Source: Microbacterium sp. LWH3-1.2
Lineage (GTDB): Bacteria; Actinomycetota; Actinomycetes; Actinomycetales; Microbacteriaceae
Reading direction: 5' to 3'
Assembly (NCBI RefSeq): GCF_040675855.1
Contig: NZ_JBEGIK010000001.1
Location: forward strand, 2,666,001 to 2,730,000
DNA length: 64,000 nucleotides
Both the position numbers and the translations under genes were made by a program. The notes below the pieces were generated by a model. The model was not told where the DNA came from. It worked only from the letters and a program-made list of their open reading frames with translations, and made no database searches. Positions 1-64,000 of the stretch are shown here, in pieces. How positions within the stretch are numbered: the stretch's first letter is position 1; every line of letters starts with the position of its first letter.

Positions 1-473
1 CGCCTCTCACCGACGGCGCGACGATGTCGCTGCTCGCCGGCGGGGGCGCCGTCAAGGAGCTGGGCTTGAAGCCGAAGATGAAGCTCGTCTCGTTCGCCTT
101 CGCGGGCGTGCAGCCCGAGATCATGGGCATCGGCCCGATCCCGTCGACCGAGAAGGCGCTCAAGAAGGCGGGCCTGAGCGTCGACGACATCGGCCTGTTC
201 GAGCTGAACGAGGCGTTCGCCATCCAGGTGATCTCGCTGCTCGACCACTTCGGCATCGCCGACGACGACCCCCGAGTCAACCAATGGGGCGGCGCCATCG
301 CGGTCGGCCACCCGCTCGCCGCGTCCGGCGTGCGCCTGATGATCCAGCTCGCGGCCCAGTTCGCCGAGCGCCGCGACGTGCGCTACGGACTCACCGCCAT
401 GTGCGTCGGTCTCGGCCAGGGCGGCTCCGTCATCTGGGAGAACCCGTTCTTCGACGGCAAGAAGCGGAAGTGA
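1..473 (+). CDS. fadA: acetyl-CoA C-acyltransferase (thiolase), C-terminal part, cut by window edge
   Basis: This is the C-terminal end of a thiolase, the last enzyme of a beta-oxidation turn, which splits 3-ketoacyl-CoA with CoA. The reading frame is open from base 3 and runs through PLTDGAT at the window edge, so the 5' end lies outside. Visible family signatures are the NEAFA motif, the GGAIAVGHPLAASG motif with the catalytic histidine, and CVGLGQGG with the C-terminal catalytic cysteine. The nucleophilic cysteine of the N-terminal half is outside the window. The gene is followed directly by fadJ; a GTG at 470 would overlap its TGA by 4 bp, so the two are almost certainly cotranscribed. 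FadA-type rather than AtoB-type is inferred from the FadJ neighbour. Confidence 0.9.
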   Translation, partial: PLTDGATMSLLAGGGAVKELGLKPKMKLVSFAFAGVQPEIMGIGPIPSTEKALKKAGLSVDDIGLFELNEAFAIQVISLLDHFGIADDDPRVNQWGGAIAVGHPLAASGVRLMIQLAAQFAERRDVRYGLTAMCVGLGQGGSVIWENPFFDGKKRK

Positions 474-484
474 GTGACACGACG

Positions 485-2644
485 ATGACGAACACCGTCT
501 CCGAACAGTACGAACACATCGACTTCTCCCCCATCGTCGCCATGACCGACGGCGAGGTGGTCACGCAGTCGCGGGTGCGCGACATCCGTCTGCCCTCCGG
601 CAAGGTGCTGGCACTGGTCACCCTCGACAACGGCCGAGACCACACCCGCCCGAACACGCTCGGCCCCGCCACGATGTTCCAGCTCGGCGAGACGCTCGAC
701 GCGCTGAAGGCACGGGCGGCCGCCGGCGAGATCCAGGCGGTCGGCATCACAGGCAAGCAGTACATCCTCGCCGCCGGCGCCGACCTCAGTGACATCAGCA
801 AGGTCGGCTCGAAGGACGACGCCCGCAGGGTTGCCCAGCTCGGCCACAAGGTGTTCGGCAAGCTCTCCGAGCTGGGCGTGCCCGCGTTCGCGTTCGTGAA
901 CGGGCTGGCGCTCGGCGGTGGCCTCGAGATCGCACTCAACTCCACGTATCGGACGGTGGATGCCTCGGCCGCGGCGATCGCGCTTCCCGAGGTGTTCCTC
1001 GGCATCATCCCCGGCTGGGGCGGCGCATACTTGCTGCCGAACCTCATCGGCATCGAGAACGCGCTCGAGGTCGTGATCTCGAACCCGCTGAAGCAGAACC
1101 GCATGCTCAAGCCGCAGCAGGCGTTCGACTACGGAATCGTGGACGCGATCTTCCCCGCTGCGAACTACCTCGAGGACTCGCTGGCGTGGGCCGACGGCGT
1201 GCTCGGCGGGAAGATCAAGGTCGACCGGAAGAACGTGCCGGGCAAGATCGAGCGCCTCACCAAGTGGCCGATCGCGATCAAGATGGCGCGCGGCATGCTC
1301 GAGTCCAAGATCGGCACCGTGCCCAAGTCCCCGTACGTGGCTCTCGACCTCCTCGACAAAGCGCGCAACGGCTCGAAGGCGGAAGGCTTCGCACGTGAGG
1401 ACGAGGCCCTCGCCGAGCTCATCACGGGCGACCAGTTCGCCGCATCCATGTACGCCTTCGATCTGGTGCAGAAGCGGGCTAAGCGTCCGGTCGGCGCTCC
1501 CGACAAGGAGCTCGCGAAGAAGGTCACCAAGGTCGGCATCATCGGCGCCGGCCTCATGGCCAGTCAGTTCGCGCTGCTGTTCGTGCGCAAGCTGCAGGTG
1601 CCGGTGCTCATCACCGACCTCGACCAGGCGCGCGTCGACAAGGGCGTGGCGTACATCCACGACGAGATCGGCAAGCTCGAGGCGAAGGGCCGGCTCGACG
1701 GCGACTCCGCCAACAAGCTGCGCGCACTCGTCACGGGCACGACCGACAAGAGCCTCTACGCGGACTGCGACTTCGTCATCGAGGCCGTCTTCGAAGAGGT
1801 CGGTGTGAAGCAGCAGGTGTTCGGAGAGATCGAGAAGATCATCGCGGAGGACGCGATCCTCGCCACCAACACCTCGTCGCTGTCGGTCGAGGAGATCGGT
1901 GCGAAGCTCGTCCACCCCGAGCGGCTCGTGGGCTTCCACTTCTTCAACCCGGTCGCGGTCATGCCGCTCATCGAGATCGTGAAGACGCCGCAGACCTCGG
2001 AGAGCGCACTCTCGACGGCATTCGTGGTCGCGAAGAACCTGGGCAAGAACGCGGTGCTCACCGCCGACGCGCCCGGCTTCGTCGTCAACCGCCTGCTGGC
2101 GAAGGTCATGGGCGAGGCTGCGCGTGCCGTGTACGAGGGCACCCCGGTCGGCGACGTCGAGAAGGCGTTCGCACCGCTCGGCCTGCCGATGGGGCCGTTC
2201 CAGCTCATCGACCTGGTCGGCTGGAAGGTCGCCGCACACGTGCAGGACACGATGGTGCGCGCCTTTCCCGAGCGGTTCTATGCGAACGAGAACTTCCACG
2301 CGCTCGCGGAGCTGCCCGAAGTCGTCGAGAAGGACAAGGGCGGCCGCGTGACCGGCTGGACCAAGGCGGCGGAGAAGGTGCTCAAGCCTGCGGTGGGCTC
2401 GTCACCGGCCTCCGCCGACGAGATCCTGCGCCGCGTGCAGGACGGGCTCGCACAGGAGATCAAGATCATGCTCGACGAGGGCGTGGTCCCCGAGGTCGAG
2501 GACATCGACCTCTGCCTCATCCTCGGCGCGGGCTGGCCGTTCATCGACGGCGGCGCATCGCCGTATCTCGATCGAGAGGGCGCCTCCGAGCGCGTCTTCG
2601 ACGACACCTTCCACCATCCGGTGATCACGGGCATCGCAGGCTGA
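485..2644 (+). CDS. fadJ: trifunctional-type 3-hydroxyacyl-CoA dehydrogenase / enoyl-CoA hydratase
   Basis: A 719-residue multifunctional beta-oxidation alpha subunit. The N-terminal crotonase domain (about residues 1-300) shows the oxyanion-hole segment ILAAGADL, GLALGGGLEIAL and IPGWGGAYLLP. A Rossmann NAD-binding domain begins near residue 345 at IIGAGLMASQ, followed by the dehydrogenase signature GFHFFNP with the catalytic histidine, and a C-terminal 3HCDH domain. Length fits the FadB/FadJ family. It forms a complex with the thiolase encoded just upstream. ATG 485 is chosen because the MTNTVSEQY sequence looks like a normal N terminus. GTG 470, which overlaps the thiolase stop as GTGA, is a real alternative adding 5 residues. 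A strong palindromic terminator follows. Confidence 0.93.
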   Translation: MTNTVSEQYEHIDFSPIVAMTDGEVVTQSRVRDIRLPSGKVLALVTLDNGRDHTRPNTLGPATMFQLGETLDALKARAAAGEIQAVGITGKQYILAAGADLSDISKVGSKDDARRVAQLGHKVFGKLSELGVPAFAFVNGLALGGGLEIALNSTYRTVDASAAAIALPEVFLGIIPGWGGAYLLPNLIGIENALEVVISNPLKQNRMLKPQQAFDYGIVDAIFPAANYLEDSLAWADGVLGGKIKVDRKNVPGKIERLTKWPIAIKMARGMLESKIGTVPKSPYVALDLLDKARNGSKAEGFAREDEALAELITGDQFAASMYAFDLVQKRAKRPVGAPDKELAKKVTKVGIIGAGLMASQFALLFVRKLQVPVLITDLDQARVDKGVAYIHDEIGKLEAKGRLDGDSANKLRALVTGTTDKSLYADCDFVIEAVFEEVGVKQQVFGEIEKIIAEDAILATNTSSLSVEEIGAKLVHPERLVGFHFFNPVAVMPLIEIVKTPQTSESALSTAFVVAKNLGKNAVLTADAPGFVVNRLLAKVMGEAARAVYEGTPVGDVEKAFAPLGLPMGPFQLIDLVGWKVAAHVQDTMVRAFPERFYANENFHALAELPEVVEKDKGGRVTGWTKAAEKVLKPAVGSSPASADEILRRVQDGLAQEIKIMLDEGVVPEVEDIDLCLILGAGWPFIDGGASPYLDREGASERVFDDTFHHPVITGIAG

Positions 2645-2660
2645 CGCCGGGAAGATCGAA

Positions 2661-2690
2661 GGGGCGCATCCTCCGCGGAGGATGCGCCCC
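2661..2690. terminator. bidirectional terminator between fadJ and dxs
   Basis: A 30-nt inverted repeat with perfect 14-bp arms (GGGGCGCATCCTCC) around GC, placed 17 bp after the fadJ stop and 27 bp from the end of convergent dxs. It can serve both genes. No T-tract follows, as is usual for GC-rich actinobacteria. Confidence 0.8.
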
Positions 2691-2716
2691 GTTCGACGCG
2701 GCTGCGCCGCGCGACT

Positions 2717-4669
2717 CTAGTGGCGCTCCTCGCGCGACAACGTCGGGATCACGGGGATCTCGCGGGTCTCGGCGCCGCGGGCGACCGGGATGCGGGTGCC
2801 GAGCACCTGCGCGACGACGTCCTGTGCGATCCTCGCCGGTGTGAGGCCCGCGTCCTCGAGGATCTGCTCGCGGCTCGCGTGGTCGATGAACTCGTCCGGC
2901 ACGCCGAGCTCGTCGACCGCGGTGTCGACGCCCGCCTCACGGAGCACCTGGCGCACGCGGGTGCCGATGCCGCCGACACGGATGCCGTCCTCGATCGTGA
3001 TCACGAGACGGTGGGATGCTGCGAGCTCGACGATCGAAGGCTGTACCGGGACGACCCACCGCGGGTCGACGACGGTGGCGCCGATGCCCTGCGCGCGCAG
3101 GCGCTCGGCGACGTCCACCGCGATGTGCGCCATCGGGCCGATGCCGACCAGCAGCACGTCCTGTGCGTCGGAGCGCATCAGCACGTCCACGCCGTCTTCG
3201 AGCCGCTCCAGGGCTGCAAGCTCGGGGCTCACGCCGCCCTTCGGGAAGCGGATGACGGTGGGCGCGTCGTCGACGGCGACGGCCTCACGCAGCTCCTCGC
3301 GCAGGCGAACCTCGTCACGGGGCACAGCGATGCGGATGTGCGGCACGATCTGGAGCATCGCGAGGTCCCAGATGCCGTGGTGGCTCGGGCCGTCGGGGCC
3401 GGTCACGCCGGCACGATCGAGCACGAAGGTGACTCCCGCGCGATGGAGCGCGACATCCATCAGCACCTGGTCGAACGCGCGGTTCATGAACGTCGCGTAG
3501 ATCGCGACGACCGGGTGCAGGCCGCCGAACGCCAGGCCGGCCGCCGACGCGACGGCGTGCTGCTCGGCGATGCCCACGTCGTACACGCGGTCGGGGAACC
3601 GCTGCGCGAAGGGCAGCAGACCTGTGGGGCGCAGCATGGCCGCGGTCATCGCGATGACGTCGTCGCGCCGGTCGCCCACGTGCACGAGCTCGTCCGCGAA
3701 GACGTCGGTCCAGGCGGTGCCGGCGGCCGCGCCGAGGGACTCGCCGGTGATCGGGTCGATCTTGCCCACGGCGTGGAACTGGTCGGCCTCGTCTTCGACG
3801 GCGGGTGCGTAGCCCCGCCCCTTCTCGGTGATCGCGTGGACGATGACGGGCGCGCCGTACTCCTTGGCGAGTTCGAGCGTCTCGATGAGCGTCGGGAGGT
3901 CATGCCCATCCACCGGCCCGAGGTATTTGATGTCGAGGTTCGAATACAGTGCCGCGTTGTTCGTGAACCGCGACAGGAAGCCGTGCGTGCCGCCGCGCAC
4001 GCCGCGGTAGACGGCGCGGGCGGCGGGGCCGAGCTTGCGGAACAGCGTGTCGGAGCCGCGGTGCAGGTTGCGGTACGAATCCGCGGTGCGGACGCGGTTG
4101 AGGTAGCGCGCCATGCCGCCGATGGTCGGGGCGTACGAGCGCCCGTTGTCGTTGACGAGGATGACCAGGTTGCGGTCGTTGTCGTCGGAGATGTTGTTGA
4201 GCGCCTCCCACGTCATGCCGCCCGTGAGCGCGCCGTCGCCGACGACGGCGACCACGTGCCGGTCCTTGCGGCCGGTGCGGGTCAGGGCGCGAGAGACGCC
4301 GTCCGCCCAGCTCAGCGAGCTCGAGGCGTGGGAAGACTCGACGACGTCGTGCGGGCTCTCGGAGCGCTGCGGATAGCCTGCGAGGCCCTCGCGCGCGCGC
4401 AGCTTCGTGAAGTCCTGACGCCCCGTGAGGAGCTTGTGAACATAGGACTGGTGACCCGTGTCGAAGATCATCGGATCGTTCGGCGAGTCGAACACGCGAT
4501 GGAGCGCGATCGTCAGCTCGACGACACCGAGGTTGGGGCCCAGGTGACCGCCCGTGCGTGCGACGTTCTCGACGAGGAAGCCGCGGATCTCTTCCGCGAG
4601 CTGCTCGAGCTGATCGAGGCTCAGTGCGTCGAGGTCGCGGGGTCCGGTGATGGACGACAGCAGCGACAT
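2717..4669 (-). CDS. dxs: 1-deoxy-D-xylulose-5-phosphate synthase
   Basis: Makes 1-deoxy-D-xylulose 5-phosphate from pyruvate and glyceraldehyde 3-phosphate, the thiamine-diphosphate-dependent entry step of the MEP isoprenoid pathway (menaquinone, polyprenols, carotenoids). The 650 residues match the family. Visible are GHQSYVHKLLTG near the N terminus, the ThDP-binding VVGDGALTGGMTWEALNN segment, the transketolase pyrimidine domain with DRAGVTGPDGPSHHG, and a C-terminal transketolase domain. The start at 4669 has a clear AAAGGAGC ribosome-binding site. A TAGACT -10 hexamer lies at 4704-4709 on the same strand, so the gene has its own promoter. Confidence 0.96.
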   Translation of the reverse strand: MSLLSSITGPRDLDALSLDQLEQLAEEIRGFLVENVARTGGHLGPNLGVVELTIALHRVFDSPNDPMIFDTGHQSYVHKLLTGRQDFTKLRAREGLAGYPQRSESPHDVVESSHASSSLSWADGVSRALTRTGRKDRHVVAVVGDGALTGGMTWEALNNISDDNDRNLVILVNDNGRSYAPTIGGMARYLNRVRTADSYRNLHRGSDTLFRKLGPAARAVYRGVRGGTHGFLSRFTNNAALYSNLDIKYLGPVDGHDLPTLIETLELAKEYGAPVIVHAITEKGRGYAPAVEDEADQFHAVGKIDPITGESLGAAAGTAWTDVFADELVHVGDRRDDVIAMTAAMLRPTGLLPFAQRFPDRVYDVGIAEQHAVASAAGLAFGGLHPVVAIYATFMNRAFDQVLMDVALHRAGVTFVLDRAGVTGPDGPSHHGIWDLAMLQIVPHIRIAVPRDEVRLREELREAVAVDDAPTVIRFPKGGVSPELAALERLEDGVDVLMRSDAQDVLLVGIGPMAHIAVDVAERLRAQGIGATVVDPRWVVPVQPSIVELAASHRLVITIEDGIRVGGIGTRVRQVLREAGVDTAVDELGVPDEFIDHASREQILEDAGLTPARIAQDVVAQVLGTRIPVARGAETREIPVIPTLSREERH

Positions 4670-4703
4670 CCCCGCTCCTTTCCGGCCCGGGAAGGGCTCT
4701 GCA

Positions 4704-4709
4704 AGTCTA
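4704..4709 (-). promoter_or_regulatory. -10 element (TAGACT) of dxs
   Basis: TAGACT on the minus strand, 34 nt before the dxs ATG. It matches the TAGRCT hexamer repeated before many genes in this window. No convincing -35 was found. Confidence 0.55.
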
Positions 4710-4722
4710 CCCGGGGCAGGAA

Positions 4723-4756
4723 GGGGGACCGGATGCCGCGCAGCACCCGGTCCCCC
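4723..4756 (-). terminator. terminator after aconitase
   Basis: Inverted repeat with 10-bp arms (GGGGGACCGG / CCGGTCCCCC) and a 14-nt loop, 12 bp downstream of the aconitase stop and just upstream of the dxs promoter. Confidence 0.6.
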
Positions 4757-4768
4757 GTGAATCAGCTG

Positions 4769-7597
<2,829 letters not shown>

Positions 7598-7704
7598 GTC
7601 TGTCTCCTTCGTCGGCGGCGGGATCGTGCCGGAGTCCGGCAACCCCATCTTCCCCCGCACCGGAGCCCTCGGCTAGTGAGGCCGACCTAACGGACCGGAG
7701 GAAA

Positions 7705-7726
7705 TTTATCTTGATGTCGAGATAAA
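7705..7726. promoter_or_regulatory. 22-nt near-palindrome upstream of acnA, candidate operator
   Basis: The sequence reads TTTATCTTGAT followed by GTCGAGATAAA; 9 of 11 positions pair between the arms. It is AT-rich in a GC-rich setting, sits between the DUF3159 stop and acnA, and is 108 bp before the acnA GTG. In corynebacteria aconitase is repressed by the TetR-family AcnR; whether this site serves an AcnR-like, MarR-like or other regulator cannot be told from the sequence. Confidence 0.55.
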
Positions 7727-7730
7727 TGTA

Positions 7731-8519
7731 TCACTTCGCCGTGCGCGGATAGAGCGCGCGCACGGCGAGCCATGTGACCGCGACCAATGGCGCGAACAGG
7801 GGCAGCCCCATGATCAGCTTCAGGGTGCCGAGCGCGGTGACGTCGCCGGCGAAGTACAGAGGCACCTGCACGATCAGGCGGAGTGCGAACAGCCCCGCCC
7901 AGGCGATCGACAGCCAGAAGAAGACGCGCCGCTTGCGTTTGACGGCGCGCCACGCGGTGCCCTCGCCCATGAGGACGCCCACCGCAAGACCGATGAGCGG
8001 CCACCCGATGAGTGCCGAGACGAGGAACGCGGTGCCGTAGAGCGTGTTGGTGAGGAAGCCGGGGATGAAGCTGTCCTCTCCCCTGCCGGTCCACAGGGAC
8101 AGCCCTGCGGCCGCCGCGGCCGCGATCAGGCCGCCGATGGCGGCGCTCGCGGACTGCCGCTGGATGAGGCGAACGATGGTGAAGACCGCGGCGAGCCCGA
8201 CCGACAGCCCGAGGCTCAGCGGGAGGTTGCCGGAGCGGACATCAGGGTCGGGGTCGTAGGTCGCCGTCCATGCGACGAGGAACACGACGCCCGGAAGGAC
8301 GGACTCGAGGATGCCGCGCCAGCCGCCCATCGCGGCCCACACGGCATGCCCCGTGCTCTTGCCCTCGGCCGGGTCGAGACCCGCGCGGCGCGCAGCGCCG
8401 CCCAGTGCGGCGCCGAGCATCTCGGACGCCGAGGGTGCAGCATCCGTTCCGTCCGTGTCGCCGGCAGGGGCGTGCGCGGCGGGCTCCGCCGCGTCGTCGG
8501 GGCGTGAGGTGTCGCTCAC
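7731..8519 (-). CDS. DUF3159 family integral membrane protein
   Basis: A 262-residue membrane protein of the actinobacterial DUF3159 family; function unknown. After a hydrophilic, Ala/Asp-rich N terminus of about 60 residues there are several hydrophobic segments, for example ILESVLPGVVFLVAW, LPLSLGLSVGLAAVFTIV, AAIGGLIAAAAAAGLSLW, TLYGTAFLVSALIGWPLIGL, FFWLSIAWAGLFALRLIV and LIMGLPLFAPLVAVTWL. The GTG start at 8519 overlaps the stop of the upstream DUF3710 gene in a GTGA arrangement, and dut-DUF3710-DUF3159 form a translationally coupled operon. Longer readings of the frame to 8855 would overlap DUF3710 and are not credible. The operon pairing is commonly seen in actinobacteria. Confidence 0.85.
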   Translation of the reverse strand: MSDTSRPDDAAEPAAHAPAGDTDGTDAAPSASEMLGAALGGAARRAGLDPAEGKSTGHAVWAAMGGWRGILESVLPGVVFLVAWTATYDPDPDVRSGNLPLSLGLSVGLAAVFTIVRLIQRQSASAAIGGLIAAAAAAGLSLWTGRGEDSFIPGFLTNTLYGTAFLVSALIGWPLIGLAVGVLMGEGTAWRAVKRKRRVFFWLSIAWAGLFALRLIVQVPLYFAGDVTALGTLKLIMGLPLFAPLVAVTWLAVRALYPRTAK

Positions 8520-9115
8520 GCCGAGCCCGGCGTCGCCGGCATCTTCAGCGGGATGAGGTCGCGTGGCGGCATCGGCGAGCCGCCGCGGACGACCACGATC
8601 GACCGGAAGAGGTCTTCCACGGCAGCGGCGGCCTCCACGTCGGCCGTGGCCGCACCGCCGATGACGCCGCGCAGGAACCAGCGCGGTCCGTCGACGCCGA
8701 CGAAGCGGGCCAGGCGCTTGCCGGCCGTGCCGTCGGGGCCGGCGATGACGGGCACCTCGGCGAGGAGTTCCGGACCGAGCGGTCCTTCCCGCTCCTCGAC
8801 GCGGCCGCCCTGCTGGCGGATCTGCTGGCGGATCTGCTCGCGCGTCTCTTCCCACAGGCCCGCTGAACGCGGCGCGGCGAACGGCTGCACCTGAAGGGTC
8901 GATCCGGCGTAGTCCAGTCCGACGGCGACGATGCGCTTGGTCTGCTCCTCGACCTCGAGGCGCAGGTTCAGGCCCTCGCGCGGGAGGATCTTGATCCCGC
9001 CGAGATCGATGTACGGACGGACCGGGTTGGCCTCCGACTCGTCGAACGGGCCGATGGAGGCGCGGTCGTCGGGTGCGACCTTGCGCGGTCCGTCGACGGA
9101 TGAGGGGTCGGTCAT
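8516..9115 (-). CDS. DUF3710 domain-containing protein
   Basis: A soluble 199-residue protein of the actinobacterial DUF3710 family, function unknown. Recognisable parts are GPFDESEANPVRPYIDLGGI near the N terminus, EGLNLRLEVEEQTKRIVAV, the EETREQIRQQIRQQGG helix, and VDGPRWFLRGVIGG towards the C terminus. The ATG at 9115 overlaps the dut stop by ATGA, and its own stop overlaps the DUF3159 start by GTGA, so translation of all three genes is coupled. The conserved placement after dut is known for the family; a link to nucleotide metabolism is only a guess. Confidence 0.87.
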   Translation of the reverse strand: MTDPSSVDGPRKVAPDDRASIGPFDESEANPVRPYIDLGGIKILPREGLNLRLEVEEQTKRIVAVGLDYAGSTLQVQPFAAPRSAGLWEETREQIRQQIRQQGGRVEEREGPLGPELLAEVPVIAGPDGTAGKRLARFVGVDGPRWFLRGVIGGAATADVEAAAAVEDLFRSIVVVRGGSPMPPRDLIPLKMPATPGSA

Positions 9116-9564
9116 GCGAGGACTCCGTCCTTCTGATAGCCCGTGGAGCCGAAGCCCCCCTCGCCGCGCACGCTGTCGGGGAGGGTTTCCACGGGGATGA
9201 ACACGGCGCGCGGGACGGGCATCACGATGAGCTGGGCGATGCGGTCGCCCACGGCGATGTCGTGCGCGTTCGTGGCATCGGTGTTCAGCAGGATCACCTT
9301 GATCTCGCCGCGGTAGCCGGCGTCGATCGTTCCCGGCGCGTTCACGATCGTGATCCCGTGCTTGGCGGCCAGGCCGCTGCGCGGCACCACGAACGCGACG
9401 CAGCCGTCAGGCAGCGCGATCCGCACGCCGGTGCCGACGAGGGCGCGCTCACCGGGTTCGAGGCGCACCGCCTCGGCGGCGACGAGGTCGGCTCCGGCGT
9501 CCCCGGGGTGCGCGTACACCGGAACGTCGGGGGCGATAATGGGGACGTCCACCGTTTCAGTCAC
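9112..9564 (-). CDS. dut: deoxyuridine 5'-triphosphate nucleotidohydrolase (dUTPase)
   Basis: Hydrolyses dUTP to dUMP and pyrophosphate, keeping uracil out of DNA and supplying thymidylate synthesis. All five trimeric dUTPase motifs are visible in 150 residues: PGDAGADL (1), RSGLAAKHG (2), NAPGTIDAGYRGEI with the catalytic aspartate (3), DRIAQLIV (4) and RGEGGFGSTG (5). The GTG start at 9564 has no Shine-Dalgarno; a TACCCT -10 ends exactly 6 nt before it, which predicts a leaderless transcript. It is the first gene of the dut-DUF3710-DUF3159 operon and is divergent, by only 12 bp, from the DUF3093 gene. Confidence 0.96.
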   Translation of the reverse strand: MTETVDVPIIAPDVPVYAHPGDAGADLVAAEAVRLEPGERALVGTGVRIALPDGCVAFVVPRSGLAAKHGITIVNAPGTIDAGYRGEIKVILLNTDATNAHDIAVGDRIAQLIVMPVPRAVFIPVETLPDSVRGEGGFGSTGYQKDGVLA

Positions 9565-9570
9565 CCAACG

Positions 9571-9576
9571 AGGGTA
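9571..9576 (-). promoter_or_regulatory. -10 element (TACCCT) of leaderless dut
   Basis: TACCCT on the minus strand with 6 nt between the hexamer and the dut GTG, the same spacing seen at seven other genes in this window. The same bases precede the divergent DUF3093 ATG. Confidence 0.5.
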
Positions 9577-10080
9577 ATGCAGAACTCAACGCCCCACGCC
9601 GGTGCCCGGACCGGCCGCGTCGACGGCTATCGCGAGCGGCTCGGCCCGTCACTGTGGATCCTGGTCGCGGCGGGGATGGCGGCGCCGATGGTGGCGCTCG
9701 TCGTCACGCCGATCGACACGACCGTCGCACTCGTCGTGGGCGCAGCCGTCGGCATCCTGCTGATCGCGCTGCTGATCCTGGCGGCCCCCGTCGTCGAGGT
9801 CCGGGACGGCGAGCTGCGAGCGGGACGCGCGCACATCGGCGTGGAGTTCCTCGGCGCAGGAGAAGCGCATGCCGGGGAGGACGCGCGCCATGCGCGCGGT
9901 GCAGGACTGGACCCGCGGTCGTGGCATCTCATCCGGGGCGGGATCGACCCAGTCGTCGTGTTCCCTGTGACGGATGCCGATGATCCGACGACCGCGTGGG
10001 TGATCTCCTCGCGGACGCCGGACCGACTGGCCGCCGCGGTGCGGCGGGCTCAGATCACGCGGCGCACTCAGTACAGATAG
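9577..10080 (+). CDS. DUF3093 family membrane protein
   Basis: A 167-residue protein of the actinobacterial DUF3093 family, unknown function. Two adjacent hydrophobic helices (LWILVAAGMAAPMVALVV and ALVVGAAVGILLIALLILAA) are followed by a soluble region containing VEVRDGELRAGRAHIGVEFLG and ending in SSRTPDRLAAAVRRA. ATG 9577 is chosen because it lies just outside divergent dut and follows GAGGG; upstream readings of the frame run antisense through dut. Its 3' end overlaps the convergent DUF4193 gene by 26 bp. Confidence 0.82.
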   Translation: MQNSTPHAGARTGRVDGYRERLGPSLWILVAAGMAAPMVALVVTPIDTTVALVVGAAVGILLIALLILAAPVVEVRDGELRAGRAHIGVEFLGAGEAHAGEDARHARGAGLDPRSWHLIRGGIDPVVVFPVTDADDPTTAWVISSRTPDRLAAAVRRAQITRRTQYR

Positions 10081-10348
10081 GGCCGTCGGCGGTCTCGTGA
10101 TCGAGCTGCGAGCGGTGCTTCACGAGGAAGCAGTTCGAACAGGTGAACTCGTCCTCCTGGGCGGGCAGAACGACGACGTCGAGCTCGAGGTCCGACAGGT
10201 CGGCACCGGGCAGCTCGAAGCCCGACGGGTTGTCGGCGTCCTCCACATCGACCGAGCCCGAGAGCTTGTCGGGAACGCGCTCCTTGAGCGCCTCGATCGA
10301 CTCGCTGTCGTCCTCGGTCTTGCGGGGGGCGTCGTAATCGGTGGCCAT
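10055..10348 (-). CDS. DUF4193 family small zinc-ribbon-like protein
   Basis: A 97-residue acidic protein of the actinobacterial DUF4193 family. Four cysteines in the C-terminal third, as CSNCF and ICTEC, look like a treble-clef or zinc-ribbon metal site, with RSQLDHE between the pairs. The N-terminal half is acidic and probably disordered. ATG 10348 gives the family-typical MATDYDAPRKTEDDSESIEAL start. Function is unknown, but the family is very widely conserved in actinobacteria. It overlaps the 3' end of DUF3093 tail to tail. Its own promoter should lie in the 263-bp gap up to sepH. Confidence 0.85.
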   Translation of the reverse strand: MATDYDAPRKTEDDSESIEALKERVPDKLSGSVDVEDADNPSGFELPGADLSDLELDVVVLPAQEDEFTCSNCFLVKHRSQLDHETADGPICTECAA

Positions 10349-10611
10349 GCGTGAAGATCTCAACTTCCGGGTATTCGCGGTTGCGCTCGCCCTTGCGGGC
10401 GGCGATAGTTTGCACGACCATTTCCCTTTTCGCAAATGCGATCGGGCACGATCCTGACCGTGCGTTCGCGTGAAACTCGCGGCACGCGCGGGATATTCCC
10501 GGCCCTCGTGGTGCGCTATGACACGATGGGGCGGACAGGCGGGCTCTGAAGCCGTGAAGTCCGCCGGACCAGCGCAGCCAAGAGCCGGCACGAGAAGCAG
10601 GGAGCGTCCGC

Positions 10612-11655
10612 ATGGAACAGCTCAAGGTCATCGGAACCGAGGACGACAAGCTCATCCTGGCGACGGAGTCCGGCGAGAGATTCACGCTCGACGTGGACGA
10701 CGTGCTGCGCGGGGAGCTGCGCAAGGCGCGCCGCGAGCGCGAGGCCGATGTGCAGACCCCGCGTCCGAGCCCCCGCGAGATCCAGGCCCACATCCGCTCC
10801 GGTCTGTCCGCGCGCGAGGTGGCAGAGCTGCTCGGCGCCCGCGTGGAGGACATCGTGCGCTTCGAGGGCCCCGTGCTCGCCGAGCGCGAGCACATCGTCG
10901 GCCAGGCGCTGGCCGTTCCCGTGCTCCTCGGCGGTGACTTCGAGGGCGACGGGCAGACGACATTCGGCTCGGCGGTGCGCGCCAAGCTCGCCGAGGCGGG
11001 CGCGGTCGGCGAACGCTGGACCAGCTGGAAGGAGCCGACCGGCTGGATCGTCAAGCTGGAGTTCACCTCGAACGACATCGGCCACGACGCCCGCTGGGGG
11101 TTCGACCCGCGCCGGAGCACGCTGTCGCCGCTGAACACCGACGCCATCCAGCTCTCGCGTCAGGGGTCTCTCCCCGAGGGGCTCATCCCCCGGCTGCGCG
11201 CCCTCGACAGCGTGGCTGCGAAGGACGACTCCCGCTTCGACAGCGGGGCGTTCGGTCCGCGCCGCCTTCCCGACGCCGACATCGAGTCACCCGACATCCC
11301 TGGCCCGGCCGCACCCGCCGTCCAGGAGGCCGCCATCAAGCGCGCCAGCGAGCCCGCCGTGGTGACCTCGGCCGAGACCGCCGACCTTCTCGAGGCACTG
11401 CGTCGTCGTCGCGGTCAGCGTGAGCCGCTCCCGGGTGCCGAGGAGGTCGTGTCGGGTCCACGCTCGCCCGCGCCGGTTGCGCTCTTCGACGCGCTGGAGC
11501 CGGGATACGACGAGTCGTCGTCCGACGAGGAACCGCCGGCATCCGACTACCAGGCGCCGACGCCGGCTGCTGTTGCCGAGGCCGGTCGTCGCAAGGGACG
11601 CACGTCGATGCCGTCGTGGGACGAGATCGTGTTCGGCGCCCGCTCCGACGACTGA
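10612..11655 (+). CDS. sepH: septation protein SepH
   Basis: SepH (DUF3071) promotes FtsZ assembly at division sites in actinobacteria. The 347-residue protein begins with the conserved MEQLKVIGTEDDKLILATESGERFTLDVDDVL, then a helix-turn-helix-like segment (PREIQAHIRSGLSAREVAELLG) and the conserved WTSWKEPTGWIVKLEF and DARWGFD stretches. The rest is a long, low-complexity acidic tail ending in TSMPSWDEIVFGARSDD, a short conserved C-terminal motif. The 263-bp gap before it holds a possible TATGAC -10 at 10517 and little else. It is convergent with the phosphodiesterase gene, 6 bp apart. Confidence 0.92.
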   Translation: MEQLKVIGTEDDKLILATESGERFTLDVDDVLRGELRKARREREADVQTPRPSPREIQAHIRSGLSAREVAELLGARVEDIVRFEGPVLAEREHIVGQALAVPVLLGGDFEGDGQTTFGSAVRAKLAEAGAVGERWTSWKEPTGWIVKLEFTSNDIGHDARWGFDPRRSTLSPLNTDAIQLSRQGSLPEGLIPRLRALDSVAAKDDSRFDSGAFGPRRLPDADIESPDIPGPAAPAVQEAAIKRASEPAVVTSAETADLLEALRRRRGQREPLPGAEEVVSGPRSPAPVALFDALEPGYDESSSDEEPPASDYQAPTPAAVAEAGRRKGRTSMPSWDEIVFGARSDD

Positions 11656-11661
11656 TGAACT

Positions 11662-12783
11662 TCAGGCTCCGGCGAACGCGCCGAGCCGGATGAGCGGCAC
11701 GATCCGCTCCTCGTCGGTCAGCGAGCCATGCTGCCCGATCATCTTCTGCGGGGCCTTGTCGGCGAGCCGGTCGTCGTAGTATGCGACGCCCGCGCGCGCG
11801 GCGACGATCACGTCGCCGATCCGCGCAGCGACTTCCGGCTCGACCGTGCCCACCAGCCCTGACGACTCGAGTTCGGCGCGTGAGAAGACCCACGAACGGG
11901 ATGCCTCGGCCTGCCGCCACCTCCCCAGCACCGCATCTGCCGCACCCGACTCCGCGTACAGGTGGAGCATCCGAGGTTCTCCGCCGATGAGGCGGACGCC
12001 GTCGAGCAGGTCGTCCCCCTCCTCCAGAAGGAGATGGCGATGCCGCGGCACGTCGACCATGCCGTGGTCCGACGTGACCACGACGCCGGTGCCGCGGTCG
12101 AGGGATGTCGAGAGCGTGCGGGCCGCGGCATCCACCCGCTCCAGCCCGGCGACCCATTCATCGGACTCCCAGCCGCGCTTGTGGCCGATCGCGTCGAGAT
12201 CGGGCGCATAGAGATAGATGAGGGAACCCGGATGCTGCGCCGCGAGGTCGGCGGCGAGGCTCACGCGCTCGTCGAGGTCGTCGGCGCCGTGGAATTCGGC
12301 GTCGCCGAGGGTGGCCGCCGTGAAGCCGGTGCCCGCGTACTCGTTGCGCGACACGGCGAGGAACGGCCTGCCGAGCGTGGCGGACAGCGGGGCTGCCCGC
12401 TGGAACTCCAAGGGCAGGCCGTCGGTGTCCCAGCCGCGCAGCAGATTCACCACGTCGTCGGTGCCGGGTACGCGCGCCCGATAGCCGACGATGCCGTGCT
12501 CCCCCGGCAGCGTGCCCGTCAGCAGGCTGGTCAGTGCGGCAGCCGTCGTCGACGGGAAGACCGAGCGCGCGACATCCTTCTTCGAGCGAGCCTCGCTGAG
12601 GAAGCGGGCGTGCCCGGATCGGGCCGAGAGGTTGGAGACACCGAGTCCGTCGAGCACCCAGACGATGGCGCTCCGCGCCGGCGCGAACCACTCCGAGCTG
12701 CCGTCGAGCGCTGCCGACATCTCGGTCACGACACGGGTGAGGCTCCGGGCGCGCGGCGGGTCCACGGGTAGGCTGAGGGTCAT
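11662..12783 (-). CDS. alkaline phosphatase superfamily nucleotide pyrophosphatase/phosphodiesterase
   Basis: A 373-residue metal-dependent phosphodiesterase of the NPP type in the alkaline phosphatase superfamily. Metal and nucleophile motifs are in order: IVWVLDGLG (first metal Asp), [15 protein letters not shown] (Thr nucleophile region), [21 protein letters not shown] (second Asp/His pair) and VVTSDHGM (Asp-His). No signal peptide is visible, so it is probably cytoplasmic. The true substrate is unknown. A weak GAGACT sequence sits 7 nt before the ATG. Confidence 0.87.
12769..12774 (+). promoter_or_regulatory. candidate -10 element (TAGGCT) of parC
   Basis: TAGGCT 77 nt upstream of the parC ATG, inside the first codons of the divergent phosphodiesterase gene. 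It matches the hexamer class seen elsewhere in the window. Confidence 0.4.
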
Positions 12784-12851
12784 CGGGGCCAGTCTCGCAC
12801 ACGCGGCCGCGCCCCCTCGCTCCCCGCCGTCACCCGAGGCTTCATCGACAC

Positions 12852-15311
12852 ATGCCCGCTTCCCGCACCGATTCCTCCTCAGCCGACCACGGACGCATCG
12901 AGGACGTCGACGTCTCTTCGGAGATGCAGACGTCGTTCCTCGAGTACGCGTACTCGGTCATCTACTCGCGCGCGCTCCCCGACGCGCGCGACGGACTCAA
13001 GCCGGTGCAGCGTCGCATCCTGTTCCAGATGGCCGACATGGGCCTTCGTCCGGACCGCGGCCATGTGAAGAGCGCCCGTGTGGTCGGCGAGGTGATGGGA
13101 AAGCTGCACCCGCACGGCGACGCCCCCATCTACGACGCCCTCGTGCGTCTCGCACAGCCCTTCTCGCTGCGTGTGCCCCTGGTCGACGGGCACGGAAACT
13201 TCGGCTCGCTCGACGACGGTCCCGCCGCACCCCGGTACACCGAGGCCCGTCTCGCCCCGCCGGCGCTGGCCCTCACCGAGAACCTCGACGAGGACGTCGT
13301 CGACTTCATCCCGAACTACGACGGCCAGTTCCAGCAGCCGGAGGTGCTGCCGGCCGCGTTCCCCAACCTCGTCGTCAACGGTACGACCGGCATCGCGGTC
13401 GGCATGGCGACCAACATGGCGCCGCACAACCTGGTCGAGGTCGTGGGAGCCGCGACGCACCTGCTCGAGAACCCTGAGGCGACGGTCGACGAACTGATGG
13501 AGTTCGTGCCCGGTCCCGACCTTCCCGGCGGCGGCATCATCGTCGGCCTGGACGGCATCAAGGATGCGTACACGAACGGCCGCGGCAGCTTCCGCACGCG
13601 GGCGAAGGTGTCGATCGAATCCCTCGGCCCGCGCCGCACCGGCCTCGTCGTGACCGAGCTGCCGTACCTCGTCGGCCCCGAGCGCGTGATCGAGAAGATC
13701 AAGGACGCCGTCAACGCCAAGAAGCTCCAGGGCATCGCCGACGTCAACGATCTGACCGACCGCCACCATGGCCTGCGCCTGGTGATCGGCATCAAGACGG
13801 GATTCGACCCGCAGGCGGTGCTCGACCACCTCTACCGTCTGACGCCGCTCGAGGACTCGTTCAGCATCAACAACGTCGCCCTCGTCGAGGGACAGCCGCA
13901 GACGCTCGGACTTCGTGAGCTCCTGCGCGTCTACCTCGACCACCGAATCAGCGTGGTCACGCGCCGCAGCCGCTACCGTCTCGAGCGTCGCAGGGAACGC
14001 CTGCACCTCGTCGAGGGCCTGCTCATCGCGATCCTCGACATCGATGAGGTCATCCAGGTCATCCGTACATCCGACGACAGCGAGCAGGCGCGCACGCGCC
14101 TGATGAGCGTCTTCGACCTGTCGGAGGCGCAGTCCGAGTACATCCTCGAGCTGCGACTGCGTCGCCTCACGAAGTTCTCGCGCATCGAGCTCGAGGCCGA
14201 GCGCGACAACCTCAAGAAGGAGATCGCCCAGCTCGAGGAGTTGCTCGGCAGCGACGTGCTCCTGCGCGCGCAGGTGGCGCACGAATTGGATGCCGCCGCC
14301 GAGGCGTTCGGCACCCCGCGGCGCACGCTGCTGCTCAACGGCGGACCCGTCCAGCCGCGCTCGCGTGCGGCTGCGGCAGCCGCCGACCTGCAGATCGCCG
14401 ATGCGCCGTGCCGCGTCTTCCTCTCTGCCACCGGCCGCATGGTGCGTGCCGAGCTCGTGGCCGATGCACCCGCCGGGGGCATCGTCGCGCCATCACGACG
14501 CTCCAAGCACGACGCCATCCGCTCGGCGGTGGACGCCACCACGCGCGGCGACATCGGCGTGGTGACGAACCTCGGCCGCCTGGTGCGCTTCTCCCCCGTC
14601 GACCTGCCGTCCGTGCCGGGAAACTCCGTGCAGCTGGCGGCCGGGACGCGTGGCGACCAGTACCTCGGACTGAGTGGCGGCGAGCACATCGTCGCGCTCG
14701 TGCCGCTCGCAGACGCCCCGCCGATTGCCATCGGAACAGCGCAGGGCATCGTCAAGCGTGTGGCCGCCAGCGAGATCGCCAACAAGCACGACGTCGAGAT
14801 CATCGCCCTCAAGGACGGCGACCGGGTCGTCGGCGCCGCCCCCGCCTCGGACGGCGCCGAGCTGGTGTTCGTGGCCAGCGACGCGCAGCTGCTGCGCTTC
14901 GACGCGTCATCTGTGCGCCCGCAGGGCCGGTCCGCCGGCGGCATGGCCGGCATCCGCCTCACCGACGGCGCACAGGTCATCGCGTTCGACGTCGTCGGGC
15001 CCTCCGAGTTCGACGCCGTCGTGGTGACGATCGCCGGCTCGACGACGGCGCTCGCGGGCACCGACGCCGGCAGCGCCAAGGTGTCGCTGTTCAGCGAGTT
15101 CCCCGCGAAGGGCCGGGCGACCGGCGGTGTGCGCGCTCAGCGGTTCCTCCGTGGAGAGGATGCGCTCACGATCGCCTGGGTCGGCACCGAACCGCGCGCC
15201 GTCGGGCCGGACGGCGCGACCCGCGCTTTGCCGGAGTCCGGCGCGAAGCGCGACGCGTCGGGCACCGCGCTCGACGGAGTCATCGGCGCCGTCGGCACCG
15301 GCATCCGCTGA
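12852..15311 (+). CDS. parC: type IIA DNA topoisomerase subunit A (topoisomerase IV, ParC)
   Basis: Breakage-reunion subunit of an ATP-dependent type II topoisomerase, 819 residues. The active-site tyrosine is Y129 in APRYTEARL. The quinolone-determining segment is [10 protein letters not shown] (residues 86-95), with alanine at the position occupied by the drug-contacting serine in E. coli. A C-terminal beta-pinwheel domain follows from about residue 500; a canonical GyrA box is not seen, which supports ParC over GyrA. Its partner parE is convergent just downstream, an arrangement known in Microbacteriaceae. The protein would decatenate chromosomes and relax supercoils. GyrA identity is less likely, since gyrA normally sits beside gyrB near dnaA. 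Confidence 0.9.
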
Positions 15312-15316
15312 GTCCC

Positions 15317-15356
15317 TGCCGGTTCGGCCCCACCGTGTGGGTGGGGCGAACCGGCA
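15317..15356. terminator. bidirectional terminator between parC and parE
   Basis: Long hairpin: TGCCGGTTCG-(G)-CCCCACC, loop GTGTG, then GGTGGGG-CGAACCGGCA, with one bulged G. It lies 5 bp after the parC stop and 8 bp before the end of convergent parE. Confidence 0.8.
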
Positions 15357-15364
15357 GCCGGCCG

Positions 15365-17446
15365 TCACGCGTCGATGCGCTCGCGCACCAGGCGATCGCT
15401 GGAGTCGATGATGAACTCCTTGCGCGGCGCCACGTCGTTGCCCATCAGCAGTTCGAAGACGGATGCCGCCGCCTCGGCATCCTGCATCCGCACGCGTCGG
15501 AGCGTGCGGCCGCTCCGGTCCATGGTCGTCGTGGCCAACTGGTCCGCGTCCATCTCGCCGAGGCCCTTGTAGCGCTGAACCGGCTCCTGCCAACGCTTGC
15601 CGGCCTTCGTGAGCTTCGTGAGGAGTCCATGCAGCTCGGCCTCGGAGTACGTGTAGATCGTCTCGTTGGGCTTGGAACCGGGGTTCATCACGACCACGCG
15701 GTGCAGCGGCGGGACGGCGGCGTACACGCGGCCCTCGTCGATGAGCGGTCGCATGTACCGGAAGAACAGGGTCAGCAGCAGCGTGCGGATGTGGGCGCCG
15801 TCGACGTCGGCGTCGCTCATCAGGATGATCTTGCCGTAGCGCGCGGTGTCGAGGTCGAACGAGCGGCCCGAGCCGGCTCCGATCACCTGGATGATCGCGG
15901 CGCACTCCGCGTTCGAGAGCATGTCGCTGATGGACGCCTTCTGGACGTTGAGGATCTTGCCGCGGATCGGCAGCAGCGCCTGGAACTCGCTGTTGCGTGC
16001 GAGCTTGGCGGTGCCCAGGGCCGAGTCGCCCTCGACGATGAACAGCTCCGACTCGGCGACGTCGTTCGACCGGCAGTCAGCGAGCTTCGCAGGGAGCGAC
16101 GAGGACTCGAGCGCGTTCTTGCGGCGCTGCGTCTCTTTGTGGGTGCGCGCGGAGATGCGCGCCTTCATCTCGGAGACGACCTTGTCGAGCAGCAGCGAGG
16201 TCTGCGCCTTGTCGTCGCGCTTCGGCGACGTGAAGCGCGCGGTGAGTTCGCGCGTGACGACGTTCGACACGATCTGGCGGACCGCCGGTGTGCCGAGCAC
16301 CTCCTTGGTCTGACCCTCGAACTGCGGCTCGGCGACGCGCACGGTCAGCACGGCGGTGAGCCCGGCGAGGATGTCGTCCTTCTCGAGCTTGTCGTTGCCG
16401 ACCTTCAGGCGACGTGTGTTCTGCGCCACCTGATCGCGCAGCACCTTCATGAGGCCCTGTTCGAACCCCTGCTGGTGCGTGCCGCCCTTGGGTGTGGCGA
16501 TGATGTTGACGAACGAGCGCGACACCGTCTCGTAACCGGTTCCCCACCTGACGGCGATGTCGACGTGGCACTCGCGCTCGAGCTCTGTCGGCACCATCGC
16601 GCCCGAGGGCTGCAGCACCGGGACGGTCTCGGTGAACATGCCCTCACCGGTGAGTCGCCACGTGTCGGTGACGCCGGAGTCGGGTGCGAGGAAGTCGGCG
16701 AACTCGGAGATGCCGCCGTCGAACCGGTAGCTCGTCTCGACAGGCTCGCCGGCCTCGGTGCCGGGTCGCTCGTCGCGGATGACGATCTCGAGGCCCGGGA
16801 CCAGGAACGCGGTCTGGCGCGCGCGCTGCTCGAGCTCCTGCAGGTTGAACGCCGCGTCCTTCGTGAAGATCTGGCGATCCGCCCAATAGCGGATGCGCGT
16901 GCCGGTCACGCCCTTCGCGGCGCGGCCCGCGACCCGCAGCTCGCTGCGCTCCTCGAAGGGGGTGAAGCCCGAGTCGGGGCTGCCGTTCGAGAAGACACCG
17001 GGCTCGCCCCGGTGGAACGACATCGCCCACGTCTTGCCGCCGCGGTCGACCTCGACGTCGAGGCGCTCCGAGAGCGCGTTGACGACCGATGCCCCGACGC
17101 CGTGCAGACCGCCCGATGCGGCGTACGAGCCGCCCCCGAACTTGCCACCCGCGTGGAGCTTGGTGAAGACGACCTCGACGCCGGTCAGCCCTGTGCGCGG
17201 CTCGATGTCGACCGGGATGCCGCGGGCGCGGTCGCGCACCTCGACGCTGCCGTCGGCGTGGAGCACGATGTCGATGCGTGAGCCGTGGCCGGCGAGTGCC
17301 TCGTCGACGGAGTTGTCGATGATCTCCCACAGGCAGTGCATGAGGCCGCGCGAGTCGGTCGAGCCGATGTACATGCCAGGTCGCTTGCGGACCGCTTCGA
17401 GCCCTTCGAGCACCTGGAGATGATGGGCGGAGTACTCGGCGGTCAC
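15365..17446 (-). CDS. parE: type IIA DNA topoisomerase subunit B (topoisomerase IV, ParE)
   Basis: ATPase subunit partnering ParC, 693 residues. The GHKL ATPase domain carries WEIIDNSVDEALAG (Mg/ATP Asn-Asp region, about residue 45), DRARGIPVD and SGGLHGVGASVVNAL. A transducer domain follows, then the TOPRIM domain with EGDSALG near residue 473 and DADVDGAHI for metal binding. The GTG start at 17446 follows TAGGAGAT. It is convergent with parC rather than in an operon with it. Confidence 0.93.
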   Translation of the reverse strand: MTAEYSAHHLQVLEGLEAVRKRPGMYIGSTDSRGLMHCLWEIIDNSVDEALAGHGSRIDIVLHADGSVEVRDRARGIPVDIEPRTGLTGVEVVFTKLHAGGKFGGGSYAASGGLHGVGASVVNALSERLDVEVDRGGKTWAMSFHRGEPGVFSNGSPDSGFTPFEERSELRVAGRAAKGVTGTRIRYWADRQIFTKDAAFNLQELEQRARQTAFLVPGLEIVIRDERPGTEAGEPVETSYRFDGGISEFADFLAPDSGVTDTWRLTGEGMFTETVPVLQPSGAMVPTELERECHVDIAVRWGTGYETVSRSFVNIIATPKGGTHQQGFEQGLMKVLRDQVAQNTRRLKVGNDKLEKDDILAGLTAVLTVRVAEPQFEGQTKEVLGTPAVRQIVSNVVTRELTARFTSPKRDDKAQTSLLLDKVVSEMKARISARTHKETQRRKNALESSSLPAKLADCRSNDVAESELFIVEGDSALGTAKLARNSEFQALLPIRGKILNVQKASISDMLSNAECAAIIQVIGAGSGRSFDLDTARYGKIILMSDADVDGAHIRTLLLTLFFRYMRPLIDEGRVYAAVPPLHRVVVMNPGSKPNETIYTYSEAELHGLLTKLTKAGKRWQEPVQRYKGLGEMDADQLATTTMDRSGRTLRRVRMQDAEAAASVFELLMGNDVAPRKEFIIDSSDRLVRERIDA

Positions 17447-17614
17447 AATCTCCTATCGTAATCGGGGCGCCCGACGGCCCCGCACAGACACGCTTCAGGG
17501 CCGGCAAGCGTACGCGCTCAGCGAAATGTTGCCGATTCGCGGCATTCTCGAAACATCGGCGTGGTTGTATTTCATGACCGCGAGAGAGTTCTACGAATAC
17601 GAGGAGGCACCGAC

Positions 17615-17833
17615 ATGACCACGCTATCGACACCCACCGAGCCCGGCGCCGTCCTCGAGCACCGCCTCACGGCGATGGATCGTTGCGACTCCTGCGGCGC
17701 ACAGGCGTACATCGCGGCCGAGGTCAACGGCAGCGAGCTCCTCTTCTGCGCCCACCACGGACGCAAGTACGAAGAGAAGCTTCGCGCCATCGCGACCTCG
17801 TGGCACGACGAGACCGCTCGCCTCGCCGAGTAG
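17615..17833 (+). CDS. DUF7455 family small cysteine protein
   Basis: A 72-residue protein of the actinobacterial DUF7455 family, unknown function. It contains MDRCDSCGAQAYIAAEV and ELLFCAHHGRKYEEKL: a CxxC pair plus Cys-Ala-His-His, a plausible zinc site. The ATG at 17615 is preceded by GAGGAGGC at ideal spacing; the frame extends upstream to 17561 but without a ribosome-binding site. Possible promoter hexamers are TTGTAT at 17567 and TACGAA near 17592. This gene is often found near sigA and topoisomerase genes, so the location is typical. Confidence 0.85.
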   Translation: MTTLSTPTEPGAVLEHRLTAMDRCDSCGAQAYIAAEVNGSELLFCAHHGRKYEEKLRAIATSWHDETARLAE

Positions 17834-17853
17834 GAACCGTCCCGTCAGACTCG

Positions 17854-17878
17854 CACCCGTCGCTTTCAGCGGCGGGTG
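17854..17878. terminator. hairpin between DUF7455 and the racemase-like gene
   Basis: CACCCGTCGCT, loop TTC, AGCGGCGGGTG: an 11-bp stem with one G-T pair. It overlaps the stop codon of the convergent racemase-like gene and can terminate both. Confidence 0.6.
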
Positions 17879-18915
17879 TATCTGCGTTCCACGAGCGGTG
17901 ACACGCGCAGGGCGATCTCCTCACCGATCGTGCCGATGAGCTCCGCGAGATCCGTCGCGCTCGCTTCGCCGGAAGCGCCCGGACCGTAGATGGTGACGGC
18001 ATCCCCGACGGCGGCTCCCGGCCACGCGGCGACGAGAGAATCCGAGTCTCCGACGGCGATGAGCGGCCGGCTCCCGGCGGGTGTTCCGACCACCGCGCGA
18101 GTGCGCAGTGTTGACGGAAGCCCGTGGAGAGATCCGAGATCGACCCTGACGGACTCTCCGGCCACCTCGATCACGTCGGCCTCGAGCGTTCCGATCGGCG
18201 TGAGGCCGAGGTCGGCGGCGGAGGGGCCTCCGGCCGAGCGGATGCCGTAGCAGAACGCCCCTACGCGAACCATGTCGTAGCGGAACGGCGGACGGGCGAA
18301 CGAGGCGGCGCTGGCGGCCAGATGACGCATCGCCGGGCGGAGGCCCACGGCCGCGGCCGCGTCGAGCGCCCACTCGTAGACCAGGCGGGCGTCGTCGTCC
18401 TCGGCGTCCGACGCCTCCGCGATGTGGCTCCAGACACCCACGACGTCGATGACGCCTTCCGTCTGCAGCGCAGCCGCGCGCGACACGAACCCCGGCCACT
18501 GCTCCGGCCGCACGCCGTTGCGGTGCAGGCCGGTGTCGATCTTGAGGTGCGCGCGCACCGTCGAGCCGGCGTCCCGCGCGGCCTCCGCGAGCTCCTCCAG
18601 CAGATCGGCGTCGCCGATGCCGAGGTCGATCCCCCGGGCGACGGCGGCGTCGAGGTCGTCGCGTGAGGCAGCGATCCAGGCGAAGATCCGGGCGTCGTCG
18701 CCGACGGCATCGCGCACCGCACACCCCGTCCGCACGTCGAAGGCGCCGAACCAGGTCACCCCCGTTGCGGAGGCGGCCCGCACGACGGGCGCCAGGCCGT
18801 GGCCGTAGGCGTCGTCCTTGACCACGAGCATCAGCTCGGCGGGAGACACCGTGTCGCGCACGCGCGCGACGTTCGCCACGAGGGCATCGAGGTCGACGGA
18901 GAGGCGGGCGGTCAC
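17866..18915 (-). CDS. alanine racemase-like protein A: intact PLP barrel, degenerate C-terminal domain
   Basis: A 349-residue fold-type III PLP protein. The N-terminal barrel is complete: the PLP lysine is K33 in VVKDDAYGHG, followed by HLKIDTGLHRNGV, VWSHIAEA, RHLAASAA and the closing YDMVRVGAFCYGI. The C-terminal domain is degenerate. Where alanine racemases carry VSYG (catalytic Tyr), GYADG and CMD, this protein has GESVRVDLGS, AVGDSDS and no MD motif, although the final GTIGEEIALRV and ERRY tail is kept. It should therefore bind PLP but lacks the second catalytic base. The GTG start at 18915 overlaps the stop of racemase-like gene B (GTGA), so the two are translationally coupled. A lone, inactive or non-alanine racemase is the alternative to a heterodimer. 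Confidence 0.85.
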   Translation of the reverse strand: MTARLSVDLDALVANVARVRDTVSPAELMLVVKDDAYGHGLAPVVRAASATGVTWFGAFDVRTGCAVRDAVGDDARIFAWIAASRDDLDAAVARGIDLGIGDADLLEELAEAARDAGSTVRAHLKIDTGLHRNGVRPEQWPGFVSRAAALQTEGVIDVVGVWSHIAEASDAEDDDARLVYEWALDAAAAVGLRPAMRHLAASAASFARPPFRYDMVRVGAFCYGIRSAGGPSAADLGLTPIGTLEADVIEVAGESVRVDLGSLHGLPSTLRTRAVVGTPAGSRPLIAVGDSDSLVAAWPGAAVGDAVTIYGPGASGEASATDLAELIGTIGEEIALRVSPLVERRYTRR

Positions 18916-19643
18916 GGTGCCTCCACACGGGTGGCGCGAAGTCCGACCGCCGTGATCAGCTCGCCGGCGGTCAGCCCCGTGGCGTGCACCCAGTCGGCGA
19001 GCGACGGCTCGCCCAGCGCCGGGTCGCCGAGGAAGAGGACCTCCGCGCCGCGCGGGATCGCAGCATCCGCGATCTCCACCACGCACACGTCCATCGCGAC
19101 GCGCCCGACGATGGCGTGCCGCTCCCCCGCGATCACCACGTGAACCGCGCCGCCGAGCCCGCGCACGATGCCCTGGGCATAGCCGCCGGTGACCAGCGCG
19201 ACACGGGTGTCGGCCGGCGCGCGGTACGCGTAGCCGTACGACACGCCTTCCCCGGCCCGGAGATCCTTCACCGAGAGCACGGTGCCCGTGAGTCGAAGGG
19301 CCGGCGCCGTCGGGTGCTGCACACCGGTGAGCCCGAAGAACCACGAGGGCGAGAGATGCTGCGCTCTCGCGGGCATCGCCCAGGGCTCGGAATCCTGGCG
19401 GCGCCTCGCGCGAACGCTCGCTCCGGACGTGAAGCCCTCCCTCGCGAGCACGCGCCGCGCGAGCTCCGCGCCGTGTCCCCAGGCATCCGCTTCCAGGATC
19501 GACGGGTCGTACCAACGGATGCCGCGCTCCCACGCGGCCCGGGCGTTCGCGGTGAGTGCAGCCCGCGAGACGCGTGCAACCGGGGCGCTGCGGGGGTCCG
19601 ATCCCGGCACGGCATGGTCGTGCCCAGGGATCGCGGAACTCAC
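18912..19643 (-). CDS. alanine racemase C-terminal domain protein B, barrel deleted
   Basis: A 243-residue protein that keeps only the edges of an alanine racemase. Residues 25-60 resemble the racemase N terminus (SRAALTANARAAWERG, then ILEADAWGHG), but glutamate E51 replaces the PLP lysine. The sequence then jumps, without the TIM barrel, to a complete C-terminal beta domain: GEGVSYG with Tyr136, the equivalent of the catalytic Tyr265 of Bacillus Alr, GGYAQG (Tyr155) and GRVAMDVCVVEI (Met184-Asp185). It cannot form a complete PLP site alone. The GTG start at 19643 has a TAGTCT -10 ending 6 nt before it, so a leaderless mRNA is likely. Its stop overlaps the start of gene A. Confidence 0.85.
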   Translation of the reverse strand: MSSAIPGHDHAVPGSDPRSAPVARVSRAALTANARAAWERGIRWYDPSILEADAWGHGAELARRVLAREGFTSGASVRARRRQDSEPWAMPARAQHLSPSWFFGLTGVQHPTAPALRLTGTVLSVKDLRAGEGVSYGYAYRAPADTRVALVTGGYAQGIVRGLGGAVHVVIAGERHAIVGRVAMDVCVVEIADAAIPRGAEVLFLGDPALGEPSLADWVHATGLTAGELITAVGLRATRVEAP

Positions 19644-19648
19644 GCCCC

Positions 19649-19655
19649 TAGACTA
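19649..19655. promoter_or_regulatory. shared, overlapping divergent -10 elements
   Basis: The heptamer TAGACTA contains TAGACT on the plus strand (33 nt gap to the ATP-grasp ATG) and TAGTCT on the minus strand (6 nt gap to the GTG of racemase-like gene B). The divergent promoters therefore use the same bases. Confidence 0.55.
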
Positions 19656-19686
19656 TCGGGGTCCCCGAACCGAACCCGGAGCACGC

Positions 19687-20709
19687 ATGTCTTCTCAGGG
19701 CCTCGCCCTCTCGAACCGCCTTCGCTACCTCGCCTGGCGGGTCCGTCGCATCGATGTAGGCTCCGTGCTGGAGCGCGCGCACGAGACCGCGCACGCGCAC
19801 GGCAAGTGGACCCCCGCGGTCGTGGTCGACATGCTGTGGTCGGCCGGTTTCAAGCAGGTCGGCTTCCAGGACTACGTCGACTACGACTTCGCGATCCTGA
19901 ACCGGTCGGAGCGGGCGACCTACATGACGCATCCGGTCTCGAACGAGCTGTCGCAGAAGTACGACGATCCCGCCTACCGGGGCCGGTTCCAGGACAAGGT
20001 CGAGTTCGACCGCACGTTCAGCGACTTCCTCCGTCGGGAATGGATGGTCGTCGAGGAGGGCAATGCCGACGCGGTGCGCACCTTCGCCCAGAAGCACGGC
20101 ACGATCGTCACGAAGGAGCCGGTGGGCCAGGCGGGCACGGGTGTGCACCGCTACCACGCAGCCGACGTCTCGGATTGGGACGACTTCCACCGCGGGCTGC
20201 TGTCGCGCGGCGAGCTGCTGATCGAGGAGGTCATCCGCCAGCACGCCGACCTCGCGGCCGTGTGCCCCGGAACCGTGAACACCACGCGTGTCACCGCGTT
20301 CTTCGACGGCGAGAAGACCCACATCCTGGCGATGGCGCAGAAGTTCGGTCGCGGGGCGGTGAGCGACCAGATGACCTTCGGCGGCTTCTACACGATGCTC
20401 GACGAGAACGGCCATGCCGTCGGCCCCGGCTACGACTCGCATGGCCACGTGCACGAGAAGCACCCAGACAGCGGCTTCCTCATCGCAGACTTCCAGCTGC
20501 CCATGATCGACGAGGTCAGGGCGTTCGTCGACCAGGTCGCGCGCGTCGTGCCCCAGATCCAGTACGTCGGCTGGGACATCGTGGTCTCGCCGGACGGTCC
20601 GGTGCTCGTCGAGGGCAACTGGGGCGCCGGTGTCTACGAGAACAAGCCGAGCGTCACCGGCATCCGCACCGGCCACAAGCCCCGCTACCGCGAGGCGATC
20701 GGATTCTGA
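19687..20709 (+). CDS. ATP-grasp protein of the sugar-transfer-associated type
   Basis: A 340-residue ATP-grasp protein that resembles the 'sugar-transfer associated ATP-grasp' family (ATPgrasp_ST). Visible parts are IVTKEPVGQAGTGVHRY (nucleotide-binding lysine and glycine loop), LLIEEVIRQH, PGTVNTTRVTAFF, and the C-terminal metal-binding YVGWDIVVSPDGPVLVEGNWG. Family members join a carboxylate to an amine or similar nucleophile via an acyl phosphate; the substrate here is unknown. It has no signal peptide. It is divergent from the racemase-like pair with only 43 bp between starts, and is followed by a strong terminator. ATG 19687 is preceded by CGGAG. Confidence 0.8.
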   Translation: MSSQGLALSNRLRYLAWRVRRIDVGSVLERAHETAHAHGKWTPAVVVDMLWSAGFKQVGFQDYVDYDFAILNRSERATYMTHPVSNELSQKYDDPAYRGRFQDKVEFDRTFSDFLRREWMVVEEGNADAVRTFAQKHGTIVTKEPVGQAGTGVHRYHAADVSDWDDFHRGLLSRGELLIEEVIRQHADLAAVCPGTVNTTRVTAFFDGEKTHILAMAQKFGRGAVSDQMTFGGFYTMLDENGHAVGPGYDSHGHVHEKHPDSGFLIADFQLPMIDEVRAFVDQVARVVPQIQYVGWDIVVSPDGPVLVEGNWGAGVYENKPSVTGIRTGHKPRYREAIGF

Positions 20710-20721
20710 CCTCGCTCCGAA

Positions 20722-20768
20722 CACGCGAGAGGCGCGGCATCCGTGAAGGATGCCGCGCCTCTCGCGTG
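20722..20768. terminator. bidirectional terminator after the ATP-grasp gene
   Basis: A perfect 21-bp stem with a GTGAA loop (left arm 20722-20742, right arm 20748-20768), 13 bp after the ATP-grasp stop and 8 bp before the end of the convergent CofE-like gene. Confidence 0.85.
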
Positions 20769-20775
20769 GGCCGGT

Positions 20776-21467
20776 TCAGATCGTCCGGACGATGCCGAGC
20801 GGCGTCGACTGGTGGCCCTGACCCAGCGGGTTGTCCCTGAGGATCGAGACGAGACGCTTCTCTTCCGCCTTGTCGAGCGTGGAGCCGAGGATGTTGCCGC
20901 CGAGGTCGTTGATGTCGACCACGGCCACCTCGGGTACCCCGCCGAGCAGCGCCTTGAGGTGGGTCGCGACCTCGCGCGGGCGCTCGGGTCCGAGCACGAC
21001 GGCCTTGTTGTACGGGGGGATCGTTCCCGACGTCGGTCCGTCGATCGCGCGGGCTTTGTCGCCGGCGATGCGATAGAAGTCGCCCTTGCGGCCGAACAGC
21101 TTGGTCACGGCGGAGACGGCGGCCGCGAAGAGGATGCGGAGCGTGCCGCACTCTCGCAGCGCCATCTCCATCGTCTCGGGCATGCCGAGTCCGATGCCGT
21201 AGGGCGTGCGGGTGACGTACTTCGAGAGGAAGAGCGCCAACCTGCGCGGCGTGATGTCCTCGACGAGGTACGAGCGTCCCTGCGTGATCGCGACGATCTT
21301 CTCCGTCACGAACAGCAGGTCGCCTTCGCGCACCGCATCGGCCGCGTACTCGCGGACGAAGGCGTCGAGGTCGTCGCCCGGCATCACGACCCGCGTGCGG
21401 ATCGGGATGCGCGCGAACGACGAGCCTTCGACCTGTACGGTGAGCGCCTTGCCGGCGTTCGCCTCAC

Positions 21468-21471
<4 letters not shown>
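20776..21471 (-). CDS. coenzyme F420-0:L-glutamate ligase-like (CofE superfamily) protein
   Basis: A 231-residue protein of the F420-0:gamma-glutamyl ligase superfamily. The N-terminal part fits well ([34 protein letters not shown]). However, the CofE motifs GVDxSN and DTFGRPWR are not present; instead there are [15 protein letters not shown] and [14 protein letters not shown]. No F420 biosynthesis gene is nearby. It is thus probably a glutamate or other amino acid ligase with a substrate other than F420-0. Its ATG overlaps the sigA stop (ATGA), so it is translationally coupled to the primary sigma factor gene, which implies constitutive expression. True CofE activity remains possible. Confidence 0.75.
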
Positions 21472-22814
<1,343 letters not shown>

Positions 22815-23062
22815 GTTTCGCCTTTCACCGGTCGAAGCGCCCTGCGCCTCTCCGGTCGGTTCGGACACTAGTAAGACCCTTGTCAAGTCCACATCTTCGA
22901 AAGGGTGCCCCACGAAGATGGTTGACAACGGGTCAGAGCGTCTAGTATCTCATACTTGCCGTGCGCCACCAGCATCGCCCTGCCGCGACCAGGCGCACCT
23001 CCATCTCCCATGTCAACACCCCGCACGGGCGTCGAATTCCTCCGACGCACGGGGCGGCGCGA

Positions 23063-23983
23063 TCAGGAGCCGCGCTTGTCGTCCTCCGCCGGCCGCGTTG
23101 CCAGGAACCGCTCGAGTTCGGCCGCCAGCTCGTCGGCACTGGGCAGGTCGCCCGTGTGGATCATCGGGGTCGCGAGAGTGGATCCGGCCATGTAGGCGTC
23201 GTAGCGCTCCTCGAGGCCCTGCACCATGCGCGCGAGCTCGTCGCTGCCCTCGATCTGCTCGGTGACCTTCTCGAGATACTCGCGGTTCTCCTCGCGCAGC
23301 TCGTCGCCCGCGAAGACGAGTCCTGTCGCGACGGTGAGGCTGTCGAGAGCCGCCAGAGCGGCGGCGGGGTACTCGGTGTCGCCGAGATAGTGCGGGATCA
23401 GCAGCACGAAGCCCGCGACGCGCACGCCCGCGGCGGCGAGCCGGTACTCGAGCAGGTGACCCGCCGTCGCCGGCACCTGCGTGTGGGGCTGCCACACCGA
23501 GTGCGCCTCGGTCAGTTCCGACCGGGTTCCGCTCACCGTCGTGCCGATCGGGCGCGTGTGAGGCACGGGCATCGGGATCGCATGGACCCACGTCACCGTC
23601 GACACGCCGTACAGCTCTGTGAATTCCAGGATCGCCTCGGTGAAGGCATCCCAGGCGAAGTCCGGCTCGTAGCCTGCCAGCAGCAGGAACGGCTGCCCGA
23701 GCGCGTCGTGGGCGAACGACAGCTCCAGACGGGACGGGCGGTAGTCGGTGAGGTGGTCCTTCTCGAACGACACGATCGGGCGGCGTGCGCGGTAGTCCAG
23801 CAGCGTGTCGTTGGAGAACACCGCGAGGGGCGTCGGCGAGAGCTCGTCGCGGAAGTAGTCGATCACTCGGCTCACGGCGCTGCCGGCATCGGTGAACCCG
23901 GTGAGGGCGATCACCAGCGGCAACCCGCGCGGCACGGGCGGCGCTGACGCCGCACGTTCGAACAGCGGGCCGGGAAAAGGCAT
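23063..23983 (-). CDS. PAC2 family protein (proteasome assembly chaperone-like)
   Basis: A 306-residue PAC2 family protein. Features are VIALTGFTDAGSAVSRVIDYF at the N terminus, VHAIPMPVPHTRPI in the middle, and a C-terminal helical segment (ELREENREYLEKVTEQIEGSDELARMVQGLEERYDAY). Bacterial PAC2 proteins resemble the eukaryotic proteasome assembly chaperone 2; their job in actinobacteria is not settled. The start at 23983 is supported by a TAGCAT -10 ending exactly 6 nt upstream, with no Shine-Dalgarno, so it is probably leaderless. It is divergent from pepA. Confidence 0.87.
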   Translation of the reverse strand: MPFPGPLFERAASAPPVPRGLPLVIALTGFTDAGSAVSRVIDYFRDELSPTPLAVFSNDTLLDYRARRPIVSFEKDHLTDYRPSRLELSFAHDALGQPFLLLAGYEPDFAWDAFTEAILEFTELYGVSTVTWVHAIPMPVPHTRPIGTTVSGTRSELTEAHSVWQPHTQVPATAGHLLEYRLAAAGVRVAGFVLLIPHYLGDTEYPAAALAALDSLTVATGLVFAGDELREENREYLEKVTEQIEGSDELARMVQGLEERYDAYMAGSTLATPMIHTGDLPSADELAAELERFLATRPAEDDKRGS

Positions 23984-23989
23984 GCCCCC

Positions 23990-23995
23990 ATGCTA
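23990..23995 (-). promoter_or_regulatory. -10 element (TAGCAT) of leaderless PAC2 gene
   Basis: TAGCAT on the minus strand, 6 nt before the PAC2 ATG. Confidence 0.5.
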
Positions 23996-24055
23996 CGAGC
24001 CGTCCGCGGAGCTCGGGTCGTGACGGTCGCGCTCAGAGCGAACAGTCGTCGTCCC

Positions 24056-24061
24056 TAGGAT
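24056..24061 (+). promoter_or_regulatory. -10 element (TAGGAT) of leaderless pepA
   Basis: TAGGAT ends 7 nt before ATG 24069 and overlaps the alternative ATG at 24060. A transcript beginning near 24069 would exclude the upstream ATG, which decides the start. Confidence 0.5.
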
Positions 24062-24068
24062 GGAGACC

Positions 24069-25556
24069 ATGTCGCTCCCCGACCTCGAGTACCGCACTGC
24101 ACCCGTCCGAGAGTCCGACGCCGACCTTCTCCTCCTCGCGCTCCCCCCGCTCGACGCCGATGGAAGCCCCGATCTCTCGGACTGGCCCGGACTGGCCGAG
24201 GCGCTGTCGGGAGTGGGCTTCACCGGTGCCGTAGGCGCCTGGGTGCGGGTCCACGTGCCCGATGCGACGACGGTTCCGCTGGCTGTCGTGGGGACCGGTT
24301 CGGCTCCGGATGCTGCGGCCCTGCGCGATGCGGTCGGCGCGGCTGTCCGCGCCATCACCGGGTTCGCGACGGTCGCCGTCGCCGCGCCCTTCGCCGATCC
24401 GTCGCTGTGGACGGCGGCCGCGGAGGGCGCCGCGCTCGGCGGCTACCGCTTCGAGGGGTACAAGACCGAGGCGCCGAAGCCTCGCGCGCAGCGCGTGGTC
24501 GTGCACGGCACCGCCGAGCCGGACCACGTCGCGCTCAGGCTGATCGTGGAGACCGCAGCATCCGTCGCCCTCGTCAAGGACCTCGTGAACACCCCGGCGG
24601 AATGGCTCGGGCCCGCGGATGTCGCCGCGCGTGCCACCGAGTCCGTCGCAGACCTGCCGGTCACGGTCGAGGTCCTCGATGAGGAGGCGCTGCGCGAGCA
24701 GGGCTTCGGTGGGATCCTCGGCGTGGGGCAGGGCTCGGATCGCCCGCCGCGCCTCATCCGCCTCGAGTACGCGCCCGAGGGCGCCGCCAGGCACGTGGCG
24801 CTGGTGGGCAAGGGCATCACGTTCGATACCGGTGGCCTGTCGCTGAAACCGGCCGCGTCGATGGTGGGGATGAAGTACGACATGGCGGGCGCCGCAACCG
24901 TGCTCGGCGTGCTGCGGGCCGCGGCGTCCGTCGGCGCTCCTGTCAAAGTGACGGCGTGGCTCTGCGTCGCCGACAACATGCCCTCGGGCCGCGCCACGCG
25001 CCCCGGCGACGTGCTGCGCCTGCTCGACGGCACGACCGTCGAGGTGCTCAACACCGACGCCGAGGGCCGCCTCGTGCTCGCCGACGGACTGGTCGCGGCC
25101 AGCCGGGAGAAGCCCGACGTGATCGTCGATGTCGCAACGCTCACCGGTGCGATCCTCATCGCCCTCGGCACGCGTCACACCGGCGTGATGGGAGACGACG
25201 ACGCCGTGGCCGCCTACCTCGCCGCGGCTGGCGAGACCGGCGAGCCCGCATGGCAGCTGCCCCTCCCCGCCCACATGGTCGAGGAGCTCGACTCCCCGAT
25301 CGCCGACCTGCAGAACGCCAAGATCGGCGACCCAGCCGGCGGCTCGCTGTTCGCAGGACTGTTCCTGCGCCACTTCGTCGGCCGCACCGCCGACGAGACG
25401 GATGCGCCCCGAATCCCCTGGGTGCATCTCGACATCGCCGGAAGCGGGACTCACAAGGGTGCGCCGTACGGCTTCACCGACAAGGGACCGACTGCCGCCA
25501 CCGTGCGCAGCCTGATCCGCTTCGTCCTGGCTGACCTCGATGAGGAGGCACGATGA
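24069..25556 (+). CDS. pepA: leucyl aminopeptidase (M17)
   Basis: A cytosolic two-metal aminopeptidase that removes N-terminal amino acids, mainly leucine, in peptide turnover; 495 residues. The catalytic domain shows the metal and catalytic lysine motif VGKGITFDTGGLSLKP (about residue 246) and the family signature NTDAEGRLVLADGL (about 327), plus a C-terminal WVHLDIAGSGTHKG. The N-terminal macro-like domain is present. ATG 24069 is chosen over ATG 24060 because a -10 lies 7 nt before it. Its stop overlaps lpd by ATGA, so the two genes are cotranscribed. Confidence 0.93.
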   Translation: MSLPDLEYRTAPVRESDADLLLLALPPLDADGSPDLSDWPGLAEALSGVGFTGAVGAWVRVHVPDATTVPLAVVGTGSAPDAAALRDAVGAAVRAITGFATVAVAAPFADPSLWTAAAEGAALGGYRFEGYKTEAPKPRAQRVVVHGTAEPDHVALRLIVETAASVALVKDLVNTPAEWLGPADVAARATESVADLPVTVEVLDEEALREQGFGGILGVGQGSDRPPRLIRLEYAPEGAARHVALVGKGITFDTGGLSLKPAASMVGMKYDMAGAATVLGVLRAAASVGAPVKVTAWLCVADNMPSGRATRPGDVLRLLDGTTVEVLNTDAEGRLVLADGLVAASREKPDVIVDVATLTGAILIALGTRHTGVMGDDDAVAAYLAAAGETGEPAWQLPLPAHMVEELDSPIADLQNAKIGDPAGGSLFAGLFLRHFVGRTADETDAPRIPWVHLDIAGSGTHKGAPYGFTDKGPTAATVRSLIRFVLADLDEEAR

Positions 25557-26926
25557 CCGACCACTCCTTCGATCTCGTCGTACTCGGCGGTGGAAGCGGC
25601 GGCTACGCGGCCGCACTCCGCGCCGCGGAACTCGGCAAGACCGTGGCCCTTGTGGAGAAGGACAAGGTGGGAGGCACGTGCCTGCACCGCGGGTGCATCC
25701 CGACGAAGGCGCTGCTGCATGCTGCCGAGGTGGCCGACACGGCACGGGATGCTGCGGCCATCGGCATCCGCGCGACGTTCGACGGCATCGACCCGGCGGG
25801 CGTCCGCGCCTACCGCGAAGGCATCGTCGCGAAGAAGTACAAGGGACTCGAGGGCCTGGTCAAGGCCCGCGGCATCACCGTCGTGAGCGGAGAGGGCCGC
25901 CTCGAGGCGGGTCCCGCCGTGCGCGTCGGCGACGACCTCTATCGCGGCACCGACGTCGTGCTGGCCACGGGCTCGTACAGCCGGACGCTGCCCGGGCTGG
26001 AGATCGGCGGTCGAATCCTCACCAGCGAGCACGCCCTCGAGCTCGACGAGATCCCCGGCAGCGTCGTCATCCTGGGCGGCGGGGTCATCGGCGTCGAGTT
26101 CGCGAGCGTCTGGCGCTCGTTCGGCGCCGAGGTCACCATCGTCGAGGCACTCGACCACCTCGTGCCCAACGAAGACGTCGCGCTCAGCAAGGGCCTCGAG
26201 CGCGCGTTCCGACGCCGCGGCATCCCGTACTCCCTCGGGGTGCGGTTCCAGAGTGCGTCGCAGACCGCGGACGCGGTGACGGTGACGCTCGAGGACGGCA
26301 AGACCTTCACCGCGGACTACCTGCTCGTCGCCGTCGGGCGCGGGCCGGCGACCGCGGGCCTCGGCTACGAGGACGCCGGTGTGACGATCGATCGCGGCTT
26401 CGTCATCACCGACGAGCGGCTGCGCACCGGGGTCGACCACGTGTGGGCGGTGGGTGACATCGTCCCCGGCCCCCAACTCGCCCACCGCGGATTCCAGCAG
26501 GGCATCTTCGTCGCCGAGGAGATCGCGGGTCTGTCGCCCGTCGTGATCCCCGACGCCCACATCCCCAAGGTCACGTACAGCCACCCGGAGGTCGCGTCCG
26601 TGGGCCTCACAGAGGCGCAGGCCGCCGCCGCGCACGGCGCGGACGACGTCGTCTCCTACGAGTACAACCTCGCAGGCAACGGCAAGAGCGAGATCCTCGG
26701 CACGAGCGGCATCGTCAAGGTCGTGCGCGCCAAGGACGGCCCGGTCCTCGGCGTCCACCTGATCGGCGACCGCGTCGGCGAACTCATCACCGAGGGACAG
26801 CTCGTCGTCGGCTGGGAAGCCCACCCCGAAGACATCGCGCCGTTCATCCACGCGCACCCGACCCAGTCCGAAGCGCTCGGCGAGGCGTTCCTCGCTCTGG
26901 CGGGCAAGCCGCTGCACGCGCTGTGA
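25553..26926 (+). CDS. lpdA: dihydrolipoyl dehydrogenase (E3)
   Basis: FAD-dependent E3 subunit that reoxidises lipoyl groups of the pyruvate and 2-oxoglutarate dehydrogenase complexes with NAD+; 457 residues. FAD-binding GGGSGGYAA is at residues 12-20, the redox-active disulfide is C43/C48 in GGTCLHRGCIPTKA, the NAD-binding site is ILGGGVIGVEFA, and the C-terminal His-Glu pair is in HAHPTQSEA. It starts within the pepA stop (ATGA) and is followed 62 bp later by sucB, the E2 gene. Confidence 0.96.
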   Translation: MTDHSFDLVVLGGGSGGYAAALRAAELGKTVALVEKDKVGGTCLHRGCIPTKALLHAAEVADTARDAAAIGIRATFDGIDPAGVRAYREGIVAKKYKGLEGLVKARGITVVSGEGRLEAGPAVRVGDDLYRGTDVVLATGSYSRTLPGLEIGGRILTSEHALELDEIPGSVVILGGGVIGVEFASVWRSFGAEVTIVEALDHLVPNEDVALSKGLERAFRRRGIPYSLGVRFQSASQTADAVTVTLEDGKTFTADYLLVAVGRGPATAGLGYEDAGVTIDRGFVITDERLRTGVDHVWAVGDIVPGPQLAHRGFQQGIFVAEEIAGLSPVVIPDAHIPKVTYSHPEVASVGLTEAQAAAAHGADDVVSYEYNLAGNGKSEILGTSGIVKVVRAKDGPVLGVHLIGDRVGELITEGQLVVGWEAHPEDIAPFIHAHPTQSEALGEAFLALAGKPLHAL

Positions 26927-26988
26927 CCCTCCGGGGCGCGCCCCATCACTAAGCTAGATCCGATATTTCTTCAGAAGGAGACATCCTC

Positions 26989-28737
26989 ATGAGCACATCC
27001 GTGGTCCTCCCCGCTCTCGGCGAGAGCGTGACCGAGGGAACGGTCACCCGCTGGCTCAAGAACGTCGGCGACACGGTCCAGGCGGACGAGGGCCTGCTCG
27101 AGATCTCCACGGACAAGGTGGACACCGAGATCCCTTCGCCGGTCAGCGGCGTGATCGAGGAGATCCTCGTGCAGGAGGACGAGACCGTCGAGGTCGGCGC
27201 CGTGCTGGCGAAGATCGGTGACGGCTCCGGAACCCCCGCCGCCGCCCCGGCTCCCGAGGCCGCCGAGGCGCAGGCCGCGCCCGCTGAAGCCGCCCCTGCG
27301 GCGCCCGCGGAGGCTCCGGCAGCCCCGGCGGAGGCCGCGCCGGCAGCCGCTGCCGCGCAGCCCGCCGCGTCCGCAGGCGGAGGCAAGGATGTCGTCCTGC
27401 CCGAGCTCGGGGAGAGCGTCACGGAGGGCACCGTCACCCGCTGGCTCAAGCAGATCGGCGAGGAGGTCGCCGTCGACGAGCCGCTCCTCGAGATCTCGAC
27501 CGACAAGGTCGACACCGAGATCCCGTCGCCGTTCGCCGGCGTGCTTACCGAGATCCTGGTCGCCGAAGACGAGACCGCCGCCGTTGGCTCGCCGCTCGCC
27601 CGCATCGGGGAGGCCGGCGCGGTGGCCGCCGCCGCAGCGCCTGCTCAGGCACCGGCCGCTGAGGCTCCGGCTCCGGCCGCTGCACCGGCTCCTGCCCCGG
27701 CCGCCGCTCCCGCGGCCGCTCCTGCCCCGGCTCCCGCTCCCGCGGCCGCCCCGACCCCGGCCGCCGCTCCTGCTCCCGCCGCGGCCCCTGCGCCCGCTGC
27801 TCCGGCGCTTGTCGCCGAGGAGGACGGGATCACCTACGTCACGCCGCTCGTTCGTCGCCTCGCCCAGCAGCAGGGCGTCGACCTCGGTTCGGTGAAGGGC
27901 ACCGGCGTCGGCGGTCGCATCCGCAAGGAGGACGTGCTCAAGGCGGCGGAGGCCGCAGCGTCCGCTCCTGCCGCGGCTGCCGCTGCCGCTGCGCCCGCTC
28001 CCGCGCCGCTCGAGGTGTCGCCGCTGCGCGGCACCACGCAGCCGATGTCGCGTCTGCGCAAGGTGCTCGCCGCGCGGGCCGTGGAGTCGATGCAGTCGAC
28101 GGCGCAGCTGACCTCGGTTGTCGAGGTGGACGTCACGAAGCTCGCGACCTTCCGCGACAGGGTGAAGAACGACTTCCTGGCGAAGACGGGCGACAAGCTG
28201 TCGTTCCTGCCGTTCTTCGCACTGGCCGCCGCCGAGGCGCTCCAGGCGTACCCCGTCGTGAACTCGACGGTGGACGGCGATCAGATCGTCTACCCGGCGA
28301 GCGAGAACCTCTCCATCGCGGTCGACACCGAGCGCGGGCTCCTGACTCCGGTGCTCCGTGACGCGGCGGGCAAGCATCTCGCCCAGATCGCGCATGAGAT
28401 CGCCGACCTCGCCGCGCGCACCCGCGACAACAAGCTGAAGCCCGACGAGCTCGCGGGCGGCACGTTCACACTGACCAACACCGGTTCGCGCGGCGCGCTG
28501 TTCGACACCCCCGTCGTCTTCCTGCCCCAGACCGCGATCCTCGGCACCGGCGTGGTCGTCAAGCGTCCCGGGGTCGTGACGGTCGACGGCAAAGACGCGA
28601 TCTCGGTGCGCTCGTACGTCTACCTCGCGCTGTCGTACGACCACCGCGTCATCGACGGTGCGGACGCTGCGCGCTTCCTCGGTGCCGTGAAGACGCGCCT
28701 GGAGGCCGCCGCGTTCGAGGGCAACCTGGGGATCTGA
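26989..28737 (+). CDS. sucB: dihydrolipoamide acyltransferase (E2) of 2-oxoglutarate/pyruvate dehydrogenase, two lipoyl domains
   Basis: E2 core subunit, 582 residues. Two nearly identical lipoyl domains are present, with lipoylated lysines K43 and K173 in [13 protein letters not shown]. Ala/Pro-rich flexible linkers, very long after the second lipoyl domain, lead to a peripheral-subunit-binding domain ([20 protein letters not shown], about 280-315) and the acyltransferase domain ending in [14 protein letters not shown] with the catalytic histidine near 551. In actinobacteria such an E2 can serve both complexes; AceE is encoded at 44125 in this window. A consensus AGAAGGAGA site precedes the ATG. 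The lpd neighbour supports complex assembly. Confidence 0.93.
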
Positions 28738-28756
28738 TCGGGGGCGGTTCCCGCTT

Positions 28757-30070
28757 CTATGGCTGCTGCGCGACGTCGGAGACGTCGCGCAGCAGCCATT
28801 TCTCGTCTGCGCGCAGGATCACGACCATCTGCGACGGGATGGACGCGTCGCTCGCATCCACCCGGAGCACCGCGATGTCGCCGAAGTCATCCAGGAGCGT
28901 CACGGTGCGCCCCGCGGCAGGCAGGTCGATGGCGCCGCCGGCCAGCGGCGTGGCCTCCACGGTCACGTCCGTGAGGCAGGCGTCGTCGTGTCCGACGCAG
29001 GCGTTCCGTGCGTCCAGCAGCTCTCCCGTGATCCGAGCGAGGTCGGCGGACTCCCCCGCCGGCGCGCCGCCAGTCGATGTCGCCCGTGGGGCGGAAGCGG
29101 CCGGAACGGATGCTGCGGGCTGGGGTGGCGCGGTCGGCGCAGCGCTCGCTCGGTCGTCGGTTGCTACCCCGCTCGCGGTCGGCCATAGCGCGCCGCCGGC
29201 GAGGACGGCCGCCGCGACGGCTCCGCCGACAAGCCACGGCGTGCGTCGCGTTCCGGTCTTCGCCCCGTCCCCCGTGCGTCGCAGTCGCCGCCACATCGCT
29301 GTCGTCGCGCGCGACACGGAGTCCGCGAGTTCGTCGTCCACGCCGGCGACGAGCGTCTGCCACATCGAACGCGGTGCGGGCTCGTGTGTCACGTCGGCCA
29401 CGCGCGTCTCCTCATGCGCACGAGCAACGGCATCGGTGGCGCTCCGGGGGCTGAGGCTGACCGTGCTGAGCGGCTCCGCGTCGGCCAGGGCGAACAGCGC
29501 CTCCTCGACCGCCTCCAGCTCGTGGACCGAGATGCGCTCGGCGGTGACGGCGCGCAGCACGGTCTGCCACGTGCGGTGCGCCGGAGGGTCGACACTCACC
29601 TGCTCGAGGACGCCCGCTGACGCTTCGAACGCGCGCCGGGCAGAGGCATCCGTCGCCAGCACAGGCCGTCCGGCGTCGTCGAGCCACCAGTCGCCCTCAG
29701 CATCGGGCGCGTTCGCGATCTGCGCGCAGCCGCGCAGCACACTCACTCCCAGCGTGACGGCCTCACCCAGGCTGAGCGGCATCCGCGCGGCACGTCGGCG
29801 CACGAAGTCTTCGAGGCGCTCGGGGCACACCGGCAGCACGACATCGTGTCCGTCGACGCGTCGCACGACGTCGACCGGAGTCAGTACGTGGCCGTCGGGC
29901 GCGGCTTCCCACCCTCTCCACTGCGGGCCGAGAACGGCGGCGTCGACGAGCACCCACGCGTCGCCCCGGGCGGTGCGCACAAGCGTGCCCGGCCACGGGC
30001 AGTCATCCCGCGCCCGCACCGCGCGGATGGCGCGGTAGGGGCTCCTGAGCGTGCCATCGGCGGTCGTCAT
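28757..30070 (-). CDS. single-pass membrane protein with degenerate kinase-like N-terminal region
   Basis: I do not recognise a named family. The protein has 437 residues. Residues 95-160 (PLSLGEAVTLGVSVLRGCAQIANAPDAEGDWWLDDAGRPVLATD...) recall the middle of a Hanks-type kinase C-lobe but lack HRD and DFG residues, so this is at most a pseudokinase. One membrane helix (PWLVGGAVAAAVLAGGALW, about 279-296) is followed by a Ser/Ala/Pro-rich linker and a C-terminal domain of about 100 residues (LARITGELLDARNACVG... to ...LLRDVSDVAQQP) that looks extracytoplasmic, with two cysteines (CVGHDDAC). The ATG at 30070 is the first plausible start. Convergent with sucB, divergent from the DUF4191 gene. 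Confidence 0.7.
   Translation of the reverse strand: MTTADGTLRSPYRAIRAVRARDDCPWPGTLVRTARGDAWVLVDAAVLGPQWRGWEAAPDGHVLTPVDVVRRVDGHDVVLPVCPERLEDFVRRRAARMPLSLGEAVTLGVSVLRGCAQIANAPDAEGDWWLDDAGRPVLATDASARRAFEASAGVLEQVSVDPPAHRTWQTVLRAVTAERISVHELEAVEEALFALADAEPLSTVSLSPRSATDAVARAHEETRVADVTHEPAPRSMWQTLVAGVDDELADSVSRATTAMWRRLRRTGDGAKTGTRRTPWLVGGAVAAAVLAGGALWPTASGVATDDRASAAPTAPPQPAASVPAASAPRATSTGGAPAGESADLARITGELLDARNACVGHDDACLTDVTVEATPLAGGAIDLPAAGRTVTLLDDFGDIAVLRVDASDASIPSQMVVILRADEKWLLRDVSDVAQQP
28760..28798. terminator. terminator after sucB, embedded in the convergent gene's 3' end
   Basis: A perfect 18-bp stem (left arm 28760-28777, loop GGA, right arm 28781-28798), 22 bp after the sucB stop. It lies entirely inside the last codons of the convergent membrane-protein gene, where it encodes the LLRDVSDVAQQP tail. 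Confidence 0.8.
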
Positions 30071-30194
30071 GTCGCCAGTGTGCGGCGCCGTCCTCCCGGG
30101 CCGTCCCGCCCCGGCGACGTCTGTGGATGAATGCCGTGCCTCCTCGGCTGGGGAGGAGCCGAGGAGGAGCCCGCGAAAAGGTACGCTGGAAGCT

Positions 30195-30905
30195 ATGGCC
30201 GCGCGCAGTTCCGCCCCCGAGAAGGGCCCGGGATTCTTCTCCCAGATCCGCACCCTCTACACCTTCACGCAGAAGGAGTTCCGCTGGCTGCCGTACCTGC
30301 TGATCGGCATACTCCTCCTCGGCACCGCCGTGGGCGTCGGCATCGGTTTCCTCATCCCGCCGGTCGCCGTCTGGAGCGTCATCCTGTGGGGTGTCACCGG
30401 CCTCATGCTGGGCGTCCTCGCGTCGATGATGACGATGACGCGTCTGTCGACGCGGGCGATGTACAAGAAGATCGACGGGATGCCGGGTGCCACCGGTCAC
30501 GTCCTCTCGACGTCGCTGGGCCGCAAGTGGCAGGCCAGCGAGATGCCGGTGGGGATCAATCCCAAGACTCAGGAGGCCGTCTACCGCGCGATCGGTCGCG
30601 GCGGCGTCGTGATCGTCGGCGAGGGTGCCCGCGGCCGCCTCACCCGGCTCGTGAACGACGAGCGCTCCAAGGTGCAGCGCGTCGCTTCCGGCGTTCCCCT
30701 GACGGTGCTGTACGTGGGGCACGGCGAGGGCGAAACGCCGATCTCCAAGCTGGCGCCGACCATCAAGGCGCTGCCTACGAAGATCGACCGGGCGACGATG
30801 GCCGCGGTCATCAAGCGCGTCGAGTCGGTCTCGCAGTCGCTCACGTCACTGCCGATCCCGAAGGGCATCGACCCCACGAAGGTCCGTGCGCCGCGTCCTC
30901 GCTGA
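30195..30905 (+). CDS. DUF4191 family integral membrane protein
   Basis: A 236-residue member of the actinobacterial DUF4191 family, unknown function. Two adjacent hydrophobic helices (LPYLLIGILLLGTAVGVGIGF and VWSVILWGVTGLMLGVLAS) follow an N-terminal QIRTLYTFTQKEFRW. The cytosolic remainder contains RAMYKKIDGMPGATGHVL and VYRAIGRGGVVIVGEGARGR. ATG 30195 is chosen from the family start; the frame runs upstream antisense to the neighbouring gene. It ends at a hairpin shared with the RDD gene. Confidence 0.85.
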   Translation: MAARSSAPEKGPGFFSQIRTLYTFTQKEFRWLPYLLIGILLLGTAVGVGIGFLIPPVAVWSVILWGVTGLMLGVLASMMTMTRLSTRAMYKKIDGMPGATGHVLSTSLGRKWQASEMPVGINPKTQEAVYRAIGRGGVVIVGEGARGRLTRLVNDERSKVQRVASGVPLTVLYVGHGEGETPISKLAPTIKALPTKIDRATMAAVIKRVESVSQSLTSLPIPKGIDPTKVRAPRPR

Positions 30906-30917
30906 GCGCACGTGCAC

Positions 30918-30950
30918 GAACCCGGTCCGGCGGAGATGCCGGCCGGGTTC
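30918..30950. terminator. bidirectional terminator between DUF4191 and RDD genes
   Basis: GAACCCGG-(T)-CCGGC, loop GGAGAT, GCCGG-CCGGGTTC: a 13-bp stem with one bulge, followed by TCTCGTTTC on the plus strand. Confidence 0.7.
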
Positions 30951-30957
30951 TCTCGTT

Positions 30958-31350
30958 TCAGGAGCGGATGAGCACCGTGCCTACGGCCTTGTCGTGAAGG
31001 CCCCGCTGGTCAGCGTCCCAGATGACCGCAGGGATCGCCAGGATCAGGAGGGCGGTGCGGATCACGGGACGCCACAGGCCCACCCACGTGCCGTCGAGGC
31101 GCACGAGGCGCAGACCGAAGATCCGGTGACCGGGGCTCCCCTGCAGCGTCGGCAGGAACACGATCTGGATGGCGGCGAAGATCGCGAGGATCGCCAGAGG
31201 GTCCCATCCGAAGAACCCCGAGATGAGGTACGCGGCGCCGTAATCGAGGAAGAGAGCGCCCACGCGGCGGCCCAGACGGCCGATGGATCCGGTGCCCTCG
31301 CGGGGCAGTCCGAGGCGTTCGCCGGGGTAGTCCTGGGTGCTCTGCGTCAC
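30958..31350 (-). CDS. RDD family membrane protein
   Basis: A 130-residue RDD-family protein with three hydrophobic helices. The RxxALFLDY element (RVGALFLDYGAAYLISGFFGW) is at the N terminus, then LAILAIFAAIQIVFL, GSPGHRIFGLRLVRLDG, and a final helix and WDADQRGLHDKAVGTVLI. RDD proteins are membrane proteins with proposed transport roles; the substrate is unknown. GTG 31350 is chosen because GGGGAA precedes it; the frame extends upstream into the glnA regulatory region, which is not credible as coding. It is divergent from glnA, as commonly found in actinobacteria. Confidence 0.85.
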   Translation of the reverse strand: MTQSTQDYPGERLGLPREGTGSIGRLGRRVGALFLDYGAAYLISGFFGWDPLAILAIFAAIQIVFLPTLQGSPGHRIFGLRLVRLDGTWVGLWRPVIRTALLILAIPAVIWDADQRGLHDKAVGTVLIRS

Positions 31351-31373
31351 TTCCCCAGCGTACCCAGGTCTCC

Positions 31374-31400
31374 GTAACATCCCTGAAACACAAGTGATAC
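31374..31400 (+). promoter_or_regulatory. GlnR-type box upstream of glnA
   Basis: GTAAC-n6-GAAAC-n6-GATAC, three consecutive half-sites at the exact spacing of the actinobacterial GlnR consensus (gTnAC-n6-GaAAC repeats). It lies 83-109 bp before the glnA ATG and upstream of a plausible -10 (TACCTT at 31422-31427). GlnR itself is not in the window. Confidence 0.7.
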
Positions 31401-31439
31401 TGGAGGGCAATGCCCTGCGGGTACCTTGCCAAAGTGCCC

Positions 31440-31453
31440 GGCCCGTACGGGCC
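31440..31453. repeat. 14-nt perfect palindrome in the glnA leader
   Basis: GGCCCGTACGGGCC, a perfect palindrome 29 nt before the glnA start codon and downstream of the candidate -10. It may be an operator or a small leader hairpin; nothing else indicates its role. Confidence 0.4.
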
Positions 31454-31482
31454 GATCCGAATGCCCTACCTCTGGAGTCTTC

Positions 31483-32907
31483 ATGTTCAAAGATTCATCC
31501 GAGGTGCTGAAGTTCATCAAGGACGAGGACGTCAAGTTCCTCGACATCCGTTTCACGGATCTTCCTGGCGTACAGCAGCACTTCAACATCCCGGCCTCCA
31601 CCGTCGACGAAGAGTTCTTCACGGTCGGCCAGCTGTTCGACGGCTCCTCCATCCGAGGCTTCGCGAACATCCACGAATCGGACATGCAGCTGATCCCGGA
31701 CGTGTCGACGGCGTACCTCGACCCGTTCCGTGAGGCGAAGACGCTCGTCATGGTCTTCGACATCTACAACCCGCGCAACGGCGAGATCTACTCGAAGGAC
31801 CCGCGCCAGGTCGCCAAGAAGGCAGAGAAGTACCTCGCCTCGACCGGCATCGCCGACACCGCCTTCTTCGCGCCCGAGGCCGAGTTCTACATCTTCGACG
31901 ACGTCCGCTACGAAGTGAAGCAGAACTCCAGCTTCTACTCGGTCGACTCCGAAGAGGGCGCCTGGAACACCGGCCGCGCCGAAGAGGGCGGCAACCTCGC
32001 CAACAAGACCCCGTACAAGGGCGGGTACTTCCCGGTCTCCCCCGTCGACAAGACGGCCGACCTGCGTGACGACATCAGCCTCCACCTCATCGAGTCGGGT
32101 CTGCAGCTCGAGCGCGCGCACCACGAGGTGGGCACCGGTGGCCAGCAGGAGATCAACTACCGCTTCGACACGATGGTGCACGCGGCCGACGACATCCTGA
32201 AGTTCAAGTACATCGTCAAGAACGTGGCGAACGAGTGGGGCAAGGTCGCGACCTTCATGCCCAAGCCGCTCTTCGGCGACAACGGCTCGGGCATGCACAC
32301 GCACCAGTCCCTGTGGCTCGACGGCAAGCCGCTCTTCTATGACGAGAAGGGCTACGCGCAGCTCTCCGACGTGGCGCGCTGGTACATCGGCGGCATCCTG
32401 GCGCACGCGCCGGCGCTGCTGGCCTTCACCAACCCGACGCTCAACTCGTACAAGCGTCTCGTGAAGGGCTACGAGGCTCCGGTCAACCTGGTGTACTCGG
32501 CCGGCAACCGCTCGGCGGCCATCCGCATCCCGATCACGGGCTCCAACCCCAAGGCCAAGCGCATCGAGTTCCGTGCGCCGGACGCCTCGGGCAACCCGTA
32601 CCTCGCCTTCGCCGCGCAGCTCATGGCGGGCCTCGACGGCATCCAGAACCGCATCGAGCCGCACGAGCCGGTCGACAAGGACCTGTACGAACTTCCCCCC
32701 GAGGAGGCGAAGAACATCCCGCAGGTGCCGAACTCGCTGCTCGACTCGCTCGAGGCGCTCCGCGCCGACCACGAGTTCCTGCTCAAGGGCGGCGTGTTCA
32801 CGCCCGAGCTCATCGAGACGTGGATCGAGTACAAGATCGAGAACGAGATCCAGCCGCTCAACGCGCGTCCGCACCCGTTCGAGTACGAACTGTACTTCGG
32901 CGTCTGA
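31483..32907 (+). CDS. glnA: type I glutamine synthetase, adenylylatable (GlnA1)
   Basis: Main ammonium-assimilating enzyme, joining glutamate and ammonia with ATP; a dodecamer of 474-residue subunits. Family motifs are [50 protein letters not shown] and NRSAAIRIP. The GlnE adenylylation tyrosine is present: Y402 in [11 protein letters not shown], which marks this as the beta-subtype enzyme controlled by covalent modification. A TGGAG site precedes ATG 31483; the frame extends upstream but only through the promoter region. A GlnR-type box is placed upstream, and a terminator hairpin follows. Confidence 0.96.
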
Positions 32908-32923
32908 CGTTCCAGCACCGCAG

Positions 32924-32949
32924 GCGGGCCCCGGGAGACCGGGGCCCGC
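32924..32949 (+). terminator. glnA terminator
   Basis: GCGGGCCCCGG, loop GAGA, CCGGGGCCCGC: a perfect 11-bp GC stem followed by TTCTGCGTTCG, 16 bp after the glnA stop. Confidence 0.8.
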
Positions 32950-32994
32950 TTCTGCGTTCGCTGGGAGAAGGATGCCGCGACCCGGGGCGCGGCC

Positions 32995-33000
32995 TAGGCT
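32995..33000 (+). promoter_or_regulatory. -10 element (TAGGCT) of the Arg-rich protein gene
   Basis: TAGGCT 42 nt before ATG 33043, which itself has a GAAGGCG ribosome-binding site. Confidence 0.45.
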
Positions 33001-33042
33001 GAACGAGCGCATTCGCGCCCGTACCGACAGAAGGCGAACACG

Positions 33043-33780
33043 ATGCCCACCCGCACCACCGCAACGGCACGACGGCGCACCACGCGTCGATTGCCGGCGG
33101 CTCGCCGGCGCAGGCCGCGGCGTCACGCCCGTCGGCGTGGCCGCGGGTGGGGAGTCGCGGCGGCGATCGCCGTTCCGGTGATCCTGTTCGCCGCCGTCCT
33201 GGTGGGTGCGGCGCTCCTCGCGGGGAGCTTCCGGATGTCGTGGGCGGACGACCTCGCGCTCGCCCCGGACGATCGTGCGCCCGTCCCGCCGCCGATGATC
33301 GAGCCCGCGGTCGCCGGGTATCGCTTCGAGCAGCTCACGAACGCCTGCACGATCCTCGCCGCCGGCCGGGACCTCGGATTCGATGCGAGAGACCAGACGA
33401 TCGCGGTGATGACGGCGATGGGCGAATCATCGCTGCGCAACATCGACTACGGCGACTGGGAGACGAGCGGCGTCACCAATCCGGACGGCTCCCGCACCAC
33501 CTCGATCGGTCTGTTCCAGCAGCAGGACTCCTGGGGCACGCGCGAAGCGCGCCTCGATCCGTACACGGCCGCGACGGTGTTCTACCGAGCCATGGCGGCA
33601 CGCGTACCCGACCGGGCTGCGGTGGAGCCGACCCTCGTCGCGCACCGCACGCAGGTCAACGCCGACCCGAATCACTACGCCCGGTACTGGGATCGCGCGG
33701 TGCGCGTGGTCGCCGCCGTCACGGGCACCCCGTTGGAGGGCGACCGCATCGACGGCGTCCCGCACTGCCCGGGTCCGTGA
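33043..33780 (+). CDS. membrane-anchored, lysozyme-like predicted extracytoplasmic protein
   Basis: A 245-residue protein with no family name that I can assign firmly. The first 37 residues contain 16 arginines, followed by one hydrophobic helix (VAAAIAVPVILFAAVLVGAALLAG), so it is anchored with its C-terminal part outside. The outer domain (about 85-235) has TIAVMTAMGESSLRNIDYGD and TTSIGLFQQQDSWGTREARLDP, the pattern of a lysozyme or transglycosylase-like fold with the glutamate of GES in the catalytic position. It resembles cell-wall-active proteins found widely in actinobacteria. The gene lies between glnA and glnE but has its own promoter. Murein hydrolysis is an inference. Confidence 0.7.
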   Translation: MPTRTTATARRRTTRRLPAARRRRPRRHARRRGRGWGVAAAIAVPVILFAAVLVGAALLAGSFRMSWADDLALAPDDRAPVPPPMIEPAVAGYRFEQLTNACTILAAGRDLGFDARDQTIAVMTAMGESSLRNIDYGDWETSGVTNPDGSRTTSIGLFQQQDSWGTREARLDPYTAATVFYRAMAARVPDRAAVEPTLVAHRTQVNADPNHYARYWDRAVRVVAAVTGTPLEGDRIDGVPHCPGP

Positions 33781-33805
33781 GCGGGCGCGGGTCGCAGCGT
33801 CCGTG

Positions 33806-36800
33806 TCAGCCGTAGAAGAGCTTCTCGAACACGCGACGTGCGCGACGCGTGGTGCCGAGGTAGTCCTCTTCGACCTGCGTGGCTGACCGCGGCGGATATT
33901 CGAGGAGCCGTCCGATGCCGTCGAGCTTCTTGCGGTCGACCGGGAGCACGTCGCTCGTCTGCCCTGACAGCAGCGTGTTGGCCGAGCGGAGACGGCTCGC
34001 GAGCCGCCAGGCGTCCGCGAGGCGGTCCGCGGCGCTGGGGGGAACTAGTCCGGCGCTCTCGGCGGCGCGCAGCGCCCCCAGCGTGGATGTCGTGCGCATC
34101 TCGGGTACCGCGTGGGCGTGCTGCAGCTGCAGCAGCTGGACGAGCCACTCGACGTCGCTGAGCGAGCCGGGGCCGAGCTTGAGATGTCGTGACGGGTCGA
34201 CTCCCTGCGGCAGCCGCTCGCTCTCGACACGGGCCTTGATGCGCTTGATCTCCCGCGTGGCGGCGAGGTCGACCGTCTCGGGGTAGCGCACTCGATCGGC
34301 GAGCTTCATGAAATCGCCGATGAGCTTGACGCTCCCGGCGACGCCGCGCGCCCGCAGCAGCGCCTGCGCCTCCCACGACAGTGCCCATCGGCGGTAGTAC
34401 TCCTCGTACGCCTCGAGCGAGCGGGCGAGCGGGCCGTTGCGGCCCTCCGGGCGCAGGTCCGCGTCGAGCTCGAGCGGGACGCGGTGGTCCTCGGAGTGGG
34501 TGCGCAGCGCGGCGACGAGCTTCAGGGCGAGCTCGTGGGCGCGCTGCGGGTCGACGCCGTTGGGCCGATAGACGTACATGACGTCGGCGTCGGAGCCGAA
34601 CCCGAGCTCCGCGCCGCCGAAGCGTCCCATGGCGATGACCGAGAAGTCGAGGGCCGCGTCCTCGGCGGGCACGACCTCACGGCGCACCGCCCGCAGGGTC
34701 GCCTGGATCGTGACCTCGGTGATCGTCGTGAGGGCGTCGGCGACCTCCTCGATCGTCACGCTTCCGAGGATCGCTCCCATCGCGATGCGCAGCTGCTCGC
34801 GGCGTCGCAGCGCCCGCACCGAGCGCATCGCGTCGATGGTGGTGTCATGCCGGGTCTGGATCGCCCGTGCCTCCTGCTGCAGTGCCGCTCCCGAACGCGG
34901 ACGCAGCAGCTCCGGGTCGTCCAACCACGCGGCCGACTCGGGGATCCACTCGATGAGCTCCCCCACGTAGCGAGAGCCGGACAGCACTCGGGAGAGGCTT
35001 TCGGCGGCACCTGAGGAGTCCCGCAGCATGCGCAGGAACCAGTGGGTGTCTCCGAGCCGCTCGCTGAGCCGACGGAAGGCCAGGAGGCCGTAATCCGGAT
35101 CGACGCCGTCCGCGAACCAGCGGATCATGACGGGCATCAGGTGCCGCTGGATCGTCGCCTTCCTGCTCAAGCCGCTGGTGAGCGCGGCGATGTGGCGCAG
35201 CGCGCCCGCGGGGTCGGCGAAGCCGATCGCCGCGAGACGGTCGTGAGCCTGCTCGGTCGACAGCACGCGCTCGTCGGCCGGCAGCGCGGCCACCGCCGAC
35301 AGCAGCGGGCGATAGAAGAGCCGGACATGGATGTCGCGCACCTCGCGCTTGACGGATTCCCACAGCTGCCAGATCCCGTCACCGGTGTCGGCGAGGCCCG
35401 TCGCGCGCGCGAGGACGCGAAGCTCCTCTGGTCGCGACGGCATCAGGTGCGTGCGGCGCAGCTGGCGCAGCTGCACGCGGTGCTCGAGCAGCCTCAGGAC
35501 GCGATAGTCCCGCGAGAAGGCGGATGCCTCGGCACGGCCGATATACCCCTCGACGACGAGCGCGTCCAGCGCCGCGAGCGTGCCCCGCTGACGGATGCGA
35601 TCGTCCGACAGGCCGTGCACGAGCTGCAGGAGCTGGACGGTGAACTCGATGTCGCGGATGCCGCCTGGTCCGAGCTTGAGCTGATACGGCACGTCGGCGG
35701 GCGGGATGTGCTCGGTGACGCGCTCGCGCATGCGCTGCACGCTGTCGACGAAGTTCTCACGGGCGGCACTCGTCCACACCTTCGGCTGCACCGCTTGAAT
35801 GTACGCCTGCGCGAGGTTCTCGTCGCCCGCGATGGGCCGCGCCTTCAGCAGCGCCTGGAACTCCCAGCTCTTCGCCCAGCGGTCGTAGTACGCCAGGTGC
35901 GAGTCGAGCGTGCGCACGAGCGCACCCTGCTTGCCCTCCGGACGCAGGTTGGCGTCGACCTCCCACAGCGGCGGCTCGATCTCAACGCCCGAGATGCCGC
36001 GCATCGTCTGAACCGCCAGTCGTGTCGCGATGTCGACGATGCGGCTCTCGCCGAGCTCCTCGATCGCGTCGTCGTCGCCCCCGCCCACGAAGATGACATC
36101 CACGTCGCTGACGTAGTTGAGCTCGCGCGCACCGGTCTTCCCCATGCCGATGATCGCGAGCTTCGCGCGCGCCACCTGGTCGCGCGGGAACAGCCCCGCG
36201 CCGACGGCGCCTCCTGACACTCGCGTGCGGGCGACCGCGAGGGATGCCTCGAGCGCCGCGCCCGCGGCATCCGCGAGTCGTGCCGACACGGCCTCCACCT
36301 CGTCGACCGGCGTGGGGCTCAAGAGGTCGTACGCGGCGATGCGCGCGAGCATGCGGCGGTACCGCACGCGCAGCGCGACCCAGGCGCCCTCGCCGCCGTC
36401 GGCGGCGAACCCGTCGACGGCGTCGATCGACGCGAGCATCTCCGAGCGGAGCTCCTCCGGCGTAGGCAGTCGCCCCCCCGCTTCGGCGAGCTGGTCGACC
36501 TCTGCGGGGTGCCGGAAGAAGAACTCTCCGAAGCCGGTCGACGCGCCGAGCAGCGCCCACAGCGCCTGCCAGGCCGCGGGCCGTTCACGGGCGCGCTGGA
36601 CGGACGCGGCGTCCCGACGCGCGATGCGTACGAGCGCATTGAGCGCCTCGTCAGGGTCCGCCGCGTGGGCTGCACCACCGAGCAGCGCGTCGCGCGTCGT
36701 CTCGAGCAGGGTCGACAGTTCGTGGAGGAGCTCCTCCGCATCCGTGAGACGGCTGAAGCCCAGGCGGGCGAGCGGGGTCAGGGAAGCCGGCCGGTCGCTC

Positions 36801-36808
36801 GCGGACAT
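33806..36808 (-). CDS. glnE: bifunctional glutamine synthetase adenylyltransferase/adenylyl-removing enzyme
   Basis: Adds AMP to, and removes it from, the regulatory tyrosine of GlnA in response to nitrogen status. The 1000 residues contain two nucleotidyltransferase domains: the N-terminal adenylyl-removing domain with GMGKTGARELNYVSDVDVIF (about residue 233) and the C-terminal adenylylating domain with AMGRFGGAELGFGSDADVMYVY (about 739). Each is followed by its helical region (GPGGIRDIEF and GPGSLSDVEW). It lies 13 bp downstream of glnA2 in the same operon. The target GlnA1 is encoded nearby on the other strand. Confidence 0.95.
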   Translation of the reverse strand: MSASDRPASLTPLARLGFSRLTDAEELLHELSTLLETTRDALLGGAAHAADPDEALNALVRIARRDAASVQRARERPAAWQALWALLGASTGFGEFFFRHPAEVDQLAEAGGRLPTPEELRSEMLASIDAVDGFAADGGEGAWVALRVRYRRMLARIAAYDLLSPTPVDEVEAVSARLADAAGAALEASLAVARTRVSGGAVGAGLFPRDQVARAKLAIIGMGKTGARELNYVSDVDVIFVGGGDDDAIEELGESRIVDIATRLAVQTMRGISGVEIEPPLWEVDANLRPEGKQGALVRTLDSHLAYYDRWAKSWEFQALLKARPIAGDENLAQAYIQAVQPKVWTSAARENFVDSVQRMRERVTEHIPPADVPYQLKLGPGGIRDIEFTVQLLQLVHGLSDDRIRQRGTLAALDALVVEGYIGRAEASAFSRDYRVLRLLEHRVQLRQLRRTHLMPSRPEELRVLARATGLADTGDGIWQLWESVKREVRDIHVRLFYRPLLSAVAALPADERVLSTEQAHDRLAAIGFADPAGALRHIAALTSGLSRKATIQRHLMPVMIRWFADGVDPDYGLLAFRRLSERLGDTHWFLRMLRDSSGAAESLSRVLSGSRYVGELIEWIPESAAWLDDPELLRPRSGAALQQEARAIQTRHDTTIDAMRSVRALRRREQLRIAMGAILGSVTIEEVADALTTITEVTIQATLRAVRREVVPAEDAALDFSVIAMGRFGGAELGFGSDADVMYVYRPNGVDPQRAHELALKLVAALRTHSEDHRVPLELDADLRPEGRNGPLARSLEAYEEYYRRWALSWEAQALLRARGVAGSVKLIGDFMKLADRVRYPETVDLAATREIKRIKARVESERLPQGVDPSRHLKLGPGSLSDVEWLVQLLQLQHAHAVPEMRTTSTLGALRAAESAGLVPPSAADRLADAWRLASRLRSANTLLSGQTSDVLPVDRKKLDGIGRLLEYPPRSATQVEEDYLGTTRRARRVFEKLFYG

Positions 36809-36821
36809 GCGTCAGCCGGTC

Positions 36822-38159
36822 TCAGAGCATCTCGAGGTTGCTCTTGAGCTCGAAGTGGGTCACCTGCGAGCGATACTCCTGCCACTCGCGGCGCTTGTTG
36901 AGCAGCACGTAGTTGAAGACCTGCTCGCCGAGGGTCTCGGCGACGAGCTCGGACTCCTCCATGTACTCCAGCGCGTGGTCGAGGCTGGCGGGCAGCGGGG
37001 CGTAACCGAGCGCCCGGCGCTCAGCATCCGTCAGGGACCAGACGTTGTCCTCCGCCTCGAGCGGGAGCTCGTATTCGTTCTCGATGCCCTTGAGGCCCGC
37101 CGCCAGCATGAGCGCGAACGAAAGGTAGGGATTCGCGGCGGAGTCGAGCGCGCGGTACTCGACGCGCGACGACTGGCCCTTGCTGGGCTTGTACAGCGGC
37201 ACGCGCACGAGGGCTGAGCGGTTGTTGTGGCCCCAGCAGATGAAGCTGGGCGCCTCGTCGCCGCCCCACAAACGCTTGTACGAGTTGACGAACTGGTTCG
37301 TGACGGCCGAGATCTCGTTCGCGTGGCGCAGCAGGCCGGCGATGAACTGGCGGCCGACCTTGGACAGCTGGTACTGCGCGCCCTCTTCGTAGAACGCGTT
37401 GACGTCCCCTTCGAACAGGGACATGTGCGTGTGCATGCCGCTGCCGGGCTTGCCCGTCATCGGCTTCGGCATGAACGTCGCGTAGACGCCCTGCTCGATC
37501 GCGACCTCTTTGATGACGGTCCGGAATGTCATGATGTTGTCGGCCGTGGTGAGGGCGTCCGCGTAGCGCAGGTCGATCTCGTTCTGGCCCGGACCGCCCT
37601 CGTGGTGGCTGAACTCCACGGAGATGCCGAGGTCTTCGAGCATGCGGACCGAGCGGCGGCGGAAGTCGTGGGCGGTGCCGCCGGGGACGTTGTCGAAGTA
37701 CCCGGCCGAGTCGACGGGTTCGGGACCCTCGGTGCCGAAGGACGAGGACTTCAGCAGATAGAACTCGATCTCGGGGTGCGTGTAGAACGTGAACCCCGCG
37801 TCGGCGGCCTTCGCCAAGGTGCGCTTGAGCACATGGCGCGGGTCGGCGACGGCCGGCTGCCCATCGGGCGTGGTGATGTCGCAGAACATGCGCGCGGTCG
37901 GATCGATCTCGCCCCGCCAGGGCAGGATCTGGAACGTGGTCGGGTCAGGGTGCGCCAGGAGGTCCGACTCGTAGGAGCGCGTCAGGCCCTCGATGGCGGA
38001 GCCGTCGAATCCGAGGCCCTCGCTGAAGGCGCCCTCCACTTCCGCGGGGGCGATGGCGACGGACTTCAGCGTGCCGATCACGTCTGTGAACCACAGTCGT
38101 ACGAACTTCACGCCTCGTTCTTCGATGGTCCTCAGAACGAAGTCACGCTGCTTGTCCAT
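36822..38159 (-). CDS. glnA2: glutamine synthetase family protein GlnA2
   Basis: A second type I glutamine synthetase, 445 residues. Motifs include FDGSAIEGL, HPEIEFYLLK, HHEGGPGQNEIDLRYADALT, KPMTGKPGSGMHTHMS and NRSALVRVP. In the adenylylation loop the tyrosine is absent: the sequence is LEAEDNVWSLTDAERRALG, with tryptophan in its place, so it should escape GlnE control and resembles alpha-type enzymes. This matches M. tuberculosis, where glnA2 is adjacent to glnE. It may act as a basal glutamine synthetase or on other amines (gamma-glutamylpolyamine-type activity is known for some paralogues). GGAGAGGA precedes the ATG at 38159. Confidence 0.93.
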   Translation of the reverse strand: MDKQRDFVLRTIEERGVKFVRLWFTDVIGTLKSVAIAPAEVEGAFSEGLGFDGSAIEGLTRSYESDLLAHPDPTTFQILPWRGEIDPTARMFCDITTPDGQPAVADPRHVLKRTLAKAADAGFTFYTHPEIEFYLLKSSSFGTEGPEPVDSAGYFDNVPGGTAHDFRRRSVRMLEDLGISVEFSHHEGGPGQNEIDLRYADALTTADNIMTFRTVIKEVAIEQGVYATFMPKPMTGKPGSGMHTHMSLFEGDVNAFYEEGAQYQLSKVGRQFIAGLLRHANEISAVTNQFVNSYKRLWGGDEAPSFICWGHNNRSALVRVPLYKPSKGQSSRVEYRALDSAANPYLSFALMLAAGLKGIENEYELPLEAEDNVWSLTDAERRALGYAPLPASLDHALEYMEESELVAETLGEQVFNYVLLNKRREWQEYRSQVTHFELKSNLEML

Positions 38160-38218
38160 CGCGTCCTCTCCGGTGCCGGATCGCCCGAGGTGTCAATACG
38201 ACCGCGGTGAAAGCCAGA

Positions 38219-38446
38219 CTACTGGTCGTCGCTGCCCTCGCCTGACACCGTGTCGGCGCCCCACGAGTCCTCGCGCGCCTCCTCCGCCGCCCACGCACGG
38301 GCGCGCTCCTTGATCACTTCGGGGGCCTTCGCCGCCTCCTCGGGAGTGTCGAAGGGGCCGGCGCGGTCGGGTGCGGGCGATTCGAAGCCCTTCTCGACCT
38401 CACCGGTCTTGAGGTTGTACCAGTACTTGTCGCTGCCGCTGGTCAT
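38219..38446 (-). CDS. small SPOR-domain-like protein
   Basis: A 75-residue soluble acidic protein. YWYNLKTGEVEKGFESPAPDRAGPFDTPEEAAKAPEVIKERARAWAAEE resembles the short SPOR-like proteins annotated in many actinobacteria beside glnA2. Real SPOR domains bind denuded peptidoglycan, but this protein has no signal peptide or membrane helix, so a wall role is doubtful. ATG 38446 is preceded by GAGGAGCG at long spacing; an ATG at 38464 is possible. Confidence 0.7.
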   Translation of the reverse strand: MTSGSDKYWYNLKTGEVEKGFESPAPDRAGPFDTPEEAAKAPEVIKERARAWAAEEAREDSWGADTVSGEGSDDQ

Positions 38447-38531
38447 CCTGCACGCTCCTCGCATCGCGGGCTGCTCGCCCTCGGCATGATCCTACTGACG
38501 CCCGCCTCGTGGGCGACGCCGTCGGCGTCGA

Positions 38532-38537
38532 TAGGCT
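38532..38537 (+). promoter_or_regulatory. -10 element (TAGGCT) of leaderless ppgK
   Basis: TAGGCT ending 6 nt before the ppgK ATG; there is no Shine-Dalgarno between them. Confidence 0.55.
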
Positions 38538-38543
38538 GTCGAC

Positions 38544-39308
38544 ATGGCATCTGACGCGGCACGCGCCGTCGGCGTGGACATCGGCGGTACCGGAATCAAG
38601 GCAGGGATCGTCGATCTGGAGAAGGGTGAACTCGTCAGCGATCGCGTCAAGGTCGCGACTCCTGCCGGCGCGCACCCCCCGGACGTGCTGGCCGCGGTGA
38701 CCGAGGTGCTCTCGACCCTGGGCGTCGCCGACGATCCGTCGGTGGCCCTCGGAGTGGCGTTCCCCGCGATCGTGAAGAACGGGCGCACGCTGTCGGCGGC
38801 GAACGTGTCGGACCAGTGGATCGACTTCGAAGCCGAGAGGTTCTTCGAGGACGGCCTGGGCCGCGACATCCACTTCGCGAACGACGCGGACGTCGCAGGC
38901 GTCGCCGAGGTCCGCTACGGCGCCGCGAAGGACCGGCCCGGGCTCACGATCCTCACCACCCTCGGCACCGGGATCGGCTCGGCGCTGCTGTACGACGGCG
39001 TGCTGGTGCCGAACTCGGAGCTCGGCCACGTGCAGCGCGCCCGTCACGGGAAGGATGCCGAGGCCTACGCCGCATACTCCGCGATGGAGCGTGACCACCT
39101 CACGTGGGAGCAGTGGGGGAAGCGGCTGCAGTGGTACTACAGCCACATCGAGTTCCTCTTCAGTCCCGACCTGTTCGTCGTCGGTGGGGGTGTGTCGAAG
39201 CACTCCGACAAGTTCCTGCATCTGCTCGACCTCAAGACGCCGATCGTGCCGGCGGTGCACCGCAACAACGCGGGCATCATCGGCGCCGCCGCGCTCGCGC
39301 GCGGCTGA
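38544..39308 (+). CDS. ppgK: polyphosphate glucokinase (ROK family)
   Basis: Phosphorylates glucose using inorganic polyphosphate (and ATP in many actinobacteria); 254 residues, ROK fold. Motifs: phosphate-binding VDIGGTGIKAGIVD at the N terminus, ALGVAFPAIVKNGR, glucose-binding FANDADVAGVAEV with the catalytic aspartate, and LTTLGTGIGSALLYDG with GVLVPNSELGH. It has its own leaderless-type promoter. It would supply glucose 6-phosphate without spending ATP, alongside the PTS permease encoded at 55528. Confidence 0.94.
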   Translation: MASDAARAVGVDIGGTGIKAGIVDLEKGELVSDRVKVATPAGAHPPDVLAAVTEVLSTLGVADDPSVALGVAFPAIVKNGRTLSAANVSDQWIDFEAERFFEDGLGRDIHFANDADVAGVAEVRYGAAKDRPGLTILTTLGTGIGSALLYDGVLVPNSELGHVQRARHGKDAEAYAAYSAMERDHLTWEQWGKRLQWYYSHIEFLFSPDLFVVGGGVSKHSDKFLHLLDLKTPIVPAVHRNNAGIIGAAALARG

Positions 39309-39364
39309 CGCGGTCGCCGCGTCGTCGGGGCGCGCCGCGATGGGCGTCGCGGTCCGACGGAGCG

Positions 39365-39736
39365 CGAATGGGCCGGCCTGTACGCCGGGTTCTGTCCGGG
39401 GGCGTGAGCCCCGTGGACGGTCATCTCTCTCGGCGACACGTTGCCGTGCCGCTCCAGCGGCCTACCCGGGGACTCGGCGGGCCGCGTCGTCATCCCCTGT
39501 CTGGCCTTGCTCCGGGCGAGGTTTACCGTGCGGGACGTGTCACCACGACCCCGGTGGTCTCTTACACCACCCTTTCACCCTTACCCGGCCGAAGCCGGGC
39601 GGTCTGCTCTCTGTGGCACTGTCTCGCGGATCGCTCCGGGTGGGTGTTACCCACCGCCCTGCCCTGTGGAGCCCGGACGTTCCTCGACGCGCGGCGGCGA
39701 ACCGCCCGCGACGCGACCGTCCAGCCGACCCATTCG
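39365..39736 (-). ncRNA. rnpB: RNase P RNA, bacterial type A
   Basis: Catalytic RNA of RNase P, which trims tRNA 5' leaders. The minus strand shows the conserved AGGAACGTCCGGGCTCCACAGGGCAG-type P4 region near the 5' end (around 39660-39690), AACCCACCC-type helices, and the 3' P4 partner with GGACAGAACCCGGCGTACAG near the 3' end. The two ends pair: 5' CGAATGGGTCGGCTGG with 3' CAGGCCGGCCCATTCG, which sets the approximate limits. A TAGACT -10 at 39745-39750 lies 8 nt upstream. Apparent reading frames in this stretch are chance. Confidence 0.93.
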
Positions 39737-39744
39737 CATTCGTC

Positions 39745-39750
39745 AGTCTA
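39745..39750 (-). promoter_or_regulatory. -10 element (TAGACT) of rnpB
   Basis: TAGACT on the minus strand, 8 nt before the RNase P RNA 5' end, which is the expected distance to a transcription start. Confidence 0.6.
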
Positions 39751-39783
39751 TCTATCGCCGCCGTGCGGGTATCCGCGGCGCGG

Positions 39784-41514
39784 TCATTCCTTGAGTGCGG
39801 TCTCGGCGATGCGCACGTCGAGCCGGAAGTCGAGAGGGAAGCCGCCGAAGAGCAGGTGCCCCGCGGTCGCCGCGGCATCCGTGACGGCCTGGGCCGCCGC
39901 ATCCGCGTGCTCCTCGGGGGTGTGCACGATGACCTCGTCGTGCAGGAAGAAGGCGAGATGCGGCCGGTGCGCGAACGCCGGCCCCGAGCGTGGCGCGCTG
40001 CGCTCGGGAGGGACCGGCGGGAGCGCGGCGAGGCGCCCGCGCAGGTCGGCCAGCCACGCGAGCGCCCACTCGGCGGCGGTGCCCTGCACGACGAAGTTCC
40101 GCGTGAAACGACCACGATCGCGAGCCCAGCGCCGGGCGCGGTTCTCGTCGGCGCCGGATGCGTCCGCCTCGGTCGCGAGCGACTGCGCGGCGGACCATTC
40201 CGGCGACGGGGCCGGCGACGTTCGGCCGAGCCATGTGGAGACGATGCCGCCGTCCTCGCCGGTGCGGGCCGCGTCGTCGACGAGACCCATCGCGCGCGGA
40301 TAGGCGCGGCGCAGGCGCGGCACCAGCCGCCCCGACTCTCCCGTGGTGGCGCCGTACATCGCGCCGAGCATCGCGATCTTCGCCTCCTGCCGGGTAGCGA
40401 CGGCACCGCTGTCGACGATCCCCGTGTAGAGATCGCGTCCGCGGGCCGCCGCCGCGAGCGCCGTGTCGCCCGACATCGCCGCAAGCACGCGTGGCTCGAG
40501 CTGGGCGACGTCGGCGACGACGAGCCGCCATCCCGGGTCCGCGCGGACGGCCTCGCGCAGCTGACGAGGCAGCTGCAGCGCTCCCCCGCCGGACGACGCC
40601 CAGCGCCCCGTGACGACGCCGCCGGGAACGTAGACCGGGCGGAACCTGCCGTCGGCGACCCAGTCCGACAGCCATGCCCACCCGTTCGCCGACAGCAGCC
40701 GCGACAGCTTCTTGTACTCGAGGAGCGGCTCGATGACGGGATGCCGCTGCTCGGCGAGCTCCCACCGGCTGGTGGACTCGACCAGCACGCCGACGCGGTG
40801 AAGAGACCGGAGCAGCTTCGGCTGGGAGTCGAGGCTCGCGGAAGGATCGCCGAGTGCCGCGCGCACGCGTTCCGCTGCCGCGGCCAGCTTCACGGGCTGC
40901 GCGCCACCGGGGCGGCGCTGCCCGAGGGTCTCCACGAGGATGCGGTCGTGCGCCTCGGCGTCCCACGGAAGTCCCGCCGCACGCAGCTCGGCGGCAACCA
41001 ACGCGCCCGCCGACTCCGCAGCCGTGAGCAGTCGAAGACGACCGGACTCGGCGCTGTCGGCGACCGCATCCCGCTGACGCGCGAACTCGGCCAGCGCCGC
41101 CTCCACGTCGGCGGGAGGGCCGGAACCGCGCGCGACGGCATCCAGCTCGAACAGGGCGGGCGTGGCTTCCTCGGCATCGACGTGCGGCGCAGCATCCCAC
41201 TCCCGTACCCGCCTCACCGCCGCCGCCTCGGCGACGAGCGCCGAGTCGCGCAGGATCGCGTGGCCCAGGCGGAGGTCGTGACACCGGGCGACGCGGACTC
41301 CCTCGGCGAGGAGCGCGGCGTACCACTGCGGCGTGTCGTGCCAGACCCACCGCGGGGCCCAGCGGGACTCGGCGTCCGAGATCCACGACGACAGCGCGGC
41401 ACCGTCCACCTCGTCGCGGCCGAGCTCGTCGGCGTTCGCGTCGAGCAGAACGGCGGCGGCGCCGCGTCCGGTCCGCCCGAGGACGATCCAGCCCGGGGCG
41501 TCAGGCACGCCCAC
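39784..41514 (-). CDS. family A DNA polymerase paralogue (annotated type: bifunctional 3'-5' exonuclease/DNA polymerase)
   Basis: A 576-residue PolA-like protein without a 5' nuclease domain. The polymerase motifs are intact: motif A VVADVAQLEPRVLAAMSGD, motif B EAKIAMLGAMYG with the essential Lys and Tyr, and motif C FFLHDEVIVH. In motif B the residue equivalent to Phe762 of E. coli Pol I is leucine. The N-terminal exonuclease-like region has lost the DxE motif, although a relic (ARCHDLRLGHAIL) remains, so proofreading is doubtful. It is a known accessory polymerase family of actinobacteria, role not established. The GTG at 41514 is uncertain; a GTG two codons on is possible. It lies 21 bp downstream of the zinc-ribbon gene, probably in one operon. 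Confidence 0.85.
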   Translation of the reverse strand: MGVPDAPGWIVLGRTGRGAAAVLLDANADELGRDEVDGAALSSWISDAESRWAPRWVWHDTPQWYAALLAEGVRVARCHDLRLGHAILRDSALVAEAAAVRRVREWDAAPHVDAEEATPALFELDAVARGSGPPADVEAALAEFARQRDAVADSAESGRLRLLTAAESAGALVAAELRAAGLPWDAEAHDRILVETLGQRRPGGAQPVKLAAAAERVRAALGDPSASLDSQPKLLRSLHRVGVLVESTSRWELAEQRHPVIEPLLEYKKLSRLLSANGWAWLSDWVADGRFRPVYVPGGVVTGRWASSGGGALQLPRQLREAVRADPGWRLVVADVAQLEPRVLAAMSGDTALAAAARGRDLYTGIVDSGAVATRQEAKIAMLGAMYGATTGESGRLVPRLRRAYPRAMGLVDDAARTGEDGGIVSTWLGRTSPAPSPEWSAAQSLATEADASGADENRARRWARDRGRFTRNFVVQGTAAEWALAWLADLRGRLAALPPVPPERSAPRSGPAFAHRPHLAFFLHDEVIVHTPEEHADAAAQAVTDAAATAGHLLFGGFPLDFRLDVRIAETALKE

Positions 41515-41535
41515 CGCAGCACTGCCCGGCTGCGG

Positions 41536-42267
41536 TCACAGCCCGGATTCGTCGTCGCGCACGAGGATGCAGCCGCACTCCGGGCACGTCACCACGTCGT
41601 TCTCGCCGGCCTGGCGCAGCACCTGCAGGTCGGTGCCGGCGAGCACCATGTGGCAGCCCTCGCACGTGCGACGGCGCAGGAACGCCGCGCCGGCGCTGCG
41701 GACCGCGAGGCGGTCGTACAAGGCGAGAAGGTCGGCGGGGACGCTGCCTGCGATGGCCGCGCGGTCACGGGTGGCTGCCTCGAAGGCCGCCGTCGCCTCG
41801 GCGACGGCGCGCTTGCCCTCGGCGCTCAGCTCGGCGCCCTCGGCGTTGGTCGCCGCGATGAGGCCCTCCTGCTCGGCGATGGCGGCGTCGGCGGTCTCGA
41901 GACGCTCCATGACGGCGAGCTCCGCGTCTTCGAGATCGCTCTTGCGGCGGGCGAGGGCAGCCAGTTCGCTCTCGAGCCCCTGTGCCTCCTTCGAGTTCGT
42001 CGAGGCGGCCAGGCGGCCCGCATCGCGCGCCGCGCGGGCGTCGACCACGGCGACATCGGACTCGATGCGCGACAGCTCGGTGCGCAGATCGTCCCTGGCG
42101 CCGAGGCGCGTTCCCAGCTCCTGCGAGAGCTCCTGACGCCGGCCCAGCAGCTCCTGCACGCGACCCGCCTGCGGCGGGTTCTTACGAGCATGGTCGGCCT
42201 GGCGGATGCGGGCGTCGAGCTGGGCGACCTCGACGAGGCGGCGCTGGTCTGCGGGGCTGGCGTTCAC
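41536..42267 (-). CDS. coiled-coil protein with C-terminal C4 zinc ribbon
   Basis: A 243-residue protein: a long antiparallel coiled coil of about 180 residues, rich in Ala, Glu and Arg, then a C4 zinc ribbon (zf-RING_7 type) with CEGCHMVLAG and CPECGCILVRDD. Homologues are broadly conserved (CT398/Cj0706-like), with proposed links to transport or flagellar factors in other phyla; the actinobacterial function is unknown. The GTG start at 42267 lacks a Shine-Dalgarno but has a TAGGTT -10 ending 6 nt upstream. It precedes the polymerase gene by 21 bp. Confidence 0.85.
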   Translation of the reverse strand: MNASPADQRRLVEVAQLDARIRQADHARKNPPQAGRVQELLGRRQELSQELGTRLGARDDLRTELSRIESDVAVVDARAARDAGRLAASTNSKEAQGLESELAALARRKSDLEDAELAVMERLETADAAIAEQEGLIAATNAEGAELSAEGKRAVAEATAAFEAATRDRAAIAGSVPADLLALYDRLAVRSAGAAFLRRRTCEGCHMVLAGTDLQVLRQAGENDVVTCPECGCILVRDDESGL

Positions 42268-42273
42268 GTCACC

Positions 42274-42279
42274 AACCTA
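42274..42279 (-). promoter_or_regulatory. -10 element (TAGGTT) of leaderless zinc-ribbon gene
   Basis: TAGGTT on the minus strand with a 6-nt gap to the GTG at 42267. Confidence 0.5.
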
Positions 42280-42355
42280 CCGTGGGCATCGACGGCGCCA
42301 ACGGTGGCGACTAGCATTCGACGACCGGCCCTTCCGAAGACGAAAGGCGCGAACC

Positions 42356-43900
42356 ATGGGTGTTCTCCGCACCAAGTCGGTCGAGCAGTCGATTGCCGAC
42401 ACCGACGAACCGGAATCCCGACTCAAGAAGTCCTTGACGGCCCTGGACCTCACGGTCTTCGGCATCGGCGTCGTGATCGGCGCCGGCATCTTCACCCTCA
42501 CCGGCCGCGCCGCGCACGAGGTCGCGGGCCCGGCCATCGTGATCAGCTTCGTGGTCGCCGCGATCGCCTGCACGCTCGCCGCGCTCTGCTACGCCGAGTT
42601 CGCGTCGACCGTGCCGGTGTCGGGATCCGCCTACACCTTCTCGTACTCGTCGCTCGGGGAGCTGTTCGCGTGGATCATCGGGTGGGACCTCATCCTCGAG
42701 ATGTTCCTGGGCGCGAGCGTCGTCGCGCAGGGATGGAGCGCGTATCTCGGCACGCTCTTCGAACAGCTCGGGATGCCGATCCCCGCTGAGATCGGATACG
42801 GCGGCACCGTCGACCTCATGGCGATACTGCTCGTGCTCGTGCTCGGCGGCCTCATGACGTTCGGCATCAAGGAGTCGCTGCGCGTGAACATGGTGCTCGT
42901 CGCCGTGAAGCTCTTCATCGTGCTGTTCGTCATCGTCGCCGGGCTCCTGTTCGTGAGTCCCGCGAACTGGTCGCCGTTCGTGCCCGCGCCGGCGCCGCGG
43001 GAGGCCGCCACGGGGCTCAGTCAGCCGCTGCTGCAGTTCCTCTCGGGCATCGAGCCGACCGCCTTCGGTGTCGGCGGCATCTTCGCCGGCGCCGCGCTCG
43101 TCTTCTTCGCGTACATCGGCTTCGATGTCGTCGCGACCACTGCGGAGGAGACCCGCCGCCCGCAGCGCGACCTGCCGATCGGCATCATCGCCTCCCTGGT
43201 GATCTGCACGCTCCTGTACTGCGCCGTCGCCCTCGTGGTCACCGGCATGGTGCCGTACCAGGACCTCGACCCGGCGGCGGCCCTCGCCAACGCCTTCGCC
43301 TTCCACGGAGCGACGTGGATGGCGACACTGATCTCCGCGGGCGCCGTCGCGGGCCTCACCACCGTCGTGCTCACGCTCCTCATCGGCGCCACGCGCATCA
43401 TCTTCGCGATGTCGCGCGACGCCCTCCTGCCGATAGGCCTCGCCAAGGTGCACCCGCGGTTCCGCACGCCGTGGGTCATCTCGATCCTCGTGACGATCGT
43501 GGTCGCCGTCGTCGCGGGTTTCACTCCGATCGGCCTGCTCGAAGAGATGGTCAACATCGGCACGCTGTCGGCGTTCGTGCTCGTGTCGATCGGCGTCATC
43601 GCGCTGCGGCGCAAGCGCCCCGACCTGCATCGCACCTTCCGCGTGCCCCTCAACCCGTGGCTGCCGGCGCTGTCTGCCGCGATCTGCGTCTACCTGATGC
43701 TCAACCTCACGGTGGAGACGTGGCTGAGATTCGTGGTGTGGCTCCTCCTGGGATTCGTGATCTACTTCGCGTACTCGCACCGGCACTCCAAGATCGGCCA
43801 GCCCGGGTACCAGGAGTTCGCGCTGCCGCACGTCGTCTCGCACGAGCGGGGCGACGGGGATCGGGGCGGCGACGGGGATCCGCGCGCGGACCGGCCCTGA
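42356..43900 (+). CDS. APC family amino acid permease (cationic amino acid transporter-like)
   Basis: A 514-residue polytopic permease with roughly 12-14 membrane helices. The unwound helix-1 motif GIGVVIGAGIFTLTG, the AALCYAEFASTVPVSGSAYTFSY segment and FFAYIGFDVVATTAEETRRPQRDLP identify the APC superfamily, close to the cationic amino acid transporter (CAT/YfnA) group. The C-terminal tail is hydrophilic (ERGDGDRGGDGDPRADRP). Substrate cannot be fixed from sequence. ATG 42356 follows GAAAGGCG. A tRNA-Val on the other strand lies 9 bp downstream. Confidence 0.9.
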   Translation: MGVLRTKSVEQSIADTDEPESRLKKSLTALDLTVFGIGVVIGAGIFTLTGRAAHEVAGPAIVISFVVAAIACTLAALCYAEFASTVPVSGSAYTFSYSSLGELFAWIIGWDLILEMFLGASVVAQGWSAYLGTLFEQLGMPIPAEIGYGGTVDLMAILLVLVLGGLMTFGIKESLRVNMVLVAVKLFIVLFVIVAGLLFVSPANWSPFVPAPAPREAATGLSQPLLQFLSGIEPTAFGVGGIFAGAALVFFAYIGFDVVATTAEETRRPQRDLPIGIIASLVICTLLYCAVALVVTGMVPYQDLDPAAALANAFAFHGATWMATLISAGAVAGLTTVVLTLLIGATRIIFAMSRDALLPIGLAKVHPRFRTPWVISILVTIVVAVVAGFTPIGLLEEMVNIGTLSAFVLVSIGVIALRRKRPDLHRTFRVPLNPWLPALSAAICVYLMLNLTVETWLRFVVWLLLGFVIYFAYSHRHSKIGQPGYQEFALPHVVSHERGDGDRGGDGDPRADRP

Positions 43901-43909
43901 GATCTCGGG

Positions 43910-43982
43910 TGGGCCCTGCCGGGATCGAACCGACGACATCCACGGTGTAAACGTGGCGCTCTACCAGCTGAGCTAAAGGCCC
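43910..43982 (-). tRNA. tRNA-Val (anticodon TAC)
   Basis: A 73-nt cloverleaf on the minus strand: acceptor GGGCCTT/AGGGCCC with one G-T pair, D arm GCTCAGCTGGTAGAGC, anticodon arm CCACG-TTTACAC-CGTGG, T arm GTCGGTTCGATCCCGGC, discriminator A. Anticodon TAC reads GTA/GTG. CCA is not encoded. Confidence 0.95.
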
Positions 43983-43990
43983 TCGCGACC

Positions 43991-43996
43991 AGTCTA
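43991..43996 (-). promoter_or_regulatory. -10 element (TAGACT) of tRNA-Val
   Basis: TAGACT on the minus strand, 8 nt before the first base of tRNA-Val. Confidence 0.55.
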
Positions 43997-44026
43997 CGAG
44001 GTGCGTCCGGAGCGTCTCGAACTCGC

Positions 44027-44032
44027 TAGGCT
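44027..44032 (+). promoter_or_regulatory. candidate -10 element (TAGGCT) of aceE
   Basis: TAGGCT 92 nt before the aceE GTG, predicting an 85-nt leader. The 142-bp gap between tRNA-Val and aceE shows no other clear signal. Confidence 0.45.
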
Positions 44033-44124
44033 GGCTGTCGGTGCGTTTGTGCAGGGCAGACAACGCCCGCGCCGCTCCCGTAGCGATTACCTGGCACGAT
44101 CTGCCAGACGACGAAAGGTCTTCT

Positions 44125-46854
44125 GTGACTGTCAACGATCAGGATCCGTATTCGCAGGAACCCCTCGACAGCGATCCCGATGAGACCTCCGAGTGGCAGG
44201 AGTCCCTCCAGCAGCTCGTGCAGGCGAAGGGCCACGGACGTGGCCGCGAGATCATGCTGAGCCTGCTGCAGACCTCCCACGAGCTGCAGCTGAACGTCCC
44301 GCAGGTTCCCACGACGGACTACATCAACACGATCGCCCCGGAGAACGAGCCCGAGTTCCCGGGCGACGAGGAGCTCGAACGCCGTTACCGCCGGTGGATC
44401 CGCTGGAACGCCGCGATCACTGTGCACCGCGCGCAGCGGCCCGGCATCGGCGTCGGTGGGCACATCTCGACGTACGCATCCTCCGCCTCGCTGTACGAGG
44501 TCGGCTTCAACCACTTCTTCCGCGGCCTCGACGACCCGACCGGCGGCGACCAGATCTTCATCCAGGGTCACGCCTCGCCCGGCATCTACGCCCGCTCGTT
44601 CCTGGAGGGGCGCCTCAGCTCCGAGCAGCTCGACGGCTTCCGCCAGGAGAAGTCGAAGGCGCCCAACGCGCTGCCGTCATACCCGCACCCGCGCCTCATG
44701 CCGGAGTACTGGCAGTTCCCGACGGTGTCGATGGGACTCGGCCCGATCAACGCCATCTACCAGGCGATGTCGAACAAGTACCTCACCAACCGCGGGATCA
44801 AGGATCTCTCGAACTCGCGCGTGTGGGCGTTCCTCGGCGACGGCGAAATGGACGAGGTCGAGAGCCGCGGTCAGCTGCAGGTGGCGGCCAACGAGGGCTT
44901 GGACAATCTCACGTTCGTCGTCAACTGCAACCTGCAGCGCCTCGACGGCCCGGTCCGCGGCAACGGCAAGATCATCCAGGAGCTCGAGAGCTTCTTCCGC
45001 GGTGCCGGCTGGAACGTCATCAAGGTGGTCTGGGGCTCTGGCTGGGACGAGCTGCTCGCGAAGGACACCGACGGCGCGCTCGTGCACCTCATGAACACCA
45101 CCCCGGACGGCGACTTCCAGACCTACCGTGCCGAGGACGGCGCGTTCATCCGCGAGCACTTCTTCGGGCGCGACGAGCGCACGGCCGCCCTCGTGAAGGA
45201 CTGGTCGGACGACGACATCTGGGGCAAGCTCCGCCGCGGAGGCCTCGACTACCGCAAGGTCTACGGCGCCTACAAGGCCGCGACCGAGCACAAGGGCCAG
45301 CCCACCGTGATCCTCGCCAAGACGATCAAGGGCTACGGCCTCGGGCATCACTTCGAGGGCCGCAACGCGACCCACCAGATGAAGAAGATGACGCTGCAGG
45401 ACCTCAAGTTCTTCCGCGACTCGATGCGGATCCCGGTCTCGGATGCGCAGCTCGAAGAGAACCCCTACCTGCCGCCGTACTACAACCCCGGCTCGAACGA
45501 CGAGACGATCCAGTACATGCTGGAGCGTCGCCGCTCCCTCGGCGGCTTCCTCCCCGAGCGCCGCTCGCACCACGTCGGCCTGCAGCTTCCGGGCGACGAG
45601 GCGTACGCGCTGCCGAAGAAGGGCTCGGGCACGCAGGAGATCGCCACGACCATGGCGTTCGTGCGCCTGCTCAAGGACCTGCTCCGCGCGAAGGACTTCG
45701 GCCACCGCATCGTGCCGATCATCCCGGACGAGGCGCGCACCTTCGGTATGGACGCGTTCTTCCCCTCGGCGAAGATCTACAACCCGCACGGCCAGAACTA
45801 CACGTCGGTCGACCGCGAGCTTCTCCTGGCCTACAAGGAGAGCCCGCAGGGGCAGATCGTCCACGTCGGCATCAACGAGGCCGGCGCGGTCGCCGCGTTC
45901 ACCGCAGCAGGCACCTCGTACGCCACGCACGGCGAGCCGCTCATCCCGGTCTACGTCTTCTACTCGATGTTCGGCTTCCAGCGCACCGGCGACGCCCAGT
46001 GGGCGGCGGGCGACCAGATGGCGCGCGGCTTCATCATCGGTGCGACGGCCGGACGCACCACGCTCACCGGCGAGGGTCTCCAGCACGCCGACGGCCACTC
46101 GCTGCTCCTCGCCGCGACCAACCCGGCGACCCTGTCGTACGATCCGGCCTACGGTTACGAGATCGCGCACATCGTCCGTTCGGGCATCGAGCGCATGTAC
46201 GGCGGGAACCACCCCGACCCCAACGTCATGTACTACCTCACGGTGTACAACGAGCCGCTGGTGCAGCCGGCCGAGCCCGAAGGCGTGGACGTCGACGGCA
46301 TCGTGCGCGGCATCCACCGCGTCTCCACCGCGGGGGGTGAGGGCCCCAAGGCCCAGCTCCTCGCGTCGGGCGTCGGCGTGCCGTGGGCGCTCGAGGCGCA
46401 GCAGCTGCTGCGCGATGACTGGGGCGTGCAGGCCGACGTCTGGTCTGTCACGTCGTGGAGCGAGCTGCGGCGCGACGGCCTGGCCGCCGACGAGCACAAC
46501 TTCCTCCACCCGGAGGAGGAGCCGCACACGGCCTACCTGACCGAGAAGCTGAAGGACGCAGCCGGCCCGGTGGTCGCGGTCAGCGACTTCATGCACGCGG
46601 TGCAGGACCAGATCCGTCCGTGGGTGCCGAACCGCTTCGCGACGCTCGGTGCCGACGGCTTCGGCTTCTCCGACACGCGCGCTGCGGCACGTCGCTTCTT
46701 CAAGATCGACGGCCCCTCGGTCGCGGTCCGGACGCTGCAGGCACTGGCCGAAGAGGGTGCGGTCGACCGCAGCCTCGCGGTGCAGGCCATCGAGAAGTAC
46801 CGCCTGCACGACGTGACCGCCGGCACGAGCGGGAACGCGGGCGGCGAGAGCTGA
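44125..46854 (+). CDS. aceE: pyruvate dehydrogenase E1 component, homodimeric
   Basis: Decarboxylates pyruvate and passes the acetyl group to lipoyl-E2; 909 residues, the homodimeric AceE type used by actinobacteria and enterobacteria. The ThDP/Mg motif is [15 protein letters not shown] (about residue 237) with the NLTFVVNCN continuation; [20 protein letters not shown] and [21 protein letters not shown] are AceE hallmarks. GTG 44125 follows AAAGG and is preferred over the GTG at 44041. The E2 and E3 partners are the sucB and lpdA genes at 25553-28737. fasR starts 7 bp after its stop, which physically ties acetyl-CoA production to fatty acid synthesis. Confidence 0.95.
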
Positions 46855-46861
46855 CCGGCGG

Positions 46862-48079
46862 ATGGGCAAGTCCACCGAGGTGATGGACAAGGTCGAGACG
46901 CTCGCCTGGCTGCGGCGCATCGCGGGCGACCTCGCGACCGTCACCATCAAGCGCCTCGAGGAGACGCTGCCCTGGTATGCCGAGATGCCGCCGGCCCGAC
47001 GCTCCGCCGTCGGGCTGGTGGCGCAGGCCGGTATCACGTCGTTCATCTCGTGGTACGACGAGCCCGGCTCCACGCCGTGGATCGCGTCCGACATCTTCGC
47101 CGCGGCTCCCCGCGAGCTGCTGCGCAGCGTCAGCCTGCAGCAGACCCTGCAACTCATCCGCGTCACCGTCGAGGTGACCGAGGAGCGCGTCGCGGGCAAG
47201 GGCGAGCACCTTCGCGAGGCGATACTGCTCTACTCGCGAGAGGTGGCGTTCGCCGCAGCGGACGTCTACGCCCGCGCCGCCGAGGCGCGCGGCCTCTGGG
47301 ATGCGCGCCTCGAGGCGCTCGTCGTCGACTCGATCCTCACGGGCGAGGCCGATGAGGAGCTCCCGAGCCGCATCGCCGCCCTCGGCTGGCACGGTCACGG
47401 CGAGGTCGCGGTGCTCGTCGGCACGACTCCCCCGCAGTTCGATGTCGACCAGCTCCGGCGGACGGCGCGCAAGCTGGGCGTCGACGTGCTGATCGGCGTG
47501 CAGGGCTCCCGTCTCGTGCTGGTGGTCGGGCGAGCCGAGCCGTCGGCGGTCGCGGACGACGCGGTGACGGACCTTCCGTTCGGTGAGATCGCGCGCCGTC
47601 TCGAGCCGGGCTTCGGCGGGGGGTACCTGGTGCTCGGACCCACCGTGCCGGCGCTCGTCGACGCAAGTCAGAGCGCCCGCGCGGCCCTCGCCGGATTCGC
47701 CGTCGCGCGCGCGTGGCGCCACGCGCCCCGACCGGTGGAGGCCGACGACCTCCTCCCCGAGCGCGCGCTCGCGGGGGATCCCCTCGCCAAGCTCACGCTG
47801 GTCGAGCGCATTTATCGACCGCTCCAGGCGCACAGCGCCGACCTCGTGTCGACGCTCTGGGCCTACCTCGACAACGGCCGGTCGCTCGAGGCGACCGCGC
47901 GCGAGCTGTTCGTGCACCCGAACACGGTCCGCTACCGGCTCAAGCGCGTGTCGGAGGTGATCGGCTGGGACGCCACCGGGCCTCGTGAGGCGCTGATCCT
48001 GCAGACGGCACTGATCCTCGGATCGATCGGAACGGATGCCTCGCGCCGTCGGCCGCCCGCACGGCGCAACCCGGCTTGA
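46862..48079 (+). CDS. fasR: PucR/CdaR-type transcriptional regulator of fatty acid synthesis (FasR-like)
   Basis: A 405-residue regulator with a C-terminal PucR-type helix-turn-helix (SLEATARELFVHPNTVRYRLKRVSEVIG, about residues 340-370) and a GGDEF-like/CdaR central region. The N-terminal region (DLATVTIKRLEETLPWYAEMPPARRSAVGLVAQAGI) is typical of actinobacterial FasR. In Streptomyces, FasR activates the fabD-fabH-acpP-fabF operon that follows it; the same order is present here, so the role is inferred with good support. The start is 7 bp after aceE with a weak site (GGCGG), suggesting coupled expression. Confidence 0.85.
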   Translation: MGKSTEVMDKVETLAWLRRIAGDLATVTIKRLEETLPWYAEMPPARRSAVGLVAQAGITSFISWYDEPGSTPWIASDIFAAAPRELLRSVSLQQTLQLIRVTVEVTEERVAGKGEHLREAILLYSREVAFAAADVYARAAEARGLWDARLEALVVDSILTGEADEELPSRIAALGWHGHGEVAVLVGTTPPQFDVDQLRRTARKLGVDVLIGVQGSRLVLVVGRAEPSAVADDAVTDLPFGEIARRLEPGFGGGYLVLGPTVPALVDASQSARAALAGFAVARAWRHAPRPVEADDLLPERALAGDPLAKLTLVERIYRPLQAHSADLVSTLWAYLDNGRSLEATARELFVHPNTVRYRLKRVSEVIGWDATGPREALILQTALILGSIGTDASRRRPPARRNPA

Positions 48080-48173
48080 TCCCCCTGTCGGTGTGGGCCA
48101 CGCACAAAGCCGCGCGTGATTCTTGTGACGGTGTCGCCAGAACGACCTCTCTGATCCTTGACAGGATGGAACG

Positions 48174-49085
48174 GTGAGAATCGCGGTCTTCCCCGGGCAG
48201 GGATCCCAGTCCCCCGGCTTCCTGACTCCCTGGCTCGAATCGGACGACGCGGCGGATCGCCTCGCTCTGTACTCGGAGTGGTCGGGCGTCGACCTCGTCG
48301 CCGCCGGCACGGAATGGGACGCCGACCAGATCCGCGACACCCAGGTGGCGCAGCCGCTCATCGTCGCGGCCAGCCTGCTGTCGTGGAACGCGCTGCCCGA
48401 CCGTGAGCGCATCGGCGGCGTCGCCGGGCATTCGGTCGGGGAGTTCGCGGCCGCAGCGGCGGCGGGCGTGCTGAGCGAAGAGTCCGCGCTCACCCTGGTG
48501 GGCATACGCGGCCGGGCGATGGCGGAGGCCGCAGCAGCAGCCGAAACAGGCATGAGCGCCGTGATCGGCGGGGACGAGGCATCCGTCCTCGCCCGCCTCG
48601 AAGAGCTCGGGCTCTCCCCGGCGAACTACAACGGCGGCGGGCAGCTCGTCGTCGCCGGCGCACTCGACGCCCTCCAAGCTCTCTCGGCCGAGCCGGTCTC
48701 CGGCACCCGCGTGATCCCGCTGCAGGTCGCCGGCGCCTTCCACACGCACTACATGGCTCCGGCCGTCGAGGCTCTCCGCGCCGCCGCGACCGATCACGAC
48801 GTCTCCGATCCGGGGGTCACGCTGTGGACGAACCGCGACGGCTCCGCGGCGGCCTCGGGCACGGCCTTCGTCGACCTGCTCGTCGACCAGGTCGCTTCAC
48901 CGGTGCGCTGGGATCTCTGCATGGAGTCTTTCGCCGACGCCGGCGTATCCGGCATCGTGGAGCTGTCCCCCGCGGGCACGCTCGTCGGGCTCGCGAAGCG
49001 CGCGCTCCGCGGAGTCCCCGCCGTCGCCGTCAAGACGCCCGCTGACCTGGAGGCCGCCACCGCGCTGGTGGCCGCCGACGCCTGA
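48174..49085 (+). CDS. fabD: malonyl-CoA:ACP transacylase
   Basis: Transfers malonyl from CoA to acyl carrier protein to feed type II fatty acid synthesis. Of 303 residues, the N terminus is FPGQGSQSPGF; the nucleophile is S87 in GHSVGE and the catalytic histidine is H190 in VAGAFHTHYM. R112 in GIRGRAM binds malonate. The GTG at 48174 has AGGATGGA upstream. It is the first gene of fabD-fabH-acpP-fabF. The 94-bp gap after fasR probably contains the fab promoter and FasR target. Confidence 0.95.
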   Translation: MRIAVFPGQGSQSPGFLTPWLESDDAADRLALYSEWSGVDLVAAGTEWDADQIRDTQVAQPLIVAASLLSWNALPDRERIGGVAGHSVGEFAAAAAAGVLSEESALTLVGIRGRAMAEAAAAAETGMSAVIGGDEASVLARLEELGLSPANYNGGGQLVVAGALDALQALSAEPVSGTRVIPLQVAGAFHTHYMAPAVEALRAAATDHDVSDPGVTLWTNRDGSAAASGTAFVDLLVDQVASPVRWDLCMESFADAGVSGIVELSPAGTLVGLAKRALRGVPAVAVKTPADLEAATALVAADA

Positions 49086-49099
49086 CCGGAGTATCCCGC

Positions 49100-50101
49100 A
49101 TGACCCGCAGCCTCATTCAGCCCACCGGTGCCGCCCACACGCGCATCTATTCGTTCGGCGCCGCACGCGGCGAGATCGCGGTCCCCAACGAGGATCTCAT
49201 CGGCCCGATCAACTCCAGCGACGAGTGGATCCGCCAGCGCACCGGCATCGTCACGCGCACTCGTGCAGTACCGGAGACCGACGCGATCGACCTGGCAACG
49301 GATGCCGCCCGCGAGGCGATCGAGCGCTCAGGTCTGGAGCCCTCTCAGATCGACGCCGTGATCGTCGCGACGATCAGCAACCCGAAGCAGAGCCCGTCGG
49401 TCTCGGCGATCGTCGCCGACCGCGTCGGGGCGAACCCTGCCGCCGCCTACGACGTGAACGCCGCGTGCGCCGGCTTCGCATACGGCGTCGCGCAGGCCGA
49501 CGCGCTCGTGCGCGCCGGCGCCGCGCACTATGCGCTGGTCGTCGGAACCGAGAAGCTCAGCGACATCGTCGACCCCGCGGATCGGAGCATCTCGTTCCTT
49601 CTCGGCGACGGAGCGGGCGCGGCCGTCATCGGTCCCAGCGACACTCCCGGCATCGGTCCCACGGTCTGGGGCTCCGACGGCTCGAAGTCCGACGCCGTCG
49701 GCATGAACCACACACTGAACGAGTTCCGCGACGGCGTCGCGCCCTGGCCGACGCTTCGCCAGGAGGGCCCCACGGTCTTCCGCTGGGCCGTCTGGGAGAT
49801 GGTGAAGGTCGCGCGCCAGGCGCTCGAGGCCGCGGGGATCGAGGCATCCGATCTCGCCGCCTTCGTGCCCCACCAGGCGAACATGCGCATCATCGACGAA
49901 TTCGCGAAGCAGCTCGGTCTCCCCGACACCGTGCTGATCGGCCGTGACATCGAGACCACCGGGAACACCTCGGCGGCCTCCATCCCGCTCGCCACCCACC
50001 GTCTGCTCCAGGAGCATCCCGAGCTCAGCGGCGGACTCGCACTCCAGATCGGCTTCGGCGCCGGGCTGGTTTTCGGCGCGCAGGTGGTCGTCCTTCCGTG
50101 A
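49100..50101 (+). CDS. fabH: 3-oxoacyl-ACP synthase III
   Basis: Starts fatty acid synthesis by condensing acyl-CoA with malonyl-ACP; its primer preference sets branched or straight chains. In 333 residues the catalytic triad is C123 in NAACAGFAYG, H258 in VPHQANMRII and N289 in TGNTSAASIP. Follows fabD by 14 bp. Actinobacteria such as Microbacterium make mostly iso/anteiso acids, so a branched-chain primer preference is expected but not provable here. Confidence 0.95.
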   Translation: MTRSLIQPTGAAHTRIYSFGAARGEIAVPNEDLIGPINSSDEWIRQRTGIVTRTRAVPETDAIDLATDAAREAIERSGLEPSQIDAVIVATISNPKQSPSVSAIVADRVGANPAAAYDVNAACAGFAYGVAQADALVRAGAAHYALVVGTEKLSDIVDPADRSISFLLGDGAGAAVIGPSDTPGIGPTVWGSDGSKSDAVGMNHTLNEFRDGVAPWPTLRQEGPTVFRWAVWEMVKVARQALEAAGIEASDLAAFVPHQANMRIIDEFAKQLGLPDTVLIGRDIETTGNTSAASIPLATHRLLQEHPELSGGLALQIGFGAGLVFGAQVVVLP

Positions 50102-50119
50102 CGCGGCGAACCGCGACCT

Positions 50120-50125
50120 TAGACT
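50120..50125 (+). promoter_or_regulatory. candidate internal -10 element (TAGACT) before acpP
   Basis: TAGACT 50 nt before the acpP ATG, in the gap after fabH. It would allow acyl carrier protein to be made in excess of the other fab enzymes. Confidence 0.5.
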
Positions 50126-50175
50126 GATTCCCGGCCCGCTCGGGCACGCCTACCCCTAACAAACAGGAGAATCCC

Positions 50176-50424
50176 ATGGCATTCACCAACGACGAGGTCC
50201 TCGCGGGACTCGCGGAGCTCATCACCGACGAGACCGGTATCTCGGCCGACGAGGTCGCGCTCGAGAAGTCGTTCACCGACGACCTGGACATCGACTCGAT
50301 CTCGATGATGACGATCGTCGTCAACGCCGAGGAGAAGTTCGGCGTCACCATCCCGGACGACGAGGTCAAGAACCTCAAGACCGTCGGCGACGCCGTCACC
50401 TTCATCACGTCGAACCAGGCGTAG
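50176..50424 (+). CDS. acpP: acyl carrier protein
   Basis: An 82-residue acidic carrier protein that holds growing acyl chains. The phosphopantetheine attachment site is S41 in DDLDIDSISMM, followed by the helix-3 region EEKFGVTIPDDEVKNLKTVGDAV. It has an ACAGGAGA ribosome-binding site and lies between fabH and fabF. Confidence 0.96.
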   Translation: MAFTNDEVLAGLAELITDETGISADEVALEKSFTDDLDIDSISMMTIVVNAEEKFGVTIPDDEVKNLKTVGDAVTFITSNQA

Positions 50425-50480
50425 GACATCCCGGTGGGGGCCGCGGCCCCCACCGGCCAGCATCGCGAGGACTCTGATCC

Positions 50481-51719
50481 ATGAGCACACCCCGTATCGT
50501 TGTCACCGGCATCGGCGCGTCGACCCCCATCGGCGGCACCGCTCCCGAGAGCTGGTCGGCGCTGTTGAGCGGCGCATCCGGCACGCACACCATCGAGCAG
50601 GATTGGGTCGAGGAGTACCAGCTCCCCGTCACCTTCGCCGCGCAGGCGCTCGTGCGGCCTGACACGGTGCTGGAGCGTCCGATCGCCAACCGCCTCGACC
50701 CGTCGGCGCAGTTCGCGCTCGTCGCCGCGTTCGAGGCCTGGGAGGACGCGGGGAAGCCCGAGGTCGAGCCCGAGCGGTTCGCCGTCGACTTCGCGACCGG
50801 CATCGGAGGCCTCCAGACGACGCTCGCGGGCTGGGACACGCTCAAGACCAAGGGTCCTCGCCGGGTCATGCCCATGAGCGTCCCGATGCTCATGCCGAAC
50901 GCCCCCGCTGCGGCCGTCTCGATGCACCTGAACGCCCGCGCCTACGCACGGACGGTGGCCTCGGCGTGCGCGTCGAGCACCGAGTCGCTCGTCAACGCCT
51001 TCGAGAGCCTTCGAGCGGGTCACGCCGACGTCGTCATCGCCGGGGGAGCTGAGGCGGTCATCCACCCGCTCACGATCGCCGCCTTCTCCGCGATGCAGGC
51101 CCTCTCCAAGCGCAACGACTCCCCCGAGACCGCGTCGCGGCCGTACAGCGTCGACCGTGACGGGTTCGTCATGGGCGAGGGCGCGGCGGCCCTGGTCCTC
51201 GAGACCGAGGAGCACGCCAGGGCCCGCGGCGCGAGGATCTATGGCGAGGTCGTAGGCGGCGGAGTGACGGCCGACTCGTACCACATCACGGCCCCGGAGC
51301 CTGAGGGTCTTGGTGCTTCGCGTGCCGTCCGGCTCGCGCTCGAGCAGGCGGGTGCGACGCCCGACGAGGTCACGCACATCAATGCGCACGCCACGTCGAC
51401 TCCCACCGGCGACATCGCCGAGTACAAGGCGCTGCTGAGCGTCTTCGGCGACCGCGTCCACGAGATCCCCGTCTCTGCGACGAAGGGCGCGACCGGCCAC
51501 CTGCTGGGCGGCACCGGTGCGCTCGAGGCGATCTTCACGCTCCTCGCACTGCGCGAGCGTCAGGCGCCGCCGACGATCAACGTCAGCACCCAGGACCCCG
51601 ACATTCCGCTGCGCATCTCGGGTTCGCCCATCGCCCTCGGGGCCGGCGACCAGCTCGCGATCAGCAACTCCTTCGGTTTCGGCGGCCACAACGCCGTCGT
51701 CGCCTTCCGCTCGGTCTGA
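50481..51719 (+). CDS. fabF: 3-oxoacyl-ACP synthase II
   Basis: Elongating condensing enzyme of type II fatty acid synthesis, 412 residues. The Cys-His-His triad is C163 in ACASSTES, H303 in NAHATSTPTGD and H340 in KGATGHLLGGTG, and a glycine-rich C-terminal loop NSFGFGGHN is present. It closes the fab operon and is followed by a terminator. Confidence 0.95.
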   Translation: MSTPRIVVTGIGASTPIGGTAPESWSALLSGASGTHTIEQDWVEEYQLPVTFAAQALVRPDTVLERPIANRLDPSAQFALVAAFEAWEDAGKPEVEPERFAVDFATGIGGLQTTLAGWDTLKTKGPRRVMPMSVPMLMPNAPAAAVSMHLNARAYARTVASACASSTESLVNAFESLRAGHADVVIAGGAEAVIHPLTIAAFSAMQALSKRNDSPETASRPYSVDRDGFVMGEGAAALVLETEEHARARGARIYGEVVGGGVTADSYHITAPEPEGLGASRAVRLALEQAGATPDEVTHINAHATSTPTGDIAEYKALLSVFGDRVHEIPVSATKGATGHLLGGTGALEAIFTLLALRERQAPPTINVSTQDPDIPLRISGSPIALGAGDQLAISNSFGFGGHNAVVAFRSV

Positions 51720-51734
51720 CGGCACGTGACGCGA

Positions 51735-51768
51735 AGACGCCCCCGGGTGAAGCCGACCGGGGGCGTCT
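51735..51768 (+). terminator. terminator of the fab operon
   Basis: AGACGCCCCCGG, 10-nt loop, CCGGGGGCGTCT: a perfect 12-bp stem ending in TCTGTCGTGT, 15 bp after the fabF stop. Confidence 0.75.
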
Positions 51769-51865
51769 GTCGTGTCAGGCGGCGGTTCGCGGTCCCGCGA
51801 CCCGGGATTCACGGCCTCCGAGCCTCGGTAGTGGCGCCTCGCGCCGCCTGCGTCTCTGGGGTTGT

Positions 51866-52369
51866 TCAGCCGACCTTGTGCAGCCAGACGACGGGGGCGT
51901 CGTCGCTCGCGTGCCGGAACGGCTCGAGCTCCTCGTCCCACGCGGCCCCCAGCGCGACATCGAGTTCACGCTGCAGCTCGAACGCGTCGCCGCCGGCGAT
52001 CTCCATCGCATAGCGGATGCGGTCCTCGCCGATCACGACGTTGCCCGCGGTATCGGTCTGTGCGTAATGGATGCCGAGTCCGGGCGTGTGCAGCCAGCGA
52101 CCGCCGTCACTGCGTGGGGTGGGGTCCTCCGTGACCTCGAACCGCAGGTGCTCCCAGCCGCGGATCGCCGTCGCCAGTGCAGACCCCGTCCCGGCGGCAC
52201 CCTCCCAGTAGAACTCGGAGCGCCTGCTGCCGGTCAGCACCGGCTGATCCGCCCAGTCGAAGCTGACGGCGCGGCCGAGGGCTCGCCCCACTGCCCACTC
52301 GAGGTGGGGGCACAACGCTCGTGGCGCGGAGTGGATGAAGATCACCCCACGCGCATTATGTGTCGCCAT
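51866..52369 (-). CDS. DUF3145 family protein
   Basis: A soluble 167-residue protein of the actinobacterial DUF3145 family, unknown function. Conserved pieces are ARGVIFIHSAPRALCPHLEWAVG, VSFDWADQPVLTGSRRSEFYWEG, GWEHLRFEVTEDPTP and RWLHTPGLGIHYAQTDTAGN. The family is commonly encoded next to fabF in actinobacteria, as here, in convergent orientation, so a link with lipid synthesis is possible but unproven. The start (MATHNARGVIFIH) follows GGAGA at 52370-52380. Confidence 0.88.
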   Translation of the reverse strand: MATHNARGVIFIHSAPRALCPHLEWAVGRALGRAVSFDWADQPVLTGSRRSEFYWEGAAGTGSALATAIRGWEHLRFEVTEDPTPRSDGGRWLHTPGLGIHYAQTDTAGNVVIGEDRIRYAMEIAGGDAFELQRELDVALGAAWDEELEPFRHASDDAPVVWLHKVG

Positions 52370-52459
52370 GATCTCTCCGTTCGTCAGGTGCGTCTTCCCC
52401 TACGACCTGTGACGGTGTCATGACGTGCTGTTCGGTTGTGCTGCCGCCATTATCGCGGA

Positions 52460-52499
52460 GAGGGCCCGGGAATCACAAGACTGTGATTCCCGGGCCCTC
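52460..52499 (-). terminator. terminator after the oxygenase-like gene
   Basis: A perfect 18-bp stem (left arm 52460-52477, loop AGAC, right arm 52482-52499), 20 bp after the stop of the minus-strand oxygenase-like gene. Confidence 0.8.
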
Positions 52500-52519
52500 C
52501 CCGATCCGGCAGGCGTGGC

Positions 52520-53293
52520 TCAGGCCTCGCTCATGGCCTGGACCTCGGCCTTGCCCTTGGCGGCGTAGTACGCGGCACGCGCGGCGTCGCGGCGGGCCTG
52601 CTCGGCCTGACCGGCGTCGAGCGCCTCCTGCGCGACCTCGAACTGCGGTGCGGTCGGCACGGCGTGGTACTTCTCCATGTAGGCGTCGAGCTCGGGGCCG
52701 GACTCCCACGAGGTGATGAGGCAGTAGCGCGGCTCCGTGCCGTCGTGATGCACGGCGTGCCAGAGACGCTGCGTGTCGACGATGAGCTGCGCGCCGGCGG
52801 GAAGCGCGACGCGGTACTCGATGCTCGGGTCGGTCCGGTTCTCGCGCAGCACGAAGTAGCTGTTCTTGTCGTCGGTGAGGTTGAAGAAGCCGCGCACGAC
52901 CCAGCCGGTGCCGTCGGGGTTGAGGCGGTTGTTGTCGTCCTGGTGGAGGTTGTACAGCGCGTCGGCGTAGGTGTTCGGCTGCAGCTCGATGATGCGGCAC
53001 CGGCCGACGTTGGCGCCAGGCTCCTGCGCGCGACGGGTCAGGGTCGGCGCCTTGTCGGTCTGCTCGGGGATCCAGACGCCGTCCTTATCGGTGCGCGGGG
53101 GCGTGTGGTTCCAGAACCCGTTGCACTCGATCTCGCCCTTGGCGGACGCGAGCGGCGCGAAGCGGGTGTCGCCCGACGACTTCCAATCGACGTACTCGAT
53201 CGAGAGCCACTCCTGCGGGTCGACCTCCTCACCGTAGGAGTCGAGCACCACGAAGCCGGTCTCGTCGAGAGCGGCGGACTTGATGTAACCCAT
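52520..53293 (-). CDS. 2-oxoglutarate/Fe(II) oxygenase-like protein, iron-box controlled
   Basis: A 257-residue protein without a family name I can give with certainty. It has the facial-triad pattern of cupin-fold Fe(II)/2-oxoglutarate oxygenases: H117-x-D119 in YNLHQDDN, H179 in QRLWHAVHH and R189 in EPRYCLITSW as the likely 2-oxoglutarate anchor, with beta-strand-rich sequence between (VVRGFFNLTD, SYFVLRENRT, EYRVALPAGAQLIVD). The last 45 residues form a charged, Ala-rich helix. A DtxR/IdeR-type box lies 52 bp upstream, so it is predicted to be induced by iron limitation. A possible -10 is TTAAAA near 53328. Siderophore or amino acid hydroxylation is one idea; substrate unknown. Confidence 0.65.
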   Translation of the reverse strand: MGYIKSAALDETGFVVLDSYGEEVDPQEWLSIEYVDWKSSGDTRFAPLASAKGEIECNGFWNHTPPRTDKDGVWIPEQTDKAPTLTRRAQEPGANVGRCRIIELQPNTYADALYNLHQDDNNRLNPDGTGWVVRGFFNLTDDKNSYFVLRENRTDPSIEYRVALPAGAQLIVDTQRLWHAVHHDGTEPRYCLITSWESGPELDAYMEKYHAVPTAPQFEVAQEALDAGQAEQARRDAARAAYYAAKGKAEVQAMSEA

Positions 53294-53344
53294 GACGAAT
53301 CATGCCTTTCGGTCAGTGAGCCAGCACGTTTTAACAGGCTCAAC

Positions 53345-53363
53345 TTAGGTAAGCCTACCTCGG
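53345..53363 (-). promoter_or_regulatory. DtxR/IdeR-type iron box
   Basis: TTAGGTAAGCCTACCTCGG matches the 19-bp DtxR/IdeR consensus at 13 positions with an intact TTAGGT and AGCCTA core. It is placed 52 bp before the oxygenase-like start, at the expected -35 to -10 region of that minus-strand gene. Confidence 0.65.
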
Positions 53364-53442
53364 GGGTCTGAACGCCCCCGAAACCCGCGCCGTGAATAAC
53401 CGGCGGCCGCCGCGGCCCCGCTCCGAGGCGGGGAGCCCGGCC

Positions 53443-53448
53443 TAGACT
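53443..53448 (+). promoter_or_regulatory. -10 element (TAGACT) of the DUF262 gene
   Basis: TAGACT ending 9 nt before ATG 53458, with no Shine-Dalgarno in between; transcription probably begins at or next to the start codon. Confidence 0.5.
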
Positions 53449-53457
53449 GGACGGGCC

Positions 53458-55464
53458 ATGGTCACTGCCACGAACGTCGATGCCACTGCTGTCAACACCA
53501 TCGGCTGGCTCTCCGCCGCGGACTGGACGATCGTGGTCCCGGTGTATCAGCGGCAGTACCGGTGGGACATCGGCGGGTGCGAGCAGCTGCTCGCCGACAT
53601 CCGTGCGGTCGCGGAACTCGACGATCGGCAGATGCACTTCATCGGCTCGATCCTCTCCTCCGCGAGCGGCGAGGGGTCGGACGCGGAGCTGGTGCTGATC
53701 GACGGACAGCAGCGCACGACGACGCTCATGCTGCTGGTCGCAGCCCTGCACCACACCGTCCGCGAAACAGATCCCGACCTCGCCGATCAGCTCCAGCGCG
53801 TTCTCGTCCACTCCCACGACGACGCGCGCACGAAGCTTCGTCCGCACCGGGCGTGGGCGTCGGTGTTCGAACGCGTCGTGCTCGACCTCCCGCTCCCGGC
53901 CGGGGAGCACCGCGACTCGCGGTTCGACGACAACTACGCGTTCTTCCGCAGCCAGATCAGCCTCGAGGAGGCGCCGCACATCTGGCGGGGACTCCAGAAG
54001 CTCGAGCACGTTGCGATCACGCTCGGCGCCGGCGCCAACGCGCAGCAGATCTTCGAGAGCCTCAACTCCACCGGCGAGCCGTTGCGCGACCATGAGCTCA
54101 TCCACAACTACGTGCTGATGGGACTGAATCACTCCGAGCAGCGCGAGATCGAAGCCGACTACTGGCAGGTGATCGAGCAGAACACGGGCGATTCGATCGC
54201 GGAGTTCTGGCGGCAGTACCTCGTCATGCGGACCGGCCGCGAGGTGACCGTCGTCGGCGGCCGCGGCGTGTACGACGCCTTCCGCCACGAGTTCCCACGG
54301 CTCGACTTCGAGGGCCTGCGGCGCCACGCCGACGAGTGGCGCGAACTCTCCCGCGTGTACCGCATCCTGCTCCGGCCGAATGAGGCTCCGGATGCCGAGA
54401 TCACGCGCCACCTCGCGTACCTCGGCACGTTCGGCACCGGAATGTACCCGCTCGTCATGCGAACGTACCGCGACTTCGAGCGGCGATTACTCGGGCACGA
54501 CGAACTGATCGACACGCTCGAGATGGTGCAGTCGCTGCTCGCGCGGCGGGCCGTCGTCGGCACCGGCGTTGACCGCCTCGTCGCGCGGCTGTGCCGGGCC
54601 CGCGAAGACGGCGCGGCTGCGCTCGTGTCGGCGATCTCGCGCATCACGCCGTCCGACGAGCGCGTCGCTGTCGCCCTCAAGTACTCGGAACTCCCCCACG
54701 CGGCCTACGTCCTCGGCCGCATCGCCGGGGTGGACGGGGCGGGCGGTCTGGACGTCGAGCACATCTTCCCGCTCGCTCCCGGCGACGGCTGGTCGGGCGA
54801 CGGCGTCCGCGAGTGGGCGTCGTACACGGACGACGAGCAGAACAGCCATCGCGCGCTCGCGAAGACGATCGGCAACCTCACGGTTCTCGAGGAGGACCTC
54901 GCCGTCCGCGCTTTCGACCTCTCGTTCCCCGAGAAGCGGGCGCTGTACGCCCGCAGCGCCGTCTCGACCACGGCTGAGCTCGCCGACCTGCCCTCATGGG
55001 GCACGGCCGCGATCGCCCGACGATCGATGCGGCTCACCGGACGGTTCGTCGAGGTCTGGAAGCGTCCGGGCGGCCCGGCGATCGACGATGACGGCCTGAC
55101 CCCGATCCTCGACGCCGTCCGCCGCCGCGGATGGCCCCCGGGCTGGCACCGCGAGTGGTCGTACGTCGAGTACTGCGGCGAGCACTGGGAGGTGCCCGAC
55201 GTCAAGTACCTCTTCAACCGCGTCTTCAAGCGGCTCTGGGCGGACTCCCGAGAGGCGGTCGTCGCGTACAGCGCGCGCCGGGGCGGTCCGGTCTACACGG
55301 CACAGTCCTGGAACGGCCAGTGGGACCGCCTCGACGACCAGCACTCGCTCTACATGGGCTGGGACTCCAGCTACATGCTGAGCGCCGTTCAGGGCGTGCT
55401 CGAAGAGGCGGGCCTGGCCCCCGAGGTCTTCGTCAAGTACTCCTACATCGGCAACGCGATGTGA
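53458..55464 (+). CDS. DUF262/DUF1524 (GmrSD-like) nuclease family protein
   Basis: A 668-residue single-chain homologue of GmrSD-type modification-dependent restriction enzymes. The DUF262 domain has the ParB/Srx-like NTPase motifs: VPVYQRQYRWD near residue 28, HFIGSIL, LIDGQQRTTTLMLL and IFESLNSTGEPL. The DUF1524 HNH-type domain shows DVEHIFPLAP (about 435) and NSHRALAKTIGNLTVLEEDLAVRAFDLSFPEKRALY. A further 170 residues at the C terminus (WPPGWHREWSYVEYCGEHWEVPDVKYLFNRVF onwards) are not one I can name and may recognise the target. Such proteins cut foreign, often modified, DNA. It stands alone, with no methylase or other defence gene nearby. Confidence 0.85.
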   Translation: MVTATNVDATAVNTIGWLSAADWTIVVPVYQRQYRWDIGGCEQLLADIRAVAELDDRQMHFIGSILSSASGEGSDAELVLIDGQQRTTTLMLLVAALHHTVRETDPDLADQLQRVLVHSHDDARTKLRPHRAWASVFERVVLDLPLPAGEHRDSRFDDNYAFFRSQISLEEAPHIWRGLQKLEHVAITLGAGANAQQIFESLNSTGEPLRDHELIHNYVLMGLNHSEQREIEADYWQVIEQNTGDSIAEFWRQYLVMRTGREVTVVGGRGVYDAFRHEFPRLDFEGLRRHADEWRELSRVYRILLRPNEAPDAEITRHLAYLGTFGTGMYPLVMRTYRDFERRLLGHDELIDTLEMVQSLLARRAVVGTGVDRLVARLCRAREDGAAALVSAISRITPSDERVAVALKYSELPHAAYVLGRIAGVDGAGGLDVEHIFPLAPGDGWSGDGVREWASYTDDEQNSHRALAKTIGNLTVLEEDLAVRAFDLSFPEKRALYARSAVSTTAELADLPSWGTAAIARRSMRLTGRFVEVWKRPGGPAIDDDGLTPILDAVRRRGWPPGWHREWSYVEYCGEHWEVPDVKYLFNRVFKRLWADSREAVVAYSARRGGPVYTAQSWNGQWDRLDDQHSLYMGWDSSYMLSAVQGVLEEAGLAPEVFVKYSYIGNAM

Positions 55465-55466
55465 AG

Positions 55467-55504
55467 ACGGGACGGATGCCTCGGGGTCGAGGCATCCGTC
55501 CCGT
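55467..55504. terminator. bidirectional terminator between DUF262 and PTS genes
   Basis: A perfect 17-bp stem (55467-55483 with 55488-55504) and a GGGT loop, 2 bp after the DUF262 stop and 23 bp before the end of the convergent PTS gene. Confidence 0.8.
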
Positions 55505-55527
55505 TCATCGCCTCCGGGATGCGGGCG

Positions 55528-57468
55528 TCAATCGAAGCTGACGACCGCGTTCTCGTTGTTGAGCACGATCACCGGAGTGATGGAGGGGTGTCCGGCCGCA
55601 TGGATCTTCGCGAGGTCGAAGCGCAGGAGCGGCGTTCCCGCCGTGACCTTCTGCCCCTTCTCGACGAGGGTCTCGAAGCCGTCGCCCTTCATCCCGACGG
55701 TGTCGATGCCGACGTGGATCAGCAGCTCCGTGCCGTCGTCGAGCACGAGCGCCACCGCGTGACTGCTGTCGAACGTGGCGCCGATGGTGCCGTCGGCCGG
55801 CGCCACGACCGTATTGCCGGTCGGCTCGATCGCGATGCCCGGGCCCATGATGCCCTGGGCGAAGGTCGGGTCGGGCACCGCGGACAATGACACGACCTTG
55901 CCCTCGAGCGGCTGGCGCAGGGTGACGGTGGTGGTCGCGGGCGTGTCGGTGAGCACCGCGGTGCTGACGGCGGCGGGGGCGATCGCCGGCTCGGGCGCCG
56001 CACCTGACGGCGCCGCGACCTCACCCGCGATGATCTGCTCCATCGCGTCCTTCACGAACTGGACGTTCGTTCCGTAGACCACCTGCACCGACTTGCCGCC
56101 CGGCTTCATGGTGCCCGCGGCGCCGGCGCGCTTGAGCGCGGTCTCGTCGACCTTGCTGACGTCATCGATCTCCATACGCAGGCGCGTTGCGCAGTTCTCC
56201 AGTTCGAGGATGTTGTCCTTTCCGCCGAGCGCGTCGATGAAACGGCTGCCGGTGACGAGGTACTTGTCGTCGGCGACGTGTGTGTCGTACTCGGTCCCCT
56301 CCCCGAGGATGTCGTCGTCCTCGCGGCCCGGGGTCTTCAGGTTGAACCGCTTGATGAAGAAGTAGAACACCCCGAAGTAGATGAAGAACCAGAAGACGCC
56401 CATCACGGGGATCAGCCACGGGTTCTGCGCCATCGGGTTCATCCAGTTGAGGACGAGGTCGATGAAGCCGCCCGAGAAGCCGAAGCCCATGCGCACGGGC
56501 AGGATCTGACTGATCGCCATCGAGATGCCCGTGAACAGGGCGTGGGTGACATACAGCACGGGCGCCAGGAACATGAAGGCGAACTCGAGAGGCTCAGTGA
56601 CGCCCACGAAGAAGGACGAGATCGCGCCGCCGAGGAGGATGCCGTAGGCGAGCTTCTTGCGCGTGGTCTTCGCGGTGAGGTACATGGCGAGGGCGGCTCC
56701 CGGCAGACCGAACATCATGATCGGGAAGAAGCCGGTCATGTACTGGCCGGTGACGCCGTAGGTGCCTTCGCCGGAGAGGAAGTTGTTCAGATCGTTGATG
56801 CCCGCGACGTCGAACCAGAACACCGAGTTGAGCGCGTGATGCAGGCCCACGGGGATGAGGAGCCGGTTGAGGAAGCCGTAGATGCCCGTGCCGAAGGGGC
56901 CGAGCGTGACGATCCATTCGCCGAACGTGACGAGACCGCCGTAGACCCATGGCCAGATGAAGAAAAGAGCGATGGCGACGACCAGCGACGCGCCGGCGGT
57001 GACGATCGCGACCGAGCGCTTGCCCGAGAAGAACGACAGCGCGTCCGGGAGCTTCGTGTCTTTGAAGCGGTTGTAGCAGAACGCGCCGATCAGACCGCAG
57101 ATGATGCCGACGAAGACGTTCTGCACCTTGAGGAACGCGGGGTCGACCTCGTTGACGTCGGCGATCCCCGTGTAGAGGGCGACGGTCTCCGGCTTGAGGA
57201 GCGTCGTCACCACGAGCCACGACACGAGCCCGGCCAGCGCCGAGGTGCCGTCGGACTTCTGCGCCATCCCGAGCGCGATGCCGACGGCGAACAGCAGCGC
57301 CATATTGTCGAGCAGCGAGCCGCCCGCTGCGCCGAGGAACGCGGAGACGAGGTTGGGACTCTTTCCCCCGTTGCTGATCCAGTAGCTGATGCCGGACAGG
57401 ATCGCAGCCACCGGCAGCACGGCCACCGGGAGCATGATCGACCTGCCGAGCCTCTGCAAGAACTTCAT
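55528..57468 (-). CDS. PTS glucose/N-acetylglucosamine-family permease, EIICBA fusion
   Basis: A 646-residue sugar phosphotransferase permease with all three domains. EIIC (about 1-385, some ten membrane helices) has the LLIPVGLHHALNSVFW and GVTEPLEFAFMFLAP signatures of the glucose-glucoside superfamily. EIIB follows with its phospho-cysteine near 425 in LENCATRLRMEI. EIIA at the C terminus has phospho-histidine near 583 in LLIHVGIDTVGMKGDGF. The C-B-A order and EIIC sequence resemble NagE/PtsG; glucose versus N-acetylglucosamine cannot be decided. The 196-bp gap upstream to the tRNA carries its promoter, not clearly resolved. GGAGGCGA precedes the ATG. Confidence 0.9.
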   Translation of the reverse strand: MKFLQRLGRSIMLPVAVLPVAAILSGISYWISNGGKSPNLVSAFLGAAGGSLLDNMALLFAVGIALGMAQKSDGTSALAGLVSWLVVTTLLKPETVALYTGIADVNEVDPAFLKVQNVFVGIICGLIGAFCYNRFKDTKLPDALSFFSGKRSVAIVTAGASLVVAIALFFIWPWVYGGLVTFGEWIVTLGPFGTGIYGFLNRLLIPVGLHHALNSVFWFDVAGINDLNNFLSGEGTYGVTGQYMTGFFPIMMFGLPGAALAMYLTAKTTRKKLAYGILLGGAISSFFVGVTEPLEFAFMFLAPVLYVTHALFTGISMAISQILPVRMGFGFSGGFIDLVLNWMNPMAQNPWLIPVMGVFWFFIYFGVFYFFIKRFNLKTPGREDDDILGEGTEYDTHVADDKYLVTGSRFIDALGGKDNILELENCATRLRMEIDDVSKVDETALKRAGAAGTMKPGGKSVQVVYGTNVQFVKDAMEQIIAGEVAAPSGAAPEPAIAPAAVSTAVLTDTPATTTVTLRQPLEGKVVSLSAVPDPTFAQGIMGPGIAIEPTGNTVVAPADGTIGATFDSSHAVALVLDDGTELLIHVGIDTVGMKGDGFETLVEKGQKVTAGTPLLRFDLAKIHAAGHPSITPVIVLNNENAVVSFD

Positions 57469-57622
57469 CGTTCGCCTCCATCAGGAGCCAGGGACAGTTG
57501 ATGCCGCTGACGCTACAGGCAAACCGAGCCGTCCGTCACTGCTCCCCCCTCCGAAAGTTAGGGGTATGAACGAATTCTCATCCGGTCGTTGTCCGGGGAC
57601 CTGCGTGTCCGGTGGAACGCGC

Positions 57623-57659
57623 CGAGGCCCGCCGCGATGCATGATCGCGACGGGCCTCG
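57623..57659 (-). terminator. terminator after the CAT-anticodon tRNA
   Basis: CGAGGCCCG-(C)-CGCGAT, loop GCATG, ATCGCG-(A)-CGGGCCTCG: a 15-bp stem with one internal mismatch, 5 nt from the tRNA 3' end. Confidence 0.75.
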
Positions 57660-57664
57660 TCGGG

Positions 57665-57738
57665 TAGGGCGGGTGGGACTTGAACCCACGATCGTCGGGT
57701 TATGAGCCCGCTGCCTTGACCAGCTTGGCCACCGCCCC
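57665..57738 (-). tRNA. tRNA with CAT anticodon (elongator Met or Ile2)
   Basis: A 74-nt cloverleaf on the minus strand: acceptor GGGGCGG/CCGCCCT with a G1-T72 pair, D arm GCCAAGCTGGTCAAGGC, anticodon arm GCGGG-CTCATAA-CCCGA, T arm GTGGGTTCAAGTCCCAC, discriminator A. The G1-T72 pair argues against a standard initiator (which has C1xA72), although the GGG/CCC pairs next to the anticodon loop are initiator-like. Met (elongator) or lysidine-modified Ile2 are the main options. A TAGGCT -10 lies upstream at 57762-57767. Confidence 0.85.
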
Positions 57739-57764
57739 GCGCACGGATGAGTACGTGGACGAGC

Positions 57765-58862
57765 CTACCTGCCCGGCTTGCCTTCCGCCTCGTCGGCTGG
57801 GTCCTTCACGGGTGGTTCCGGCCACACCTTGGCGACGGCCTCTGTCACCTTTATCGATGCCGTGTGCGGGTGGGCGGCATCCGTCGCCCGTCCGGCACTC
57901 CCCCGCGGGATCGGGAGCTCCTGGCTCTCGCTGAGCACCTGCGGATGGTGACGGGCGAGCTGGAAAACGCCCCATACGGCGACAGCGCCGACCAACGCGA
58001 ACGAGATGTAGACCCAGAGCGGTGCGCCGGCCGCCTCTTGCAGCACTGTCAGGCCGATGAAGATCGCCACGATCGGGTCGATGACGGTGAGGCCTGCGAC
58101 GACCAGGTCGGGTGGCCCGGAGGCATACGCGTTCTGCACGAAGTACGCGCCGACGATGGCTCCCGCGATGAGAGCGGCGAGGCACGTGAAGGTGAGCCAG
58201 TTGAAGTCGCTCGCCTGGATGCGAACGATCACGACCTTGGCGAGGGTCGCGACGAAGCCGTAGATGACTCCCGCGGCGATGATGTAGAACAGCGCCCCCA
58301 TACGCGAGCGCAGCCAGATCCATAGACCCGCGAAGACGACGGTGACGATGCCGAGCAGCACCAGGATCGTGATGAGCTGTCCGTTCGACACCGGCTTCTC
58401 GGTCGCGTACAGAGCCGCGATGGTCACGAAGATGAAGATGCCGCCGACGCACGCCCCGATGGCGGTCAGAGACCGCCTGGTCGGCTTGTGCCCGCTGATC
58501 TGCGCGTTCAGCAGGGTCGTGATCACGAGGGCGATCGCCCCGAGGGGCTGCACAACGATGAGTGGCGCGTACGCCAAAGCCGACAGCTGGCACACGATGG
58601 CGAGCCCCAGCATGACCGTGCCGATCACCCAGGACGGCCGTGCGAGGAGCTTCAGCAGGTGGTTCGCGCCGAGCCCGCCGTTGCTCTGGGAACCGTAGAG
58701 TCGCTCGACCTTGGTGACTCCGCGGTGCTGGTACTGGGCGCCGAACGACATGAAGACGGCGCCGAGCAGGGCCAGCGGGATGCCGATGAGGATGCCGGGG
58801 TTCTGGAACGCGCCGACGAGCTGATCGCCCACGTCCTCGAGCTCCACCGCCGTCCACACCAC
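57765..58862 (-). CDS. DMT superfamily transporter (NIPA-like)
   Basis: A 365-residue integral membrane protein with about nine or ten helices, for example ILIGIPLALLGAVFMSFGAQYQHRG, WVIGTVMLGLAIVCQLSALAYAPLIVVQPLGAIALVIT and LTVIDPIVAIFIGLTVL. The APLIVVQPLGAIALVITTLLNAQ segment is typical of NIPA/DUF803-type members of the drug/metabolite transporter superfamily; NIPA homologues in eukaryotes move Mg2+, but the bacterial substrate is not known. The C-terminal 55 residues are hydrophilic. GTG 58862 has no Shine-Dalgarno, and a TAGTGT -10 ends 6 nt upstream, so it is probably leaderless. Divergent from def. Confidence 0.85.
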   Translation of the reverse strand: MVWTAVELEDVGDQLVGAFQNPGILIGIPLALLGAVFMSFGAQYQHRGVTKVERLYGSQSNGGLGANHLLKLLARPSWVIGTVMLGLAIVCQLSALAYAPLIVVQPLGAIALVITTLLNAQISGHKPTRRSLTAIGACVGGIFIFVTIAALYATEKPVSNGQLITILVLLGIVTVVFAGLWIWLRSRMGALFYIIAAGVIYGFVATLAKVVIVRIQASDFNWLTFTCLAALIAGAIVGAYFVQNAYASGPPDLVVAGLTVIDPIVAIFIGLTVLQEAAGAPLWVYISFALVGAVAVWGVFQLARHHPQVLSESQELPIPRGSAGRATDAAHPHTASIKVTEAVAKVWPEPPVKDPADEAEGKPGR

Positions 58863-58868
58863 ACATCG

Positions 58869-58874
58869 ACACTA
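58869..58874 (-). promoter_or_regulatory. -10 element (TAGTGT) of leaderless DMT transporter gene
   Basis: TAGTGT on the minus strand, 6 nt before the GTG at 58862. Confidence 0.5.
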
Positions 58875-58892
58875 GCCGCAGGCGCCGGTCGA

Positions 58893-58898
58893 TAGGCT
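58893..58898 (+). promoter_or_regulatory. -10 element (TAGGCT) of leaderless def
   Basis: TAGGCT ending 6 nt before the def GTG at 58905, with no Shine-Dalgarno. It lies back to back with the divergent transporter promoter. Confidence 0.55.
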
Positions 58899-58904
58899 CA
58901 AGGC

Positions 58905-59471
58905 GTGGCTGTTCTCCCGATTCGCATCATGGGCGATCCCGTCCTGCACTCCCCCGCGTCCGTCGTCGAAGAGATCACGGACGAGATCCGCACCCTGGTC
59001 GCCGACATGTTCGAGACGATGGATGCCGCGCCCGGCGTGGGTCTCGCAGCCCCGCAGGTGGGTGTGCCGCTGCGCATCTACACGTACACCTACGCCGACG
59101 ACGACGGTGAGCCCTGGCGCGGCGTGATCATCAACCCCGAACTGTGGATGAAGCCCCTCGAGCCCGGTGCACCCGATCCCGATGAGGAGTCGGAGGGCTG
59201 CCTGTCGTTCCCCGGCGAGCGGTTCCCGCTGCGTCGGTCCGACGAGGTGCTCGTGACCGGCACAGGCCTCGAGGGGGAACCCGTCCGCATCCAGGTCGAC
59301 GGCTGGCGCGCGCGCATCATGCAGCACGAGTTCGACCACCTCGACGGCATCCTCTACGTCGACCGCCTCGACGACGGTGACTGGAAGACCGTGCAGAAGA
59401 TCGCGCGCAAACGCGGCTGGGGCCGGCCGGGCAGCTCCTGGACCCCGGGCATCGACGACCTCGACGCCTGA
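58905..59471 (+). CDS. def: peptide deformylase
   Basis: Removes the formyl group from new N-formylmethionine proteins; 188 residues, metal-dependent. All three motifs are present: GVGLAAPQ (44-51), EGCLSFP with metal ligand C99, and QHEFDHLDG with H141, E142 and H145. A GTG start follows a TAGGCT -10 by 6 nt, predicting a leaderless mRNA. The C terminus is about 20 residues longer than in E. coli, common in actinobacteria. The CsoR-type operon follows 19 bp later. Confidence 0.95.
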   Translation: MAVLPIRIMGDPVLHSPASVVEEITDEIRTLVADMFETMDAAPGVGLAAPQVGVPLRIYTYTYADDDGEPWRGVIINPELWMKPLEPGAPDPDEESEGCLSFPGERFPLRRSDEVLVTGTGLEGEPVRIQVDGWRARIMQHEFDHLDGILYVDRLDDGDWKTVQKIARKRGWGRPGSSWTPGIDDLDA

Positions 59472-59490
59472 GCGGACACTGATCACGGCT

Positions 59491-59507
59491 ATACCCTCAG
59501 GGGGTAT
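59491..59507 (+). promoter_or_regulatory. CsoR-type copper operator
   Basis: ATACCCTCAGGGGGTAT: arms ATACCC/GGGTAT separated by TCAGG, matching the TACCC-GGGTA pattern of CsoR boxes. It overlaps the -35/spacer region of a promoter whose -10 is TAGACT at 59513-59518, directly before the DUF6153-DUF305 genes. Confidence 0.65.
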
Positions 59508-59512
59508 CGCGG

Positions 59513-59518
59513 TAGACT
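59513..59518 (+). promoter_or_regulatory. -10 element (TAGACT) of the DUF6153-DUF305 operon
   Basis: TAGACT 5 nt downstream of the CsoR-type palindrome and 44 nt before ATG 59563; repressor binding would block this promoter. Confidence 0.55.
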
Positions 59519-59562
59519 CGTGAGGACGCTGATAGGCGTCCCGACGTCGAGGAGGTGCACGG

Positions 59563-59988
59563 ATGCTGCCGCTGCAGCGCGAACCCCGCTCGACGCGCGT
59601 CGGGTTCGGTGTGCACGCTGTGATGATCGCGGCGATCGTGCTGGGCCTTCTCGGCATGCACGTGCTCGCTTCCCAGGGATCGCATGCCGCGCACGGATCG
59701 CCGATGACGGTGGCGTCGGTCCAGTCCGGCACGGCGCAGCATCACGAGCACCAGGGCTCGATGACCGAGAGCGCCATCACGCCGGCAGAGCCTTCCATTC
59801 CCAGCGTCTGGGCGGTGGTCTGCGTCCTCGCCCTCCTCCTCACTGCACTGTTCGTCGCACCGTCCGGCTCGTCGTGGTGGCTCGGGCGGCGCGAGCTGTT
59901 CTGGAGCGCCGCAACCGTCGGCGTGCCCGTCGACGGTGCGCCGCAGCATCCACCCTCTCTCACTGTTCTCTCCGTCAGCCGGACGTGA
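59563..59988 (+). CDS. DUF6153 family membrane protein
   Basis: A 141-residue protein of the DUF6153 type, unknown function. Two hydrophobic helices (VHAVMIAAIVLGLLGMHVLA and VWAVVCVLALLLTALFVAP) flank a His/Met-containing loop (SHAAHGSPM, then TAQHHEHQGSM), suited to bind copper or a similar ion outside the membrane. GAGGAGGTG precedes the ATG. It is the first gene after the CsoR-type operator and is followed 65 bp later by the DUF305 lipoprotein gene, so a role in copper handling is inferred from context. Confidence 0.78.
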   Translation: MLPLQREPRSTRVGFGVHAVMIAAIVLGLLGMHVLASQGSHAAHGSPMTVASVQSGTAQHHEHQGSMTESAITPAEPSIPSVWAVVCVLALLLTALFVAPSGSSWWLGRRELFWSAATVGVPVDGAPQHPPSLTVLSVSRT

Positions 59989-60053
59989 GCGGTCCAGCGC
60001 CCGATTCGTCGGGCGCATCAGCGCCGCACCCGCAACGACAGAGAGAAGAAGAA

Positions 60054-60662
60054 ATGAACCACCACCGCACGCGCACCCTCGTCGCCGTCCTCCCCCTCGC
60101 CGTCGCCCTGGGGCTGGCCGGGTGTGCGAACGGGGCCGCCGGCCCGGGCTCGATGCCCGGGATGGACCACGGGTCGCAGAGGCCCTCGAACTCCGCGTCC
60201 TCCGTCGCCATGGCCGACCAGATGTTCGTCGTCATGATGATTCCCCACCACGAGCAGGCGATCGAGATGTCCGACGTGGTGCTCGCGAAGGAAGGGGTGG
60301 ATCCCCGCGTCGTCGAGCTGGCGGAGCGGATCAAGGCCGCCCAGGGGCCGGAGATCGAGCTCATGGAGGGCTGGCTCGACGAGTGGGGCGTTCCTCACGA
60401 CCCCGATGCCTCGAGAGGCATGAATCACGGCGACGGGATGATGTCGGAGGCCGACATCACCGCGCTGCGCGAAGCCGACGGGCCCGAGGCGAGCCGCCTC
60501 TTCCTCGAGCAGATGATCGTGCACCACGAGGGTGCCGTCGAGATGGCGCAGGCCGCCCTCGCCGACGGGCAGGACCCGGACGTGCTCGCCCTCGCCCAGA
60601 GCGTGATCGTCGACCAGACGGCCGAGATCGCCGAGATGCAGGAGCTGCTGACGACGCTCTGA
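60054..60662 (+). CDS. DUF305 family lipoprotein, His/Met-rich
   Basis: A 202-residue exported lipoprotein. The signal peptide ends in the lipobox LAGC with the lipidated C24. The mature part has MPGMDHGS after the cysteine and two DUF305 repeats with paired histidines: MMIPHHEQAIEM (about 61-72) and QMIVHHEGAVEMA (about 158-170), plus a MNHGDGMM loop between. The DUF305 ferritin-like fold is often linked to copper stress. Together with DUF6153 and the CsoR-type box it is likely part of a copper-induced operon. ATG 60054 has an AGAGAGAAGAAG stretch upstream. Confidence 0.88.
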   Translation: MNHHRTRTLVAVLPLAVALGLAGCANGAAGPGSMPGMDHGSQRPSNSASSVAMADQMFVVMMIPHHEQAIEMSDVVLAKEGVDPRVVELAERIKAAQGPEIELMEGWLDEWGVPHDPDASRGMNHGDGMMSEADITALREADGPEASRLFLEQMIVHHEGAVEMAQAALADGQDPDVLALAQSVIVDQTAEIAEMQELLTTL

Positions 60663-60726
60663 ACTCGCGTCGCCCGAGCCGTGGGCCGGGTCGTGCATAC
60701 GGTCCGGGCCACGGCTGCGGCCGTGG

Positions 60727-61395
60727 TCACGCCGTGGTCGGCGCGCTCCGGCGGTTCTGGCGCTCGACCCAGCGGCGCAGCTCCGCGTCGGCTCCGGGCG
60801 GCGCCTGTGCGATGACGTTCATCCCCTGGCGCACAAAGGTGGTCCCCGTGATCATCGGGCCCCAGACCCGCGCCGTCGAGAGTTCGCCGGTGTCGACGTC
60901 GCGTACCTGCACCTGCGTCGTGTCGGTGGTCTTGCGCGCCCGCGCCGTGCCCGCCACGTGCTGCACGACCAGTACGGGAAGCCCGTGCGCCGCAGCCGTG
61001 GCGATCACGGAGTCGAGATCGTGGGCAGCCCACTGACTGCGAATGCCGCGCACCGTCCAAAGGGCGACCAGCACGACCGCGACCGTCGCGAGGCCCGTGG
61101 GGACGAGCCACACGCTCGCCGCGGCGAAGAGCAGCGACCACAGCGCGATGCCCCGGACCGCGAGCAGGATCGCGATGAGCGACGGCGCGAGGGCGAGGAA
61201 GAGCCACGGCGCCGGCGCCGAGATGGGGAACATCCAGGGTTCGTCCCCGAACAGCACGACCAGCCCGACCCAGAGAACCGTGGCGCCGAACACGCCCAGC
61301 GTGAGCAGCAGCGGAATCGAGCGGTAGACGGGCGCCGGGGCGGGTACGCCGCCCTCGACAGCCAGACGCGGCGAGGGCTTCGCGCGAGCCGCCAT
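60727..61395 (-). CDS. uncharacterised membrane protein
   Basis: A 222-residue protein that I cannot assign to a family. Four hydrophobic segments are visible: SIPLLLTLGVFGATVLWVGLVVLF, APAPWLFLALAPSLIAILLAVRGIALW, SLLFAAASVWLVP and LATVAVVLVALWTV. The C-terminal 100 residues are soluble (AHDLDSVIATAAAHGLPVLVVQHVAG onward) and end in ELRRWVERQNRRSAPTTA. ATG 61395 is chosen because GAGGAG lies 7 nt upstream. It is convergent with the DUF305 gene and lies downstream of tRNA-Asn on the same strand, separated by a terminator. Confidence 0.72.
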   Translation of the reverse strand: MAARAKPSPRLAVEGGVPAPAPVYRSIPLLLTLGVFGATVLWVGLVVLFGDEPWMFPISAPAPWLFLALAPSLIAILLAVRGIALWSLLFAAASVWLVPTGLATVAVVLVALWTVRGIRSQWAAHDLDSVIATAAAHGLPVLVVQHVAGTARARKTTDTTQVQVRDVDTGELSTARVWGPMITGTTFVRQGMNVIAQAPPGADAELRRWVERQNRRSAPTTA

Positions 61396-61426
61396 GTGCA
61401 CTCCTCGATGTGGTCCCGGAGACGAA

Positions 61427-61458
61427 GAAAGCCCCGGGGGTGGAGCCCCGAGGCTTTC
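61427..61458 (-). terminator. terminator after tRNA-Asn
   Basis: GAAAGCC-(C)-CGGGG, loop GTGGAG, CCCCG-(A)-GGCTTTC: a 12-bp stem with one internal mismatch, 1 nt from the tRNA-Asn 3' end. Confidence 0.7.
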
Positions 61459-61459
61459 G

Positions 61460-61532
61460 CTCCCCCACTTGGACTCGAACCAAGAACCTATCGGTTAACA
61501 GCCGATTGCTCTGCCAATTGAGCTATGGAGGA
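61460..61532 (-). tRNA. tRNA-Asn (anticodon GTT)
   Basis: A 73-nt cloverleaf on the minus strand: acceptor TCCTCCA/TGGGGGA with one G-T pair, D arm GCTCAATTGGCAGAGC, anticodon arm ATCGG-CTGTTAA-CCGAT, T arm CTTGGTTCGAGTCCAAG, discriminator G. CCA is not encoded. Confidence 0.95.
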
Positions 61533-61607
61533 ATGGTCCGCACTCTCGTGCGGGCAACCAGTCCATACTAGCAAAGCTCAACCGGTGCTCATGACCACGC
61601 GCGCGGC

Positions 61608-62396
61608 TCAGTTGTTGACCAGACGTTGATCGACCCGGCCGTCGGGCGTCCACAGCAGATCCTGCGTTCCGTGTCCGAAGGCGACCGCATGACCTGCCCG
61701 CAGCACGAGGACATCCGCGTCGAGCTCGCGTACGACCTCCGGCTCGTTCGTCACGACGAGCGCCGCCATGTCGAATTCACGCCGCCGGCGGAGCACCGCC
61801 TCGCGCGCCGCCTTGCGTACCTCGACGTCCATGTTGGCGAAGGGCTCGTCGGCGATCAGGACGCGAGGCTGGAGCACCAGCGCCCGGGCCAGCGCCACGC
61901 GCTGGCGCATCCCGGCGCTGAGCTCGTACGGGTACTTGGGTGCGGCGCCGAGCGGCAGCATCAGCTCGTCGAGGAGCGACGCCACCCGCACCGCGAGTGC
62001 GCGTGCGCTGACGCGTCGGTCGCGGCTTGTGATCGGCTCGCCGATCACCTCTGCGACGGTGAGGCGTGCCGGCAGCCGGGCCCCGGCGGACTGCGGGACG
62101 TACCCGGCGTAGTAGGTGAGATACCGATGGGCACGGCGGGGGTGCCGCACTGCGACCCCCTCGACGAGGCCGCGGCCCCCCACCACCGCGAGACCCGGTT
62201 CGTCGGCGCCTGCCAACACCGCCGCGAGCGACGACTTGCCGGAGCCGGTAGGCCCCATCAGCGCGAGGACGCCCCCATGCGGCAACGTGAACGAGACGCC
62301 GTCGACGACGCGCTGGGCAGGGGCTCCGCGCCCGGAGCGCGCGATCGACAGATCGGAACAGTCGATCGCGACATCCGCGTCTCGTCGGCGAGCCAT
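61608..62396 (-). CDS. ABC transporter ATP-binding protein
   Basis: A 262-residue ATPase of the ABC type. Walker A is GPTGSGKSS (48-56), the Q-loop PQSAG (101-105), the signature LSAGMRQRV (159-167), Walker B VLIADEP (179-185), and the H-loop position carries Asn (VVTNEPEVV) instead of His. The sequence is nearest to oligopeptide/dipeptide (DppD/OppD-like) or nickel importers. No permease or binding-protein gene is present in the window. It starts 50 bp downstream of dnaG and may be cotranscribed with it. Confidence 0.82.
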   Translation of the reverse strand: MARRRDADVAIDCSDLSIARSGRGAPAQRVVDGVSFTLPHGGVLALMGPTGSGKSSLAAVLAGADEPGLAVVGGRGLVEGVAVRHPRRAHRYLTYYAGYVPQSAGARLPARLTVAEVIGEPITSRDRRVSARALAVRVASLLDELMLPLGAAPKYPYELSAGMRQRVALARALVLQPRVLIADEPFANMDVEVRKAAREAVLRRRREFDMAALVVTNEPEVVRELDADVLVLRAGHAVAFGHGTQDLLWTPDGRVDQRLVNN

Positions 62397-62446
62397 GTCC
62401 TCATCCTGCCCTGCGACCGGCGCCGACGCCAGCCGACGGGATCCGT

Positions 62447-64000
62447 TCAGGATCCCTCGTCGGCCAGCGCCTGGCGCTGGGCGTCGAGCTCCCGCAGGCG
62501 CAGCCGGATCGCGCGGCCCTCTTCCGAGTCCGCGGGCACGCGCTGGATCGCGCCGAGCAGCTCCGCCTTCTCGCGGTCGAATCCGCGCATCACCAGGCGG
62601 CGCGCGAGGTCGCTCGCCGAGGACACCGCCTCCTCGTCGCTCAGAGCGGGGAAGTCGGCGGCGAGAAGCTCCGCGGCGAGCGACCGGTAGGGCTCGCGGA
62701 CGTTGGCGACGGCATCCACCGCCCAGCCGGGGCGCTGCATCCCCGGAGCGTCGCGCACGGCGACGCGCACGGCTTCCAGAGCCGGATGCCGGAACGGCAG
62801 GTCGAGCGCGCGTGCGACGAGTGACGGATCCATCCGGTGGCCGAACTGCAGCACACCCATCAGCGCGTCACGCTCGATCCCGATGTCGGGCGTGCGCGGA
62901 AGGGTCCCGAGCGTGACGCGCAGAGCGCCGTCGATCACCGACGGCTCCGGCGATTCGGACGTGCCGGGCGCGGCGTCGCGTCGGCCGCCCCCGTTGCTCC
63001 TGCCCGCGCGCTCGACCTCCCGGCGGACGTCCTCGGTGTCCATGCCGAGTCGTCGAGCGAGCACACGCACGTACTCGGGCTGTAGCAGCGGGTCCCTCAG
63101 CTCGGCGACCACCGGAGCCGCCGTCCGCAGCGCGCCCACCCGCCCTTCGACGCTTCGCAGGTCGTAGCCCGAGATGCGCTGATCGAGCACGAACTCGACC
63201 ATGGGCACCTTCGTCTCGAGCAGCGCCCGCACGGCGCCGTCGCCGCGGGCGAGCCGCAGGTCGCACGGATCGAGCCCTTCCGGGCCGGTGGCGACATACG
63301 TCTGCGCGTTGAATCGCTTGGCATCGGCGAAGGCGCGCAGCGCCGCCTTCTGCCCCGCGGCATCCGGGTCGAAGGTGAAGACGACCTCGCCGGACGTGGA
63401 GTCGTCTCCCATCACACGCCGGAGCACCGTGATGTGGTCGGATCCGAACGCGGTGCCGCATGTCGCGATCGCAGTGGTGACGCCTGCCAGGTGGCATGCC
63501 ATCACGTCGGTGTAGCCCTCGACCACGACCACCTGGTGCTGGCGGGAGACCTCGCGCTTGGCGAGGTCCAGGCCATAGAGCACCTGCGCTTTCTTGTAGA
63601 TCGTCGTCTCAGGCGTGTTCAGGTACTTGGGGCCGTTGTCGTCGTCGAAGAGTCTGCGCGCGCCGAACCCGATCACCTGCCCGGTGACGTCGCGGATCGG
63701 CCAGACCACGCGGCCACGGAAGCGGTCGTAGACGCCGCGCTGCCCCTGCGACACGAGGCCGGCGGACGAGAGCTCCTCCTCGGTGAACCCCTGGGCGCGC
63801 AGCGCCTTGGTCATGCCCTCCCAGCCCTTGGGGGCGAACCCGACGCCGAAGTGGGCCGCGGCGCCCGCGTCGAAGCCGCGCTGGCCGAGGAACCGTCGTG
63901 CGATGTCCGCCTCGGGCGTCATGAGCTGCGAACGGAAGAACTCCGCCGCCGCCGCGTTCGCGGCATACAGGCGCGCGCGGCCGGTGTGCTCAGGGGCGGC
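62447..64000 (-). CDS. dnaG: DNA primase DnaG, C-terminal part, cut by window edge
   Basis: Makes RNA primers at the replication fork. The frame is open to the window end (LYAANAAAAEFFRSQL before the first internal Met), so the N terminus with the CHC2 zinc finger lies outside. Seen here are the RNA polymerase domain (HFGVGFAPKGWEGM, GRVVWPIRDVTGQVIGFGAR), the TOPRIM motifs VVVEGYTDVMA (about 63510) and FTFDPDAAGQKAA (about 63360), and a C-terminal helicase-binding region ending in LRELDAQRQALADEGS. The orphan ABC ATPase gene lies downstream. Confidence 0.95.
   Translation of the reverse strand, partial: AAPEHTGRARLYAANAAAAEFFRSQLMTPEADIARRFLGQRGFDAGAAAHFGVGFAPKGWEGMTKALRAQGFTEEELSSAGLVSQGQRGVYDRFRGRVVWPIRDVTGQVIGFGARRLFDDDNGPKYLNTPETTIYKKAQVLYGLDLAKREVSRQHQVVVVEGYTDVMACHLAGVTTAIATCGTAFGSDHITVLRRVMGDDSTSGEVVFTFDPDAAGQKAALRAFADAKRFNAQTYVATGPEGLDPCDLRLARGDGAVRALLETKVPMVEFVLDQRISGYDLRSVEGRVGALRTAAPVVAELRDPLLQPEYVRVLARRLGMDTEDVRREVERAGRSNGGGRRDAAPGTSESPEPSVIDGALRVTLGTLPRTPDIGIERDALMGVLQFGHRMDPSLVARALDLPFRHPALEAVRVAVRDAPGMQRPGWAVDAVANVREPYRSLAAELLAADFPALSDEEAVSSASDLARRLVMRGFDREKAELLGAIQRVPADSEEGRAIRLRLRELDAQRQALADEGS

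Follow-up and report, generated by a model that had tools for sequence, protein, structure and literature searches.

Two degenerate alanine racemase-like genes with complementary active-site residues in Microbacteriaceae: a candidate heterodimeric racemase for wall diamino acids

Described racemases and the A/B gene pair

The ordinary alanine racemase (Alr; PF01168 + PF00842, TIGR00492) is one polypeptide that forms a homodimer with two equal active sites. The two genes analyzed here, B and A, encode proteins of the same fold family, with the same PLP lysine and the same tyrosine base, predicted to come from the partner subunit as in Alr, and the other active-site residues that we checked are all found across the pair. 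Unlike in Alr, however, these residue sets are distributed over two proteins, and Tyr354 is acidic. We propose that B and A pair up as subunits of a fold-type III, PLP-dependent amino acid racemase with one working site per dimer. The B + A heterodimer is very probably the working form; with somewhat less assurance, we also consider it likely that the heterodimer is obligate and that its one active site makes the D-ornithine or D-diaminobutyrate found in peptidoglycan of type B.

Ornithine racemase is an Alr-fold racemase to which the pair can be likened; to our knowledge, this enzyme and the broad-specificity and lysine racemases are all single-chain, none of them being split. The broad-specificity/lysine racemases of Alr fold (PDB 4dyj, 4dza, 7agz) also resemble the proposed enzyme in handling larger or cationic amino acids. 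Diaminobutyrate racemization in an actinobacterium has been described for PddB, which differs, according to excerpts of its description, in being PLP-independent and DapF-like and in serving a homopolymer instead of the wall (PMC8225329). A PLP heterodimer in which one subunit lacks the PLP lysine, presumably leaving one active site, is found in SPT1/SPT2, whose related enzymes are homodimers in the passages of the source that deal with them (PMC6148460). The arrangement of B and A recalls that of SPT1/SPT2 in another fold, the latter being a fold type I transferase of eukaryotes. We know of no sequence relation between the two systems. The literature searched by title, with subscription journals mostly outside it, contained no split or heterodimeric alanine racemase, and among the literature matches listed no title named a D-ornithine / D-diaminobutyrate racemase for Microbacteriaceae peptidoglycan. 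Nor do we know of any other fold-type III PLP racemase with one asymmetric site derived from two decayed paralogues; if our reading is correct, this would be the first known to us.

The window, that is, the whole stretch of 64,000 nucleotides of Microbacterium sp. LWH3-1.2 that was analyzed, carries both genes on the minus strand, which makes B the first gene and A the second (Table 1). An initial annotation had interpreted them as complementary halves of one enzyme, and the details that it gave were borne out on the sequence: the extents of both genes, their 4 nt GTGA overlap, K33 within VVKDDAYGHG in A, and, in B, E51 in ILEADAWGHG, Y136 in VSYG, Y155 in GGYAQG and M184-D185 in GRVAMD. Its view that A keeps a full barrel with a degenerate C-terminal domain, and that B has lost the barrel, agrees with the Pfam matches. 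In A, Ala_racemase_N is matched over positions 1-219 of 220 (177.9 bits); of Ala_racemase_C, just the tail is recognized, at 22.9 bits against a cut-off of 25. In B, there is no Ala_racemase_N domain at E 0.001, the barrel having shrunk to its first part, and Ala_racemase_C is matched over 2-126 of 127 (100.1 bits). The NCBIfam alr cut-off of 168 bits is reached by neither protein (A 136.5, B 86.4). The closest solved relatives of both are alanine racemases, most entries being so named, and the database names of B relatives are 'alanine racemase', 'alanine racemase-like protein', 'alanine racemase C-terminal domain-containing protein' and, once, 'hypothetical protein'.

Table 1. Features of the A/B locus, in positions of the window
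Feature	Position	Strand	Remark or basis
Topoisomerase IV/gyrase B subunit (parE-like), conserved flank	15365..17446	-	domain match
Gene A, Alr, 349 aa, GTG start	17866..18915	-	PLP-binding barrel complete, C-terminal domain degenerate, Tyr265 lost
Codon of A Glu332, at the place of Tyr354	17920..17922	-	sequence and alignment
Codon of A Lys33, PLP Schiff-base lysine (Lys39 of the Bacillus enzyme)	18817..18819	-	sequence and alignment
GTGA overlap of B stop and A start, 4 nt	18912..18915	-	sequence
Gene B, truncated Alr, 243 aa, GTG start	18912..19643	-	catalytic C-terminal domain intact, PLP lysine lost
Codon of B Tyr136 (catalytic base Tyr265 of the Bacillus enzyme)	19236..19238	-	sequence and alignment
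Codon of B Glu51, at the place of the PLP lysine	19491..19493	-	sequence and alignment
ATP-grasp ligase (PF14397), divergent from B	19687..20709	+	domain match
F420 ligase (CofE)-like protein (PF01996)	20776..21471	-	domain match

Complementary residues and co-occurrence of A and B

Active-site residues were scored on an alignment to the canonical Alr of the same genome, and are numbered by what we take to be the corresponding positions of the Bacillus enzyme. The family rows comprise 43 A and 42 B sequences. L091 and L094, in which A is truncated by contig ends, were nevertheless retained, while two loci are excluded from the counts: L085 (G140) was set aside as a separate split of the alr locus, and L110 (G009) was rejected as an A/B pair, as it is a single alr read in two frames.

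That each protein has what the other lacks, as first proposed for the window, holds for the 43 A and 42 B rows and for 120 + 120 database relatives. Every A row has Lys39, Tyr43, Arg136, His166 and Arg219, and none has Tyr265; of the remaining C-domain residues, Arg290 is retained in 6/43, Arg309 in 2/43, Met312 in 1/43 and Asp313 in 32/43. In the B rows, Tyr265, Arg290 and Met312 are universal and Arg309 is present in 41/42; position 313 is Asp in 37 rows and Asn in 5, and Lys39 is absent from all 42, with Arg at its place in 30. The best 120 database relatives of A, found with the Asp354-type profile, all have Lys39 and never Tyr265, and the best 120 relatives of B, which are 146-251 aa long, all have Tyr265, Tyr284, Arg290, Arg309, Met312 and Asp313 and never Lys39; both lists contain B and A proteins from genomes already used, including the window's own. 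Set against the full-length Alr rows, where Lys39 and Tyr265 are both intact in 30/30, the complementary loss across all these rows and relatives is not due to chance.

In the heterodimer that we envisage, the A barrel would hold PLP via Lys33, which would also serve as the lysine base, together with Arg136, His166, Arg219 and the acid at 354. The C-terminal domain of B would cover the A site, taking the position of the second subunit of an ordinary Alr dimer, and would provide the tyrosine base Tyr136 along with Arg290, Arg309, Met312 and Asp313, a set that includes the carboxylate-side residues. The mirror site, formed by the B barrel and the A C-domain, would be dead.

The size of B forms a series. 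At L053 it is 344 aa long, yet lacks the lysine; most B proteins consist of the first barrel part and the C-domain; and in L056, L060 and L063 scarcely more than the C-domain is left. Stages of decay (a long B without lysine, a shortened B, a bare C-domain) may thus be visible in living genomes. These data also bear on the idea that B is a regulatory or stabilising, prozyme-like partner of a catalytic A homodimer that uses some other base for Tyr265. A is near full length and could self-dimerise, and the retention of Asp313 in most A rows, and of Arg290 and Arg309 in a few, is in keeping with this. We nevertheless find it improbable, as Tyr265 is gone from every A row, and Arg290, Arg309 and Met312 from most, while B has exactly these residues, in 41-42 of its 42 rows and in all 120 relatives. 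Catalytic residues would not be held in a mere regulator, and the three smallest B proteins amount to roughly the C-domain alone.

The family survey, in which 150 Microbacteriaceae genomes were searched and 60 loci retrieved and read, places the A/B pair in at least 42/150 genomes and 25 genera; the family counts are lower bounds because the stronger matches were retrieved and the weak ones read only in part. B lies upstream of A at 42 of the 43 family A loci, and at the 43rd (G124, L090) the contig ends at the place of B. The order B then A is constant (42/42), and the frame relation of the two genes is the same in 39/42 family loci, the exceptions being L063, L070 and L089, and in all 38 Microbacterium loci where both open frames were called. 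Those 38 belong to 40 further Microbacterium loci, picked from 99 with a clear A, all of which have B upstream, recognized by tblastn in the remaining two (with a shorter C-domain). Genomes with one gene and not the other, which the initial annotation had named as evidence against its reading, were not seen among the 42 family and 40 Microbacterium loci. In addition, the pairwise distances of A and B are correlated (r 0.73), with a partial r of 0.60 after removing ParE and RpoD (34 loci), a value matched or exceeded in 0/2000 permutations over these loci.

Within Microbacterium, a clear A (E 1.5e-66 or lower) occurs in 99/119 genomes, and in the other 20 the best A-type matches reach only 9.1e-33 to 1.5e-45. 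One of these 20, G253, has at L252 a B and a frame-broken A beside the ATP-grasp gene; its genome is 68% complete, and we count it with the carriers, which gives 100/119 genomes with A (one frame-broken) and 19/119 without the pair. Of the 19 non-carriers, 18 are 99-100% complete, and the other is G208, 81% complete and with no B match.

The conservation of the pair speaks to two further explanations. As single alanine racemases, A and B are both degenerate, and the family has many alr paralogues, from which one could suppose that the pair is a decaying alr duplicate made up of pseudogenes. Open frames, catalytic residues and B-A order are, however, kept across 25 genera, the loss is complementary instead of random, A and B distances are correlated, and the sole broken pair seen is that of the incomplete genome G253; we regard this explanation as close to refuted. 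It is equally hard to credit that A and B act separately in other reactions, with A, for instance, a PLP carrier like PLPBP. The PLP barrel of A is complete, as such a role would have it, but no A stands without B at any of the 42 + 40 loci sequenced on both sides, and the genome of the window has a separate protein, encoded at L004 by a weaker PF01168 match, that we take to be PLPBP-like.

Outside Microbacteriaceae, the B profile was run over 297 genomes of the order (274 outside the family), and among the matches listed outside the family all are open frames of at least 353 aa, a length as in full-length Alr. An A/B pair was also seen in one MAG named only to the level of Micrococcales (L162), which may or may not belong to the family.

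Neighboring genes, residue 354 and the cell wall

In the window, the ATP-grasp and CofE-like genes occupy the place that murT-gatD has in other genera. The neighbor labels are based on Pfam together with NCBIfam matches below their cut-offs. The D-Glu of lipid II, which bears the type B bridge, is modified by MurT-GatD. Among the 43 pair loci, rpoD is found around the pair in 36 and parE in 42. The pair is adjoined by murT in 26 (with gatD in 21 of these) and by the ATP-grasp gene in 10/43 according to the gene caller, or 11 by phmmer, which adds L072; the CofE-like gene mostly accompanies these neighbors. In no pair locus among the 43 do murT and the ATP-grasp gene occur together. They do in G118, a genome of another genus that has no pair. 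In all 12 Microbacterium genomes without the pair that were examined, the gene caller placed no Alr at the locus, and it called the ATP-grasp gene in 10 of these and the CofE-like gene in 8. A dedicated operon of the ATP-grasp gene and the pair was rejected, as the ATP-grasp and CofE-like genes stay where the pair is absent and most pair loci (26/43) have murT. As murT-gatD and the ATP-grasp gene also occur where the pair is missing, they say little about its function.

Position 354, which we take to border the substrate side as well as the PLP phosphate, provides a further clue. In the 43 A rows it is Asp in 25 and Glu in 17, one row being cut by a contig end; it is Glu in 40/40 further Microbacterium A rows, and Asp in all 120 of the best relatives found with the Leifsonia-type profile. 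From this replacement of Tyr354 by Glu or Asp we infer a cationic substrate, which would be ornithine in Microbacterium (Glu354) and 2,4-diaminobutyrate in Leifsonia-like genera (Asp354), the product being a D-diamino acid for B2-type peptidoglycan. By source names, the Glu354 type of A is found in Microbacterium testaceum StLB037, M. resistens and M. sufflavum, and Curtobacterium has the Glu354 type in a full-length enzyme. The Asp354 type of A is found in Diaminobutyricibacter, Diaminobutyricimonas, Leifsonia, Rathayibacter soli, Pseudolysinimonas and Schumannella MAGs. Among these named taxa, the kind of acid at 354 tracks the diamino acid of the wall. Against this, Cryobacterium sp. Y11 shows only Tyr354 enzymes, although diaminobutyrate is also present in the walls of its genus. 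One full-length Alr of Arthrobacter (L167) has Asp354, where a D-diamino bridge is not expected, so an acid at this position is not a unique sign.

Presence and absence of the pair can be compared with wall type at the species level. Three of the 19 Microbacterium non-carriers were matched through the identity of their canonical Alr to M. lacticum (100%), M. laevaniformans (99.5%) and M. flavum (99.5%), all of them L-lysine species; the Alr of the M. laevaniformans-like genome is 100% identical to that of oral taxon 186. Carriers, by their B matches, include M. trichothecenolyticum, M. terrae, M. jejuense, M. kyungheense, M. ureisolvens and M. hatanonis, as well as the D-ornithine species M. 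sufflavum. Aureobacterium was a D-ornithine genus. Passages of one source have M. terrae come to Microbacterium from Aureobacterium, and place the first five of the carriers just listed in cluster I, and M. lacticum, M. laevaniformans and M. flavum in the M. lacticum cluster (PMC10757982). These passages also describe Microbacterium walls as having D-ornithine, L-lysine or diaminobutyrate depending on the species, D-ornithine being that of M. sufflavum, and treat the wall diamino acid as a taxonomic marker of Microbacteriaceae (PMC10757982). As exceptions they name M. radiodurans, M. enclense and M. gubbeenense, the last two being L-lysine species. For the Asp354 taxa, one source places Clavibacter xyli, now Leifsonia, in what was once the B2-gamma diaminobutyrate group, and a title cited there refers to Leifsonia as a genus of diaminobutyrate-containing actinomycetes (PMC5882085). 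The wall of Rhodoluna, of the same family, yields a D-Ala-D-Dab peptide, according to an excerpt of the report (PMC4156110).

The likely job of the pair is to supply a D-diamino acid for the wall, a role absent from the initial annotation. A and B would then be candidates for one step in the making of type B peptidoglycan, as the source of cross-bridge D-ornithine or D-diaminobutyrate, and the gene pair could predict the wall diamino acid, the family's taxonomic marker.

Whether the genome has a canonical full-length alr elsewhere, a point raised in the initial annotation, can be answered: it does (C1:1560816-1561886), with all checked residues kept and Thr at position 204, so that the housekeeping role of alanine racemase need not fall to the pair there. 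A second, divergent full-length Alr lies at C1:1689163-1690239. This other divergent copy lends something to the suggestion that the heterodimer is real but works on a substrate other than a diamino acid of the wall, with the pair acting as a second alanine, serine or homoserine racemase or as a catabolic enzyme, as does the fact that the wall reading is drawn only from residue 354, the taxon pattern and the neighbors. We think this unlikely, though clearly less so than the alternatives considered above: 354 is acidic in 42/43 A rows, with the choice between Asp and Glu matching the wall type of the named taxa, the pair is missing from the named L-lysine species of Microbacterium, and a full-length acid-354 enzyme is found in 13 other genomes and in Curtobacterium sp. 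PhB115.

Whole and split acid-354 enzymes and the genus g78

In those 13 genomes, two full-length genes stand in tandem at the alr locus, the upstream one with Tyr or Trp354 and the downstream one with Asp or Glu354; Curtobacterium sp. PhB115 is a named further case of the full-length acid-354 Alr. No Alr gene was called beside parE in the 10 of these 13 tandem genomes that were examined (10/10). The gene order at parE differs in three tandem-alr genomes (G093, G011, G026). Taken together with the pair loci, the tandem genomes indicate that the acid-354 enzyme occurs either whole or split. Up to 94/150 family genomes, as an upper figure, may have neither form, which counts against the wall reading.

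Somewhat better than even, in our estimation, are the chances that Microbacteriaceae fold-type III racemases became obligate heterodimers more than once, with paired alr copies decaying in complementary ways: at the rpoD-parE locus into a racemase for D-ornithine / D-diaminobutyrate that Glu or Asp354 tunes, and, in one genus, into an alanine racemase made of two proteins at the alr locus, with a C-domain from an acid-354 paralogue. In the barrel tree, the barrels of A and of the full-length acid-354 enzymes form one clade within Alr (SH-aLRT 97). The C-domain tree instead unites the full-length acid-354 enzymes, so that the two trees conflict on the relation of split to full-length forms. A single origin of split A, as one clade, was rejected in a topology test on 42 of the 116 barrel rows, 21 of them split A (p-AU 1e-4). 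It is possible, judging from the trees, that the full-length acid-354 enzyme arose by re-fusion with an alr C-domain; as the C-domain tree permits this, we make no claim on the number of split origins.

The genus in question is g78, represented by two genomes, in both of which the alr locus itself is split into two genes, A2 and B2. A2 has Lys39 and Tyr354 and has lost Tyr265, and B2 has Tyr265, Arg290 and Met312, with Thr replacing Lys39. At L085 the order is A2 then B2, directly upstream of a gene that we take to be tsaE-like. Neither g78 genome yielded an intact alr when searched as a whole with both Alr domains: each has four Ala_racemase_C matches, which are two B genes and two A tails, and among the matches listed the other Ala_racemase_N matches are weak, presumably PLPBP-like proteins. 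As a control, the Ala_racemase_C model misses an actinobacterium with alr (Corynebacterium glutamicum) that the N model detects. The split should consequently work in g78, unless D-alanine is made there in some other way. In the domain trees B2 clusters with acid-354 C-domains and A2 with Tyr354 barrels, and the g78 pair therefore looks like the complementary decay of a tandem of alr and acid-354 alr.

Ligase genes beside the B-A pair

In the rpoD-parE slot, the window carries genes for an ATP-grasp and a CofE-like ligase, whereas other genera have murT-gatD, the enzymes of which modify the D-Glu residue of lipid II. The two ligases possibly substitute for such D-Glu-modifying enzymes in type B peptidoglycan, where they might, for example, attach Gly or the wall diamino acid.

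At two other loci (L063 and L051) the pair is adjoined by two ATP-grasp paralogues, back to back. The M. sufflavum genome carries two B-A pairs (L232, L245), each with an ATP-grasp gene nearby.

Divided and full-length alr genes

In genus g78 (Microbacteriaceae), the canonical alr locus is divided too, in A2-B2 order, and searches with both Alr domains (for the N-domain, among the matches listed) found no intact alr in its two genomes.

Ligase genes and split alr loci
Feature	Location	Strand	Context
ATP-grasp ligase	window 19687-20709	+	rpoD-parE slot
CofE-like ligase	window 20776-21471	-	rpoD-parE slot
split alr, A2-B2 order	L085 5607-7477	+	genus g78
split alr	L129 3989-5874	-	genus g78

The window's own genome encodes an additional, divergent full-length Alr (C1:1689163-1690239; L003 / L008), and more divergent full-length copies occur in other genomes (L131-L135, L137, L138, L140); residue 354 is Ala, His or Asn in all these copies. 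In a full-length Alr of Arthrobacter sp. (L167 3959-5206, + strand), residue 354 is Asp, as it can be in A.
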